Source: an uncultured Bacteroidota bacterium (GTDB lineage: Bacteria > Bacteroidota > Bacteroidia > Flavobacteriales > Flavobacteriaceae). From it: a stretch of DNA of 64,000 nucleotides. The notes under the pieces are model-generated. The model was not told where the DNA came from. It ran no database searches and saw only the letters and a list, made by a program, of their open reading frames with translations. Made by a program: the position numbers and the translations under genes. The stretch is from contig CACEAZ010000006.1 of NCBI GenBank assembly GCA_902557655.1, forward strand, positions 1 through 64,000, written 5' to 3'. Position 1 is the stretch's first letter; every line of letters starts with the position of its first letter. Below, piece after piece: positions 1 through 64,000 of this stretch.

Positions 1-357
1 GAAGTTGGTGGAATGATGTCTTTAGATGTTGCATTTCCTAGAAATGAAAAAGAATGGTTTGAGCAATTACCTGTAGAAATTGATAAACAAATAGAGAAAA
101 AGTTTTATTACGGTCATTTATTTTGTCATGTCCAACATCAAAATTATATTTTAAAAAAAGGAGTTAATTCCGAAAAACTAAAAAAAGAAATCCTTCAAAC
201 TTATAAAATAAGAGGTGCAGAATATCCGGCAGAACATAATGTAGGACATGAGTATCAAGCCAAAACTTCATTAATAAATTTTTACAAATCACTTGATCCA
301 ACAAACACATTTAACCCAGGAATTGGAATTTCAAGCAAATTAAAAAATTGGAAATAG
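1..357 (+). CDS. FAD-binding oxidoreductase / D-lactate dehydrogenase-like, C-terminal part (5' truncated by window edge)
   Basis: Open in frame 1 from base 1; C-terminal motif PAEHNVGHEYQAK...FYKSLDPTNTFNPGIG is typical of Dld-type D-lactate dehydrogenases. Confidence 0.75.
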   Translation, partial: EVGGMMSLDVAFPRNEKEWFEQLPVEIDKQIEKKFYYGHLFCHVQHQNYILKKGVNSEKLKKEILQTYKIRGAEYPAEHNVGHEYQAKTSLINFYKSLDPTNTFNPGIGISSKLKNWK

Positions 358-359
358 TT

Positions 360-1775
360 TTAGCTAATGATTTTTAAGGGTTTTGTTTTATTCCAATTGC
401 CTCTTGTGAAATCTGGAAACTTTTGAGGAGCTCCACCGCTATTTATTGAATTTGCACTTAAAGGAGTAACAGCACTCCAAAAACATCCTTCATAGACATT
501 TTGATCGAGTGGTTCTCCATTTCTTAAGCATTCAATGATTCTATATCTCATAATAAAATCCATCCCTCCGTGGCCTACGTGATTTCTCCCACCCATTTTT
601 TCTATAAGTAACTCTAAACGTTTATTTAAGGGATGATCGTATTTTTCATATAATATTTTTAAATTATCTCCTTGAACCCAAGAATGATGATCTTTTGTAA
701 TCCCCTCAACTCCATTTTCAAGTGCAACCCTTGTTGGAAAACCAGCTAAAATTCCTTTTGTACCTTGAATTAAATTGTGTCTAGTATATGGTCTCGGACT
801 GGTTTCATCCCATTGAATCATTATGGTTCTTCCCAGATTGGTTTTTATTATTGAAGTATTCATATCCCCATTTGAATAATTTAGTTTATTCCATTTATGA
901 CTACTCTCATAATTTTTTTTCGCATATAATTTTCTCCCTAAAGATGGAGATGAATAAGAAACTAAGGAATTAAAATTATCCTCACCCCTACCTAAATTCA
1001 TATACTGAGATACTGGTCCGAGTCCGTGCGTTGGATACAAATTTCCTTTGCTCTTTGAATAATGATGTGTTCTCCATGATCCAGTTCCTCTTTCCTCTTC
1101 TTTCATTTGAAATCTAAGTTCGTGTATATATGCAGCTTCAGCATGAAGAAAATCACCAATAACTCCTTTTCTACACATATTTAAATACATAAGCTCATCT
1201 CTACCATAGTTAACATTTTCCATCATCATACAATGCTTTCTTGTTTTTTCTGAGGTGTTAACTATATCCCATAGGTCTTCAATAGATGTTGCCATAGGCA
1301 CTTCAACAAACGCATGGGCTCCACTTTTCATGGTTTCAATTGCCATAAGGGCATGATTATCCCAATTTGTTGAGATGAATACTGCATCAGGTTTAACTTC
1401 CTTAAGCATAGCTATCCATTTATCTTTATTACCTGAATAAATGGCTATATTTTTATGTCTTTTGCCGTTTCCAATCCCTTGGCAGATGATAGATGATTTT
1501 TCAGCTAAATCTTTGTAAAGATCACTTATTCCCACAACTTCAGTTCCTTCAATTGCAGCAATCTGTTTAGCATGTCCACTACCTCTTGCCCCAACTCCAA
1601 TAAAAGCAACCCTAACTATATCTAATTTTGGCGCAGAAAAGTCACCCATATATTGTGAATTGTTTTTTTTATAATCATAAGATTCAATAGAGTCATACAG
1701 GTTTACCGCATTGGATTTTAATCCTAATAATAAAGCAGATGCTGAACTTAATTTTAAAAAATCTTTTCTTTTCAT
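360..1775 (-). CDS. Gfo/Idh/MocA-family oxidoreductase, glycoside hydrolase 109-like
   Basis: TAT-like/secretory N-terminus, VRVAFIGVGARGSGHAKQIA Rossmann motif, EVPMATSIEDLW, GSWRTHHYSKSKGNLYPTHGLGP typical of GH109. Confidence 0.85.
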   Translation of the reverse strand: MKRKDFLKLSSASALLLGLKSNAVNLYDSIESYDYKKNNSQYMGDFSAPKLDIVRVAFIGVGARGSGHAKQIAAIEGTEVVGISDLYKDLAEKSSIICQGIGNGKRHKNIAIYSGNKDKWIAMLKEVKPDAVFISTNWDNHALMAIETMKSGAHAFVEVPMATSIEDLWDIVNTSEKTRKHCMMMENVNYGRDELMYLNMCRKGVIGDFLHAEAAYIHELRFQMKEEERGTGSWRTHHYSKSKGNLYPTHGLGPVSQYMNLGRGEDNFNSLVSYSSPSLGRKLYAKKNYESSHKWNKLNYSNGDMNTSIIKTNLGRTIMIQWDETSPRPYTRHNLIQGTKGILAGFPTRVALENGVEGITKDHHSWVQGDNLKILYEKYDHPLNKRLELLIEKMGGRNHVGHGGMDFIMRYRIIECLRNGEPLDQNVYEGCFWSAVTPLSANSINSGGAPQKFPDFTRGNWNKTKPLKIIS

Positions 1776-1779
1776 TTTA

Positions 1780-2895
1780 TTACTGGTTAATTAGATTTTT
1801 ATAAATATTCTCATAATTGGGAACTATATTGTGTATGTCAAAATCCTCAGCTCTTTTTCTTGAATTTTTTTTGAAATCGTTTAATATTTGTTCATCAGAA
1901 AGTAGATTTATAGCATCATTTATCATTTTTTCTGTATCACCTACTTTACTTAATAAACCTGAAAAATTATCTTTGTTGACTTCCGGAATTCCTCCAGTAT
2001 CAGATGAAATTACAGGCACACCTGCAGCCATAGCTTCTAGTGCAGATAGACCGAAACTCTCAATTTCTGAAGGAAGTAAAAATAAATCACTGAATGACAA
2101 AATTTTATTTGTTTCATTACTTTTTCCGAAAAATACCACCTTGTCCTTGATTCCCAAAGATTTTACTTTTTTTTCAGCTTTCTTTTTTTCAGGCCCATCC
2201 CCAATCATAAATAATTTTGATTTGATTTTTTTATTAATCCCATAAAATATATCAATAACATCATTAATTCTCTTAACCTTTCTAAAATTACTTACATGTG
2301 TAATTATTTTATCAGTTGAACTTATCAAATTTTTTTTTGAATTTTTATATGTGTATTTATCTAAGTTGACAAAGTTTGGAATGACTTTTATGTCGTTTGA
2401 AATATTAAATAATTTTAATGTGTCTTCCTTTAAACTTTTTGAAACAGCTGTTACAAAATCAGAATTATTAATACTAAATTCTACTGCAGTTTTGTATGAA
2501 GGATGGCTACCGACAAGAGTAATGTCTGTTCCGTGTAATGTTGTAACGATTGGTATTTCAATATTTTGATCTTTAAGCATCTTTTTTGCCATATAGGCAG
2601 CATAGGCATGTGGTATTGCATAATGAACATGCATTATATCTATCTCATATTTCTTAACCATTTCAACTAGCTTTGATGATAAGGCTAATTCATAAGGAGG
2701 GTAATGAAATAAAGGATAATCTGGTACATTAACTTCGTGATAATGTACATTATTATCAAGTAATTCAAGCTTAACAGGTTGATTATAAGTTATAAAATGA
2801 ATTTCATAACCTTTTTTAGAAAGTTCAATTCCTAATTCCGTCGCTAAAACACCGCTACCCCCGAATGTAGGATAGCAAACTATTCCTATTACCAT
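1780..2895 (-). CDS. bshA: N-acetyl-alpha-D-glucosaminyl L-malate synthase (bacillithiol biosynthesis glycosyltransferase)
   Basis: GT4 fold; N-terminus IGIVCYPTFGGSGVLATELG and HVHYAIPHAYAAYMAKKM characteristic of BshA; C-terminal SFGLSALEAMAAGVPVISSDTGGIPEV. Confidence 0.9.
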   Translation of the reverse strand: MVIGIVCYPTFGGSGVLATELGIELSKKGYEIHFITYNQPVKLELLDNNVHYHEVNVPDYPLFHYPPYELALSSKLVEMVKKYEIDIMHVHYAIPHAYAAYMAKKMLKDQNIEIPIVTTLHGTDITLVGSHPSYKTAVEFSINNSDFVTAVSKSLKEDTLKLFNISNDIKVIPNFVNLDKYTYKNSKKNLISSTDKIITHVSNFRKVKRINDVIDIFYGINKKIKSKLFMIGDGPEKKKAEKKVKSLGIKDKVVFFGKSNETNKILSFSDLFLLPSEIESFGLSALEAMAAGVPVISSDTGGIPEVNKDNFSGLLSKVGDTEKMINDAINLLSDEQILNDFKKNSRKRAEDFDIHNIVPNYENIYKNLINQ

Positions 2896-2897
2896 AT

Positions 2898-5831
2898 TTA
2901 TTCAATTATTGAGTTATATATGATTCTTTGTATTTCACTTCTAATATTTTCTTTAACAAGCTTTGATTGACTAGCTGTTTCACCACCTGGATACGATCTG
3001 TTTGATAGGAATACATAAACAATTTCTTTTTCTGGATCTGCCCAAGCAAATGTACCTGTCCATCCAGAATGACCAAAACTACTCATTGATACACAACCAC
3101 AGGTTGGACCATCGTCCTCTAATTGGGGTTTATCAAAACCTACTCCTCTTCTATTATCCTTATCACAATAATAACAATTATTAAACAAATTAATAGTTTC
3201 AGGTTTTAAAATTTGCTGATCAGCATAATTACCATTTTGCAAATACATTTGCATTACTTTAGCAACATTATTAGCATTCCCAAAAAGGCCTGCGTGAGAT
3301 GAAACACCTCCAAGCATAGCCGCAGCCATATCATGAACATATCCGCTAATTTCTTTATATCTAAAATATTCGTCAATTTCGGTGGGAGCTATATTTTTTG
3401 ATGAATATTTTAAAGTTGGATTATAATCTAATTTAATTCCAAGTTTTTGAAATATTAAATTGTCAATTATTTTATCCAAACTCTGCGAATAATGATTTTC
3501 TATGAATTCTTGTATTATCAGGTATGATAAGTCACTATACTTGTATTTTTTACTTAGTAAATCACTGTCTTTAATTATATTTCTTATAGTATCAGTATAA
3601 TCGGATCTCAAGAATAAATCTGGTGCAACTTTAACTGAATTTATTTTTGTTTTTTTGAATGTATAATATTCACTGGAAGGTTTTAAATTTTCATCTAACG
3701 TCAGCTTATAAAATGGTATCCAAGCTTGAAGTGAGGCGTTTCCAGACAAAAGTTCTTTTATTGAAATTTCCGCCTTATTAGAATCTTTATATCTTGGAAT
3801 AATTTCTTTTAGTCTTGTTTCAAGGGAAATCACTCCTTCTTCAACCAATTTCATGACAATCGGAGTAGTTACAAGAATCTTTGTAAGTGAGGCTAAATCA
3901 TAAATCGTGTTATTATTTACATTCAAATTTTCATTATATCTGAGTTTACCAAATGATTTTTCATAAATAATTTTCGAGTTTTTAGCAACCAAAATTTGAG
4001 CACCTGGTGTCATTTCATTATCAATTGCATATTCAATTATAGAATCTATTTTTGACAGTTTTATTGCATCAACCCCTACAGATTTTGGATCTCCATAACT
4101 TAATATATTAATCTTATCCAGTATTATGCCATCCCCTTCTTTAAATGATTCGTTAATTGTTACAGGTAAAATTCCTTTTACTGATTTTGCCCCATATATT
4201 TGCTGAGCTATTGTCTTTTGAAATTCCTGATTATTTTGAAAACCTACTAAAATTGAATTGTATGAATTTAAATTAAGCTGATTTAACATATAGGGATTGG
4301 TAAAAGATACTAGTATCTTTTTCTTATGCTGGTTAATAATTTTAAGCATTTCCAAATCAATTGAAGAAAACTTTTTATTCATATTCTCCCACGGAGTATT
4401 TGATTTAATGTGTATACTAACAATTATTGTTTCATAATTATTGACTATATCATTTAATTCATTTTCATCAATATCTTGTATTTTTACACTATTTAAATCC
4501 TTATATTTATTTAGGTAATTGTTAAACGCACTACCCTTATCATTACCAAACTGTAAGTTTATAACTTTATTAGATTTTGGTTTTAACGGAAGTAAATTGT
4601 TTTGATTTTTTATCAGTACAGGAATATTTTCTATTGAAGTATTTATTAAATTTCTAGAGGAAAATTTATTAAGATCATTTACAAGATTAAATTCTTCTAT
4701 GGGTTGATAATTGTTTAACCCTACTTTATATTTTGCCATTAATATTTTTCTTACAGATCTTGAGAGCCTCTCTTCGCTTATAGTACCTTTTTTATAAGCC
4801 TTCTTGATTGATTTTATACCTTTACTTATATCTGAAGACATCAAAAGAATATCATTTCCAGCTAAAAATGCCAAAAGATCAACATTCTTCTTTGTGAAAT
4901 TTGACACACCCTTCATCTCTAATGCATCTGTGATAATAAGCCCTTTAAACTTTAGTTTTTTAATTAATATTTTCTCGATAATATTTTTTGATAATGTTGA
5001 GGGTAGCATTTTCTCCTTTTCAAGTGAAGGAACGTTAAGATGTGCTACCATAATTGCTGACAATCCATTTTTAATTAATTGTTTGTAGGGGTACAATTCA
5101 ACTTCATTGATTCTTTTTTTACTAAAATCAATAGTTGGAAGAGTTAAATGTGAATCTTTTGATGTGTCTCCATGCCCTGGAAAGTGTTTAGCTGTGGCTA
5201 AAATGTTTTTTGATTGAATACCCTTTGTAAAACTTATTCCTTTTTTAGAAACGTTTATTTTATTTTCTCCGTAAGAACGATTTCCAATGATAGGATTTTT
5301 TGGATTAGTATTAATATCTACAACCGGTGCAAAATTCATATGAATACCTAATCTGTTAAATTGTACACCAATCTCTTCCCCTATTTTTTCTAAAATCAAA
5401 TCATTTTTAATTGCACCTAAACTCATATTCCAAGGGAAATTTGGGACAGAATCTAATCTCATCCCTGTACCCCACTCGCCATCGATACTAATCATTAAAG
5501 GTATATCGGAGGATTTTTGAAATTTATTTGTAAGATTTACCTGAATAGATGGGTTTCCTGTAGAGAAGATTATACCACCTATCTTGTGATTATTTATATC
5601 GTCTAATATCTTTTTTGAATTATTTTCTTTCCTTGATGTGGCTTGAACAAAAAACAGTTGTCCAATTTTCTCATCTATTGATAGGTTGTTATAAATTGAA
5701 TCCACCCATTTACTTTGATCTAAAAAATCTTTTGACATTAGAGGGTCTAAAGTCTGAGATTCAAGCTTAAAAAAAACTAAACAAATAATAAAAACTAATA
5801 AACGATTCATTTCAAGTATTTTTTGTGCCAA
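2898..5831 (-). CDS. Fusion: glycoside hydrolase family 3 (NagZ-like beta-N-acetylhexosaminidase) + C-terminal serine beta-lactamase-like hydrolase; likely true start at 5810
   Basis: KHFPGHGDTSKDSH and GLIITDALEMKGV (GH3/NagZ); SLTK (SxxK) and FGHSGWTGT (class C beta-lactamase-like); signal peptide from internal MNRLLVF. Confidence 0.9.
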   Translation of the reverse strand: MAQKILEMNRLLVFIICLVFFKLESQTLDPLMSKDFLDQSKWVDSIYNNLSIDEKIGQLFFVQATSRKENNSKKILDDINNHKIGGIIFSTGNPSIQVNLTNKFQKSSDIPLMISIDGEWGTGMRLDSVPNFPWNMSLGAIKNDLILEKIGEEIGVQFNRLGIHMNFAPVVDINTNPKNPIIGNRSYGENKINVSKKGISFTKGIQSKNILATAKHFPGHGDTSKDSHLTLPTIDFSKKRINEVELYPYKQLIKNGLSAIMVAHLNVPSLEKEKMLPSTLSKNIIEKILIKKLKFKGLIITDALEMKGVSNFTKKNVDLLAFLAGNDILLMSSDISKGIKSIKKAYKKGTISEERLSRSVRKILMAKYKVGLNNYQPIEEFNLVNDLNKFSSRNLINTSIENIPVLIKNQNNLLPLKPKSNKVINLQFGNDKGSAFNNYLNKYKDLNSVKIQDIDENELNDIVNNYETIIVSIHIKSNTPWENMNKKFSSIDLEMLKIINQHKKKILVSFTNPYMLNQLNLNSYNSILVGFQNNQEFQKTIAQQIYGAKSVKGILPVTINESFKEGDGIILDKINILSYGDPKSVGVDAIKLSKIDSIIEYAIDNEMTPGAQILVAKNSKIIYEKSFGKLRYNENLNVNNNTIYDLASLTKILVTTPIVMKLVEEGVISLETRLKEIIPRYKDSNKAEISIKELLSGNASLQAWIPFYKLTLDENLKPSSEYYTFKKTKINSVKVAPDLFLRSDYTDTIRNIIKDSDLLSKKYKYSDLSYLIIQEFIENHYSQSLDKIIDNLIFQKLGIKLDYNPTLKYSSKNIAPTEIDEYFRYKEISGYVHDMAAAMLGGVSSHAGLFGNANNVAKVMQMYLQNGNYADQQILKPETINLFNNCYYCDKDNRRGVGFDKPQLEDDGPTCGCVSMSSFGHSGWTGTFAWADPEKEIVYVFLSNRSYPGGETASQSKLVKENIRSEIQRIIYNSIIE

Positions 5832-6289
5832 CTTTCTCTGACATCAACATTCCAATTATGATTTAATTCAAAGATATTTTTAACCAAGTTGTTAAAAACC
5901 ATTAATTCTTGATTATTTTCTAGACTTTTACAAAGGATTTTAAAATCATTAAGATGCTTTGTTTGAATTTCATCATTTAAAATATATTTAACGTGTAGTT
6001 TATCCATCAACTGTAAGTCAAATAAACATTCAAGTTCCTTAATAAATTTAATAAGCGAATCAATTGAGCACCCAGAAACCAAATTACTTTCATCAGCAGC
6101 TATTATAATAAATGTATTATTTCTAATTTCAAATGAAGATTTGAAATTCATTTGGTGTGATTTCCAATTATCTAGAAACAATTTTAATTTAGATTTGATC
6201 TTTTCAATAGTTGTGTTATCAATCATTTGTATTGACTGAAAAATCCAGACTCTTGAATCCTTACTTAACGATTTAAAATCAACAAACAT
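5807..6289 (-). CDS. Conserved Bacteroidota protein of unknown function (commonly mis-annotated 'ABC transporter ATPase')
   Basis: Intact ORF in an operon-like string; no recognisable catalytic motif, no Walker A. Confidence 0.65.
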   Translation of the reverse strand: MFVDFKSLSKDSRVWIFQSIQMIDNTTIEKIKSKLKLFLDNWKSHQMNFKSSFEIRNNTFIIIAADESNLVSGCSIDSLIKFIKELECLFDLQLMDKLHVKYILNDEIQTKHLNDFKILCKSLENNQELMVFNNLVKNIFELNHNWNVDVRESWHKKYLK

Positions 6290-7078
6290 CTATAAATCTT
6301 TTGCCTTAACGATTAGTTCCGCAATATCCATAACTTCAACTTTATCCTCATTTTCAAATGATTTGGTGCCATCTGTTAACATTGTATTACAAAAAGGACA
6401 TCCGGTGGCAACAATTTTTGCAGAATTATTTTTTATTTCTTCTGCCCGTTCTATATTAATTTCTTTTTCTCCTTTTTCAGATTCCTTGAACATTTGTGCG
6501 CCTCCAGCACCACAGCATAATGCTTTTGATTTACATCTTTTTAGTTCAGATAATTCAGCATCAATTTTTTTTATAAGATTTCTAGGCGCATTATACTCAT
6601 TATTTGCTCTTCCTAAAAAACAAGGATCATGATATGTTATTTTTTTTCCTTTATAGGATCCCCCTTCTATAGAGAATCTATTATCATCCAATAGTTTATT
6701 AATAAATTGTGTGTGGTGATAAACTTCATAACTTCCGCCTAAGTCTGGATATTCGTTTTTTAAAGTGTTAAAACAGTGAGGACATGTTGTTACTATTGTT
6801 TTAATATCAAAAGAATTTAGAATTTCAATATTTGACATGGCTTGCATTTGAAAAAGAAATTCATTCCCTGCTCTCTTGGCTGGATCTCCCGTACATGACT
6901 CATCTTTGCCTAATACTCCAAAACTAATATTTGCAGAATTCAGAATTTTCACAAATGCTTTTGTAATCCTTTTAGCTCTGTCGTCAAAACTACCGGCACA
7001 TCCAACCCAAAATAAAATTTCAGGGGAAGTACCCTCATTTTGAAATTCTTCAATTGTTTTAATTTTTAACTCAATCAT
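6290..7078 (-). CDS. CCG-domain (Fe-S)-binding protein, HdrD/GlpC-like subunit
   Basis: Two CCG-type motifs: TCPHCFNTL ... HDPCFLGR ... LCCGAGG ... GCPFCNTML. Confidence 0.88.
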   Translation of the reverse strand: MIELKIKTIEEFQNEGTSPEILFWVGCAGSFDDRAKRITKAFVKILNSANISFGVLGKDESCTGDPAKRAGNEFLFQMQAMSNIEILNSFDIKTIVTTCPHCFNTLKNEYPDLGGSYEVYHHTQFINKLLDDNRFSIEGGSYKGKKITYHDPCFLGRANNEYNAPRNLIKKIDAELSELKRCKSKALCCGAGGAQMFKESEKGEKEINIERAEEIKNNSAKIVATGCPFCNTMLTDGTKSFENEDKVEVMDIAELIVKAKDL

Positions 7079-7508
7079 CTTTAAAAACTTCGATTGTGAC
7101 TTCTTTCTTTATTAAATCTCCAAATGTTCCATTATATCTAGTAGCTTTAACTAAGTGATTATCTATCCAATGATAATTTCCTCCTCTTGGTTTACCCATT
7201 AGTAAAGAATGGTATTTAAATCCGTGTTCTCTTAACCAATTTTCAGTGACTATTCTGTGTTCCTCTACCCTAGAGGTGAAGAAACATATCATATGCCCCT
7301 CATTATACCATCTATTACAAGTCTCTAGAGCATCATCAAAGGGTAAGCAAGTAGCCATTCTTTCCGGTTCCTCATTTGGCACATCTTCTGTTATTGTTCC
7401 ATCAATGTCAATCAAATAATTTTTAACTCCCTCAGGCAGAACAGGACTAATTTTTTGACCTGATTCAACTTTTTCATGTAAAATTTTGTCTATCTCTTCT
7501 CTATTCAT
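7071..7508 (-). CDS. HAD-superfamily phosphatase-like protein
   Basis: DIDGTITED (DxDGT motif I) and FFTSR motif II. Confidence 0.7.
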   Translation of the reverse strand: MNREEIDKILHEKVESGQKISPVLPEGVKNYLIDIDGTITEDVPNEEPERMATCLPFDDALETCNRWYNEGHMICFFTSRVEEHRIVTENWLREHGFKYHSLLMGKPRGGNYHWIDNHLVKATRYNGTFGDLIKKEVTIEVFKDD

Positions 7509-7514
7509 AATTTT

Positions 7515-8795
7515 TTATTCATTCCAATTTAATCTGTCTTGTTGATTATAGGGCCATGGGGCTCCATTATTCTCAATATTGTTCATCATATTATTTAACT
7601 CAACTGGAGCCGATGATTCCTCCATTATTAAATTCCTTCTCATATCCATGATTATAGACAAGGGATTTATACTGATTGGGCATTCTTCAACACACGCATT
7701 ACATGATGTGCAAGCCCACAATTCTTCTTTAGAAATGTATTCTCCTAATAGTTTTTTATTATCCTCAATAAAGGAGCCATTCCTGTCTATGTTTTTACCA
7801 AATTCTTCAACTCTGTCTCTGGTTTCCATCATTATCTTTCTGGGAGACAATTTTTTTCCAGTGATATTTGCAGGGCAAACACTTGTACATCTACCACACT
7901 CTGTACATGAATAAGCATTTAAAATCTGTAACCATGATAAATCTGTAACATCAGAAACTCCAAACTTTATATCCTCATTAGTTTCTGGTTCGACAGCTTT
8001 ACCCATCATAATATTAACCTCATTTGTAACGGTTTTCATATTATTTAGTTTTCCTGAATTTGATATAGATCCGTAAAAAGTGTTTGGAAAGGCAAGAATA
8101 ATGTGCAGATGTTTTGAATAATATAAATAGTTGAGAAAAATTAATATACCAATAATATGGAGCCACCAAAAAGATCTTTCTAGATAATATAATGTTTGAT
8201 CAGAAAAACCCTCAAAAAATGGAAATATAAGACCGCTTACAATATTTCCATTGTTCATCATTTGAAACTCAACATCTGTAGCATTCATTAAGAGAAATAA
8301 ACTCATCAATATTATTTCAAAATATAAGATTAAATCGGCATCAAGCTTTGGCCACCCCACCATTTTATTTTCAAAAAATCTTTTGATTTTTACAATATTT
8401 CTTCTGGTCCAAAAAATAATTACTGCGATCAAAACAAGCACAGCAAAAATTTCAAATAAACCAATTAAAACTCCGTATAAGAAACCTATGGATGAAAATA
8501 TTCTATGAGTCCCAAAAACTCCATCTATTACTATTTCTATAAGTTCAATATTTATTATAATAAAACCTAGATAAACAATTATGTGAAGTAATCCAGCAAT
8601 AGGTCTACTTACCATTTTGGATTGACCCAGAGCTATTCTAGCCATATTTTTCCACCTCTGAGGCTTATTAGTTATTGGATCTGTTTTACCCTTGCCTAAA
8701 TTTATATTTCTTCTTAATCTTTTTAGATTTCTAATGAAAAAAGCTAATGATGATATCAAAAGAGCAGAAAAAATTATGTTTGGAATATATTGCAA
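7515..8795 (-). CDS. Membrane 4Fe-4S dicluster protein with NarI-like cytochrome b domain
   Basis: Multiple TM helices with His residues (LLHIIVYLG, WWLHIIGI, KHLHIILAFPN) followed by CTECGRCTSVCP and CTSCNACVEECP ferredoxin motifs. Confidence 0.85.
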   Translation of the reverse strand: MQYIPNIIFSALLISSLAFFIRNLKRLRRNINLGKGKTDPITNKPQRWKNMARIALGQSKMVSRPIAGLLHIIVYLGFIIINIELIEIVIDGVFGTHRIFSSIGFLYGVLIGLFEIFAVLVLIAVIIFWTRRNIVKIKRFFENKMVGWPKLDADLILYFEIILMSLFLLMNATDVEFQMMNNGNIVSGLIFPFFEGFSDQTLYYLERSFWWLHIIGILIFLNYLYYSKHLHIILAFPNTFYGSISNSGKLNNMKTVTNEVNIMMGKAVEPETNEDIKFGVSDVTDLSWLQILNAYSCTECGRCTSVCPANITGKKLSPRKIMMETRDRVEEFGKNIDRNGSFIEDNKKLLGEYISKEELWACTSCNACVEECPISINPLSIIMDMRRNLIMEESSAPVELNNMMNNIENNGAPWPYNQQDRLNWNE

Positions 8796-9740
8796 TTAGT
8801 TATTCTTTTTAAAGTCTTTATTTTTTTTTCCAAATACCGAAAAATTAATATATCTACTTGGATTTAGTTTTACGTCCTTGATTAATATATTAAGCTCATT
8901 AGTGGCTTTTTCAAGATTTTCATATATAGACTTGTCTTGAATTAGCATTCCCATAGTACCGTTAGAATTATTTAAATTTTTAGACACTTTGTTAAGATTT
9001 TTGGCAAGTTCATTCAAATTATTGGTTAAATCACTAATATCTTTTTTGGAAACAGAATCAGTTATGGATTTCAGGTTATTACTTGTATCTTTTAAATCAT
9101 TAATAGTAAGCTCAATGCCTGGTGCACTTTTTTCGATCAAATTTGAAACTTTTTGTGAGGTATTTGAGAGATTCTGAGTTAGTAAAGAGAATTCCTTAAT
9201 ACTCGACTTAAGTTCAGTCTTAGTTTCCTCATCAAATAACTTGTTAATGTTTTCAAAAACTACTTCAGCACTTTGCATTACAGACTCGAGTTGTAACTGA
9301 ACTTGTGGTAAAATTTGATTTACCAACTCTGTTAGGCCAGGTTTTAAAACTCCCTTTAAAAAATCTCCGTCTAAGGCAATTGTTGAATCATTTTTATAAT
9401 CAGGGATTATTGCTATTGCCTTTCCCCCAATCAATCCTGTTTCATACAGTTCAGCGGTGCTAGTTTTTGGAAAAATAACATCATTTTCAATAATTATGTC
9501 AATTATGAGTTCTCTAGTATTTTCTGGATTAAAATTTATTTTATGAACCTTACCTATTTTAAATCCGTTGAGTGTTACAGGATTTGACATTGATAATCCA
9601 TCAACTTTAGAATAAGTAACCTTAAATTTTCTATTTTTTTCAAATAAATTTATTCCCTTCAAATAATTATAAGAAAAAACACTCATCATTATTCCGATAA
9701 TAGCCAAAAAACCAATTTTTATTTCTTTATTGAATTTCAT
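8796..9740 (-). CDS. MlaD/MCE-family protein
   Basis: N-terminal TM + MCE signature VTYSKVDGLSMSNPVTLNGFKIGKV ... LYETGLIGGKAIAI. Confidence 0.88.
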   Translation of the reverse strand: MKFNKEIKIGFLAIIGIMMSVFSYNYLKGINLFEKNRKFKVTYSKVDGLSMSNPVTLNGFKIGKVHKINFNPENTRELIIDIIIENDVIFPKTSTAELYETGLIGGKAIAIIPDYKNDSTIALDGDFLKGVLKPGLTELVNQILPQVQLQLESVMQSAEVVFENINKLFDEETKTELKSSIKEFSLLTQNLSNTSQKVSNLIEKSAPGIELTINDLKDTSNNLKSITDSVSKKDISDLTNNLNELAKNLNKVSKNLNNSNGTMGMLIQDKSIYENLEKATNELNILIKDVKLNPSRYINFSVFGKKNKDFKKNN

Positions 9741-9776
9741 TTAATAATCATCTGTTTATATAAATTTACTTATTTA

Positions 9777-10853
9777 CTAATCAACTTCAAATAGTTTACC
9801 ATTTTTAAAACCAACGATATATGCATTAGGATAACCGTTGCGTCTTGCAAATTTTTTCTTCTTTTTAATATCTGTAAGGTTTTTTGAACTCGAATAGAAG
9901 TACTTATACAAAGAACCTTGTTTTATCCTAGATAAGTCATTTAGACCCTTAAAGTTATATGATTTTAATTCAAGTTTTCTTTTACCCGCAGCTATTTGAA
10001 CCTTGTATAAAACTACATCAGTATTTTGCGGTTGAGCTATGTTATTTTCATAATAATTAATGGTTTTTTTGTATTTTTTTATGGCTTTGTAAATGCTATT
10101 TGAAATTTCAGCTTGCCCTTTTTTTGAGTTTAAATAGTCACCTTCTTTTTTATTAGTCATAAAACCAGCTTCAATTAAAATACTAGGCATATATGTGTTA
10201 TGAAGTACCCAAAAACCAGATTGTTTTACTCCTCTGTTTTTGATTTTTAAATCTTTTGTAAAGTTTTCCTGAACAAAACTCGCAAGCAAAATACTTTGAT
10301 CAAGATATTCCTCTTGCATTAGAGTTGTTCCAATTAGAGATTCAGTTGATGTTGGATTATAAGTTTCTTTATCCATTTGATAATGATCGTCTAAAAAGAC
10401 AATTTCGTTTTCCTTTTTAGCAATATTAAAATTAGCATTACTAACATGCAATCCGTAAACAAAAGTTTCTGAACCATGAACTGAACTGTCATGAAATGCA
10501 TTACAATGTATTGATATAAAAAGGTCGGCATCAACATCATTTGCAATTTTAGCTCTTTGTCTTAATGTTAAAAAGACATCTTTATCTCTAGTATAAATAA
10601 CCTCATCACCACTATTTTCTAACTTCTTTCCTAAATCTAAGGCTATTTTTAATACAATGTCTTTTTCTTTAATCCCACTTTGATTCGGTCTTCCAGGGTC
10701 TTTTCCACCATGTCCAGCATCAATTACTACTCTAAATTTGTTTTGAGAATCAAGTTCGTTTATGTTTGAAAGACCTAAAGCAAAGAACATAATTATTCCT
10801 TTCGCTGTTAAACTAAGGTTAAAAAAAAGGGAGTTTAAGTAAACTTTAGTCAT
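9777..10853 (-). CDS. N-acetylmuramoyl-L-alanine amidase (Amidase_3)
   Basis: VVIDAGHGGKDPG ... SIHCNAF ... LIEAGFMTNKKE. Confidence 0.93.
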   Translation of the reverse strand: MTKVYLNSLFFNLSLTAKGIIMFFALGLSNINELDSQNKFRVVIDAGHGGKDPGRPNQSGIKEKDIVLKIALDLGKKLENSGDEVIYTRDKDVFLTLRQRAKIANDVDADLFISIHCNAFHDSSVHGSETFVYGLHVSNANFNIAKKENEIVFLDDHYQMDKETYNPTSTESLIGTTLMQEEYLDQSILLASFVQENFTKDLKIKNRGVKQSGFWVLHNTYMPSILIEAGFMTNKKEGDYLNSKKGQAEISNSIYKAIKKYKKTINYYENNIAQPQNTDVVLYKVQIAAGKRKLELKSYNFKGLNDLSRIKQGSLYKYFYSSSKNLTDIKKKKKFARRNGYPNAYIVGFKNGKLFEVD

Positions 10854-10929
10854 AAATTATGTATTATAGCCTTAAAATATACGTAAATTTATAGCTGTTT
10901 TTCAGTTATACTAATATACATTCAATAGG

Positions 10930-13545
10930 TTGAAATCAAACTTTTTCAAATTAATTTTATTGTTAAGTTATACATTGTTTATAAACATGAATAATTATGC
11001 ATTCATACGTAATTATTCTATTGACACAATTGTTAAAAATGATTCAATTAATCAAAAAGATAAGTTGCTTTTAAGCAAAATCACCTATGAAGCTACCGAC
11101 ACAACTGCGATAAGCCCAAAAGATAAATTAATTAGATTATATAATAATGCCAAAATTACCTATGGGGATATGGAGATAACATCCGGAATTATTCTTGTAG
11201 ATTATGAAAAAAATGAAATTTACGCCGGAAGAATTAAAGACTCTCTTGGTGAGTATACTCAATTGCCGATATTTAAACAAGGTCAAGATGAAATAAGGCC
11301 AGATTCATTAAAATTTAACATGGATACTAAAAAGGCAATTATTTTTAATTCTAGAACAGAAGAAGCGGGTTTGAATATACTTTCAGACAAAACCAAAAAG
11401 GAAAATGACTCGGTATATTTTATGAACAGAGCTAAATTCACAACCTCTGCAGACATTGACAATCCAGAATATTATTTTTTACTCAGAAAAGCCAAGGTAA
11501 TCCCCGGAAAAAAAATTATTACAGGACCCACCAATATGTATATTGCAGACGTTCCTACACCAATTGGCCTGCCATTTGCTTATTTCCCTATTTCTAATAA
11601 AAGAAGCTCAGGTATTATATTTCCCTCTTTTGGAGAACAAAATTCCCGCGGGTATTTCATTCAAAATGGAGGTTATTATCTGCCAATAAATGACAACTTA
11701 GATTTGACATTACTTGGCGATTATTATACAAACGGAAGTTATGGTTTTAGAGTTGAGAACACCTATTTCTATAGATATAAGTTCAGAGGAAATTTAAGTT
11801 TCAGATTTGAGAATTTAATACGTAGTGAAAGAGGTTTTCCAGACTATTCTAAAAGTTCGATATATAATTTGAGATGGTCTCACAGCAAAGACTCAAAATC
11901 AAATCCAAATTCAAGATTCTCTGCTTCTGTTAATTTAGGAAGTAGTAAATATTATCAACAATCTGTAAATCAAATGAATGCAGCTAATTTTTTGAATAAT
12001 AGTTTGTCCTCATCCGTTTCTTATTCTAAAACTTTTCCAGGTGAACCTCAGGTAAATATTAGTTTGTCAGCTACACATTCACAAAACACTAATACCCAGG
12101 CCATTAATATGACTTTACCAACATTTCAAGGAAGTATCTCTAGAATATATCCATTTGCCCCGAAAGGTGGAAGCAAACGAGGTGCAATTCAAAATATTAA
12201 TTTTCAATATAATGTGCGTGGTGAAAACAGAATTTTAACCACTGATTCCTTGTTTTTTAAGAAGGAAATGTTTGAGTCAGCTAAATCAGGTTTTCAGCAT
12301 TCAATTCCAATTAGTACTAACTTTAAACTATTTAAATACCTAAGTTTTTCTACAAGCGCTAATTTTAAAGAAACCTGGGTTTTTAAAACAATTAACAAGG
12401 ACTATAACATACAATTACAGGAGGTGGAAACAACCGAAGATCGAGGTTTTGATTCATTTAGAACTTATAATTTCTCAACCTCACTAGGAACCACAGTGTA
12501 TGGAATGTATAATTTTTCTGAAAAAAGTAAAATTAAAACAATTAGGCATGTTATGAGACCTTCGGTAAGTTATGGTATTTCACCAGCGTTTAACCAGTAT
12601 TATGACACATATGAAGTAGTTTCCGCAGATGGGTTGACCACTTCTGATATAGAATATTCTAGATTTGAAGAATCTATATTTGGAATACCAAATAAGAATT
12701 ATGCAAGCTCAATGTCCTTATCATTAAATAATAATATCGAGGCAAAAGTAATTGATAAAGAAAGTGAAGAGAATGAATTAAAAAAAATAGTATTACTAAA
12801 TAATTTAAATTTTTCTACTTCTTACAACTTAGCCGCAGATTCTTTAAATTTATCTCCAGTTAGAATGAGCGGAGGAACACAATTATTTAAAAATAAAATG
12901 AATGTGAATTTTGGAGCAACACTAGATCCTTACACGCTAGATGAAAATAATGTTAGAATTAATAAATTTAATATTAATAATAATGGAGGCTTATTTAGAC
13001 TAACAAGTGCCAATATAACCTTTAATTATTCTTTAAATAACAGTAGTTTGGAAAAAGAAGAAGAAGAAACAAATGATTCATCAATAAATGAATCACTAAG
13101 AAACGGAGGAAGAGATGATGATTTATTCGGAAGGGCTATGGATACCTCATCTTCAGATTTTATGGATACTGAGGATAACGATGAAGAAGTATTAAGTGAT
13201 TTGTATTCTTATAAAATACCATGGTCATTAAGGTTAGCATATGCAGTAAATTACAACAATTCTATAGGGCAAAATGAAATTTCTTCTCATTCGTTGATGT
13301 TTTCAGGAGATGTAGAGTTATCTCCAAAATGGAATGCAGGTATATCATCAGGTTATGATTTTAAAAATCAAGGTATCACATATACTCAATTAAGATTTGA
13401 GAGAGACTTACTAAGTTGGAGGATGAACTTTAGCTGGATACCTTTTAGCACAAATAAATCATGGAATTTCTTCATCGGAATAAAAAGTGGTATGCTTAGC
13501 GATATTAAATACGATAAAAGAAGACAAAGAGATAAAATATTATAA
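10930..13545 (+). CDS. LptD-like outer-membrane LPS assembly protein (TTG start)
   Basis: OstA-like N-terminal segment and LptD core (MYIADVPTPIGLPFAYFPISNKRSSGIIFPSFGE); signal peptide begins at TTG 10930. Confidence 0.8.
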   Translation: MKSNFFKLILLLSYTLFINMNNYAFIRNYSIDTIVKNDSINQKDKLLLSKITYEATDTTAISPKDKLIRLYNNAKITYGDMEITSGIILVDYEKNEIYAGRIKDSLGEYTQLPIFKQGQDEIRPDSLKFNMDTKKAIIFNSRTEEAGLNILSDKTKKENDSVYFMNRAKFTTSADIDNPEYYFLLRKAKVIPGKKIITGPTNMYIADVPTPIGLPFAYFPISNKRSSGIIFPSFGEQNSRGYFIQNGGYYLPINDNLDLTLLGDYYTNGSYGFRVENTYFYRYKFRGNLSFRFENLIRSERGFPDYSKSSIYNLRWSHSKDSKSNPNSRFSASVNLGSSKYYQQSVNQMNAANFLNNSLSSSVSYSKTFPGEPQVNISLSATHSQNTNTQAINMTLPTFQGSISRIYPFAPKGGSKRGAIQNINFQYNVRGENRILTTDSLFFKKEMFESAKSGFQHSIPISTNFKLFKYLSFSTSANFKETWVFKTINKDYNIQLQEVETTEDRGFDSFRTYNFSTSLGTTVYGMYNFSEKSKIKTIRHVMRPSVSYGISPAFNQYYDTYEVVSADGLTTSDIEYSRFEESIFGIPNKNYASSMSLSLNNNIEAKVIDKESEENELKKIVLLNNLNFSTSYNLAADSLNLSPVRMSGGTQLFKNKMNVNFGATLDPYTLDENNVRINKFNINNNGGLFRLTSANITFNYSLNNSSLEKEEEETNDSSINESLRNGGRDDDLFGRAMDTSSSDFMDTEDNDEEVLSDLYSYKIPWSLRLAYAVNYNNSIGQNEISSHSLMFSGDVELSPKWNAGISSGYDFKNQGITYTQLRFERDLLSWRMNFSWIPFSTNKSWNFFIGIKSGMLSDIKYDKRRQRDKIL

Positions 13546-13554
13546 ATTTATACT

Positions 13555-13935
13555 ATGAAAAAAATAATAAAAACGGACAATGCTCCAAAACCAATAGGAC
13601 CTTATAATCAAGCTGTAATCGCCGGAAATTATTTATTTATTTCTGGACAGATTGCTTTAAATCCAAAATCAGGGGATTTAATTGTTAATTGCATTGAAGA
13701 TGAAACAAAACAAGTGATGGAAAATTTAAAAGCTATTTTATCAGAAGCCTCATTAACATTTGAGAATGTTGTTAAAACAACAATATTCCTTTCTAGTATG
13801 GATAATTTTAAATCTGTAAATGAAATCTATGGTTCTTATTTAAAAGATGAGACTGCACCAGCACGTGAAACAGTTGAAGTCAGTAAATTACCAGTAGGAG
13901 TTAACGTAGAAATATCAATGATCGCTATTCTGTAG
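13555..13935 (+). CDS. RidA family reactive intermediate/imine deaminase
   Basis: APKPIGPYNQAVIAGNYLFISGQIALNP ... ETVEVSKLPVGVNVEISMIA. Confidence 0.93.
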   Translation: MKKIIKTDNAPKPIGPYNQAVIAGNYLFISGQIALNPKSGDLIVNCIEDETKQVMENLKAILSEASLTFENVVKTTIFLSSMDNFKSVNEIYGSYLKDETAPARETVEVSKLPVGVNVEISMIAIL

Positions 13936-14784
13936 TTGTCTTTTATGAAAATCTAGTAATCCATCAATTGGTTTTCTAATTATATTACCAGCTTTCAAAC
14001 CATATTCTTTTAAGCATTTTTTTAGTTCATCCTTCAAATAAAATGAAATTGAGCCAACAAAATGTATTGGAATATTTTTTGCATCAGAAAATTGTAATAT
14101 TTGTCTTTCAATAAATAGATTAAAACCTCTTTTAATTAGTGATTGTCCATAATCTGAATCTTTATTTTGAATTAAAAATTTAGCAAATGTTGCTAGATAT
14201 GTGTTTGGGTTAGGTTGCTTATAAAGATTATCTTTAATTGTTTCAGCATCTAAATTAAATTCATTATTAAATTTTTTTGCTGTCTCTTCAGGTATTCTGT
14301 TAAAATAATAGTCTCTTAACATTTGTCTTCCAAAATAATTTCCACTTGCGTCATCCATTAAAATATATCCTAATGATATAACCCTTTGATCAATATTTTC
14401 TCCATCAAAATATGTGCAATTTGATCCTGTACCTAAAATACAAACAATTGATTTTGATTTTATTTCTGCTGTTGAATATATAGCTGCATATGTATCTTCT
14501 TTTATAGAATAATATTCACAGTTTATAAATATATCTTCAAATACGTTTTTAATTAAAACCCTTGGAGGCTCTGTTCCACAACCTGCTCCATAAAAATGTA
14601 TTTCTTTTACATCTTTTCTAAACTTGTATAATTCAAAGTTATTTACAATTCTTTCTTTGAGTATATGATTTGTTAGCACCTGTGGGTTAAGTCCAAGAGT
14701 TTGTGTTTCAAATAACGTTTCTCCGCTTTTATTTATTGAAATCCAATCGGTTTTAGTTGAACCGCTGTCTACAATTAAAATCAT
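13915..14784 (-). CDS. BadF/BadG/BcrA/BcrD-type ATPase, N-acetylglucosamine kinase-like
   Basis: ILIVDSGSTKTDW phosphate-1 motif, ILGTGSNC, MDDASGNYFG. Confidence 0.8.
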   Translation of the reverse strand: MILIVDSGSTKTDWISINKSGETLFETQTLGLNPQVLTNHILKERIVNNFELYKFRKDVKEIHFYGAGCGTEPPRVLIKNVFEDIFINCEYYSIKEDTYAAIYSTAEIKSKSIVCILGTGSNCTYFDGENIDQRVISLGYILMDDASGNYFGRQMLRDYYFNRIPEETAKKFNNEFNLDAETIKDNLYKQPNPNTYLATFAKFLIQNKDSDYGQSLIKRGFNLFIERQILQFSDAKNIPIHFVGSISFYLKDELKKCLKEYGLKAGNIIRKPIDGLLDFHKRQLQNSDH

Positions 14785-14821
14785 ATTGATAGCTTATTGG
14801 TGGTTAGTTTGTTTAATATAA

Positions 14822-15832
<1,011 letters not shown>

Positions 15833-15837
15833 TTAAT

Positions 15838-16824
15838 TTATATTGACATTATATCACTGACTTTTAAAAGCTCAGTATTTATTTTTGTAATTCCTTTTAT
15901 TGCTTTTTTGAAGGGAGTTACTGTAACAACATTATTTTGTAAACCAACCATAATATTACTTTCTCCCTTAATCATTAGTTCAACGGCTTTAACCCCAAAC
16001 CTACTAGCTAAAACTCTATCAAAGCATGTGGGAGAACCACCTCTTTGCATATGACCAAGTACAGAAACTCTTGCGTCATAATCAGGTAAATGTTTTTCAA
16101 CATATTTTTTTAATTCATATACATTTTCCCCGGTATCATCTCCTTCAGCAACAACTACTATACTAGATGATTTTCCTGTTTTTTTACTTCTCTTTAAAGA
16201 TTGGATTAACCTTTGCTCACCCAAATTTTCTTCAGGGATTAATATTTCTTCTGCACCTGAAGCAACACCTGTATTAAGAGCTATGTGACCTGCATCTCTA
16301 CCCATTACTTCAATAAAGAATAATCGGTTATGTGAACTCGCAGTATCTCTTATCTTATCAATAGCACTCATTACTGTATTACAAGCAGAATCAAAACCAA
16401 TTGTATGAGAGGTTCCAAATATATCATTGTCAATTGTTGCAGGAATACCAATGACAGGAAAGTTATATTCTTTACCAAAGATCAAACCTCCAGTAAATGT
16501 TCCGTCACCGCCAATTGCAATTAAACCATCAATATTATTAGATTTTAAAGTTTTATAAGCCTTATCTCTCCCTTCTTTAGATCTAAAATCTTTAGATCTT
16601 GCTGTTTTTAAGATAGTTCCCCCCTTATTAATTATACCCTTAACACTTCTTGCATTTAGCTCAATCATTTTACCATTGATTAAGCCATCGTATCCTTTGT
16701 AAAAACCCATCGGGGTTATATCTTTATAAACACATGTACGAACAACCGATCTAATGGCAGCATTCATCCCCGGTGCATCTCCACCAGACGTGATAATACC
16801 TATTTTTTTAAGGGATTTTTCCAT
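15838..16824 (-). CDS. pfkA: ATP-dependent 6-phosphofructokinase
   Basis: GIITSGGDAPGMNAAIR, IGGDGTFTGG (Gly, ATP-type), RDAGHIA, LGHMQRGGSPTCFDR. Confidence 0.97.
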   Translation of the reverse strand: MEKSLKKIGIITSGGDAPGMNAAIRSVVRTCVYKDITPMGFYKGYDGLINGKMIELNARSVKGIINKGGTILKTARSKDFRSKEGRDKAYKTLKSNNIDGLIAIGGDGTFTGGLIFGKEYNFPVIGIPATIDNDIFGTSHTIGFDSACNTVMSAIDKIRDTASSHNRLFFIEVMGRDAGHIALNTGVASGAEEILIPEENLGEQRLIQSLKRSKKTGKSSSIVVVAEGDDTGENVYELKKYVEKHLPDYDARVSVLGHMQRGGSPTCFDRVLASRFGVKAVELMIKGESNIMVGLQNNVVTVTPFKKAIKGITKINTELLKVSDIMSI

Positions 16825-16899
16825 CCCTGTAAATATAATAATCTATTAGATTAATCATAAGCATTTTTTTAAATCTTTTTTTAATTAAAAAAGTAACTA

Positions 16900-16907
16900 T
16901 AAATTTG
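16900..16907 (+). promoter_or_regulatory. -7 box TAAATTTG of tsaD, 4 nt before ATG
   Basis: TAnnTTTG match; no clear -33 TTG. Confidence 0.45.
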
Positions 16908-16911
16908 AAGC

Positions 16912-17919
16912 ATGAATGATGATATTTATATTTTGGCAATCGAAACGTCATGTGATGACACATCCATAGCAATAATGAGTAATAATACAGTGTTATCAAA
17001 TATTGTCTCTAGTCAGCAAATTCACGAACTTTTTGGAGGTGTAGTCCCAGAATTAGCATCAAGAGAGCATGATAAATTAATTGTACCTGTTCTTAGAGAG
17101 GCCTTACATAAATCTAAAATATCCCTAAATCAAATCGATGCTATAGCATACACTAGAGGTCCGGGTTTACTTGGTTCATTGCTAGTTGGAAGCTCATTTG
17201 CAAAATCCTTATCTCTTTCTTTAAATATTCCTTTAGTTGAAATAAATCATATGCATGCTCATATTTTATCAATATTTATTGAGGATAACATTGACAAGCC
17301 TGAATTTCCTTTTATAGCATTAACAGTGTCTGGTGGTCACACCCAATTAGTTCTTGTTGAAAGTCCGATAAAATTCACTGAAATTGGAACAACTCTGGAT
17401 GATGCTGCTGGTGAAGCATTTGATAAGTCAGGAAAAATTCTTGGGTTGGATTATCCTGCTGGACCTACAATTGATAAATTGTCTAAAAACGGTGATCCAA
17501 AAAGATTTGTTTTTACAAAACCAAAGGTTAAAGATTTAAATTTTAGTTTTTCTGGGCTGAAAACTAATTTTAAAAATTTTATCAATTCAAAATCAGAAGA
17601 TTTTATTAAAAACAATTTAAACCATCTTTGCGCATCACTACAACACACTATTATTGAAATTTTGATTGAGAAAATATTAAATGCCCAAAAAATACATATA
17701 ATTAATGATTTTGTCGTTTGCGGAGGAGTTTCTGCAAATTCATATTTAAGACAAAAACTTTTAGATTTAAAAGATTCGCATGATATAAAATCTTACCTTC
17801 CCAATGTATGCTATTCGACTGATAATGCAGCCATGATTGGAGTCAATGCTTATTATAAGTTTAAGCATTCTATTTTTGGTGAACTAAGTGATCAAAGCAT
17901 ATCTAGATACCCTGTTTAA
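16912..17919 (+). CDS. tsaD: tRNA N6-adenosine threonylcarbamoyltransferase
   Basis: LAIETSCDDTSIAI, NHMHAHI, TVSGGHTQLV, DDAAGEAFDK. Confidence 0.97.
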   Translation: MNDDIYILAIETSCDDTSIAIMSNNTVLSNIVSSQQIHELFGGVVPELASREHDKLIVPVLREALHKSKISLNQIDAIAYTRGPGLLGSLLVGSSFAKSLSLSLNIPLVEINHMHAHILSIFIEDNIDKPEFPFIALTVSGGHTQLVLVESPIKFTEIGTTLDDAAGEAFDKSGKILGLDYPAGPTIDKLSKNGDPKRFVFTKPKVKDLNFSFSGLKTNFKNFINSKSEDFIKNNLNHLCASLQHTIIEILIEKILNAQKIHIINDFVVCGGVSANSYLRQKLLDLKDSHDIKSYLPNVCYSTDNAAMIGVNAYYKFKHSIFGELSDQSISRYPV

Positions 17920-18626
17920 TGAATTTATTCTATTCTAATAATATTGATAACGATAAAGGACAAATTTCTCTTACTGATCAGGAGAATAGGCATTTAATAA
18001 AAGTTTTAAGAAAATCAATTGGTGAAGTAATAAGTGTAACAGACGGAATCGGGAATATATACAAGTGTGAAATAATTAATACTGACAAAACCTCGTCCAC
18101 CCTTTCGATTATCAATTTTGATAAAAACGATTCAATTTTTCCCAAGCTTAGTATAGCTATTTCTCTAACAAAAAAAACAAATCGTTTTGAATGGTTTTTG
18201 GAAAAGGCCACTGAAATAGGAATTTATGAGATTACACCCATAATTTCTGAATATACAGAAAAATCTAATTTAAATATTGATAGGTCAAATAAATTATTGG
18301 TTTCTGCAATGAAGCAATCTTTACGATCCAGATTACCAATATTAAACATACCAATGAGTTTTGAGGATTATGTAAATGAGAAAAAATACGCAGAAAATAA
18401 TTTTATTGCCACATGTAAAAAAAATAATTACTCCTTATTTGAAGAAAAATTGATCAAAGGTTGCCCTGCTAATGTTTTAATTGGTCCTGAGGGTGGATTT
18501 TCAAAGAATGAATTAAATTTTGCAAAAAACACTAACTTTATGCCAATATCACTAGGAAACTATAGATATAGAACGGAAACAGCTGGAATTAGCGTATGTA
18601 TGATTTTTTCACTAATTAATAAATAA
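17919..18626 (+). CDS. rsmE: 16S rRNA (uracil(1498)-N(3))-methyltransferase
   Basis: HLIKVLR, EKATEIGI, LIGPEGGFSKNE, LGNYRYRTETA. Confidence 0.93.
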   Translation: MNLFYSNNIDNDKGQISLTDQENRHLIKVLRKSIGEVISVTDGIGNIYKCEIINTDKTSSTLSIINFDKNDSIFPKLSIAISLTKKTNRFEWFLEKATEIGIYEITPIISEYTEKSNLNIDRSNKLLVSAMKQSLRSRLPILNIPMSFEDYVNEKKYAENNFIATCKKNNYSLFEEKLIKGCPANVLIGPEGGFSKNELNFAKNTNFMPISLGNYRYRTETAGISVCMIFSLINK

Positions 18627-18630
18627 AAAT

Positions 18631-19701
18631 ATGAATTCAGGAGACCTTGTTAAGTCAGTGATTAAATTATCATTAATTGCTCTTTTAATATTTGTTTTAT
18701 ATAAATTAAAATTAGGTTTATTATACGTATTTATAGCCTTAATTTTAACCTTAATTGTCAATCCTTTAAACAAACTATTTTTTAAAAAACTAAAGCTTAG
18801 TAAAACTTTTTCATCTATTATTTCAATTACTTTCCTGATTTCATTTTTTGCTATGATTATCGGATTAATTGTGCCAGTTTTAACCAAACAAGGTCAAAAC
18901 CTTTCACTCTTGAATAATAAGGAGTTTAGGGCAAATTTTGATTCAACCATTACAACGATAAATAATTATTTTGAAAATCAACAATTAAGTATTTTTGATT
19001 TTTTCACAGATTTAAATATTATCTCAGATATTGATTTTAGTTTTGTTACTCAACTTTTCAATTCAATTATTTCACAAATAGGAAGCTTGAGTATAGGTAT
19101 TCTTTCTGTCTTATTTATTACTTTTTTCTTCTTAAAAGACGGAAATAAAATCTTTGAAAACTTTATAGATTTTTTTCCAAGAAAACAAAGTGCTAAATTA
19201 AAAGCCTCTTTTGATACAATAAATATCCTTTTAACCAGATATTTCACTGGTGTTTTGATACAGGTTTTAATTCTTTTTGTTTTCTACTATACACTTCTTC
19301 TTATTCTAGGTGTTGAGAATTCATTTGTTATCGCCTTTATTTGTGCTATCCTAAATATTATTCCATACTTGGGCCCTCTAATAAGTGTAATCTTAATGAT
19401 GGTTTTATCCATAACAAGTAATTTAGATAATATTGTTTTAGATAATTATATATTTAATTCCGTGTTTATTTTTGTTGGTTTTTCAATTATTCAATTTGTC
19501 GACAATTTTTTTCTTCAACCCTATATATTTTCATCTTCGGTAAAATCACATCCTCTCGAAGTTTTTATTGTTATTATATTTTCTGGAATTCTTTTTGGTA
19601 TTTTCGGTTTGATTATAGCAATACCTCTATACACAACGTTGAAGGTAATTTTTGTAAGCTTTTTTGATATTAGGAAAATAATATCAAATCTTGTGAAATA
19701 A
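18631..19701 (+). CDS. AI-2E family transporter (permease)
   Basis: Polytopic membrane protein with PYLGPLIS, QFVDNFFLQPYIFSSSVKSHPLEVF, GIFGLIIAIPLYTTLKV. Confidence 0.85.
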   Translation: MNSGDLVKSVIKLSLIALLIFVLYKLKLGLLYVFIALILTLIVNPLNKLFFKKLKLSKTFSSIISITFLISFFAMIIGLIVPVLTKQGQNLSLLNNKEFRANFDSTITTINNYFENQQLSIFDFFTDLNIISDIDFSFVTQLFNSIISQIGSLSIGILSVLFITFFFLKDGNKIFENFIDFFPRKQSAKLKASFDTINILLTRYFTGVLIQVLILFVFYYTLLLILGVENSFVIAFICAILNIIPYLGPLISVILMMVLSITSNLDNIVLDNYIFNSVFIFVGFSIIQFVDNFFLQPYIFSSSVKSHPLEVFIVIIFSGILFGIFGLIIAIPLYTTLKVIFVSFFDIRKIISNLVK

Positions 19702-19705
19702 TTTA

Positions 19706-19819
19706 TTATTTCAATTTTGTACTTTTATTTAAAACTAACCAATGAAAAAAACATTTATTCTTGCGAATCTTATTTAATTTTTCTCTTCTCATGTCCAACG
19801 TTAATTTTACGTGAGCCAT
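19706..19819 (-). pseudogene. Remnant of the N-terminus of a Bacteroidota tyrosine-type integrase (arm-binding domain), 37 codons
   Basis: Manual translation of the minus strand gives MAHVKLTLDMRREKLNKIRKNKCFFHWLVLNKSTKLK*; the start resembles MAxVKxTLDxRRKKxDGTyPLvxRlxhNxKST of phage/ICE integrases, then stops; no catalytic domain follows. Confidence 0.6.
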
Positions 19820-19843
19820 AAGCAAATAATTTAGTGTTAGAAA

Positions 19844-19898
19844 ATGTGCAAACGATGTGCAAACTTTTGTTGATAATCAACGTTTTGACAGACAAAAC
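19844..19898. repeat. att-like repeat cluster: tandem ATGTGCAAAC (x2, 11-nt period), palindrome GTTGATAATCAAC, inverted repeat GTTTTG-ACAGA-CAAAAC
   Basis: Direct reading: 19844-19853 and 19855-19864 identical 10-mers; 19869-19881 palindrome; 19882-19887/19893-19898 inverted repeat. Confidence 0.8.
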
Positions 19899-19906
19899 AT
19901 AAGCAT

Positions 19907-19943
19907 CCTAAAACAAAAAACCTCCTGAATTAATCAGAAGGCT
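19907..19943 (-). terminator. Intrinsic terminator of the tRNA operon
   Basis: Minus strand CCTTCTGA-TTAAT-TCAGGAGG followed by TTTTTTGTTTT. Confidence 0.75.
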
Positions 19944-19951
19944 GTAATCTG

Positions 19952-20025
19952 TGATCGCGAAAGGATTCGAACCTTTGACCGTCTGCTTAGAAGGCAGATG
20001 CTCTATCCAGCTGAGCTACGCGACC
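19952..20025 (-). tRNA. tRNA-Arg (anticodon TCT)
   Basis: Cloverleaf read on minus strand: GGTCGCG...CTTCTAA loop...GGTTCGAATCC...CGCGATCA. Confidence 0.96.
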
Positions 20026-20038
20026 TTACTAAAAAATG

Positions 20039-20113
20039 TCGGGGTGGCAGGATTCGAACCTGCGACCTCCGCGTCCCAAACGCGGCGCGATAACCGGGCT
20101 ACGCTACACCCCG
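20039..20113 (-). tRNA. tRNA-Pro (anticodon TGG)
   Basis: CGGGGTG...TTTGGGA loop...GGTTCGAATCC...CACCCCGA. Confidence 0.96.
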
Positions 20114-20116
20114 AGA

Positions 20117-20203
20117 TGGCGGAGAGACAGGGATTCGAACCCTGGCGACGTTTGCACGTCGACAGATTAGCAATCTGCTCCATTACCACTCTGGCACCTC
20201 TCC
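20117..20203 (-). tRNA. tRNA-Ser (anticodon GCT), CCA encoded, long variable arm
   Basis: GGAGAGG...TTGCTAA loop...variable arm GACGTGCAAACGTC...GGTTCGAATCC...TCTCTCCGCCA. Confidence 0.95.
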
Positions 20204-20237
20204 AATACTCTATAATAGTATTTATAAAATGCGGTTG

Positions 20238-20268
20238 CAAAAATAGTTTTTCATTACAAACAACGCAA
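20238..20268 (-). promoter_or_regulatory. Bacteroidota-type promoter of the tRNA operon (TTG-N20-TATTTTTG)
   Basis: Minus strand TTG (20266-20268), 20 nt, TATTTTTG (20238-20245), upstream of tRNA-Ser. Confidence 0.65.
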
Positions 20269-20285
20269 CTATAAACAATATTTTT

Positions 20286-22355
20286 TTAATTACTATTTTC
20301 TGGGTATTCAATTCTGACGTGATAAATGTTTTTTAATTTTTCTTTTAAAACACTTTTAATGGTTGAAATATTCTTAAAAGTTAATTCACAATCAACAAAC
20401 TGATCTTCTTCAATTTGCTTATCAATAATAGTTTCAACAAAATTATCAATCTTTGAATTATCAGGTTTTTCTAAACTTTTGGTGGCAGCTTCTACTGAGT
20501 CACACATCATCACAAGAGCCATTTCAATACTAAATGGCTTAGGTCCATCATAACAAAACGCATCTTTACTTTTTTCCCCATTCTCATCAAGATGTTTAGA
20601 ATAAAAATATGATATTAAATTAGTTCCGTGATGAGTTCTTATAAAATCAATTATCCTATCAGGTAATCCTGCATTTTTAGCAATATTAACACCATCTTTT
20701 ACATGATCTTTTATAATCCCTACACTTTTTTCAGAATTTAGTTTATCATGAGGATTTTGTTCTGAAAGTTGGTTTTCAATAAAGTATGATGGATTGTTTA
20801 TTTTTCCTATATCATGATGTAATGCGCCAACACGTGATAATAATGCATTTGCATTAATTTTATTTGCACAAGCTTCAGAAAGGTTTGCAACATTTAAAGA
20901 ATGATGAAAAGTCCCAGGTGCTTTGTCAGATAATTCTTTCATTAGTTTTGAATTTGTATCAGATAATTCTAAAAGGGAAACATCTGAAACCAAACCAAAT
21001 ATTTTTTCATATATATAAATTAAAGGATAGATGAATAACGTTAACAAACCACATAATATAAATAGTAAGAAATTAAACATTGGTAAGTTTTCAATACTTC
21101 CTTCATGTATCACATAAAATGAAAAATAAGCTAACATGTAGACAAAAGTTATCTGAGCTACGGCTATAAAAAGATTTGCTCTTTTATATATATTGTCTGA
21201 GGTTAAAATGGTTACTACTCCGGCGATAATATTTAGGAAAATAAACTCATAACTATTAGGCACCACAAAACCTAATAACATGATTGTTACTGAATGAATA
21301 AAAAAAGCTATCCTAGAATCAAAAAAGGCTTTAAATAATAAAGGAATAATACAAAGAGGTATAATGTAAACATAATTGGAGTTAAAGTCTATTACCCAAG
21401 TTGTAATTAGTATGATTAAAGTGATATTAAAATAAACAAAAGCTATTCTGTTATTATTCTCATAAATTTCTTTTTCAAATTTTCTTATGAATAGTACAAT
21501 CATCAGTAATGATAATATAACCAACAGCGAGTATGCGGTTACAATTAAATAAACATCAGAAAATGATCCATCATTAACTTCATATTCTTTTTTTAAGGAT
21601 TCTAGTATGTTTAGCTTCTCCCCTTCTACAATTTCTCCTTTGGAAATAATTAATGTTTCTTTTTCAATAAAACCTCTGTTAGGAGATATTTTACTTTCAG
21701 ATTCCTCCAATGCTTTTATGGATAATGACTCATTAAAACTAAGATTCGGGGATATCAAATCAAACACGACTGATATTATTTCAGATTTATATGTTTCTGT
21801 ATCGTATTCTAGGATTTTATTATTTACAAATAAAAGTAAACTCTCGGGTTTAATAAGAAGATCAAAATCGGTTAATTTAATCTGTTTGTTGTCTAAAAGA
21901 ATTGAAATTGTTTGATTTTTACTAAAATCAAAATTCTCGTCTAGTAAGCCAGTATTATAAACATCATTTATAATTTTTATAGAATGTTTTTTAATTATTT
22001 CTAGATCAACATTTTTATAATTTTTAAAAAGAGTATCATCTTTTAATTCTCTAAATCTTTTGGAAATTCTCCTATTAGAATTAGTTGCCGATGATGTATC
22101 AATTTCAAAAAAAAGTGGAGTATTTAATTTTACATATTCAATCTCACTATTTATTTCATCGGAAGATTTTTTAATAGCAAAATCAAAAGGAGCATACAGA
22201 TTTTCTGACTGCCAAGGTCTTCCATTCTCAAAGCTATATTTAAATTTTCCGCTTTTTGGAAAGAAATAAATAATTAAAAATGCAGAAAGAATAAAAAGGA
22301 GTATTCGAAAAAGTCTTGAAAATCCTTTATTTATTTTATTAAATAGTTTTCCCAT
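20286..22355 (-). CDS. 7TM-HD (PgpH-like) HDIG-domain membrane phosphohydrolase, probable cyclic-di-AMP phosphodiesterase
   Basis: 7TM segment + HD domain: APGTFHHSLNVANLSE, GALHHDIGKI, IRTHHGT. Confidence 0.9.
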   Translation of the reverse strand: MGKLFNKINKGFSRLFRILLFILSAFLIIYFFPKSGKFKYSFENGRPWQSENLYAPFDFAIKKSSDEINSEIEYVKLNTPLFFEIDTSSATNSNRRISKRFRELKDDTLFKNYKNVDLEIIKKHSIKIINDVYNTGLLDENFDFSKNQTISILLDNKQIKLTDFDLLIKPESLLLFVNNKILEYDTETYKSEIISVVFDLISPNLSFNESLSIKALEESESKISPNRGFIEKETLIISKGEIVEGEKLNILESLKKEYEVNDGSFSDVYLIVTAYSLLVILSLLMIVLFIRKFEKEIYENNNRIAFVYFNITLIILITTWVIDFNSNYVYIIPLCIIPLLFKAFFDSRIAFFIHSVTIMLLGFVVPNSYEFIFLNIIAGVVTILTSDNIYKRANLFIAVAQITFVYMLAYFSFYVIHEGSIENLPMFNFLLFILCGLLTLFIYPLIYIYEKIFGLVSDVSLLELSDTNSKLMKELSDKAPGTFHHSLNVANLSEACANKINANALLSRVGALHHDIGKINNPSYFIENQLSEQNPHDKLNSEKSVGIIKDHVKDGVNIAKNAGLPDRIIDFIRTHHGTNLISYFYSKHLDENGEKSKDAFCYDGPKPFSIEMALVMMCDSVEAATKSLEKPDNSKIDNFVETIIDKQIEEDQFVDCELTFKNISTIKSVLKEKLKNIYHVRIEYPENSN

Positions 22356-22434
22356 AATATTGATTTAATAAATTTACTAAATATTTAAGGGTTTAGTACA
22401 ATTTTTAATTTATTAACTTTATTGAAAGAAATTT

Positions 22435-23610
22435 ATGATGAACGAAGTAGTTATTGTAAGCGCTGTAAGAACACCTCTTGGTTGTTTTATGGGATCTTTA
22501 TCTCATTTGTCAGCGGTAGATTTAGGTATTCAGTCTGTAGAAGGTGCATTAAGAAAGATAAATCTAGATAAGTCATTTATTGATGAGCTAATTATCGGAC
22601 ATGTTTTACAAGCTGGATGTGGTCAAGCTCCAGCAAGACAAATTGCTGTTGGGGCTGGTTTAAAGTCTCAAATACCTTGTTTCAGTGTAAATAAGGTTTG
22701 TTCATCAGGATTAAAAGCTGTTGATTTAGCTTTTCAGTCCATAGCCCTAGGTAAAAATGAAATAGTTATTGCTGGGGGAGTTGAAAGTATGAGTAATTCT
22801 CCTCATTATTTAAATTTAAGAAAGGCTACTAAGTTTGGGAATTCCTCATCAATTGATGGTATGATGAATGATGGTTTGACAGATGTTTACAGTAAAAGCT
22901 CTATGGGTGTATTAGCAGATAATTGTGCTAGTGATTATTCTATTTCTAGAGAATCTCAGGACGAGTATGCTATTAACTCATACGTGAAATCAATAAAATC
23001 AACAGAAAATAATTATTTTTCAGATGAAATCATACCCGTTTTTTACAAAGACAAAAAAGGAAATGAAATTGTAATTGAGAAAGATGAGCAAATTTCAAAA
23101 GTAAAATTTGATAAGATACCTAAACTCTCACCTGCATTCGTTAAAAATGGATCGGTTACAGCTGCTAATTCTTCACCGATTAGTGACGGTGCTTCAATTT
23201 TAGTTTTAATGAGTTCAAAAAAAGCAAAAGAAATGGATATCAAACCTTTGGCTAAAGTTATTGATTTTCATGATGCAGCAATTGAGCCTGACAAGTTTAC
23301 TATAGCTCCTTCAAAGGCCATAAAGGAATTAGCTCTTAAAACTGATAGTAATCTAGAGGATATTGATTTATTTGAAATTAATGAGGCTTTTTCCATGGTT
23401 CCAATTGTTAATACGAATATTTTAAGTTTAGATGATAAAAAGGTAAATATTAATGGAGGCGCCGTTTCTTTAGGTCATCCCCTGGGTTGTTCTGGAGCTA
23501 GAATACTTACTACTTTAATTCATAACTTACACAGGCTCAAAAAGAAAAAGGGAATTGCTGCCATTTGTAACGGTGGTGGAGGTGCTTCTTCAGTCCAGAT
23601 TAAAATTTAA
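22435..23610 (+). CDS. Acetyl-CoA C-acyltransferase (thiolase)
   Basis: NKVCSSGLKAV, GGVESMSNSPHY, NINGGAVSLGHPLGCSGARI, CNGGGGA. Confidence 0.96.
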   Translation: MMNEVVIVSAVRTPLGCFMGSLSHLSAVDLGIQSVEGALRKINLDKSFIDELIIGHVLQAGCGQAPARQIAVGAGLKSQIPCFSVNKVCSSGLKAVDLAFQSIALGKNEIVIAGGVESMSNSPHYLNLRKATKFGNSSSIDGMMNDGLTDVYSKSSMGVLADNCASDYSISRESQDEYAINSYVKSIKSTENNYFSDEIIPVFYKDKKGNEIVIEKDEQISKVKFDKIPKLSPAFVKNGSVTAANSSPISDGASILVLMSSKKAKEMDIKPLAKVIDFHDAAIEPDKFTIAPSKAIKELALKTDSNLEDIDLFEINEAFSMVPIVNTNILSLDDKKVNINGGAVSLGHPLGCSGARILTTLIHNLHRLKKKKGIAAICNGGGGASSVQIKI

Positions 23611-23616
23611 TTTTCT

Positions 23617-24360
23617 ATGATACTTGGAATTTGTAACCTTAGTATTGTTCCGGTGCGAATTGTAGATTCTGATAAATCAGAAATGATCAATCAATTAATT
23701 TACGGAGATATAATCGAAATTTTAGAGGAAAAAGAAAAATGGGTAAAAATAAAGTCAGTATTCGATGATTATATTGGATGGATTGATAAAAAACAATATT
23801 TTAAAATTGATGATGATATTGAGTTAAATCTAAACAACCCTGTTTATAGTATAAATTTGGTTGAATTTATCGAAAACAATAACAATGAATTAGTTACAAT
23901 TCCTATTGGCTCAGATATATCAAATATTTCATTAATGAACCATAAATTTGATGGAAAAACTATTTCTGGCAAAAACAATAGAAATTCTATTGTAAATACA
24001 GCTTTATTGTTTTTAAACTCACCTTATTTTTGGGGAGGTAAAACACCTTTTGGTATTGACTGTTCTGGTTTTACCCAGATGGTTTATAAAATAAATGGAT
24101 ATAAGCTTTCTAGAGATGCTAAAGATCAAGCGAATCAAGGGGAAACTCTAAGCTTTATTGAGGAATCAGAAGCTGGTGATTTAGCGTTTTTTAACAATGA
24201 TCAAGGAGATATAATCCATGTAGGAATTATACTACAAAACAATCACATCATTCATGCAAGCGGAAAAGTTAGGATTGATAGAATTGATCACAGTGGTATT
24301 TACAATAATGATCTAAATAAGCATACTCACTCTCTACGTTATATTAAGAAAATTATATAA
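23617..24360 (+). CDS. C40-family (NlpC/P60) peptidase with N-terminal SH3-like domain
   Basis: YFWGGKTPFGIDCSGFTQMVYK, GDLAFFNNDQGDIIHVGI. Confidence 0.92.
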   Translation: MILGICNLSIVPVRIVDSDKSEMINQLIYGDIIEILEEKEKWVKIKSVFDDYIGWIDKKQYFKIDDDIELNLNNPVYSINLVEFIENNNNELVTIPIGSDISNISLMNHKFDGKTISGKNNRNSIVNTALLFLNSPYFWGGKTPFGIDCSGFTQMVYKINGYKLSRDAKDQANQGETLSFIEESEAGDLAFFNNDQGDIIHVGIILQNNHIIHASGKVRIDRIDHSGIYNNDLNKHTHSLRYIKKII

Positions 24361-25635
24361 CTATTTATTTTCTAAACCAACAACAATAGTTTTGTACTTG
24401 TTTTCGGACTCAACATCCCCAAGTGCTGAAAAAATATTTTTTAGAGTTCTAGCAGCATTAAGATTATCATTTTCAAGTTCATAAACTTTTTCCAAATAAG
24501 GGATGGCACTTCGATACAGGTTTTCCCTTTCTATTTTTAGCTCATCATATCTGTTGTAATCTGCTGTACTCATTCCTAAGGAATTCATTTCTTCGATTAT
24601 CGCACCTTCTTTTTCTAAAGTAAGTGCTGCAGCATTCAAATAAGCTTTGGTGTATGATGGATCCATAGCTATTGCTTTATTATAATAATCAACAGCCTTT
24701 TCATGATCCCCTTTGTCTGCGTTTACTACTCCAAGATTAAAAATTAGATCAACATTATTTGGTTCAATTTCTAGTGCTTTAGTAATTAAACTTTGATACA
24801 TGTCAACTTCACCCATCTCCCACCTAATATTAGATTCAAGTAAAATCAAATTAATGTCAAGTGGATCTATTGATTTGGCTTTTTCTAAAAATTTGAGTGA
24901 GTTATCAAAATCTTCTTTAATTCTGTAGATCGCAGCTATAGATCTTAAAATATCAATTTCTACAGATTTAGCCATTTCATCTCTTGGTGAAATATGTGTT
25001 GTTAGAACATCTACTGAAAAGTCACGTGATTTCATATCTTGAAAAACCTGCTCTTTACCAGATTCCTTTTCGGTAGCATAGTAATTTATTGAAATTCCTG
25101 TATAACCTAAATCAATCAATTTTTCATAAAAGTTTAAAGCTACACCATAAGATTTAGCCTCAGTTGCTACAAGGGCTGCGTTATATAAGTAAAGAGTGTC
25201 TCTTTTAGAAACATTATAAGCTGCTTCTAAACTTTTATATGACAATTCATAATCTTTATTTTCAAGAGCAGATCTCGAATCATTAACAAACGAATTAAAT
25301 AAATTAGTTAAGATATCATCGATTTTTGTAGAATATATTTTCGAACCTTTTTCTTCTATTTCTTTTGAATTATTAAAATTTTCAATACTAGATAATTTAT
25401 TTTCAAAAGAGCTTTCTCCATTTTGATAATTAGCAAGACCGCTTAAGTAATAAAATTTTGCTTTGGTTTTGTCATCAGCAGAATCTATTAAATCATTTAA
25501 TGATTCAAGTATATTTATTGCTTCAGTATAATTATTAGATTTTATAAGCTTTTCTACAGTTTTTAGTTCTTTTTTTTGACTAAAACTAAAATGTGTAATA
25601 CCAATAGTTATCAGAATTAAAATTAATTTTTTCAT
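24361..25635 (-). CDS. Tetratricopeptide repeat protein with signal peptide
   Basis: N-terminal signal peptide; TPR units e.g. VDLIFNLGVVNADKGDHEKAVDYYNKAIAMDPSYTKAY. Confidence 0.85.
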   Translation of the reverse strand: MKKLILILITIGITHFSFSQKKELKTVEKLIKSNNYTEAINILESLNDLIDSADDKTKAKFYYLSGLANYQNGESSFENKLSSIENFNNSKEIEEKGSKIYSTKIDDILTNLFNSFVNDSRSALENKDYELSYKSLEAAYNVSKRDTLYLYNAALVATEAKSYGVALNFYEKLIDLGYTGISINYYATEKESGKEQVFQDMKSRDFSVDVLTTHISPRDEMAKSVEIDILRSIAAIYRIKEDFDNSLKFLEKAKSIDPLDINLILLESNIRWEMGEVDMYQSLITKALEIEPNNVDLIFNLGVVNADKGDHEKAVDYYNKAIAMDPSYTKAYLNAAALTLEKEGAIIEEMNSLGMSTADYNRYDELKIERENLYRSAIPYLEKVYELENDNLNAARTLKNIFSALGDVESENKYKTIVVGLENK

Positions 25636-28136
25636 TATTCTTCGTTTGAATTATTTTCTTCAATTATTTCAATATTTTCTTCATGATTTTCCTCATCCTC
25701 TTCATGAACAACTTTTGCAACAGCAGCGATAGAGTCACTTTCCTTCAAATTTATCAATTTTACTCCTTGAGTTGCTCTACCCATAACTCTTAAGTTCTTT
25801 ACAGCCATTCTAATTGCGATTCCGGACTTATTTATAATCATAAGACCATTAGTATCATCAACATTTTTAATAGCCACTAAATCGCCTGTTTTTTCTGTGA
25901 TGGAAATCGTTTTTACACCTTTTCCACCTCTATTAGTTATTCTGTAGTCTTCAAGTCTCGATCTTTTGCCATAACCATTTGATGAAACAACAAGTATATT
26001 GCTTTCCATGTCATTTACAGAAACCATTCCGATAACTTCATCATTATCATGTTGCAATCTAATACCTCTAACACCAGAAGCATTCCTTCCCATTGGTCTT
26101 GTTTTAGCTTCTTCAAACCTAATCGCTTTTCCTGATTTTAATGCAAGCATTACCTGACTATTACCATCTGTTAATTTTGCTTCAAGTAGTTCATCGTTTT
26201 CTTTTATAGTTATTGCATTTATTCCGTTTGATCTGGGTCTAGAATATTGTTCTAAAGAAGTTTTTTTAACCTGACCTTTTTTAGTTGCCATTATCACATA
26301 ATGAGAATTTATATAATCCTCATCTTTCAAATCTTTTGTACAGATAAAGGCTTTAACTTTATCATCTTGTTCAATATTAATTAAATTTTGTATCGCTCTA
26401 CCCTTAGAAGTCTTACTACCTTCAGGAATTTCATAAACTCTCATCCAAAAGCATTTTCCTTTTTGGGTAAAAAATAACATGTATTGGTGATTGGTTCCAA
26501 TAAAAATATCTTCAAGAAAATCTTCATTTCTAGTCGTTGATGCCTTTTGGCCAACCCCACCTCTATTTTGAATTTTATATTCGTCTAATGAAGTTCTTTT
26601 AATATATCCTGCATGTGAAATTGTAATGACAACTTTCTCATCAGGTATCATATCCTCAATTGAAAGATCGCCACCAGCATATTCTATTACAGATCTTCTT
26701 TCATCTCCATACTTGTCCTTGATTTCATTTAATTCATCTGAAATAATATTCATTCTTCTGTTCTCATTTCCAAGAATATCCTTTAAATCTTCAATGAGCT
26801 TTTTAATTTCTTCATATTCAGATCTAAGTTTATCTTGTTCTAATCCGGTTAATTGTCTTAACCTCATCTCCACAATTGCCTTTGCTTGGACTTCAGAAAG
26901 CTTAAACTTCTTAATTAAGTTATTTCTAGCATCCTCAGCATTTTTTGAAGCCTTTATTAAAGCTATTACATCATCAATATTGTCTGAAGCAATTATTAAA
27001 CCTTCAAGTATATGACATCTGTCTTCCGCTTTTTTTAATTCAAACTTGGTCCTTCTAACTACTACATCATGTCTATGATCAACAAAATGCTTGATCATTT
27101 CCTTTAGATTTAGCATCTGAGGGCGACCTTTTACAAGAGCAATAGTATTTACACTAAAAGAAGACTGAAGTGGACTGTATTTATATAATTTATTTAGAAC
27201 GATATTAGGGATTGCATCTCTTTTTAAAACAAAAACAATCCTCATTCCATTACGGTCAGATTCATCCCTTATTGTAGAAATTCCGTCTAATTTTTTATCA
27301 TTAACTAAGTCCGCAATTTTTTTAATCATATCAGCTTTATTGACCTGATATGGAATTTCAGTAACTATAATAGATTCTCTTCCGTTAACTTCTTCAATCT
27401 CTGCTTTTCCTCGGATTACTACCTTACCTCTTCCACTATGAAATGCATCTTTAACACCATCATAACCGTGAATAATTCCACCCGTAGGAAAATCAGGGGC
27501 TTTAACATATTGCATTAAACCATCAATATCAATTGAATTGTCTTTAATATATTCTAAAGTACCGTTTATAACCTCTGTAAGATTGTGTGGTGGTATATTA
27601 GTCGCCATACCCACTGCAATACCAGAAGCACCATTTACAAGTAGCGCTGGAATCTTTGTAGGCAAAACAGTTGGTTCCTTTAAAGTGTCATCAAAATTTA
27701 ATTTATAATCAACTGTATCTTTTTCTATGTCAGAAAGCATTTCTTCTGAAATCTTCTGCATTCTAGCCTCTGTATACCTCATTGCTGCAGGACTGTCACC
27801 GTCAACGGAACCAAAATTTCCTTGACCATCTACTAGCATGTATCTTAAACTCCATTCCTGAGCCATCCTAACCATGGTGTCGTAGATTGCTGAATCACCG
27901 TGAGGATGATATTTACCCATTACTTCACCAACAATTCTTGCAGATTTTTTATGAGCTGTTGAAGCTCTAACTCCTAAATCGTGCATTCCATATAAAACTC
28001 TTCTGTGAACAGGTTTTAACCCATCTCTAACATCAGGGAGTGCTCTTGAAACTATAACAGACATTGAGTAATCAATGTATGCGGATTTCATTTCATCTTC
28101 AATATTAATAGGTATTAATTTTTCGCCGTCATTCAT
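25635..28136 (-). CDS. gyrA: DNA gyrase subunit A
   Basis: [54 protein letters not shown]. Confidence 0.98.
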
Positions 28137-28297
28137 AATAAAAAATTAGTTTAATTATATCATATAAATAGTAGTAAACAAATATAATAATTTAGCCAAA
28201 TTATTGTTCGCTTAATTGATTGTTAAAATTGATAATTTATTAACAATTTACCATCCATAAATTTTAAATAGTAATAGTGTTGTTTTAAAAAATCTTT

Positions 28298-30868
28298 ATG
28301 ATTATTTTTATACAAATTGTTTTTGTTATGGATGATAATTTTTCACCTAGAGTAAAAGATGTTATTACCTTTAGTAAAGAAGAGGCTTTAAGACTTGGTC
28401 ATGATTTCATAGGGACTGAGCATTTAGTACTTGGTATTATAAGAAATGGTGAAGGAAAGGCAATCGATATATTAAATTTTTTAGGTATTGATTTAAATGA
28501 ATTAAGAAGAAAAGTTGAATCTCTAAATCCAATAAATTTTGATAACGATGTTAAAGAATCGTCTAAAAAAAATCTTCATCTTACAAGACAAGCTGAGCGT
28601 GCTTTAAAAACTACATTTTTAGAAGCTAAGCTATTTCAAAGTTCGTTAATCAATACTGCTCACCTACTCTTATGCATCTTAAGAAACGAGAATGATCCTA
28701 CGGCGAAAATTTTCAATAACATGGAAGTTAATTATAATGTTGTTAAAGATGAGTATAAGTCTATCATAGGAAAAGATGACTTTTCTGAAGAAAGCGAAGC
28801 TGATCACTCTGAAACCAGTGAAATTGAGGATCTAAAGTCTTCAAAATCAAGTACGAAATCAAAATCTTCAAAAAAATCAAAAACTCCGGTTTTAGACAAT
28901 TTTGGAAAGGATCTTACTTTAATGGCTGAAAATAATGAATTAGACCCAATAATTGGAAGGGAAGTTGAAATCCAAAGAGTTTCACAAATTCTAAGTAGAA
29001 GAAAGAAGAATAATCCCTTATTAATTGGTGAGCCAGGTGTAGGTAAATCCGCTATTGCAGAGGGATTAGCAATTAGAATTATTAAGAAAAAAGTTTCTAG
29101 AGTTTTATTTAATAAAAGAATAATCTCCTTAGATCTTGCCAGTTTAGTTGCAGGAACTAAATACAGAGGTCAATTTGAAGAAAGAATGAAGGCTGTAATG
29201 AATGAGCTTGAAAAAAATTCTGATGTTATTCTTTTTATAGATGAAATTCATACAATTGTTGGTGCTGGTGGTGCAACAGGAAGTCTTGACGCTTCAAATA
29301 TGTTTAAGCCTGCTCTTGCAAGAGGCACGATTCAATGTATAGGCGCCACGACACTTGATGAGTATAGAAACTCTATTGAAAAAGATGGCGCACTTGAAAG
29401 AAGATTTCAAAAAATTATAGTAGAACAAACCAATGAAGAAGAAACTTTAGAGATTCTCAAAAATATTAAAGACAAGTATGAAGACCATCATAATGTAATC
29501 TATACAGACGAGGCTTTACTTGCTTGTGTTAAACTTACATCTAGATACATGACAGACAGACATCTTCCTGATAAAGCCATTGATGCTCTAGATGAAGCTG
29601 GGTCAAGAGTTCATTTAACGAATCTTGATGTTCCTTTGCATATCACTGATCTTGAATCGGAATTAGACAATGTTAAAAGTGATAAAAATCAAGCTGTAAA
29701 AAATCAAAAGTATGAACAAGCAGCAAGTTTTAGAGATAAGGAGAAAATTATTGAAAAAAAATTAAATAGTGCACAAATTCTTTGGGAAGAAGAGTGTAAA
29801 AAAAATAAAGAGATTGTAAACGAAGAAAGCATTGCTGATGTAGTTTCAATGATGACAGGTATTCCTTTAAACAAATTGAAACAATCAGAGAGTAATAAAT
29901 TATCTAATCTTACATCAATAGTAAAGAAAAGTATTATTGGACAAGATAAAGCTATTGAAAAGGTAGTAAAATCAATCCAAAGAAACAGAGCGGGATTAAA
30001 GGATCCAAAGAAACCAATTGGCTCATTTATATTTTTGGGGCAAACAGGTGTAGGAAAAACTCAGTTAGCAAAGATCCTTGCAAAAGAATTATTTGACTCT
30101 GAAGATGCGTTAATTCGTGTGGATATGAGTGAATATATGGAGAAGTTTGCAATTTCTAGATTAATTGGTGCTCCTCCAGGTTATGTTGGTTATGAAGACG
30201 GTGGTCAGCTTACAGAAAAGATTAGAAGAAAGCCTTATGCAGTAGTTTTGTTAGATGAAATAGAAAAGGCACATCCAGATGTGTTTAATATGCTTTTACA
30301 GGTTCTGGATGATGGGTTTTTGACAGATAGTCTTGGAAGAAAAATTGATTTCACTAATTGTGTGATTATTATGACTTCAAATATTGGAGTTAAAAAGATT
30401 CAAGATTTTGGATCTGGAGTTGGATTTGGAACAACAGCAAAAAAATCTCAAGAAGATTCGTTTACCCAAAAGACTATTATGAATTCACTACAAAAAAAGT
30501 TTGCTCCAGAATTTTTAAATAGAATAGATGAAGTCATAATTTTTAATTCATTATCTGAACAAAACATTCATTCAATTATTGAAATTGAATTAGAAAAATT
30601 ATACGAAAGGATTAATGAATTAGGCTATAAAATTAAACTATCAAAAAAGGCTAAAGATTTTTTATGTAAAAAAGGTTACGATAAAAAATATGGAGCAAGA
30701 CCCTTAAAAAGAACCATCCAAAAGCATGTTGAGGACCTAATAGCGGCAGAGATATTAAATTCTTCTATAAATGACGGAGATACAATTACAATCGACCATG
30801 TTTCTAAAAAATCTGAACTATCTATCAAGATAAAAAACTCTAAAGAAACAAAAACATCAAAGAAATAA
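28298..30868 (+). CDS. clpC: ATP-dependent Clp protease ATP-binding subunit ClpC (likely start 28328, MDDNFSPRVKDV)
   Basis: Two AAA+ modules: GEPGVGKSAIAEGLA, GQTGVGKTQLAK; Clp N domain; UVR-like linker. Confidence 0.95.
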   Translation: MIIFIQIVFVMDDNFSPRVKDVITFSKEEALRLGHDFIGTEHLVLGIIRNGEGKAIDILNFLGIDLNELRRKVESLNPINFDNDVKESSKKNLHLTRQAERALKTTFLEAKLFQSSLINTAHLLLCILRNENDPTAKIFNNMEVNYNVVKDEYKSIIGKDDFSEESEADHSETSEIEDLKSSKSSTKSKSSKKSKTPVLDNFGKDLTLMAENNELDPIIGREVEIQRVSQILSRRKKNNPLLIGEPGVGKSAIAEGLAIRIIKKKVSRVLFNKRIISLDLASLVAGTKYRGQFEERMKAVMNELEKNSDVILFIDEIHTIVGAGGATGSLDASNMFKPALARGTIQCIGATTLDEYRNSIEKDGALERRFQKIIVEQTNEEETLEILKNIKDKYEDHHNVIYTDEALLACVKLTSRYMTDRHLPDKAIDALDEAGSRVHLTNLDVPLHITDLESELDNVKSDKNQAVKNQKYEQAASFRDKEKIIEKKLNSAQILWEEECKKNKEIVNEESIADVVSMMTGIPLNKLKQSESNKLSNLTSIVKKSIIGQDKAIEKVVKSIQRNRAGLKDPKKPIGSFIFLGQTGVGKTQLAKILAKELFDSEDALIRVDMSEYMEKFAISRLIGAPPGYVGYEDGGQLTEKIRRKPYAVVLLDEIEKAHPDVFNMLLQVLDDGFLTDSLGRKIDFTNCVIIMTSNIGVKKIQDFGSGVGFGTTAKKSQEDSFTQKTIMNSLQKKFAPEFLNRIDEVIIFNSLSEQNIHSIIEIELEKLYERINELGYKIKLSKKAKDFLCKKGYDKKYGARPLKRTIQKHVEDLIAAEILNSSINDGDTITIDHVSKKSELSIKIKNSKETKTSKK

Positions 30869-32356
30869 TTTTTTGATTTTATAATTTTTAATAAAATTAT
30901 TTACTTTTTTAATTTCAACGTACATTATCTTATCATTTGAAATTTTAGAAGAAACAACCCTTAGTTTTTTTAAAAATTCACTGATTATTTTAGAGGATTT
31001 AATAATATTAAAGTCTTTAGCTTGTGCTGCAGAAATCAATTCAACAGCTAGAATATCATAAAGATTGGAACATATTTCTCTTAATTGATTTGCTCCGTTA
31101 GCACCCATACTTACGTGATCCTCTTGTCCGTTTGAGGAAGTAATCGAATCTATGCTTGAAGGAGTTGAAAGTTGTTTATTAGCACTAACCAAACTTGCTG
31201 CAGTATATTGAATAATCATAAGACCGGAATTTAACCCCGGATTCTTTGTTAAAAAAGAAGGTAAGTTTCTTTTACCTGACATTAGATTAAAAGTTCTTCG
31301 TTCAGAAATATTTCCTAATTCTGAAAGAGAAATTTTTAAAAAATCAATTATTAATGCCAAAGGTTGTCCGTGAAAATTACCACCTGAAATTATTTTATTT
31401 TCATTTGGAAAGATTAATGGGTTATCAGTTACAGAGTTTACTTCTATTTCAATAACCTTAGAGCAGTAATTTATTGAATCTAATGTTGCTCCATGAACTT
31501 GTGGAATACATCTAAACGAATAAGGATCCTGAACATCTTCTTTAGAGATTGAACCTATACTGCTACCTTTCAAAAAGCTTAAAACTCTCTTTGATACATC
31601 AATTTGGCCTTTTTGTGGTCTAATCTGCGAGATAAGTTTATCAAAGGGCGACAGATCGCAATTAAATGCCTCTAATGATATGCAAGAAATTTTATCTGCT
31701 AAATAAGAAATTCTGTATGCATCAAACAATGAATATAATAAAGAAGATAGCATAAACTGTGTTCCGTTAATTAATGCTAAGCCTTCTTTTGAACCAAGAC
31801 TTATTTTTTTTAGAGAGTATTTCTTAAGAACTTTTTTGGAATTAATAATTTTCCCTTTATATTCAACCTCGCCTTCCCCTATTATTGGCAATGACATATG
31901 AGATAAAGGGGATAGATCCCCGGAAGCACCCAATGAACCATACTTATATACCACAGGAAATATATTGTTATTGTAAAAAAATAATAATCTTTCAACAGTT
32001 TCTAATTTGATTCCACTAAAACCTTTAGATAATGAAATTATTTTTAGTAACATCATCAGCTTAACAATGTTAGACTCTACTTTTTCACCTGTTCCACAAG
32101 CGTGTGACCTAAGTAAATTAATTTGCAGAATTTCTAAATTATCATTATCTATTTTTACATTATGAAGATCTCCAAAACCTGTATTTACTCCATAAAATGG
32201 TTTGTTTTCATCTCTAATTTTTTTCTCTAAAAAAGACCTCGACTTGTTAATATTTGAAATAACCGTTTTTGATAGAGATAGTTTTTTATCCTTAAAAACT
32301 ATATCATATATTTCATCTATTGAAATATTTTTATTTTTTATTGTGTAGTTGGTCAT
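30857..32356 (-). CDS. hutH: Histidine ammonia-lyase
   Basis: MIO motif GSLGASGDLSPLSH; selectivity Ser-His in LLRSHACGTGE; FHGQPLALIIDF. Confidence 0.9.
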   Translation of the reverse strand: MTNYTIKNKNISIDEIYDIVFKDKKLSLSKTVISNINKSRSFLEKKIRDENKPFYGVNTGFGDLHNVKIDNDNLEILQINLLRSHACGTGEKVESNIVKLMMLLKIISLSKGFSGIKLETVERLLFFYNNNIFPVVYKYGSLGASGDLSPLSHMSLPIIGEGEVEYKGKIINSKKVLKKYSLKKISLGSKEGLALINGTQFMLSSLLYSLFDAYRISYLADKISCISLEAFNCDLSPFDKLISQIRPQKGQIDVSKRVLSFLKGSSIGSISKEDVQDPYSFRCIPQVHGATLDSINYCSKVIEIEVNSVTDNPLIFPNENKIISGGNFHGQPLALIIDFLKISLSELGNISERRTFNLMSGKRNLPSFLTKNPGLNSGLMIIQYTAASLVSANKQLSTPSSIDSITSSNGQEDHVSMGANGANQLREICSNLYDILAVELISAAQAKDFNIIKSSKIISEFLKKLRVVSSKISNDKIMYVEIKKVNNFIKNYKIKKLFL

Positions 32357-32430
32357 TAAAAATATATTATGAACTAAAAATAGTTAAATTTGTTTCACAC
32401 TAAAAATTAATTCTCTAAAACATAGTAATT

Positions 32431-33495
32431 GTGATGAAGAAAACCGCATTGTATGAAAAGCATTTAGAATTAAATGCTAAAATGATTGATTTTGCTGGAT
32501 ACCTGATGCCAGTACAATATGAAGGTGTTGTTGCAGAACATATTTCTGTAAAGAAAGATGTGGGTGTATTTGATGTGTCTCATATGGGGGAATTTTATAT
32601 TCATGGAGACAAAGCTGAAGAGTTTCTACAAAGTGTTCTTAGTAATGATATTAGTATTCTAAAAAATGGCCAAGCACAGTACAACTGTATTCCAAACGAG
32701 TCTGGAGGTATTGTTGATGATTTAATTCTCTATAAATTTGAAACCAACAGATATATGCTTGTTGTTAATGCTTCAAATATCAATAAAGACTGGGAGTTTT
32801 TAGCAAATAAAAATGTATTTGGTGTCCAAATGATTAATGTTTCAGATGATTACTCCCTCATTTCTGTTCAAGGGCCCAAATCAAAAAATGTTTTACAATC
32901 AATATTTGATTTTGATTTAGAAAGTGTTGGTTATTATCATTTTGTTTTTTTAGACGGTCTTATTATCTCTAACACAGGATATACTGGATGTGGAGGTTTT
33001 GAAATATATTGTAAAAATGAATTTGCATCAGATTTATGGGATAAAATTTTTAAGGCAGGAAAAGATTATAAAATCAAACCTATTGGATTAGCGGCTAGAG
33101 ATACATTGAGATTAGAGATGGGTTTTTGTCTCTATGGAAACGATATTAACGATAATACATCCCCTATTGAAGCAGGATTGTCATGGATAACCAAAACCAA
33201 TAAAATATTTACCTCCTCCAATATATTTAAAAATCAAAAAGAAAAAGGAGTTAATAAAAAATTAATCGGTTTCAAGATGCTTGAAAAATCCATTCCAAGA
33301 AAAGATTATGAAATTTTAAATTCAGATCATAAAATAATAGGGATAGTTACTTCTGGAACCATGTCACCTTCATTAAACTTTGGAATAGGTCTTGGTTATG
33401 TTAAAAGTGGCTTTGAAGAAATTGATACCGAGATTTTTATAAAAATTAGAAAGAATATAAAAAAAGCTATAATAGTTAAAACTCCATTCAAATAA
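32431..33495 (+). CDS. gcvT: Glycine cleavage system T protein (aminomethyltransferase)
   Basis: HISVKKDVGVFDVSHMGEF, NTGYTGCGGFEIY, GLAARDTLRLEMGFCLYGNDI; GTG 32431 or ATG 32434 start. Confidence 0.95.
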   Translation: MMKKTALYEKHLELNAKMIDFAGYLMPVQYEGVVAEHISVKKDVGVFDVSHMGEFYIHGDKAEEFLQSVLSNDISILKNGQAQYNCIPNESGGIVDDLILYKFETNRYMLVVNASNINKDWEFLANKNVFGVQMINVSDDYSLISVQGPKSKNVLQSIFDFDLESVGYYHFVFLDGLIISNTGYTGCGGFEIYCKNEFASDLWDKIFKAGKDYKIKPIGLAARDTLRLEMGFCLYGNDINDNTSPIEAGLSWITKTNKIFTSSNIFKNQKEKGVNKKLIGFKMLEKSIPRKDYEILNSDHKIIGIVTSGTMSPSLNFGIGLGYVKSGFEEIDTEIFIKIRKNIKKAIIVKTPFK

Positions 33496-33497
33496 TT

Positions 33498-34205
33498 ATG
33501 GGACGAGCATTTGAATTTAGAAAGGCTAGAAAAATGAAACGATGGTCTGCCATGAGTAAGGCATTCACGAGAATTGGTAAAGATATAGTTATGGCTGTTA
33601 AGGATGGTGGTCCTGACCCCGACTCAAATTCAAAATTGCGTGCAGTAATTCAAAATGCCAAGTCTGTTAATATGCCCAAAGATAATGTTGAGCGTGCAAT
33701 TAAAAGAGCATCTGACAAATCACTTGGGGAATATAAAGAAGTTTTATTTGAAGGATATGCTCCACATGGTGTTGCTGTATTGGTTGAAACAGCAACAGAT
33801 AATAATACACGAACAGTTGCAAATATTAGAAGTTATTTTAACAAACACAATGGAAATTTAGGCACTTCAGGATCGGTATCTTTTATGTTTGATCATACAT
33901 GTAGCTTTAAAATAAATAAACTAAATATAGACATTGAAGAATTAGAATTAGAATTAATTGATTACGGAGCTGAGGAATTATTCACTGATGATGAGTCGAT
34001 TTTAATTTATGCGTCGTTTGATTGTTTTGGAGAAATGCAAAAAATACTTGAGGAGTTAAATCATGAAATAATTTCATCCAGTTTTGATAGAATACCAAAC
34101 AATTTTAAAGAAGTTTCTGAGATTCAAAAGTTAGAAATCGATAAACTACTGGAAAAAATTGAAAATGATGATGACGTTCAAAATGTATTTCACAATATGA
34201 AATAG
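33498..34205 (+). CDS. YebC/PmpR-family probable transcriptional regulator
   Basis: MGRAFEFRKARKMKRWSAMSKAFTRIGKDIVMAVK, DNTRTVANIRSYFNKHNGNLG. Confidence 0.95.
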   Translation: MGRAFEFRKARKMKRWSAMSKAFTRIGKDIVMAVKDGGPDPDSNSKLRAVIQNAKSVNMPKDNVERAIKRASDKSLGEYKEVLFEGYAPHGVAVLVETATDNNTRTVANIRSYFNKHNGNLGTSGSVSFMFDHTCSFKINKLNIDIEELELELIDYGAEELFTDDESILIYASFDCFGEMQKILEELNHEIISSSFDRIPNNFKEVSEIQKLEIDKLLEKIENDDDVQNVFHNMK

Positions 34206-34206
34206 C

Positions 34207-34770
34207 CTAGTCTACCCGAAAGCTATTTTTTTCAACTTTACCTACTACCCCACTAAAAAATCCTTCTATGTATTCAAAGTCCTTCTTAATATCTTCACTT
34301 GGGTAAAAGGGGTCAGAAATAAAACTTTTTTTGTTTTTATAGTCCATAGTAATCATTATGATCGGGACTTCTGCAGTTTTAGCTATATAATAAAAACCTG
34401 TTTTAAATTTTTCAACACTAGCTCTAGTTCCTTCTGGAGATAAGGATATTCTAAACTCTTTCTTTGTATCAAATAGGTTTGCAATGTACTGAACAAGATT
34501 GTTTTTTGAAGATCTGTTAACAGGAATTCCGCCATAATATTTTAAAAAAAGAGAGGTCGGAAAAACAAATAACTCTTCTTTCGCTAAAAAATTTGACTTA
34601 AACCCAATTGCACCCTTTACGAATAAACCTAAAAAAAGATCAAACCAATGTGTATGGGGAGCAGATATTAATACTGCCTTTTGAACCTTTTCCTTTGAAA
34701 GGTTTTTATTACCCGTAATCTTCCAACCTAATAGATAGATCAATATTAATTTAGATAGAGCCTTTTTCAT
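34207..34770 (-). CDS. 1-acyl-sn-glycerol-3-phosphate acyltransferase-like (PlsC domain)
   Basis: SAPHTHWFDLFLGL (HX4D), GGIPVNRSSKN, LSPEGTRA. Confidence 0.85.
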   Translation of the reverse strand: MKKALSKLILIYLLGWKITGNKNLSKEKVQKAVLISAPHTHWFDLFLGLFVKGAIGFKSNFLAKEELFVFPTSLFLKYYGGIPVNRSSKNNLVQYIANLFDTKKEFRISLSPEGTRASVEKFKTGFYYIAKTAEVPIIMITMDYKNKKSFISDPFYPSEDIKKDFEYIEGFFSGVVGKVEKNSFRVD

Positions 34771-35491
34771 TTATCATTTTTCTTGCCATTTCTAAATCTT
34801 CTAATGTATCAATACCGATAAATTTTTCGTCAGATTCAATCATTTTTATAGCTATCCCGTTTTCAACCATACGAAGTGCTTCAATCTTTTCTGCAGTTTC
34901 CAAGTCTCCAATTTTTAAACTTGAAAATTTTGTTAAAAAACTTTTTCTAAAAGCATAAACACCAACATGCTTGAAGTAATTTATCGAAGAATCATTTCTT
35001 TTAAATGGAATTATACTTCTAGAAAAATATATTGCATTTTGATTTTCGTCTGTTATTACTTTGACATTATTGGGATTTTCTACATCATAATTACTTTTAA
35101 ACCTTGACATTACAGAAACAACATTTATTGATTTCTCATTATCCTCAAGGAATTTATCTATAATTAATTTTAATGTTTTTGAATTTATAAAGGGTTCGTC
35201 ACCTTGAATATTGATAATAATTTCTGAATTAATTTCATCAGAAACATCCGCTATCCTATCCGTACCAGTTTCATATTCCTTGTTTTTAAATATGTAATTA
35301 ACATCATTTTTATTTAATTCTTCTTTAATTAGTTTACTATTAGTAACTACGATTACATCATTAAATAAATTTGATTTCAACGCAGACTCATAAGTCCTAA
35401 TTATTAGAGATTTACCGCAAATATCCATTAGTAATTTATTGGGAAGCCTACTTGAATCAAGTCTTGCCGGAATAACTGCTGTTATATTCAT
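34751..35491 (-). CDS. kdsB: 3-deoxy-manno-octulosonate cytidylyltransferase
   Basis: VIPARLDSSRLPNKLL, INIQGDEPFI, KHVGVYAFRK. Confidence 0.94.
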   Translation of the reverse strand: MNITAVIPARLDSSRLPNKLLMDICGKSLIIRTYESALKSNLFNDVIVVTNSKLIKEELNKNDVNYIFKNKEYETGTDRIADVSDEINSEIIINIQGDEPFINSKTLKLIIDKFLEDNEKSINVVSVMSRFKSNYDVENPNNVKVITDENQNAIYFSRSIIPFKRNDSSINYFKHVGVYAFRKSFLTKFSSLKIGDLETAEKIEALRMVENGIAIKMIESDEKFIGIDTLEDLEMARKMINEKGSI

Positions 35492-35515
35492 AAATTAAAT
35501 GTAGGGGGTTAATTT

Positions 35516-36937
35516 TTATAAATCAAAAAATTCTTTATTAAATCCTATTAAATGTAATTTATTTTTTGCCCTAGTCATTGCTGTATATAACCATCTGAAA
35601 AAATCCTCATCCATTCCATTTGGCAAATAAGGAAATTCTAAAAAAATTGAATCCCATTGACCACCTTGGGACTTATGACATGTAAACGAATATGCAAATT
35701 TAACCTGTAAAGCATTAAAGTACTTATTTTTTTTAACACTTAAATGTCTTTTATATTTTGTTTTTATATCCATATAATCTTTGAGTATTTCCTGATATAA
35801 GTTGGTGGTTTCTGAATATTCTAAAGAAGAGGTATTGATATCTAATGTATCTAGAATTAATACTGTTTCAAACGACTTTATTTTTGGATAGTCAACCATT
35901 GTTATTTTAACCTCAGCAAAACGATATCCATACAATTTCTTGATACTGTAAATTTCTTCAATTTTAATGATATCTCCATTTGCAATAAAACCTAAATCCC
36001 TTTTATTATTTAACCAATGATAATTGTTTTTTACTACCATTAATAGATCTCCAACGGTAATTATATTTTCGTTCATTAGAATTATTTCCCTGATGTTTTT
36101 ATTGTAGACATTAGCTCTTTTATTTGATCTTACTATAACTGCTGTCTCATCTATTCCAAATGAATTATATGAGTCATTAAGTAAATTCATTAGATCTTCT
36201 CCATCCTCTACTCTAATAAGATCTTTAAATCCTGAGATTTTAAAATTTATATTATCAAATAGATTTGATTCAATTTTATTTCTAATTGATGTAGCGTAAG
36301 AAAGAATCCCGGAATTTAAATCTTGTCTTACTACATCTGTAAGCTCCACAGATTCTATCTTTTTATCATACTCTTTTTCAAGGTATTCATCATTTAGGGA
36401 GTATGAAATGTTAGATTTTATTGGGGGTAATTGTGCGGAATCTCCAACAATCAAAAGCTTACACTTAAATCCGGAATAAACATATTGAATAATATTATCT
36501 AAAAGAGACTGGGAAAAAAGACCAATCCCCTCAGATCTATTAGTTCCAATCATGGAGGCTTCGTCAACAATAAATAAAGTGTTTTTATGTTTATTAACCT
36601 TTAATGAAAAGTCAAGGTTGCCGGAAAAATTACTTTTCGCGTAAAATATTTCTTTGTGAATTGTAAATGCTTCCTTTTCACAATATCCAGAAAGAACTTT
36701 TGCAGATCTTCCTGTTGGGGCAAGTAATATTACAGATTTTTTAATTTTCCATAAGTTTTTTACAACATTCGATATTATAAATGTTTTTCCCGTTCCAGCA
36801 TAACCTCTTAAAACAAAAATTGATTCATTTTTTTTATTAGAAATAAACAAACATATTTCCTTTACAGCTTTTTCTTGATTACTGTTTAAAGTGTTGGAGG
36901 GAGTATTAATAATGATTGAGCTTAGAGATTCCTCCAT
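35516..36937 (-). CDS. RecD-like ATP-dependent helicase / AAA ATPase
   Basis: LRGYAGTGKTFI Walker A, FIVDEASMIG, GDSAQLPPI, FAYSFTCHKSQGGQWDSIFLE, WLYTAMTRAKNKLHLIG. Confidence 0.88.
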   Translation of the reverse strand: MEESLSSIIINTPSNTLNSNQEKAVKEICLFISNKKNESIFVLRGYAGTGKTFIISNVVKNLWKIKKSVILLAPTGRSAKVLSGYCEKEAFTIHKEIFYAKSNFSGNLDFSLKVNKHKNTLFIVDEASMIGTNRSEGIGLFSQSLLDNIIQYVYSGFKCKLLIVGDSAQLPPIKSNISYSLNDEYLEKEYDKKIESVELTDVVRQDLNSGILSYATSIRNKIESNLFDNINFKISGFKDLIRVEDGEDLMNLLNDSYNSFGIDETAVIVRSNKRANVYNKNIREIILMNENIITVGDLLMVVKNNYHWLNNKRDLGFIANGDIIKIEEIYSIKKLYGYRFAEVKITMVDYPKIKSFETVLILDTLDINTSSLEYSETTNLYQEILKDYMDIKTKYKRHLSVKKNKYFNALQVKFAYSFTCHKSQGGQWDSIFLEFPYLPNGMDEDFFRWLYTAMTRAKNKLHLIGFNKEFFDL

Positions 36938-37043
36938 TTAACCTAAAATAATTGAATATCAAATATATAAATGTTTTTGTTCTCATAGATTTTTACAAAT
37001 AAAAAAAAATTGTAGTTTTGCTTATCTTACAATTAAAATTTCC

Positions 37044-37784
37044 ATGATGATGAAAATTCTTCTTTTTCTTTCTATTCCAATAGCAATAGGAATTGTTATT
37101 TATATTAGAACATATATGCAAGATAAACACAAACCCTATGTTTTGGGAGTATTATGGTTTTTTATATTGATTTTTAGTTTTTTGTTGTTTTCATCGATTA
37201 ATAGTGAAATTAAATTTGATCAGATTAAAAACGACAGATATCAGTTAGTAATAAAAAATCTAAAAGATATAAGAGATTCTCAGTTAGCTCACAGAAATGT
37301 TAAGGGAATATTTCAAAATAACTGGGACAGTCTTGTAAAGTTCGTTGAAGTTGACTCTTTTACAATAACTCAAAGAAGAGATTCTAGTGTTCTGGACAAA
37401 GAAATGACTAAAAGATACGGAGGCGTTAAAACTTATAAAGACATCGTAATTGTTGACACTTTAGGATTTGTTTCAGTTAAGGATTCATTATTTGGTTTTG
37501 ACAATAGGTATGAAAACATGATGTTTGTTCCATTTTCAGAAGATAAGGATACAAAATTTGACTTAAATGCTGGCTTTTTAAATCAAAATGGTATTAATAT
37601 TCCTGTTTTTGAAGCTAAAGTAAAAAAGAAAGTAATATTATATGATCAAGCGATAAATCTTGTACTAAAAGAAAATCAAGTTCAATCAGTTGACGGGGTT
37701 AATGGTTCCTTTTTGAAGATTGGATCCATGAAGGAGGTTAATACTAATGGAAATTGGCCAAAAAACTACTCTAAAGACAAATAA
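37044..37784 (+). CDS. Conserved membrane-anchored protein, unknown function
   Basis: Two N-terminal TM helices then soluble domain; adjacent to DUF3822-like gene. Confidence 0.65.
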   Translation: MMMKILLFLSIPIAIGIVIYIRTYMQDKHKPYVLGVLWFFILIFSFLLFSSINSEIKFDQIKNDRYQLVIKNLKDIRDSQLAHRNVKGIFQNNWDSLVKFVEVDSFTITQRRDSSVLDKEMTKRYGGVKTYKDIVIVDTLGFVSVKDSLFGFDNRYENMMFVPFSEDKDTKFDLNAGFLNQNGINIPVFEAKVKKKVILYDQAINLVLKENQVQSVDGVNGSFLKIGSMKEVNTNGNWPKNYSKDK

Positions 37785-37807
37785 ACCCCAATTTTAATTT
37801 TAACAAT

Positions 37808-38578
37808 ATGCTTACCATTCACATTAATGATAACTGGTTAGTATTTTGTATGTTTTCAGAAAATAAATTAATTGAATTAAATAAGATTAATTTTTTAGAA
37901 AAAAAATCACCCACCTTTTTATTAAAAAGTATCAAAAAGTATTTTAAAAATTCTTCGGAAAAATTGTCTGTTTTGGAAAATGTTAAATTGGTATACTACA
38001 ATACAAATTCTACATTAGTTCCAACAGACCTTTTTGATGAAAAAAACTCACTTAATTTCTTAAAATTTAATGCAAAAATTCAAGTTGATGATTTTACAGC
38101 TAATGATTCACTAATCGATAATGAAATTAAAAACATTTATGTACCATATGTTAATATAAATAATTACATATTTGAAAAATTTAATTCCTTTGAATACCAT
38201 CACTACTCTACAATATTAATTGAAGAACTTAAGAAGAGACTTAACAGTAACTTTAGTAATGCAGTGTTTTTAAATATAGGAGATAAAAATATCGATATTA
38301 CTCATTTTAATAAAGGTAAGATTATATTTTATAACTCCTTCGAATTTTCGAATAACGAGGATGTTTTATATTATCTTCTTTACTGTTTAAATGAACTAAA
38401 TTTAGACACAAAAAAAATATTAGTTTCATGTATGGGGCAAATAACAATTGAATCCGCTTTGTATGAGCTTTTATACACATATATACAAAATATAGAAATT
38501 TTGGATTTTGAGTTGAGCGATAATGATCAATACAATAAAATACTGAACTCAAACATTTTATTAAATCTCTATAAATGA
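37808..38578 (+). CDS. DUF3822-like protein
   Basis: N-terminal LTIHINDNWLVFCMF, NAVFLNIGDKNIDITHFNKGKIIFYNSFEF, location directly before rsmD. Confidence 0.65.
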   Translation: MLTIHINDNWLVFCMFSENKLIELNKINFLEKKSPTFLLKSIKKYFKNSSEKLSVLENVKLVYYNTNSTLVPTDLFDEKNSLNFLKFNAKIQVDDFTANDSLIDNEIKNIYVPYVNINNYIFEKFNSFEYHHYSTILIEELKKRLNSNFSNAVFLNIGDKNIDITHFNKGKIIFYNSFEFSNNEDVLYYLLYCLNELNLDTKKILVSCMGQITIESALYELLYTYIQNIEILDFELSDNDQYNKILNSNILLNLYK

Positions 38579-39120
38579 GAATTATTTCAGGAGAATTTGG
38601 TGGATTAAGAATAAATATTCCTAAAAACTTACCCATTCGCCCAACTACTGACATGGCTAAGGAGGGGGTTTTTAATACTTTAAATAACTTAATCAATTTA
38701 GAATCGACAAATGTATTGGATTTATTTTCAGGTTCAGGATCATTAGGTTTAGAATGTTACTCAAGAGGCTCTAAAAATATCACTTTTGTTGAAAAGAATA
38801 AAAAGTGCATCAAGCAACTATACAGCACAACTAAATCTCTTAATATTCGTGCTGAAATAATTTTAAATGATGTTTTTAAATACATCAGAAAAACATCCAA
38901 GAAGTTTGATTTAGTTTTTGCCGATCCACCATATGATTTTAGTGAACAAGATTATCTTTTATTGATTAAAGAGATTCAAAAAAATATTTTAAGAAATCAA
39001 GAAAGTATTTTGGTGTTAGAACATTTTAAAAAGAAAACATTTAGGGAAATTCAAGGGTTTATGTTTTTAAAAAATTACGGAGATTGTTCATTTAGTTTTA
39101 TAAATCAAAAAAGCGGGTAA
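38575..39120 (+). CDS. rsmD: 16S rRNA (guanine(966)-N(2))-methyltransferase
   Basis: MRIISGEFGGLRI, RPTTDMAKEGVFNTL, VLDLFSGSGSLGLE, VFADPPYDF. Confidence 0.94.
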   Translation: MRIISGEFGGLRINIPKNLPIRPTTDMAKEGVFNTLNNLINLESTNVLDLFSGSGSLGLECYSRGSKNITFVEKNKKCIKQLYSTTKSLNIRAEIILNDVFKYIRKTSKKFDLVFADPPYDFSEQDYLLLIKEIQKNILRNQESILVLEHFKKKTFREIQGFMFLKNYGDCSFSFINQKSG

Positions 39121-39131
39121 AACCCGCTTTT
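39109..39131. terminator. Bidirectional intrinsic terminator shared by rsmD (+) and rnpB (-)
   Basis: AAAAGCGGGT-AAA-ACCCGCTTTT 10-bp stem; minus side runs into TTTTTTG; contains rsmD stop codon (39118-39120). Confidence 0.85.
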
Positions 39132-39421
39132 AAGTGAATCTATAAGCCGAATTCTGTACTCATTAAGAGTTCTTGTCATTTATCTTGATATATGATTGCT
39201 CATATATTCTAGCTGCCTACCCTCCAACATTGAACGTACAATTCTCAAAAGCTGGTTTACATGGCATTTCACCACACAGAGTTTACCCGATTTCACTACA
39301 GCATTACCTGTACATTCTTTCTGTTGCACTTTTCCTAACCTTTCGGCCGATGGCTGTTAGCCACTGTGTTGTACTATGGTGTTCGGACTTTCCTCTATTA
39401 ATAGCGACAAGACGATTCAAT
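39130..39421 (-). ncRNA. rnpB: RNase P RNA
   Basis: Minus strand GAGGAAAGTCCGAAC near the 5' end, GTGAAATGCCATGTAAACC, and 3' ACAGAATTCGGCTTATAG; P1 TGAATC/GATTCA. Confidence 0.93.
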
Positions 39422-39424
39422 TAG

Positions 39425-39432
39425 CAAAAATA
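39425..39432 (-). promoter_or_regulatory. -7 box (TATTTTTG) of rnpB
   Basis: TAnnTTTG on minus strand ending 5 nt before the predicted RNA 5' end; no clear -33 TTG at canonical spacing. Confidence 0.5.
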
Positions 39433-39540
39433 GATAATTGTTAATATAAATCCATAATAATGCAATTTTATTGATTATTTAATCTTATCAATTTCCTATA
39501 TTTATTAATCTATCTATTTAACGACATTTGGTTTTATCAT

Positions 39541-41163
39541 ATGAGTAATTTTATAATTTCTGCAAGAAAATACAGACCTGTAAACTTTGATGATGTAATC
39601 GGTCAAAAGGTAATCACTAATACCTTGAGGGAAGCTATAAAAAACAATAAATTGGCTCAGGCATTATTATTTACGGGTCCAAGAGGTGTCGGTAAAACAA
39701 GTTGTGCGAGAATAGTTGCTAGAGAGCTAAACAATTTTGAGATTAGTGATGATAATTCTTATAATATTTTTGAACTAGATGCTGCATCAAACAATGGTGT
39801 TGAAGGAATACGAAATTTAATTGAACAAACCAGAATTCCTCCACAAACAGGTAAATTTAAAGTTTACATCATTGATGAGGTTCATATGCTGTCATCTGGT
39901 GCTTTTAATGCTTTTTTAAAAACTTTAGAAGAACCACCTGCACATTGTGTATTTATATTGGCTACAACAGAAAAACATAAAATTATTCCAACAATTTTAT
40001 CAAGATGTCAAATTTACAATTTCAAAAGAATAACAAATGAAGGGATTGTAGATCATTTAAAAAACATATGTAAACTTGAAAAAATAAAGTTTGAAGATAA
40101 TGCTCTCATACAAATCGCAAATAAAAGTGATGGAGCTATGAGAGATGCATTGCAATTATTTGACAAAGTTGTTGGGGTTAATAAAGAATTGACTTCCAAA
40201 TTAGTAAGTGAGAACTTGAATACCGTTGATTTTGAAACATATATCAAATTATTTGAATTCATTAACAACAATGACATTCCTAATTTAATTGTTGAAATTA
40301 ATAGTGTTCTAGATAATGGTATTTCAGGAGATATCTTTATTTCAGGCTTATCCTCTTTTTTCAGAGATGTATTAGTTTGTAAAAATAAACTATCGCAAAA
40401 TCTAGTGAATTACGATGAAGCTAATTTTAAGTTACTGTTAGATGTTTCGAGTAAAGTTGATTACAATTATTTAATTGAATACATGAATATTTTGAATGAT
40501 GCTGAAATAAACTTTCAAAAAAGCATAAATCAGAAGCTTTTAATTGAATTAACAATGCTAAAAATCGTCTCATTAGAATATAATGAGGAAAAAAAAAAGT
40601 TTAAATATAAACTAATACCGACATTTCGTTTTCAAGAACAAGTTTTTCTACAAGACAGCAATAATGCTCAAAAGCAAAAGAAGAAAACCCCTCTTGCAAA
40701 TATTAAAATTGAAAATTTTAAAACATCAACTCTTTCTCTAAAAAGTATTCAAAAAAATAAAGAAATTGAATCAGAATCTGAAGTTCAAGATGATCATTTT
40801 GAGGAAAAATTGGTTACAATTGAAGATGTTCTAGAATTATGGGATGAATATATACAGATTCAAGAAGATAAGGGTAGATACAATATCGCCTCTATTCTTC
40901 GAATTTCTACCCCTACTCTAAAGGAAAATCATATTCATTATAAAGTTTCTAATAATACTTCTGCACTTGAAATTGATTTAGAAAAACATCAATTAGTTCA
41001 GTTTTTAAGAAATAGATTAAAAGCTAAAATTGAATTAATACTGACTACTGATAAAACTATTGACAAAAAGCTAACCTACACAAATAAAGACAAATACAAT
41101 CTTTTAAAAGAAAAGAATCCTTTGATTGAGGAATTAAAGAACACCTTTAAATTATCCATTTAA
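39541..41163 (+). CDS. dnaX: DNA polymerase III subunit gamma/tau
   Basis: ARKYRPVNFDDVIGQ, FTGPRGVGKTSCARI, IDEVHMLSSGAFNAFLKTLEEPP. Confidence 0.96.
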   Translation: MSNFIISARKYRPVNFDDVIGQKVITNTLREAIKNNKLAQALLFTGPRGVGKTSCARIVARELNNFEISDDNSYNIFELDAASNNGVEGIRNLIEQTRIPPQTGKFKVYIIDEVHMLSSGAFNAFLKTLEEPPAHCVFILATTEKHKIIPTILSRCQIYNFKRITNEGIVDHLKNICKLEKIKFEDNALIQIANKSDGAMRDALQLFDKVVGVNKELTSKLVSENLNTVDFETYIKLFEFINNNDIPNLIVEINSVLDNGISGDIFISGLSSFFRDVLVCKNKLSQNLVNYDEANFKLLLDVSSKVDYNYLIEYMNILNDAEINFQKSINQKLLIELTMLKIVSLEYNEEKKKFKYKLIPTFRFQEQVFLQDSNNAQKQKKKTPLANIKIENFKTSTLSLKSIQKNKEIESESEVQDDHFEEKLVTIEDVLELWDEYIQIQEDKGRYNIASILRISTPTLKENHIHYKVSNNTSALEIDLEKHQLVQFLRNRLKAKIELILTTDKTIDKKLTYTNKDKYNLLKEKNPLIEELKNTFKLSI

Positions 41164-42060
41164 TAATTGACCATAATCATTAATTGTGTCTATATTTCTA
41201 ATAATCCCATCAGCTAAACCAATTCTCGGGACAATAAAACTTTTAGATTTGCATTTTGACATGGCTAATAAGTAAATTTTAATTGCAGGAATAATTACAT
41301 CTGCTCTATCAGGGTTAAGCTGAAGATCAGCAACTCTTTGGTTAAAATTTAAATTTTTAATTAAATTTTCAATTCCTGTAAGCTCATTGTAATCTATTAT
41401 TTCGGTCGTCTTCTTATTAGATATTTTTAATATTTTACTTGCATTACCACCCGATCCAATAACAATAATATTTTGTTTACCAACTGTGTTTTCAACTATC
41501 CAGTTTTCAAAAGAAACCCATTCATTTTTATCAATATTATTTTTTAAAGCTCTAACAGTTCCAATTTTAAAAGATTTAGATTTAACAATTTTATCATCAA
41601 TAATAATATTCAATTCAGTACTACCTCCTCCCACATCAACATATAAGTAATGATTTGAAAAGTTTAGTTTAGAATTAAGAAAAACATTAGCTATTATAGT
41701 TGCTTCATCCTTTCCAGAAATTATGTCAATTAAAATATCATGACTTTTAAAAATATCATCAATAATTTTAGATGAATTTAAAGCCTCACGCATAGCGGAA
41801 GTTGCTACTGCCTTAAAAGCATCTACTTTATGTAAAATCATTAGTAATTTAAAGGCTTTTAAAGCTTCACCGAGTTTTTTTATACTTTTCTTTGATAGTT
41901 TGCCCTTTGAAAAAACATCTTCTCCAAGTCTTAAAGGAACTCTTACAAGGCTAATTTTCTTATATAAGATATCATTAGGCCTTTTTATAACACTCGAAAT
42001 TAATAGCCTAACAGCATTTGAACCGATATCAATGGCAGCAAGCTTTCTAATAGTATTCAT
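41152..42060 (-). CDS. Exopolyphosphatase / guanosine pentaphosphate phosphohydrolase family (Ppx/GppA)
   Basis: AAIDIGSNAVRLLI, VATSAMREA, YVDVGGGSTEL. Confidence 0.93.
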   Translation of the reverse strand: MNTIRKLAAIDIGSNAVRLLISSVIKRPNDILYKKISLVRVPLRLGEDVFSKGKLSKKSIKKLGEALKAFKLLMILHKVDAFKAVATSAMREALNSSKIIDDIFKSHDILIDIISGKDEATIIANVFLNSKLNFSNHYLYVDVGGGSTELNIIIDDKIVKSKSFKIGTVRALKNNIDKNEWVSFENWIVENTVGKQNIIVIGSGGNASKILKISNKKTTEIIDYNELTGIENLIKNLNFNQRVADLQLNPDRADVIIPAIKIYLLAMSKCKSKSFIVPRIGLADGIIRNIDTINDYGQLLNG

Positions 42061-42062
42061 AA

Positions 42063-42710
42063 TTATGGGCTTAATCGATCAATTTTCCATTTTTTATCAA
42101 TTAAACTGTAACGGATTCTATCATGTAATCTATTATCTCCTCCTTGCCAAAATTCATATTCAATGGGTTTTACAAGAAAACCTCCCCAATTAACTGGTCT
42201 CTTGATTTCTTTGTTTGAAAATTCTTTAGTAAGTTTTTTAAATCTTTGTTCTAAAATAACTCTAGAGTCAATTACAGAGCTTTGATTTGAAGAAACAAGG
42301 GCACCAATCTTACTCCCTTTTGGTCGTGAGTTAAAATATTCATCACTAATTTTATTCGATGTTTTATCTGCGTAACCTTTAATAATAACCTGCCTCTCTA
42401 ATTGTTCCCAAAAAAAAGATATAGAAACTTTATTATTATCAGAAATAGAAACAGATTTTTCACTGTTGTAGTTTGTAAAAAAAATAAAACCTTCATCAGA
42501 GTAGAATTTAAGTAATACAACTCTTCCTTTAGGGAACCCTTTGTTATCTATTGTTGATAATGTCATTGCATTTGGTTCGAAATCACCTTTAATAGAAGTC
42601 GCATCATTAAACCAATTATCAAACAAATTCATAGGAGATTCTGGAACAGAATCTTCATTAATAATGTTTTTTGAATATGATTTTCTAAAATTACTAATAT
42701 CTCTTTGCAT
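42063..42710 (-). CDS. pdxH: Pyridoxamine 5'-phosphate oxidase
   Basis: EPNAMTLSTIDNKGFPKGRVVLLKFYSDEGFIFFTNY, FWQGGDNRLHDRIRY. Confidence 0.96.
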   Translation of the reverse strand: MQRDISNFRKSYSKNIINEDSVPESPMNLFDNWFNDATSIKGDFEPNAMTLSTIDNKGFPKGRVVLLKFYSDEGFIFFTNYNSEKSVSISDNNKVSISFFWEQLERQVIIKGYADKTSNKISDEYFNSRPKGSKIGALVSSNQSSVIDSRVILEQRFKKLTKEFSNKEIKRPVNWGGFLVKPIEYEFWQGGDNRLHDRIRYSLIDKKWKIDRLSP

Positions 42711-42714
42711 GGTT

Positions 42715-42722
42715 CAAATTTA
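42715..42722 (-). promoter_or_regulatory. -7 box TAAATTTG of pdxH, 4 nt before ATG
   Basis: TAnnTTTG on minus strand; no clear -33 TTG. Confidence 0.45.
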
Positions 42723-42743
42723 AAAAATAAATAACCTATTTTA

Positions 42744-43649
42744 TTAAATAACTATCTTTTTACCTTCCTCTGAAAGCATTACGTCATTAAAAAATTCTTT
42801 TGTTTCATTAAAAAATTCTTGAATATCATCATATCTAGATGAAAAGTGACCAATTAATAATTTTTTTACTTGTGCTTTTTGCGCTAATATTCCAGTATCT
42901 TTAGTAGTTGAATGAAATGTTGATATGGCCTTATCCTGATGTCTTTGTAAAAAAGTGGTTTCACAATATAATAAATCAACTCCCTTGATTGTATCAATTA
43001 TAGATTCACAAAAAGAAGTATCACTACAATATGCGTATGATTTTGATTTATCTCCTTCTTTTGTGACATCAAGATAACTCACCTCATTCCCGTTTTCGTC
43101 AATGACATTCAAACCTTTTGTAAATTTATTATAGTAAATTTTATCAATTTTTTTATCCTTTAATTTATCTATTAAAAGTTTTCTTTTCTTTGGTTGCTCT
43201 TTAATCAGAAAACCGTTAGTGTAAATTGAATGTTTTAATGGGATAGTTTGAACGATATATGATGGGCATTCAAATATTCTTATTGATTTTTCTGATTTTA
43301 GCCCATTTAATTTTAGTTCATAACTAAATTTCATTTTTGCATGCTTTATATGAGCTTGAACAATTCTTAAGACCGAAACAGGACAAAATATTTCTAACTT
43401 TTTATCTCTCTTTAGTAACGATAAGGTGGTTAGCAAGCCCATCAACCCAAAGAAATGGTCTCCATGAGCATGTGATATTAATATAATTTCAATATTTGAG
43501 AGTTTTATTTTATTTCTTCTTAGCTGAAACTGTACTCCTTCACAACAATCAATTAAAATATTTTTATTTCCCACCTGCAATACATGTGAGGAGGAAAAAT
43601 GGTTAAGCTTTGGGATTGCACCTTGTGAACCAAGTATTGTTAAATTCAA
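42744..43649 (-). CDS. rnz: Ribonuclease Z
   Basis: LISHAHGDHFFGLMGLL, LIDCCEGVQFQLRR, YCSDTSFCE, IGHFSSRY. Confidence 0.94.
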   Translation of the reverse strand: MNLTILGSQGAIPKLNHFSSSHVLQVGNKNILIDCCEGVQFQLRRNKIKLSNIEIILISHAHGDHFFGLMGLLTTLSLLKRDKKLEIFCPVSVLRIVQAHIKHAKMKFSYELKLNGLKSEKSIRIFECPSYIVQTIPLKHSIYTNGFLIKEQPKKRKLLIDKLKDKKIDKIYYNKFTKGLNVIDENGNEVSYLDVTKEGDKSKSYAYCSDTSFCESIIDTIKGVDLLYCETTFLQRHQDKAISTFHSTTKDTGILAQKAQVKKLLIGHFSSRYDDIQEFFNETKEFFNDVMLSEEGKKIVI

Positions 43650-44578
43650 TGATTTATATTTTTTTTTGCCAATAGATATATAACTGCCATTCTAATCGCT
43701 ACTCCATTCTCTACTTGATTTAAAATAATAGAATTATCAGAATCTGCTACTTCGCTAGTTATTTCCACACCTCTGTTAATCGGCCCTGGATGCATTATTA
43801 TAATTTTCTTGTTTAATTTATTTAATCTCTCCTTCGTAAGACCATAATACCTCTTATATTCTCTAACCGACGGAAAGTAACTTTCAGACATTCTTTCATT
43901 TTGAAGTCTTAACATATTTGCAACGTCACACCATTCTAGAGCTTTATCAAGATTATTTTCAACTTTTACACCTAATTCTTTAATATATTTAGGAAGTAAG
44001 GTGTTAGGTCCACAAACAGAAACATTTGCCCCTTGTAATTGTAGTGCAAAAATATTTGACAAGGCTACTCTACTGTGAAGAATATCACCAACTATAAGTA
44101 TATTTCTATTTTTTAAATCACCCAACTTCTCTCTCATTGAGTATGAATCAAGTAAAGCTTGAGTGGGATGTTCATGGGCTCCATCACCAGCATTTATGAT
44201 TGTAGAATTTACCTTTTTAGATAATAAATGAGGTGCACCTGGATTTGAATGCCTTATCACAATCATATCGACTTTCATGGCTAAGATATTATTTACGGTA
44301 TCAATCAGTGATTCACCCTTTTTTAATGATGATTGAGATGATGAAAAATTTAATACATCAGCGGATAATCTTTTTTGAGCGAGTTCAAATGATAATTTTG
44401 TTCTTGTTGAATTTTCAAAAAATAAATTAGCAATTGTAATATCTCTTAACGAAGGAACTTTTTTAATTGGCCTATTAATTACTTCTTTGAAATTATCTGC
44501 AGTCTTAAAAATGAGTTCTAAATCGTTTAGATTTAGATATTTAATTCCTAATAAATGATCAACGCTTAAGCTATCCAT
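43646..44578 (-). CDS. pyrB: Aspartate carbamoyltransferase catalytic subunit
   Basis: NLFFENSTRTKLSFELA, HPTQALLDSYSM, MHPGPINRGVEI. Confidence 0.97.
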   Translation of the reverse strand: MDSLSVDHLLGIKYLNLNDLELIFKTADNFKEVINRPIKKVPSLRDITIANLFFENSTRTKLSFELAQKRLSADVLNFSSSQSSLKKGESLIDTVNNILAMKVDMIVIRHSNPGAPHLLSKKVNSTIINAGDGAHEHPTQALLDSYSMREKLGDLKNRNILIVGDILHSRVALSNIFALQLQGANVSVCGPNTLLPKYIKELGVKVENNLDKALEWCDVANMLRLQNERMSESYFPSVREYKRYYGLTKERLNKLNKKIIIMHPGPINRGVEITSEVADSDNSIILNQVENGVAIRMAVIYLLAKKNINH

Positions 44579-45119
44579 TTTCTATATTTTCTAAATAAAT
44601 ATAATTCCCAAATTTTTTATTATTCCAACCAACATTCACTTTTTGATCTTCATAAACGTCTACCTGAATACCTTTATAATCTGGTTGAATGGGTAACTCC
44701 CTGCTGAATCTTCTATCAACTAAAACTAATAATTCTATGGTTTTTGGTCTTCCGAAAGTTTCAATGGCGGTTAAAGCCGCTCTAATTGTTCTTCCTGTAT
44801 ACAAAACATCATCAATAAATACAACGTGTTTATCCTCAACTAGTAATTTAAATTCGGTTTTATTTGGAATTAAAACATCTTCACTTCTTCTAAAGTCATC
44901 TCTAAAAAAAGTTATATCAAGGTATCCAAAGTTGATATTTGGTAAATTGTATTTTTCACTTAGAATATTAACGATTTTATCACATAACTCTACTCCTCTA
45001 GGCTGTAGTCCAACTAGAACTGTATTTTTAAAATCACTGTGATTTTCGGTAAGTTGGCAAGCAAGTCTATCTAGAGAAATCTCTAACTGTTTTTCGTTTA
45101 GTAGTATACTTTTACCCAT
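44571..45119 (-). CDS. pyrR: PyrR bifunctional regulator / uracil phosphoribosyltransferase
   Basis: VGLQPRGVELCDKI, VVFIDDVLYTGRTIRAALTAI, LVDRRFSRELPIQPDYKG. Confidence 0.95.
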   Translation of the reverse strand: MGKSILLNEKQLEISLDRLACQLTENHSDFKNTVLVGLQPRGVELCDKIVNILSEKYNLPNINFGYLDITFFRDDFRRSEDVLIPNKTEFKLLVEDKHVVFIDDVLYTGRTIRAALTAIETFGRPKTIELLVLVDRRFSRELPIQPDYKGIQVDVYEDQKVNVGWNNKKFGNYIYLENIENG

Positions 45120-45150
45120 TATGTATTTAATAATACTTTTAATTTAAAAA

Positions 45151-45176
45151 AAAAGCCTTTCAATTGAAAGGCTTTT
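45151..45176 (-). terminator. Intrinsic terminator downstream of rpsA
   Basis: Perfect 26-nt palindrome AAAAGCCTTTCAATTGAAAGGCTTTT followed on minus strand by further T residues. Confidence 0.88.
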
Positions 45177-45180
45177 ATTA

Positions 45181-47091
45181 TTATTTTCCATCCATTTTAT
45201 TCTTGAGTTCCTGCAATTGCTCATTTGCATCTCCAAGTGTATTTTTAGATGATTCTTTATCCTCCTTCATTTTTTTAGTCATTACTTTCTTATTCATTTC
45301 TTCAACATCTCTGAAGGTTTGAGTATGGGATAATACAACTCTTTTGGTGTCTTTGTTGAACTCTATAACTTTTAGGTCAACAACTTCACCTTTTTGAAGT
45401 TTACTACCATCATCCTTTATCATATGTCTAGAAGGAATAAATGCAATTACATCCTCATTAAATTGAACTGTAGCACCTTTAGGTACAATCTCTGTAACTT
45501 CTGAGTTATGAATAGAATCTAAAGAGAATTCAGATTCGTATTTGTTCCATGGATTTTCAGATAACTGTTTATGTCCTAGACTTAACTTCCTGTTGTCTAC
45601 ATCTAATTCTAGCACAACAACTTCAATGTTCTCTCCAGTATTACAGAATTCTCGAGGGTGTTTAATTTTCTTTGTCCATGAAAGATCAGAAATATAGATT
45701 AATCCGTCAACACCTTCTTCAAGTTCAACAAACACACCAAAGTTAGTGAAGTTTCTAACTATACCTTTATGTTTTGAATCAACAGGGTATTTTTTGGTTA
45801 TGTCAGTCCATGGATCGGGTGTTAACTGCTTAACACCAAGAGACATTTTTCTCTCTTCTCTGTCGAAGGTTAAAATTTTTGCCTCAATTTGATCACCTAC
45901 ATTAAAGAAGTCTTGAGCAGATCTTAAATGAGTAGACCATGACATTTCTGACACATGTATAAGACCTTCTACTCCTTCAGAAATTTCTACAAAAGCTCCG
46001 TAATCAGCAATAACAACAACCTTTCCTTTAACAACATCTCCAACTTTTACGTCGTCAGCTAAAGCCTCCCATGGATGTTTACTTAATTGTTTTAATCCCA
46101 ACTGAATTCTTGATTTATCTTCATCAAAATCAAGAATAACAACTTTTATTTGCTCATCCAGCTCGACTAATTCATTTGGATGATTAATTCTTGACCATGA
46201 TAAATCTGTAATATGAATCAACCCATCAACTCCACCTAAATCCATAAACACACCATATGAAGTTATATTTTTAACAACTCCTTCTAAAATTTGACCTTTT
46301 TCAAGTTGCTTTATAATTTCTTTTTTCTGGAGCTCGATATCAGCTTCAATAAGGGCTTTATGTGAAACAACCACGTTTTTAAATTCATGATTAATCTTAA
46401 CAACTTTAAATTCCATTGTCTTATTTACATACTGATCGTAATCTCTAATTGGTTTTACATCAATCTGTGAGCCAGGTAAGAATGCTTCGATTCCAAAAAC
46501 ATCAACAATCATTCCTCCTTTTGTTCTACATTTTACAAAACCATTAACAATTTCTCCAGTATCGTGAGCATTATTAACTCTTTCCCAAGCTTTAATAACT
46601 CTTGCTTTTCTATGTGATAAAATTAGCTGACCAGTGGCATCTTCTCTAATATCAATTAAAACTTCAACCTTATCTCCAACAGATAAATTTGGGTTGTATC
46701 TAAATTCATTTAGAGAGATGACTCCTTCCGATTTGGCATTGATATCTATAATAGCTTCTCTTTCTGTCATATGAACAACAGTACCTTCAACAACATTGTT
46801 AGTAAGAGTTTCTACAAAATTTTCTTCAACTAATTTTTCAAATTCTTTTATTTGCTTATCATCAACCTGGTCAATTCCCTCTTCGTAATTGTGCCAATCA
46901 AATTTTGATAGATCAACGTTTTCTTCAGTTGACTCAGCTTTTTCAGTTGATATAGTTTCTTCTTGAATTTCAGTTACAATTTCAGTAGTTTCTTCGTTTG
47001 TAACTTTCACATCTACTTGTTCGTTTGTAGTTTCTAAAGTAGATTCTTTTTTTTCTGCTTTTTTTGGCATGATAAAAAATTTGTATTCCAA
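45181..47091 (-). CDS. rpsA: 30S ribosomal protein S1 (likely start 47070, MPKKAEKK)
   Basis: Multiple S1 repeats (e.g. GVVKNITSYGVFMDLGGVDGLIHITDLSW). Confidence 0.95.
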   Translation of the reverse strand: MEYKFFIMPKKAEKKESTLETTNEQVDVKVTNEETTEIVTEIQEETISTEKAESTEENVDLSKFDWHNYEEGIDQVDDKQIKEFEKLVEENFVETLTNNVVEGTVVHMTEREAIIDINAKSEGVISLNEFRYNPNLSVGDKVEVLIDIREDATGQLILSHRKARVIKAWERVNNAHDTGEIVNGFVKCRTKGGMIVDVFGIEAFLPGSQIDVKPIRDYDQYVNKTMEFKVVKINHEFKNVVVSHKALIEADIELQKKEIIKQLEKGQILEGVVKNITSYGVFMDLGGVDGLIHITDLSWSRINHPNELVELDEQIKVVILDFDEDKSRIQLGLKQLSKHPWEALADDVKVGDVVKGKVVVIADYGAFVEISEGVEGLIHVSEMSWSTHLRSAQDFFNVGDQIEAKILTFDREERKMSLGVKQLTPDPWTDITKKYPVDSKHKGIVRNFTNFGVFVELEEGVDGLIYISDLSWTKKIKHPREFCNTGENIEVVVLELDVDNRKLSLGHKQLSENPWNKYESEFSLDSIHNSEVTEIVPKGATVQFNEDVIAFIPSRHMIKDDGSKLQKGEVVDLKVIEFNKDTKRVVLSHTQTFRDVEEMNKKVMTKKMKEDKESSKNTLGDANEQLQELKNKMDGK

Positions 47092-47219
47092 AATTTTCTA
47101 CTGATTTAACACACAAACCTTGGAAGGCATTTACATTAAATTAAGCATTTGCTTCAGTATTAGGTGACAAAATGCACGCGAAAATAAAAAATATTATGAT
47201 AAAAACCTTAGGTTAAATA

Positions 47220-47906
47220 TTAATTATTTAATTTTTCTTTAATTAAGGAAGAGATTTTAAGTAATTGATCTTCAATACTTAAAAAACTGTTATCTATCAC
47301 AACCGCATCCTTTTGGATAATCAAAGGGGAATCTTTTCTAGTGGAGTCTAGGTTGTCTCTATATGTTATATTTTCTAATACTTCATGAAATTCTACTTTT
47401 TCACCAGAATCAACCATTTCATTGTATCTTCTTTTCGCTCGAACCTCAGGGGAAGCTGTTAAGAAAAGCTTAAGATCAGCATCTGGAAAAACAACAGAGC
47501 CAATGTCTCTACCATCCATTACTATGCCCTTATTTCTGTCAATATTTCTCTGAAGTTTTACCATTTCCTTTCTAATTTTAGGAATTGCCGCTACAACACT
47601 TACTTTTTGAGACACCTTTAAGCTTTTAATTTCATTCTCAATATTTCGATCATTTAAAAATATTTCGGAAATTAAATTTTTATTAAACTTAAAATGAATT
47701 TTGTTATTATTTAATAGGTTGATAAACTGATCTATATTATTATCAATTAAATCCATTAAATTATTTTCCACAGCATATAATGTAACTGCTCTGTACATTG
47801 AACCTGAATTTATATATGTATAACCTAATGAAACCGCCAATTCCTTAGCAATAGAACTCTTTCCAGTTGATGCATGTCCATCAATAGCTATAGTTAGTTT
47901 TTTCAT
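47220..47906 (-). CDS. cmk: (d)CMP kinase
   Basis: IAIDGHASTGKSSIAKELA, MDGRDIGSVVFPDADLKLFLTAS. Confidence 0.96.
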   Translation of the reverse strand: MKKLTIAIDGHASTGKSSIAKELAVSLGYTYINSGSMYRAVTLYAVENNLMDLIDNNIDQFINLLNNNKIHFKFNKNLISEIFLNDRNIENEIKSLKVSQKVSVVAAIPKIRKEMVKLQRNIDRNKGIVMDGRDIGSVVFPDADLKLFLTASPEVRAKRRYNEMVDSGEKVEFHEVLENITYRDNLDSTRKDSPLIIQKDAVVIDNSFLSIEDQLLKISSLIKEKLNN

Positions 47907-48934
47907 TAGTTTAAATCAATTTGAAGTCCTACATAATTAACATTTGACGCACTAGAGTATCTTGCATGACTATAATTGAAACGAAGTTTATTAAATTTCA
48001 TTCCAAATCCAAAAGATACTCCGGAAAAGTTTCTTTGTTCAAGAATTTTAAGTTCTTCAGACCTTCTAAAACTGTATCCTAACTGAACCGAAAATATGGA
48101 TTCTGGGAATATTTCCACACCGATGATTGCGTGCCTCAATAGTTCATTAATGAACGATATATTCTCTTCCGTAACATTTCCATCTAGATCAGTTATTATT
48201 CTTGAAGGGTTTGATAAGCCAATTGGCCACTTTTGTATATTTTCCAGGGTTAAATGCCATTTAATTGGTGCATTATCAAGTCTTTGAGAAAATCCAAGGT
48301 TAACTTCAAAAGGTAATGATTCTCTTACTTCATCATATGCCTTAATTTGAAAACCAATATTTCTAAAAACTAAGGACATATTAATATCATTTTCATCTGT
48401 ATAGAATAGACCAAAATCAGCAGCCAAACCGTAAGAATTATATTGTTCAAAGGTTGAGGTTATAAATTTTAAATTTGCTCCAATTCGAATGGGTAAATTA
48501 TTTATGTTATTTGCATACCCAACAGATAGAACAGATTCATTTCCTGTAAATTCTGAGGTGAAATTCCCATACTCATCGTATCCCATAAAATCTCCGTAAT
48601 TTATATATGAAAAACCAAAATGAATTGTATTTCCTCTATTATCAAGAGTGTATGCATAGGAGAGTGAACCGAAAGAAATATCAGAAAAATAGCTGAAATA
48701 GTTTACACTTAAAATATTATCCATTTCAGGGTTAATTGTCGATGGATTATATAAACCTGAAGTAACATCAGAGCCAAAATTAGTAATCGTTTTTCCTCCG
48801 AGTGCTAATTGTCTTGGTGAGGTTGATATATTTAAAAATTGATAAGTAGATTCTCCTGCTGATTGACTGTAGACATTATCTAAAAAAACTGTAATTAAAA
48901 TTAAAATTAATAAAACTGTTCTTTTTAAATACAT
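47906..48934 (-). CDS. porQ: Type IX secretion system-associated protein PorQ
   Basis: Signal peptide; TYQFLNISTSPRQLALGGKTITNFGSDVTSGLYNPSTIN; outer-membrane beta-barrel pattern. Confidence 0.88.
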   Translation of the reverse strand: MYLKRTVLLILILITVFLDNVYSQSAGESTYQFLNISTSPRQLALGGKTITNFGSDVTSGLYNPSTINPEMDNILSVNYFSYFSDISFGSLSYAYTLDNRGNTIHFGFSYINYGDFMGYDEYGNFTSEFTGNESVLSVGYANNINNLPIRIGANLKFITSTFEQYNSYGLAADFGLFYTDENDINMSLVFRNIGFQIKAYDEVRESLPFEVNLGFSQRLDNAPIKWHLTLENIQKWPIGLSNPSRIITDLDGNVTEENISFINELLRHAIIGVEIFPESIFSVQLGYSFRRSEELKILEQRNFSGVSFGFGMKFNKLRFNYSHARYSSASNVNYVGLQIDLN

Positions 48935-48939
48935 AAATT

Positions 48940-48947
48940 CAAAACTA
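48940..48947 (-). promoter_or_regulatory. -7 box TAGTTTTG of porQ, 5 nt before ATG
   Basis: TAnnTTTG on minus strand; no clear -33 TTG. Confidence 0.42.
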
Positions 48948-48963
48948 CAATAAAACTAATTTA

Positions 48964-51414
48964 TTATAAATTTTTATGATTTTTAACCTTTTGGTTGGTC
49001 AGCGCTAATCTAATTACTTCACTCATTTCTGAAACATAATGGAATTTTAGCCCTTTAATATATTTTTTATTGATCTCATTTACATCAGGTTCATTCTGTT
49101 TACACAAGATAATCTCTTTAATTTTAGCTCTTTTTGCAGCTAGTATTTTTTCTTTAATCCCACCTACTGGGAGCACCTTCCCTCTTAATGTAATTTCACC
49201 CGTCATTGCCATCCTCGACTTGATCCTTTTTTGGGTAAATAAAGAAACTAATGAAGTTAACATGGCAATTCCAGCACTAGGACCATCTTTGGGGGTTGCT
49301 CCTTCAGGTACATGAATGTGAATATTGTATTTGTTAAAAATTTCTGAATTTATATTAAATTTAGTAGAGTATGATTTAATATATTCCAAAGCGATTTTGG
49401 CAGATTCCGTCATGACTTTACCAAGGTTACCAGTGATTGACAACTTTCCCTTTCCTTCTGTTAAAATTGATTCTATAAATAATATGTCACCTCCTACTCT
49501 AGTCCAAGCTAATCCTGTAACAACTCCAGCAATTTCGTTAGACTCATACTCATCCCTTAGAAGCTTTGAAGGACCCAGTATAGTAGTCATATCTTCTAAA
49601 TTTATATTGGGATCGTATTTTACATCAGTCGCAATATTTTTAGCGCAATTTCTAACGATTTTAGCTATATTTTTTTCCAATCCTCTCACTCCGGATTCTC
49701 TTGTGTAACCTTCGATTAGTTTCTCCATAACCTTATTGCTAATTTTTATTTGGTTTGGAATTAAACCGTGTTCTTTTATCTGTTTCGGTAATAAAAATCT
49801 TTTTCCAATTTGAATTTTATCCTCAGTTGTATAACCACTAACATTTATAATTTCCATTCTATCTAGCAGAGCGGGCTGAATATTAGAAAGATTATTGGAG
49901 GTAGCTACAAACATTACCTTAGATAGATCGAAACCCTTTTCTAAATAATTATCATAAAATTCATTATTTTGTTCTGGGTCCAAAACTTCTAGCATTGCCG
50001 ACGACGGATCTCCTACATTTGAAGATGTTAATTTATCAATTTCGTCAAGAACAAACACAGGATTTGAAGTGTTTGCCTTCTTTATATTTTGAATAATTCT
50101 TCCTGGCATTGCGCCTATGTATGTTTTTCTATGTCCTCTTATCTCCGCTTCATCTCTTAATCCACCTAGTGATATCCTTACATACTTTCTTCCGATAGCT
50201 TCTGCGATTGATTTACCAAGTGAGGTTTTTCCAACCCCAGGGGGTCCTTGAAGGCATAAAATCGGAGACTTCATGTCTTTACGTAACTTTAATACCGCTA
50301 GATATTCAATAATTCTTTTTTTAACATCTTCTAGACCGAAATGATCTCTATCTAAGATTTTGTTTGCTTTAATCAAATCAAACTTATCCTTTGAAAATTC
50401 ATTCCAGGGAAGATCTAGTAATAGATCCAAATAATTTCTTTGAACAGAATACTCAGAAACCTGAGGGTTCATTCTCTGAAGCTTTGATAGTTCTTTTTCA
50501 AAATGATTTTTAATTTCTTTATTCCACTTTTTTCCTTTAGCTCTCTTTTTCATTTCATCAATTTCAGAATCATGACTGACCCCTCCAAGTTCTTCTTGAA
50601 TGGTTTTCATTTGCTGATGAAGGAAATATTCTCTTTGTTGTTGACTTAAATCATTTTGAACTTTAGATTGAATGTCATTTTTAATTTTTAATTTTTTAAA
50701 CTCAACATTCATATGCTTTAATGTTTTTAAAGCTCTTTTTTGTAAGTCATTTATCTCTAGTATAGCTTGTTTTTCTTTAACAGGGAGATTTAAATTAGAT
50801 GACACAAAGTTTATTAAGAACGATTTGCTTTCTATGTTTTTAATGGCAAATGAAGCTTCAGATGGAATATTTGGATTTCTTTTAATTATTTCTAGTGATA
50901 AGTCTTTTATAGAGTCAATAGTAGCACTAAACTTTGAGTTGGTATTTCCTGGATTTTCTTCAGGGTAATCCTTTATATTAGATGTAATATAGGGGGAATC
51001 TGAAATAACTCTCTCAATCTCAAATCTCTTCTTTCCTTGAATAATAACTGTAGTATTACCGTCCGGCATCTGAAGAACTTTTAAAATCTTTGCAACTGTA
51101 CCAATAGTATAAATATCATTTACTTTTGGATCTTCAACACTTTCATCTTTTTGTGCAACTACTCCAATTAATTTATTAAAATTATTAGCGTCTTTTATAA
51201 GTTTAATAGACTTATCTCTTGAGGCTGTTATTGGAATTACAACACCCGGAAATAAAACTGTGTTTCTAAGGGACAAAATAGGTAAAGTAGAGGGTAATTC
51301 TTCTTTACTAATCTCAATTTCATCTTCCGGCGTCATTAAAGGAATCAACTCTGAGTTTTCATCGATATCTTGAGCTGACAAATTGTCAATATTAAATAGA
51401 TTTTTTTTAGACAT
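48964..51414 (-). CDS. lon: Lon protease
   Basis: LCLQGPPGVGKTSLGKSIAEA, LDEIDKL, VPEGATPKDGPSAGIAM (catalytic Ser). Confidence 0.97.
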   Translation of the reverse strand: MSKKNLFNIDNLSAQDIDENSELIPLMTPEDEIEISKEELPSTLPILSLRNTVLFPGVVIPITASRDKSIKLIKDANNFNKLIGVVAQKDESVEDPKVNDIYTIGTVAKILKVLQMPDGNTTVIIQGKKRFEIERVISDSPYITSNIKDYPEENPGNTNSKFSATIDSIKDLSLEIIKRNPNIPSEASFAIKNIESKSFLINFVSSNLNLPVKEKQAILEINDLQKRALKTLKHMNVEFKKLKIKNDIQSKVQNDLSQQQREYFLHQQMKTIQEELGGVSHDSEIDEMKKRAKGKKWNKEIKNHFEKELSKLQRMNPQVSEYSVQRNYLDLLLDLPWNEFSKDKFDLIKANKILDRDHFGLEDVKKRIIEYLAVLKLRKDMKSPILCLQGPPGVGKTSLGKSIAEAIGRKYVRISLGGLRDEAEIRGHRKTYIGAMPGRIIQNIKKANTSNPVFVLDEIDKLTSSNVGDPSSAMLEVLDPEQNNEFYDNYLEKGFDLSKVMFVATSNNLSNIQPALLDRMEIINVSGYTTEDKIQIGKRFLLPKQIKEHGLIPNQIKISNKVMEKLIEGYTRESGVRGLEKNIAKIVRNCAKNIATDVKYDPNINLEDMTTILGPSKLLRDEYESNEIAGVVTGLAWTRVGGDILFIESILTEGKGKLSITGNLGKVMTESAKIALEYIKSYSTKFNINSEIFNKYNIHIHVPEGATPKDGPSAGIAMLTSLVSLFTQKRIKSRMAMTGEITLRGKVLPVGGIKEKILAAKRAKIKEIILCKQNEPDVNEINKKYIKGLKFHYVSEMSEVIRLALTNQKVKNHKNL

Positions 51415-51515
51415 ATTAAATAAATATTACAAAATGAGTGATATCTTATCTGGAATTAGAAATTAAAATCATCATTTATAATATATATATTTCAACTACT
51501 ATGCCATTAAAATAA

Positions 51516-52823
51516 TTAGCTTTTTGACATTTTAAACAGTAAATATATTGATGGAATAAATAATAAGGCAAAAAGTAAAATAGCAAGCCTTATACTTCCC
51601 GTAAATATATCCATAGTTGCATATAATGATGTTCCGATAACAATACTTAGTTTTTGTGAAACATCGTAAAAACTAAAGTAGGAAGTTGAATATTTTTCAT
51701 CAATCAATTTAGAATATGTAGATCTAGAAAGAGATTGTATTCCTCCCATCCCTAAACCTATAAATCCTGCAGCGCAATAGAATTCAAATGGTGTAGAAAC
51801 AAAATAACCAAACAAACAAATTACAGCCCACAAAACATTTATCACTATTAACGTGTTAATGTTTCCAAATCGATTAGATAATTTAGCTCCGAGATAAGCA
51901 CCTGCAGCTGCCAATATTTGAATAACTATAATGGCTATTATTAGACCCGATTGCATAGTTTCCTCATTAGACCAACTAATTTCATTTAAATCTGCGCCAA
52001 AATAACTTGCCAGCAGAATAATAGTTTGAGTAGGTATGGTGAAAATAAAAAATGAGAGCAAAAATATTCTAAGTTTTTTATTTGATTTTAACTGATTTAA
52101 AACATCAATTAACTGATTAAATCCACTCAATAACGTTTTGGACGAGTATAAGTTTGTCTTTTTTATATTATAGTAACTTTTTCCAGGTAAATAGTAAAAG
52201 GAATATTGACTAAAAACTAGCCACCAAATACCAACCAAAACAAATGAAATTTTAACAGCTTGGGTTTTTCCATCAATATTGAAATAATCAGGAAATTGAG
52301 TTAATAATAGGCAGAAAATTAGAAGTATGATACTCCCAAGATAACCTAAAGAATATCCCTTTGCACTAGTAATATCTTGTTCATCTACAGTTGCAATATC
52401 AGGTAAATAAGAATTGTAAAAAACCAAGCTACCCCAAAAACCCACAACTGCGAAGAAATAATAAATCATTCCCAGATCAAAATTATCTAAATCAAAAGTG
52501 TATAGTAAAATGCATGAAATTGCTCCGATGTAGCAGAAAATCTGCATAAATAATTTTTTATAACCTGTATGATCTGCAATACCAGATAATATTGGAGAAA
52601 TTACTGCTAAAATTATAAAAGTAAATGAAGACACATAGCCAATAAATGCGTCGTTTTCAATTGAATTGAGCCAAAGGAAATCAACAGGTTCACCCTTTGT
52701 AATACTTTTGAAGTAGATAGGAAAAATTGCTGTAGAAATAACAAGTGGATACACAGAGTTTGCCCAGTCATAAAAGGCCCAAGCATTTAATAATTTTTTA
52801 TCTCCTTTTTTATAAAGTCTCAT
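51516..52823 (-). CDS. MFS transporter, UMF1 family
   Basis: LLNAWAFYDWANSVYPLVISTAIFPIYF, GFIGLGMGGIQSLSRSTYSKLI. Confidence 0.9.
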   Translation of the reverse strand: MRLYKKGDKKLLNAWAFYDWANSVYPLVISTAIFPIYFKSITKGEPVDFLWLNSIENDAFIGYVSSFTFIILAVISPILSGIADHTGYKKLFMQIFCYIGAISCILLYTFDLDNFDLGMIYYFFAVVGFWGSLVFYNSYLPDIATVDEQDITSAKGYSLGYLGSIILLIFCLLLTQFPDYFNIDGKTQAVKISFVLVGIWWLVFSQYSFYYLPGKSYYNIKKTNLYSSKTLLSGFNQLIDVLNQLKSNKKLRIFLLSFFIFTIPTQTIILLASYFGADLNEISWSNEETMQSGLIIAIIVIQILAAAGAYLGAKLSNRFGNINTLIVINVLWAVICLFGYFVSTPFEFYCAAGFIGLGMGGIQSLSRSTYSKLIDEKYSTSYFSFYDVSQKLSIVIGTSLYATMDIFTGSIRLAILLFALLFIPSIYLLFKMSKS

Positions 52824-52898
52824 TTAATTAAAATAAATTTGCAGTGTTATAAAGAGTTATTAATATAATAATATTTTAATCATTTATTTAACTTAATT

Positions 52899-53399
52899 AT
52901 GATGAAAAATTACTTACTGTCATTTATTTTACTTTTTACAGCTACAACTAAACTTATATCTCAAAATAAATCATATTCAAAAGACAAAATAATGAGTGAA
53001 AAAAAAATAATTAAATCTGATAAGGAATGGAAAGAAATTCTAAGCGAAGAAGAATTTCATATTTTAAGAAATAAAGGGACAGAATACCCGCATACAGGAA
53101 AATACAACCTTCATTTTGAAAATGGTGTTTATAATTGTAATGGCTGCAATACTCCATTATTTGAAAGTGATCAAAAATTTGAATCTGATTGTGGTTGGCC
53201 AAGTTTTGACGATGCAATAGAGGGTGCTGTGAAATATGTTGATGATTTTTCTCATAACATGGTAAGAACAGAAATTGTATGTGTTAGATGTGACGGTCAT
53301 TTAGGTCATGTTTTTGATGATGGACCCACGGATACAGGTAAAAGGTATTGTGTAAATTCAATCAGTATAGATTTTAATAAAAACCCAAATAAAAAATAA
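52899..53399 (+). CDS. msrB: Peptide-methionine (R)-S-oxide reductase MsrB with N-terminal signal sequence
   Basis: CNGCNTPLFESDQKFESDCGWPSF, CVRCDGHLGHVFDDGP, RYCVNSISI. Confidence 0.95.
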   Translation: MMKNYLLSFILLFTATTKLISQNKSYSKDKIMSEKKIIKSDKEWKEILSEEEFHILRNKGTEYPHTGKYNLHFENGVYNCNGCNTPLFESDQKFESDCGWPSFDDAIEGAVKYVDDFSHNMVRTEIVCVRCDGHLGHVFDDGPTDTGKRYCVNSISIDFNKNPNKK

Positions 53400-53402
53400 T
53401 AT

Positions 53403-54779
53403 ATGAGTAATTATGATGTAATAGTTTTAGGAAGTGGTCCGGGGGGATATGTTACTGCAATTAGAGCTTCTCAATTAGGCTTAAAAACTGCAGTTGTAGA
53501 AAAAGAAAGTTTAGGTGGTGTTTGTTTGAATTGGGGCTGTATTCCTACAAAAGCTTTATTAAAATCAGCACAGGTATTTGAATACTTAAATCACGCTGAT
53601 GATTATGGGTTATCCGCTGACAATGTAACTCAAGATTTTAAAAAAATTATTGGAAGAAGCAGAAATGTCGCATCTGGAATGAGTAAAGGTGTTACTTTTT
53701 TAATGAAGAAAAATAAAATTGATGTACTTAAAGGATTTGGCAAAGTGAAAAAAAACAATATCGTTTCGGTGGATGGCAATGAATATACTGCTAAACATAT
53801 AATTATAGCAACTGGTGCAAGATCTAGGGTCCTACCCTCGATTGAGCAGGATGGAAAACAAATTATCGGTTATCGTGAAGCAATGACTTTAGAAAAACAA
53901 CCAAAGAGCATTACAATTGTTGGCTCTGGTGCAATTGGAATTGAATTTGCATATTTCTATAACAGTTTAGGTACTGATGTAACTGTTGTTGAATACTTGC
54001 CAAATATTGTCCCTTTAGAAGACAGTGATATTTCAAAAGAATTAGAAAAATCATTCAAAAAGAAGGGTATAAAAATTATGACATCATCTGAAGTAATGTC
54101 TGTTGAGAAAACCAAAAATAAAGTGATCGCACTGGTTAAAAATAATGGAGAAGAAATAAAGATTGAATCTGAAATTCTCCTTTCAGCAGTTGGAATTAAA
54201 TCTAACATAGAAAATATTGGATTAGAAGAAGTTGGGATTGCAACAGATAAGGATAAAATCCTAGTTGATAAATATTATTCTACTAATATACCTGGATACT
54301 ATGCGATTGGCGATGTAGTAGCAGGTCCAGCTTTGGCTCATGTTGCTTCTGCTGAAGGAATACTATGTGTTGAAAAAATTGCTGGTCATAATGTTACTCC
54401 TATTGATTATGGAAATATCCCTGGATGTACTTATTGCAGTCCTGAAATATCAAGTGTTGGATTAACCGAGAAACAAGCAATTGAAAAAGGTTATAAAATT
54501 AAAGTTGGAAAATTTCCGTTTTCTGCTTCTGGTAAAGCTAGCGCTTCAGGGACAAAAGAAGGATTTGTCAAGGTAATATTTGACGAAAAATACGGTGAAT
54601 GGCTTGGATGTCATATGATTGGATCTGGTGTTACAGATATGATAGCTGAAGCAGTATTGGGTAGAAAACTTGAAACAACAGGAACGGAAGTCTTAAAAGC
54701 TATTCATCCACATCCGACAATGTCAGAGGCTGTAATGGAAGCTGTTGCAGATGCATATGATGAGGTTATTCATCTTTAG
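53403..54779 (+). CDS. lpdA: Dihydrolipoyl dehydrogenase
   Basis: GSGPGGYVTAIRASQLG, GGVCLNWGCIPTKALL, AIHPHPTMSE. Confidence 0.97.
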   Translation: MSNYDVIVLGSGPGGYVTAIRASQLGLKTAVVEKESLGGVCLNWGCIPTKALLKSAQVFEYLNHADDYGLSADNVTQDFKKIIGRSRNVASGMSKGVTFLMKKNKIDVLKGFGKVKKNNIVSVDGNEYTAKHIIIATGARSRVLPSIEQDGKQIIGYREAMTLEKQPKSITIVGSGAIGIEFAYFYNSLGTDVTVVEYLPNIVPLEDSDISKELEKSFKKKGIKIMTSSEVMSVEKTKNKVIALVKNNGEEIKIESEILLSAVGIKSNIENIGLEEVGIATDKDKILVDKYYSTNIPGYYAIGDVVAGPALAHVASAEGILCVEKIAGHNVTPIDYGNIPGCTYCSPEISSVGLTEKQAIEKGYKIKVGKFPFSASGKASASGTKEGFVKVIFDEKYGEWLGCHMIGSGVTDMIAEAVLGRKLETTGTEVLKAIHPHPTMSEAVMEAVADAYDEVIHL

Positions 54780-55191
54780 TGAATGATTGAATTGCTAAAT
54801 CATAAGATTTAAGTCCAAAACCACAAATAACCCCCTGAACATTCTTAGAAATTAGAGACTTATGTCTTATTTCTTCCCTGGAGTAAATATTGGAGATATG
54901 AACCTCAATCACTGGGGTTTCAATTGCAGATATTGCATCTGCAATTCCAACAGATGTATGTGTGTAAGCCGCTGCATTTAAAATTATGCCCGAATATGAA
55001 AAGCCAACTTCCTGTAACTTATCAATTATTTCACCTTCAATATTGGATTGATAGTAATCAATTTGAAAAGCAGGATATGACTTTTTAAGCTCAACAAGAT
55101 AGTTTTCGAAAGATACGTCGCCATAAATACTGGTTTCTCTTTTCCCTAAAAGATTTAAATTTGGTCCGTTTATGATGATAATATTTTTCAT
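54766..55191 (-). CDS. aroQ: Type II 3-dehydroquinate dehydratase
   Basis: INGPNLNLLGKRE, ILNAAAYTHTSVGIADAI, EVHISNIYSREEIRHKS. Confidence 0.96.
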   Translation of the reverse strand: MKNIIIINGPNLNLLGKRETSIYGDVSFENYLVELKKSYPAFQIDYYQSNIEGEIIDKLQEVGFSYSGIILNAAAYTHTSVGIADAISAIETPVIEVHISNIYSREEIRHKSLISKNVQGVICGFGLKSYDLAIQSFTKDE

Positions 55192-55229
55192 TTCGTAAAT
55201 TTATTAAAATTAGAATATATTAATACAAT

Positions 55230-56135
55230 ATGAACTGGAAAGATTCAATTAATGATTTTAAAGATTATTTAAGAATCGAAAGAGGTTTAAGCAACAACTC
55301 TGTTTTAAGTTATGAAAATGATTTAAAAAAGTTAAGTACTTTTTTAAATAGTAAAGGAGAAGAAATAAAACCTGTTGACGTAAATTCAGATTTAATTAAA
55401 GAATTTATATACAATGTTTCAAAAGAAATAAAATCTAATTCTCAATCTAGAGTAATATCCGGTATTAGAAGTTTTTTTGACTATCTATTATTTGAAGGAT
55501 TAATTGAATCAAATCCTGTAATCAATATTGAGTCCCCAAAATTGAGCAGAAAATTACCAAGTACACTTTCAGAAAATGAGATAAATATCTTAATTAAAAA
55601 CATTGATAAAAATAAAAATGAATCTGAAAGAAATATTGCTATTATTGAAACATTATATGGTTGTGGTTTGAGAGTTAGCGAACTAATTGGATTGAAAATT
55701 TCAGATTTGTTTTTTGACGAAGATTTTATAAAAGTAACTGGTAAAGGAAACAAACAAAGATTGGTGCCTGTAAGTCCTGTAAATAAGATCTATATCAACA
55801 ATTATCTTAATAATTCAAGAAAAAAAATAAAAATTGATTCGTTATTTTCCGATATTTTATTTTTAAACCGAAGAGGTAAGTCTTTAACACGTGCTATGAT
55901 TTTTACAATTATTAAGGATCTTGCTAAAATTTCAGGAATTAAAAAAAATATTTCACCTCATACCTTTAGGCATTCATTTGCAACACATTTACTTGAAAAC
56001 GGAGCAGATTTAAAAACAATTCAACAATTATTGGGTCATGAAAGTATTACAACAACTGAAATATACATGCACCTGGATAACAAAGCATTGATAAAAGTAA
56101 TGAGTAAATTTCATCCAAGATCTAAAACTACTTAG
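55230..56135 (+). CDS. xerD: Site-specific tyrosine recombinase XerD
   Basis: [58 protein letters not shown]. Confidence 0.93.
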
Positions 56136-57729
56136 CAATATTTACTGATCTTGTTTCCCTTATTACAGTAACTTTTACTTGGCCTGGGTAAGTCATATCA
56201 GTTTGAATCTTCTGAGAAATCTTAAATGACAATTCTGATGACTGATTATCATTTACTTTATCACTCTCTACCATCACTCTAAGTTCTCTTCCGGCCTGTA
56301 TTGCGTAAGCTTTTTCAACACCATCAAATTCCAATGCAATTTCCTCTAGATTTTTTAATCTCTCTATATATGAATCTAAAACCTGTCTTCTTGCGCCAGG
56401 TCTAGCTCCTGACATTGCATCACAAACCTGAACAATTGGTGATATCAAACAGTTCATTTCAATTTCATCATGATGTGCGCCAATTGCATTACAAACATCA
56501 GGGGTCTCTCCAAATTTTTCGGCCCATTGCATTCCTAAAATAGCATGAGGAGTCTCAATATCTTTTTCAATACTTGGGACTTTACCTATATCATGAAGTA
56601 GACCTGCTCTTTTAGCTGATTTAGGATCTATACCCATCTCAGAAGACATTATTGCACATAGTTTAGCAACCTCTTTAGAATGTTGTAATAAATTTTGACC
56701 ATAGGAAGATCTGTATTTCATTCTTCCCACATATTTAATTAATTCCGGGTGTAATCGGTTTATACCGAGATCAATAACTGTTCTTTTACCAACATCAATA
56801 ATTTCTTGATCAATCTCTTTTTTTGTTTTTTTAACAACTTCTTCGATTCTTGCAGGATGAATTCTTCCATCTTTTACTAATTTATATAAAGACATTCTTG
56901 CAATTTCTCTTCTAATAGAATCAAAACAGGAAAGAATAATTGCTTCTGGGGTATCATCAACAATAATTTCTACTCCAGTGGCTGCTTCTAATGCTCTAAT
57001 ATTTCTTCCTTCCCTTCCAATTATTCTTCCTTTTAAATCATCCGATTCAATATTAAAAACTGAAACCGTATTGTCGATTGCTTCTTCTGCCCCAATTCTT
57101 TGAATTGTATTTAAGATAATTTTTTTAGCATCTTGTTTAACAGATAATTCAGCTTCTTCCATTTTCTCCTTTGCATATAATAGGGCATCGTTTTCTGCAT
57201 CTTTTTTTAATGATTCTAAAATACTTTCCTTTGCTTCTGACTCGGTTAAGCCAGAGATAACTTCAAGTTGCTTTATTTGCTTTTTTCTAACTATTTCCAA
57301 CTCATCCTCTTTTTTATTCAGAGCAGATATTTTAGTATCAAGGTTTTTTGACTTTTGCTCTAGTTCAGAATTTAAAAGCTCCTGTTTATTAAGTACGGTT
57401 TCAATCTTTGATTCTTTTAAAGAAATCTCTCTTTCAACTATCTTAATTTTATCTTCTCTTGAAAAGATGATTTTTTCATGTTCAGATTTTAATTCTAAAA
57501 ATTTTTCCTTTGCTTGAATAATCTTGTTCTTTTTGACACTCTCTCCTTTTTCATTAGCATCATCAATAATTCGTTGAGCATCTTTTTTTGCTTTGTTAAT
57601 TAGCCCTAAAGATTTGTTTTTGTTAAGTAATTTTAAAAATGCCAAACCCAGCACAAAACCTATTAGTAATGAAATAATCACATTTGTTGTTATATCCATA
57701 TTAAAATTTATTAAATAAAAAACCCACAA
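56128..57729 (-). CDS. rny: Ribonuclease Y (likely start 57699, MDITTNVI)
   Basis: N-terminal TM + coiled coil, KH domain [44 protein letters not shown]. Confidence 0.96.
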
Positions 57730-57754
57730 AAGTCATTTTATTTAAACTCCATTT

Positions 57755-57860
57755 TAACAGGTTTAGGGCTACAAGACTGATCAAAAATCTGAGTAAATCA
57801 GCACGATTTAACAATCTAAACTCACCCTTCTTAATTGATTAGCGTTGAGTTTACAAAAAA
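57755..57860 (-). ncRNA. Candidate 6S-like (6S-Flavo?) structured RNA between zapA and rny
   Basis: ~170-nt non-coding gap in an otherwise compact region; long-range pairing TAAACTC with GAGTTTA, nested GTTTAG/CTAAAC and CTGAT/ATCAG stems; zapA-linked location. Confidence 0.4.
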
Positions 57861-57897
57861 AACTAATGTAGGCAGTTTATTAAACTACAATATAAAA

Positions 57898-58185
57898 CTA
57901 GTCAGTTTGATCAAAAGATTTAATTAATTCAGAAATTTTAACTTCCACATCATTTAAAATATTTTTTTCGTCTAAACTTTCTTGTTTTTTACTAGATGCT
58001 ATTTGCAATGCACACATAGCCAATGCATCTTGTTTGTCCTGAACAGAATAATTCTGTTCAAATTTTTTAATCAAATTATTTATTTGTTGAGCTGCCAGCC
58101 TTAAACCTTCTTCTTGTGAAGGGCTTATTGTCAAAGGATAAACCCTATTAGCAACAGAAAGTTTAATTTTTAACTTATTGCTCAT
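57898..58185 (-). CDS. zapA: Cell division protein ZapA
   Basis: LKIKLSVANRVYPLTISPSQEEGLRLAAQQINNLI, ALAMCALQIA. Confidence 0.9.
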   Translation of the reverse strand: MSNKLKIKLSVANRVYPLTISPSQEEGLRLAAQQINNLIKKFEQNYSVQDKQDALAMCALQIASSKKQESLDEKNILNDVEVKISELIKSFDQTD

Positions 58186-58188
58186 AAA

Positions 58189-58479
58189 TTAGTCTGATAA
58201 TTGAGAAATGCATAAATCTATCTCTTTAATTAATAGATTTATCTCATTTCTTGTCTCATTAATATTATTTTTACTGCCCGAGATAGTGTTAGCTACTTTC
58301 AGTGCTTTAAACCTTTCATCTAGTAGTTTAAAATTGTTCACGGCGTCATCTTTTTCATCGGATAATATTACATTTTGAGCTCTTAACTTATCATTCATAT
58401 TTCTTAGGTTTGATATTTCTAAGATATTTTCTTTGATTTTGTTTTCTAAATCCGCTAAAAGAGCATTAATTTTATCCAT
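58189..58479 (-). CDS. Small coiled-coil protein upstream of zapA
   Basis: 96-aa, heptad-rich ORF directly abutting zapA. Confidence 0.7.
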   Translation of the reverse strand: MDKINALLADLENKIKENILEISNLRNMNDKLRAQNVILSDEKDDAVNNFKLLDERFKALKVANTISGSKNNINETRNEINLLIKEIDLCISQLSD

Positions 58480-58571
58480 AGCAAAACACTATGTAGCAAA
58501 TTTAACATTCAAAATTAAATTTTCAGAGTTTTTCATTTAATAATTCTATAATAATATTATTTTAGTTTGTA

Positions 58572-60272
58572 ATGAGAGTTGGTTTATTTCTGATTGCCGT
58601 TTTAATAAATTTGAACATTTGGTCACAAAATTCTGGTGACTACCCTCTTGATATTCCAATTATTTTGTCAAGTAGTTTTGGAGAATTAAGACCTAATCAT
58701 TTTCATGCAGGAATCGATATAAAAACAAAAGGAATTGAAGGCTTTAAAATCTATTCCATTGGTGATGGATACATAAGTAGACTTCAAATTACACATGGAG
58801 GTAACGGAAAAGCTATATACATCAAACACGATAATGGTCAGTCTAGTGTTTATGCACATCTTCAAAAATTTTCCCCTAGAATTGAAAAGATAGTTAAGGA
58901 AATTCAATATACTAATCAATCATATACTTTTAGAAAGTATCCAAAAAAAAATGAGTTTAGAATTTCTAGTAAAGAAATGATTGGGCTAACAGGAAATACC
59001 GGCAGAAGCACTGCACCTCATCTTCATTATGAGCTAAGAGATGAAAAGGATAGACCAATAAACCCCATGAAGTTTAAGTCATACTCTGTTAATGACACTA
59101 TATCGCCAATTCTATTGGGAGTTTTTTATAAAAATTTTAGAATTGACAACAAAGGTGCTTTTCAATATGATCAATCAGGTTTTTCAAAATTAAAAATTAA
59201 AAAAATTAACTCCTCATTATATATAGCTGATACTTTAAAAACTAATGGATTTATTAGTTTTGGTGTCAATAGTTATGATAAAATGAATAATACTCAAAAT
59301 AAAATGGGGTTATCAAAAATCATATCAAAAAATAACGGAAAAATTATATTTGAAATTGATTTTAATAAATTCTCTTTTGACGAATGGCATCATATAAATA
59401 ATTTCATTGATTACTCCACTTATAAAAAATCAAACTTTAGAATTCAAAAGTTGTTCATCGAAGACTCTAACCCTTTAAGCATGTATAAAAGGGATTTAGG
59501 CAATGGAATCATAGAAATTAAAAATGAGGACTTAACCTCTATCTATAATATTAAGTTGTATGATTATAATGATAATTTAACCGAAGTTTTAATCCCGATT
59601 ACTGCAATTGAAAAAAGTTATGATGAAGGTAAAAAAATTGGTTTAAAAGATATAGTTAAAATTAATAATGATAGTACTTATAAATTTGATTTAAATAATT
59701 CATCGATACATATTTCAAAAAACACATTTTATCATAACACTGCTATTGAAATTTACAATAAAGAAGAAATTTTACATGTAGATCAAGATACTATTCCTTT
59801 ACTAAAACCAATTACAATTAAATTTGATGTAAAACGTTATAATGAATCAATAAAAGACAGAATGTTTGTAGCAAAAATTGGTAAGGAAAATAATTATTCA
59901 TTTATTTCAAATAAAAGAGATAATGATAAAATTATCGCAAAAATTAAAACTTTAGGCGACTATAAAATTAAATTGGACACCATACCTCCGTCAATTAAAA
60001 TTTTAAATTTAGAAGACAATCAATGGGTGTCAGACTTAAAAAAATTAAAAGTTTATATTTCTGATAAATCTTCTGGAATTAAATCATATAACGGATGGAT
60101 TAACGACCAATGGATTCTATTAGAATATAATCCCTCAAAAGGATTGCTTACATATGATTTTAACGACAATATAAATTCATCAAATACTAGAAATGATTTA
60201 TCTATAAAAATCGAAGATAATGCAGGAAATATTTCAGAGTTAAATAAAGTTTTTTACAGAGAAATCAAATGA
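58572..60272 (+). CDS. M23-family metallopeptidase (LytM domain), secreted
   Basis: Signal peptide, NHFHAGIDIKTKG, VYAHLQKF, GRSTAPHLHYELRD. Confidence 0.92.
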   Translation: MRVGLFLIAVLINLNIWSQNSGDYPLDIPIILSSSFGELRPNHFHAGIDIKTKGIEGFKIYSIGDGYISRLQITHGGNGKAIYIKHDNGQSSVYAHLQKFSPRIEKIVKEIQYTNQSYTFRKYPKKNEFRISSKEMIGLTGNTGRSTAPHLHYELRDEKDRPINPMKFKSYSVNDTISPILLGVFYKNFRIDNKGAFQYDQSGFSKLKIKKINSSLYIADTLKTNGFISFGVNSYDKMNNTQNKMGLSKIISKNNGKIIFEIDFNKFSFDEWHHINNFIDYSTYKKSNFRIQKLFIEDSNPLSMYKRDLGNGIIEIKNEDLTSIYNIKLYDYNDNLTEVLIPITAIEKSYDEGKKIGLKDIVKINNDSTYKFDLNNSSIHISKNTFYHNTAIEIYNKEEILHVDQDTIPLLKPITIKFDVKRYNESIKDRMFVAKIGKENNYSFISNKRDNDKIIAKIKTLGDYKIKLDTIPPSIKILNLEDNQWVSDLKKLKVYISDKSSGIKSYNGWINDQWILLEYNPSKGLLTYDFNDNINSSNTRNDLSIKIEDNAGNISELNKVFYREIK

Positions 60273-62719
60273 TAAAATATTGTCTTACATTAATTTATTT
60301 TCTACTATCAACCATAGTTTATAGTCAAGAATCTATTATTACAGGGTTGATTTTAGATGAAAATAATTTACCTATACAGAGTGTAAATATTTCTATTGGT
60401 GAAAATATTGGTTCGGTAAGTGATGAAAATGGATATTATAAACTTAAAATAAGTTCTGATAAAATACATGAAGTAATATTTACCCATATAAACTTTGAAA
60501 AAGTAAAAATATCAGTTCAGTTAGACGATAAAGAAGTATTTGAATTCAACCCTGTGTTAAGTCAAAAATTTGAACAAATTTCTGAAGTTGTTATAAATAG
60601 TAATTCCAGGACCAGAATAAAATCAATATTAAACCTCTCACCTAAAAAATTAAGAAATATCAAAGGAGTTCAACCTGGAATTGAAAATATATTAAAAACC
60701 TTACCAGGTGTTAGTATAAATAATGAAATGAGTTCTCAATACTCTGTTAGAGGAGGTAATTTTGATGAAAATCTCATATACGTTAATGGAATCGAAATAT
60801 ACAGGCCTTTATTGGTAAGATCAGGGCAACAGGAAGGATTAAGTTTTGTGAATTCTGAAATGACTGAAAATGTAAATTTTTCATCCGGTGGTTTTGAATC
60901 AAAATACGGAGATAAAATGTCATCAGTCTTGGATATTAAATATAGGGTGCCAAAGAATAATGATCTCAGATTAAATTCTAGCTTACTTGGTGCAAGTATT
61001 GTTTCAGATAATGTGATGAAGGATGGTAAAATAACCAATATGTTAGGAATAAGGTACAGAAATAATAGTTTGCTGGTTAATTCAAAGGAAACTAATTCAA
61101 ATTTCAGACCTTCTTTCTTTGATGTCCAAAATTACCTAAATTTTAATATTAATGAAAAATTAAATATTGGAAGTATTTTAAATTATTCTAATAACATATA
61201 TAATTTTAAACCCGTAAACAGACAAACTAATTTTGGTACATTAGAAGATCCCTTAGCCTTAGTTATATTTTATCAAGGTGAAGAAAAAGATAATTATATA
61301 AGTTATTTTAATTCAATTTTTGTTGATTATAAGTTAAACCCATTAACTACAATAAATTTAACATCTTCTTATTATAATTCAAACGAGAAAGAATATTATG
61401 ATATTCTCGCCCAATATAATTTGGCTGAAGTAAACAATAATATCGGAAGTGAAGATTTAGGGGAAATTGAATTTAGTCAAGGCGTCGGAAGTCAACTTAA
61501 TCATGCAAGAAATGATTTAAATGCTCAAATATTCAATATAGAATCTAAAATTAAACTGATCAGAGAAAAAAATGAATTTAATATATCTTTTAAATATTCT
61601 GACGAAAAGATAAATGATAGAATAGTTGAATGGGAAGTTATTGATTCTGCAGGTTATTTAATAGATCCTCCATTCATCATAAATCTATCTGAACAACCTT
61701 ATGATGCCAACGAAGGCCCTATAGTTCCATTTCAAAATATTAGATCAACAACTAATACAAAAATTAATAGATTTCAATCCTATATTCAATGGGAAAATGA
61801 AAGTTATTTAAGTGACAATAAGATCTTTTATAATCTTGGTCTTAGATATCATGCATGGAGGGTAAACTCAAACCGATTTAAATCAATTTTTAGCCCTAGA
61901 CTACAGATAAGTTTAATCCCAAAAAATAATCCAAATATGATATACAGATTAAAGTATGGGATTTATAACCAGCCGCCATTTTATAAAGAATTAAGAGCAA
62001 ATGATGGCTCTTTAAACTCAAATGTTGAAGCTCAAAAGTCAACTCATTATGTGTTGTCAAATGAATATAATTTTGATATGTGGAATAGATCATTTAAACT
62101 AACATCCGAAATATATTATAAAGACTTAGAAAATGTAAACCCATACACTCTAGAGAATGTTAGAATTAGATATTCAGCCACTAATAATACTGAAGCTTAT
62201 GCATATGGTTTGGATTTTAGGATTAATGGAGAGTTTGTTAAGGGTACAGAGTCATGGTTTAGTTTTGGGTATTTAAAAACAGAGGAAAATATTAACAACA
62301 GAGGCTTCATCTCTAGACCAACTGATCAAAGATTAAAGTTTGGTGTTCTTTTTCAAGATTATGTACCAAACATACCTAAACTTAAAATGTTTATAAATCT
62401 AATTTATAATACTGGATTACCTGGCGGGTCGCCTAGTTATTCAGATCCTTATGAGTATTTAAACAGACTGCCTGATTACAAAAGAGCTGATATGGGTATT
62501 TCTTATGAAATCTCAAATAAAACAATTAGTAATAGTAATCAAAACTTCATGAATAAAATCGATAAAATTTCTATTGGTTTTGAGATTTTCAATATGTTTA
62601 ACATGCAAAACTCCATCACTAATACTTGGGTAAGAGATGTTTACACCAAAAGACAATTTAGCATCCCAAATTATCTAACACCAAGAATATTTAATCTGAA
62701 TTTAGATATTGATTTTTAA
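60269..62719 (+). CDS. TonB-dependent outer-membrane receptor with N-terminal carboxypeptidase-like regulatory domain
   Basis: GLILDENNLPIQSVNISI...DENGYYKLKI; plug domain LPGVSINNEMSSQYSVRGGNFDENLIYVNGIEI; C-terminal beta-barrel. Confidence 0.92.
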   Translation: MIKYCLTLIYFLLSTIVYSQESIITGLILDENNLPIQSVNISIGENIGSVSDENGYYKLKISSDKIHEVIFTHINFEKVKISVQLDDKEVFEFNPVLSQKFEQISEVVINSNSRTRIKSILNLSPKKLRNIKGVQPGIENILKTLPGVSINNEMSSQYSVRGGNFDENLIYVNGIEIYRPLLVRSGQQEGLSFVNSEMTENVNFSSGGFESKYGDKMSSVLDIKYRVPKNNDLRLNSSLLGASIVSDNVMKDGKITNMLGIRYRNNSLLVNSKETNSNFRPSFFDVQNYLNFNINEKLNIGSILNYSNNIYNFKPVNRQTNFGTLEDPLALVIFYQGEEKDNYISYFNSIFVDYKLNPLTTINLTSSYYNSNEKEYYDILAQYNLAEVNNNIGSEDLGEIEFSQGVGSQLNHARNDLNAQIFNIESKIKLIREKNEFNISFKYSDEKINDRIVEWEVIDSAGYLIDPPFIINLSEQPYDANEGPIVPFQNIRSTTNTKINRFQSYIQWENESYLSDNKIFYNLGLRYHAWRVNSNRFKSIFSPRLQISLIPKNNPNMIYRLKYGIYNQPPFYKELRANDGSLNSNVEAQKSTHYVLSNEYNFDMWNRSFKLTSEIYYKDLENVNPYTLENVRIRYSATNNTEAYAYGLDFRINGEFVKGTESWFSFGYLKTEENINNRGFISRPTDQRLKFGVLFQDYVPNIPKLKMFINLIYNTGLPGGSPSYSDPYEYLNRLPDYKRADMGISYEISNKTISNSNQNFMNKIDKISIGFEIFNMFNMQNSITNTWVRDVYTKRQFSIPNYLTPRIFNLNLDIDF

Positions 62720-63861
62720 GCAATTAAATTTTTAATCTCTTTAACGGTGTAATCAATTTCATCTTTGGTATTGTAAATACTAAATGAAAATCTTAATGAA
62801 ATTTTACAATTATCCTCTTTGTTTTGTATCTCATTTAAAACATGTGATCCGTTGTCACTACCGCTTTGACAAGCGCTTCCTTTAGAACAAGCAATGCCTT
62901 TCATATCTAATTTAAACATAAATAAACCTCCTGTTTTTTTATCAACAGGTAATAAAACATTAACTAAAGTATATGTAGACTTGGATAAATCAGCAGAATT
63001 TCCATTAAATTTTATGTTTTCAATTTCATTTGAAATTTTAGAAATAAAATATGACTTAATTTCTGACACATATTGTTTTTCTTTAGATAAATTATTTAAT
63101 GAAATTTTTAATGCCTCAGACATGCCATATATGTTATGAACAGATTCAGTTCCTGCCCTAAAACCTTTTTCCTGCATACCACCAGTTATAAATGATCCTA
63201 ATTGGGTATTCTTTTTAACAAATGCAAAACCTACTCCCTTAGGACCATGAAATTTGTGGGCACTAGCTACAAAGAAGTCTAAACCAAGTTCATTAAAATC
63301 TAAATCATAATGACCAACAGATTGAACCGTATCACTATGAAATAAGGCATGGTATTTTTTGCATATTTTTGAAATTAATTGAATGTCAGAAATATTTCCT
63401 AGTTCATTATTTATATGCATTAAACTAACCAGCGTTTTTACCTTAGAATTTGATAAAATGTTTTCAAGGTCAGTGTAGTCAATATCTCCGTTATTAAGGG
63501 TTTTTACATAACTAATTTTCAAATTGTCTATAGTAGATAGATAATCTAGTGTATGGGTTACTGCATGGTGTTCTATTTTAGATGAAACAATATGCTTAAT
63601 TCCTAAGTTTTTAACACAATTCCTTAAGATCATATTATCACCCTCTGTTCCACCAGAAGTAAAAATAATTTCGGATGAAGAAACGTTTAATAGGCCTGCT
63701 ATCTCTTTTCTAGAATTCTCAACTATAGCTTTAGATGATCGACCATAACTGTGTGTAGATGAAGGGTTTCCGTAGTCTTTTTTAATTACCTCAGTAATAG
63801 CATTAATTACCTCGTCCCTTACTTTTGTAGTAGCAGCATTATCAAGATATACTTTCGACAT
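62716..63861 (-). CDS. Cysteine desulfurase (NifS/IscS family)
   Basis: VYLDNAATTKVRDEV, ASAHKFHGPKGVGFAFVKK, GIACSKGSACQSGS. Confidence 0.94.
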   Translation of the reverse strand: MSKVYLDNAATTKVRDEVINAITEVIKKDYGNPSSTHSYGRSSKAIVENSRKEIAGLLNVSSSEIIFTSGGTEGDNMILRNCVKNLGIKHIVSSKIEHHAVTHTLDYLSTIDNLKISYVKTLNNGDIDYTDLENILSNSKVKTLVSLMHINNELGNISDIQLISKICKKYHALFHSDTVQSVGHYDLDFNELGLDFFVASAHKFHGPKGVGFAFVKKNTQLGSFITGGMQEKGFRAGTESVHNIYGMSEALKISLNNLSKEKQYVSEIKSYFISKISNEIENIKFNGNSADLSKSTYTLVNVLLPVDKKTGGLFMFKLDMKGIACSKGSACQSGSDNGSHVLNEIQNKEDNCKISLRFSFSIYNTKDEIDYTVKEIKNLIA

Positions 63862-63892
63862 ACAATTTGGTTAGTATTGCTAATTTATAAAT

Positions 63893-64000
63893 TTATACCT
63901 CAAATTCCTTTAATGATGATATAATTATATCAATACAATCATCAAGCTCTTTCCTGTTAATAATTAAAGGAGGCGCAAATCTGATAATATTCCCATGGGT
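63893..64000 (-). CDS. rocD: Ornithine--oxo-acid transaminase, C-terminal fragment (truncated by window edge)
   Basis: Minus-strand translation THGNIIRFAPPLIINRKELDDCIDIIISSLKEFEV*; THGNxIRFAPPL is the class III aminotransferase C-terminus typical of RocD. Confidence 0.75.
   Translation of the reverse strand, partial: THGNIIRFAPPLIINRKELDDCIDIIISSLKEFEV

Follow-up and report, generated by a model that had tools for sequence, protein, structure and literature searches.

A probable integration scar at a tRNA-Arg gene joins a predicted integrase start to the remains of a lipoprotein gene

Results

Remains of two genes in one short ORF

We analyzed a 64,000-nucleotide stretch of DNA (hereafter, the window) around a short open reading frame (ORF) that lies between an intact AI-2E family transporter gene and a cluster of minus-strand tRNA genes, Arg(TCT)-Pro(TGG)-Ser(GCT) (Table 1). 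The ORF, 37 codons and a stop on the minus strand at 19706-19819, exists exactly as the preliminary description had claimed, with a translation that agrees letter for letter with the window sequence, and its location downstream of tRNA-Arg(TCT) is borne out by ARAGORN. Its length is unremarkable, as many ORFs of this size are listed in the window. The 4 nt between the end of the AI-2E gene (19701) and the ORF stop, to which the preliminary description had drawn attention, turn out to be uninformative about any element: they belong to a host spacer that is ancestral and identical to that of the congener G020.

Table 1. Features of the tRNA-Arg locus, with positions in the window, strand and supporting evidence.
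Feature	Positions	Strand	Evidence
AI-2E family transporter, intact left flank	18631..19701	+	PF01594, E 2.3e-41; 99.6% aa identity to G020 over 256 aa
Ancestral host spacer, AI-2E gene to lipoprotein gene	19702..19741	.	Identical to G020, ungapped alignment
Rest of ORF, codons 15-37 and stop, not integrase	19706..19777	-	Antisense to lipoprotein stub and host spacer
Dead 5' end of lipoprotein gene, MKKTFILANLI*, in-frame TAA at 19775-19777	19742..19787	+	90% identity over 49 nt, E 1.6e-12
Junction, similarity switch from lipoprotein gene to integrase, shared pyrimidine-rich tract	19776..19790	.	12-nt sliding identity
Predicted integrase stub, first 14 codons MAHVKLTLDMRREK	19778..19819	-	N-terminus PSSM; ATG 25 nt after repeat pair
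tRNA-side arm derived from the element (attL side), with a terminator and integrase leader of its own	19820..19950	-	No match in 20 congeners; similar layout in L071, L125
Paired direct repeat of integrase leader, GTTTGCACAT-C-GTTTGCACAT on minus strand	19844..19864	-	Recurrence at integrase starts
Terminator-like hairpin after tRNA-Arg	19919..19943	-	1 found vs 0.7 expected in shuffles; stem resembles L071, L125
tRNA-Arg(TCT), presumed integration target	19951..20025	-	ARAGORN; duplicated segment of same tRNA bounds G381 island

In the same interval G020, the closest congener, has an intact lipoprotein gene (MKKTFILTHLILFLFSCENEP..., 220 aa) on the plus strand, which runs tail to tail with tRNA-Arg. 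The window keeps the ATG of this gene at 19742, from which the frame runs for 11 codons before meeting the TAA, and residues 11-37 of the minus-strand ORF are 88.9% identical to the antisense of the start of the G020 lipoprotein gene and spacer. Intact homologues of the lipoprotein are present in nine of the 21 genomes of the genus; G000, the genome of the window, is without a complete copy in an assembly that is 81.7% complete, and in G012 and G008 the gene has been lost from this place entirely, leaving a gap of about 70-95 nt between AI-2E and tRNA-Arg. The lipoprotein shows only a weak similarity to Lcl_C (E 0.035), and a search of solved structures with it gave no match. A genus-specific lipoprotein family that shows this weak Lcl_C similarity was noted at L002:845-1501; it lies tail to tail with tRNA-Arg and has been lost in several congeners. 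Reading the whole ORF as mere antisense of the lipoprotein gene was a candidate explanation that we dropped after the result of the leader search described below.

The preliminary description had taken the entire ORF for a decayed integrase N-terminus, which is upheld for codons 1-14 as integrase-like and fails for codons 15-37, which are antisense to the lipoprotein gene. We scored N-termini with a position-specific scoring matrix (PSSM) built from 11 distinct integrase N-termini. All of these were taken from genomes other than that of the window, which makes the ranking independent of it, although the set was gathered by means of the repeat pattern described below. The 14 codons scored 21.7 bits and ranked first among the 2,415 open starts of the 64-kb window, with the next best at 2.3 bits. 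By this sequence comparison, codons 1-14 are predicted to be the genuine start of an Arm-DNA-bind_5 tyrosine integrase (integrase start MAHVKLTLDMRRE, leader TTTTCTAACACTAAATT). The core-binding SAM-like and catalytic domains are gone, with the ORF stopping after 37 codons, and the ORF is therefore a remnant rather than a member of the Arm-DNA-bind_5 integrases. A similarity search with all 37 residues, which the preliminary description had put forward, found no match in Pfam (PF17293 included), as expected with only about 14 integrase residues remaining; in the PSSM, residues 1-14 strongly match the N-termini of family members. No other PF17293 or Arm-DNA-bind_5 integrase was found in G000, an assembly about 82% complete; its two PF00589 proteins are each about 300 aa, Xer-like in size.

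A paired-repeat leader between the tRNA gene and the stub

A perfect pair of 10-mers, ATGTGCAAAC at 19844 and 19855 (a 10-bp repeat reading GTTTGCACATCGTTTGCACAT on the minus strand), lies between the terminator of the tRNA-Arg gene and the ATG of the stub; only one other 9-mer repeat with such short spacing occurs in the 64-kb window. From their position and recurrence, the paired repeats are probably arm-type integrase sites, an assignment that we treat as putative. The leader sequence at 19790-19950 had no match in any of 20 congeners. In G020 and other congeners the tRNA-Arg terminator is a different one, placed directly after tRNA-Arg without a leader, and the site is uninterrupted. Immediately beyond the 3' end of the tRNA gene, the window has putative arm-type repeats and an integrase gene start, retaining only the tRNA-proximal ~175 bp of an island-type layout. 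As judged from sequence, the repeat pair and stub appear not to be chance features, and the leader is the strongest evidence for an integrase origin. The preliminary description had made no mention of this leader.

We scanned 84,980 bacterial and archaeal genomes with the pattern TGTGCAAACNNTGTGCAAAC and found 53 loci, about half of them in Bacteroidota. In those Bacteroidota, the repeat pair typically lies 48-103 nt past the 3' end of a tRNA gene (Asn, Met, Val, Lys or Arg) and 23-36 nt ahead of the ATG of an integrase whose first residues resemble MANVKTTLDTRRAKSDG or MVTYKVLLDTRRAKSDG, and the N-termini that follow these leaders match Arm-DNA-bind_5. The repeat-to-ATG spacing in the window is the same as in L069, L072/L121, L091 and L125. 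Among 60 relatives, the exact repeat pattern matched only the window; among 60 members of the order, the leader subtype TTTT-N-ACTAA, common to L071 and L087, was found only in G000, and the parent element was not found.

About half of the Bacteroidota leaders examined precede either an intact integrase or one that extends past the end of the locus. Others precede an integrase stub, of 82 aa in G025, 152 aa in L107 and a few codons in L065 and L078, and tRNA-Pro of G034 is followed by a decayed N-terminus that contains an internal stop. No integrase follows the leaders of L071 and L087, both of which are located at tRNA-Arg(TCT); for L071, the downstream sequence was limited to 302 nt. Bare paired-repeat leaders or stubs 3' of tRNA genes recur in L123, L128, L107, L065, L078, L071, L087 and L127. 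An Arm-DNA-bind_5 match also lies 230-330 bp downstream of tRNA-Pro, the neighbor of tRNA-Arg, in seven of 60 relatives.

Three further observations concern these leaders in general. Most intact ones (L121, L123, L125, L091, L069, L072) carry an inverted motif, GACCATAA...TTATGGC, over the integrase start codon, which may serve as a site of autoregulation; in the window, the upstream half of this motif is missing. A contig labeled Rhizobium sp. (L090) holds an integrase with a Flavobacteriaceae-type leader, and the label is probably a binning error. At two Mucilaginibacter loci, L080 and L099, the repeat pair stands just ahead of a fragment that resembles a tRNA 3' end, an arrangement that may represent the far-end arm of an element of this kind.

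An occupied tRNA-Arg site in a relative

The preliminary description had suggested that the site may be an integration hotspot in relatives, and that occupied sites might be sought by comparing the interval from tRNA-Arg to AI-2E across related genomes. We found tRNA-Arg occupied in G381, a member of the same family, and the interval in the congener G020 holding the intact lipoprotein gene. In G381 (L126), the same tRNA-Ser/Pro/Arg cluster is followed by the leader repeat pair, the 25-nt spacing and an intact 405-aa integrase with domains PF17293, PF13102 and PF00589. This integrase is part of an island of ~11.7 kb (L126:7814-19582) that also contains an HTH-like ORF and hsdM, hsdS and hsdR of a type I restriction-modification system, and a 62-nt exact copy of tRNA-Arg sequence lies 11.7 kb away as the expected attR. 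Islands with such a leader do therefore use tRNA-Arg(TCT), and the hotspot suggestion is substantiated to the extent that the same tRNA-Arg is occupied by an intact integrase island in a relative. Whereas the G381 island is intact, with a tRNA duplication at its far end, the window has only the part nearest the tRNA. Searches with the G381 integrase found no relatives in viral contigs, and in phage and plasmid records only matches below 60% identity, around 30% among the matches listed.

The junction and how it may have arisen

In an ungapped 12-nt sliding comparison, the lipoprotein gene matches at 10-12 of 12 positions up to 19773 and at only 3 of 12 by 19791. Agreement with the G025 integrase increases from 4 of 12 to 9 of 12 over 19764-19785 (9 of 12 within 19776-19785). 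No close relative of the window's integrase was found, so the junction is located only to within about 15 nt. Both parent genes are pyrimidine-rich on the plus strand at this place, which makes a deletion guided by short similarity the simplest reading.

We propose that in the lineage of G000 a mobile island, whose tyrosine integrase was of the CTnDOT/Arm-DNA-bind_5 type, entered tRNA-Arg(TCT) at its 3' end. Beside the tRNA it would have placed a terminator, an integrase gene and paired arm-type repeats, all supplied by the island, a layout seen in the relative. The window has a single copy of the tRNA end, and with attR gone, it is the G381 site from which we infer integration into the window's own tRNA-Arg. 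A later deletion would have had its ends at about codon 14 of the integrase and codon 13-16 of the lipoprotein gene, in a short tract similar in both. Since the similarity switches within this shared tract, one deletion probably took the rest of the integrase, the body of the element, attR and about 200 lipoprotein codons. What was left over would be a non-functional attL-side scar in which the integrase stub abuts the lipoprotein stub, unable to excise by itself because recombinase and attR have been removed. The preliminary description had held that an element was once present at tRNA-Arg and was excised or deleted; its former presence is borne out by the leader repeats, the stub and the occupied site in G381, and of the two fates a deletion is needed, simple excision being excluded because the tRNA-side arm and leader are still there. 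Overall, we regard island integration at tRNA-Arg(TCT) followed by one deletion, leaving the integrase/lipoprotein scar, as very likely.

There is a slight chance that the end of an integrase-leader contig was instead joined to the AI-2E/lipoprotein side during assembly, given that the 81.7% complete assembly is in 45 contigs and that the ends of mobile elements are classic misassembly points. The join lies, however, inside the coding starts of both genes with no assembly repeat there, both flanks are syntenic with G020, and the lipoprotein stub has a nonsense change and extra substitutions next to a flank identical to G020, as in a decaying stub.

A chance origin of the integrase similarity, with the ORF made up of random spacer and the opposite strand of a decayed lipoprotein gene, would fit the 22 of 37 codons that are antisense to the lipoprotein start and the lack of a Pfam match for the 37 aa, but the N-terminal 14 residues score 19 bits above all of the remaining 2,414 open starts, and the repeat pair, its 25-nt spacing to the ATG and the neighboring tRNA reproduce integrase leaders elsewhere. 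The repeat pair followed after 5-35 nt by ATGG occurs in five of 400 genomes of the family, and the reversed control pattern in none; besides the window, three of the four loci are integrases (G354, G025 and G381) and one is not (G281). The leader strongly disfavors a chance origin, which we consider very improbable. Least probable is that the ORF encodes a functional small protein or that the leader is a retained regulatory element: the frame is open with a natural start and scars reduced to the leader remain at tRNA-Arg in L071 and L087, yet the ORF is in none of the 20 congeners, another gene lies antisense to its second half, and scars elsewhere end at different codons, as decay would give.

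Discussion

Island integration followed by deletion makes the window feature a well-supported but ordinary integration scar of a known kind. In its N-terminus, in the position of its start relative to the repeats and in its adjacency to a tRNA gene, it resembles the Arm-DNA-bind_5, or IntCTnDOT-subgroup, integrases (PF17293, PF13102, PF00589), a subgroup whose members are found mainly in Bacteroidetes (PMC8138268); unlike them, it keeps about 14 codons and has neither the core-binding nor the catalytic domain. The defective prophage KplE1 at argW of Escherichia coli is likewise a tRNA-Arg element with its integrase gene beside the tRNA, and its integrase promoter sits inside attL (PMC2951348). 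KplE1 differs in keeping a functional integrase and both att sites, and its integrase belongs to an unrelated subgroup (PMC2951348). No published description of such scars was found in the literature searched, which lay mostly outside subscription journals.

We think it improbable that tRNA-side leader scars (terminator and paired repeats, with or without a stub), here and at tRNA genes of several other Bacteroidota, have been kept by selection and are not passive leftovers. Under that reading they might, for instance, terminate the tRNA genes or offer landing or decoy sites to subsequent islands whose integrase is of this type.

A small-genome bacterium bears a clean example of a known scar type, an integrase control region with ~14 codons, which is of modest general interest. 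The paired GTTTGCACA repeat 3' of a tRNA gene is a usable marker with which occupied sites, stubs and bare scars can be counted across Bacteroidota, including in marine lineages whose elements are gone. Arm-DNA-bind_5 integrases occur in only two of the 21 genomes of the genus, and a genus almost free of them would still have gained and lost a tRNA-targeted island, at the cost of a neighboring gene.
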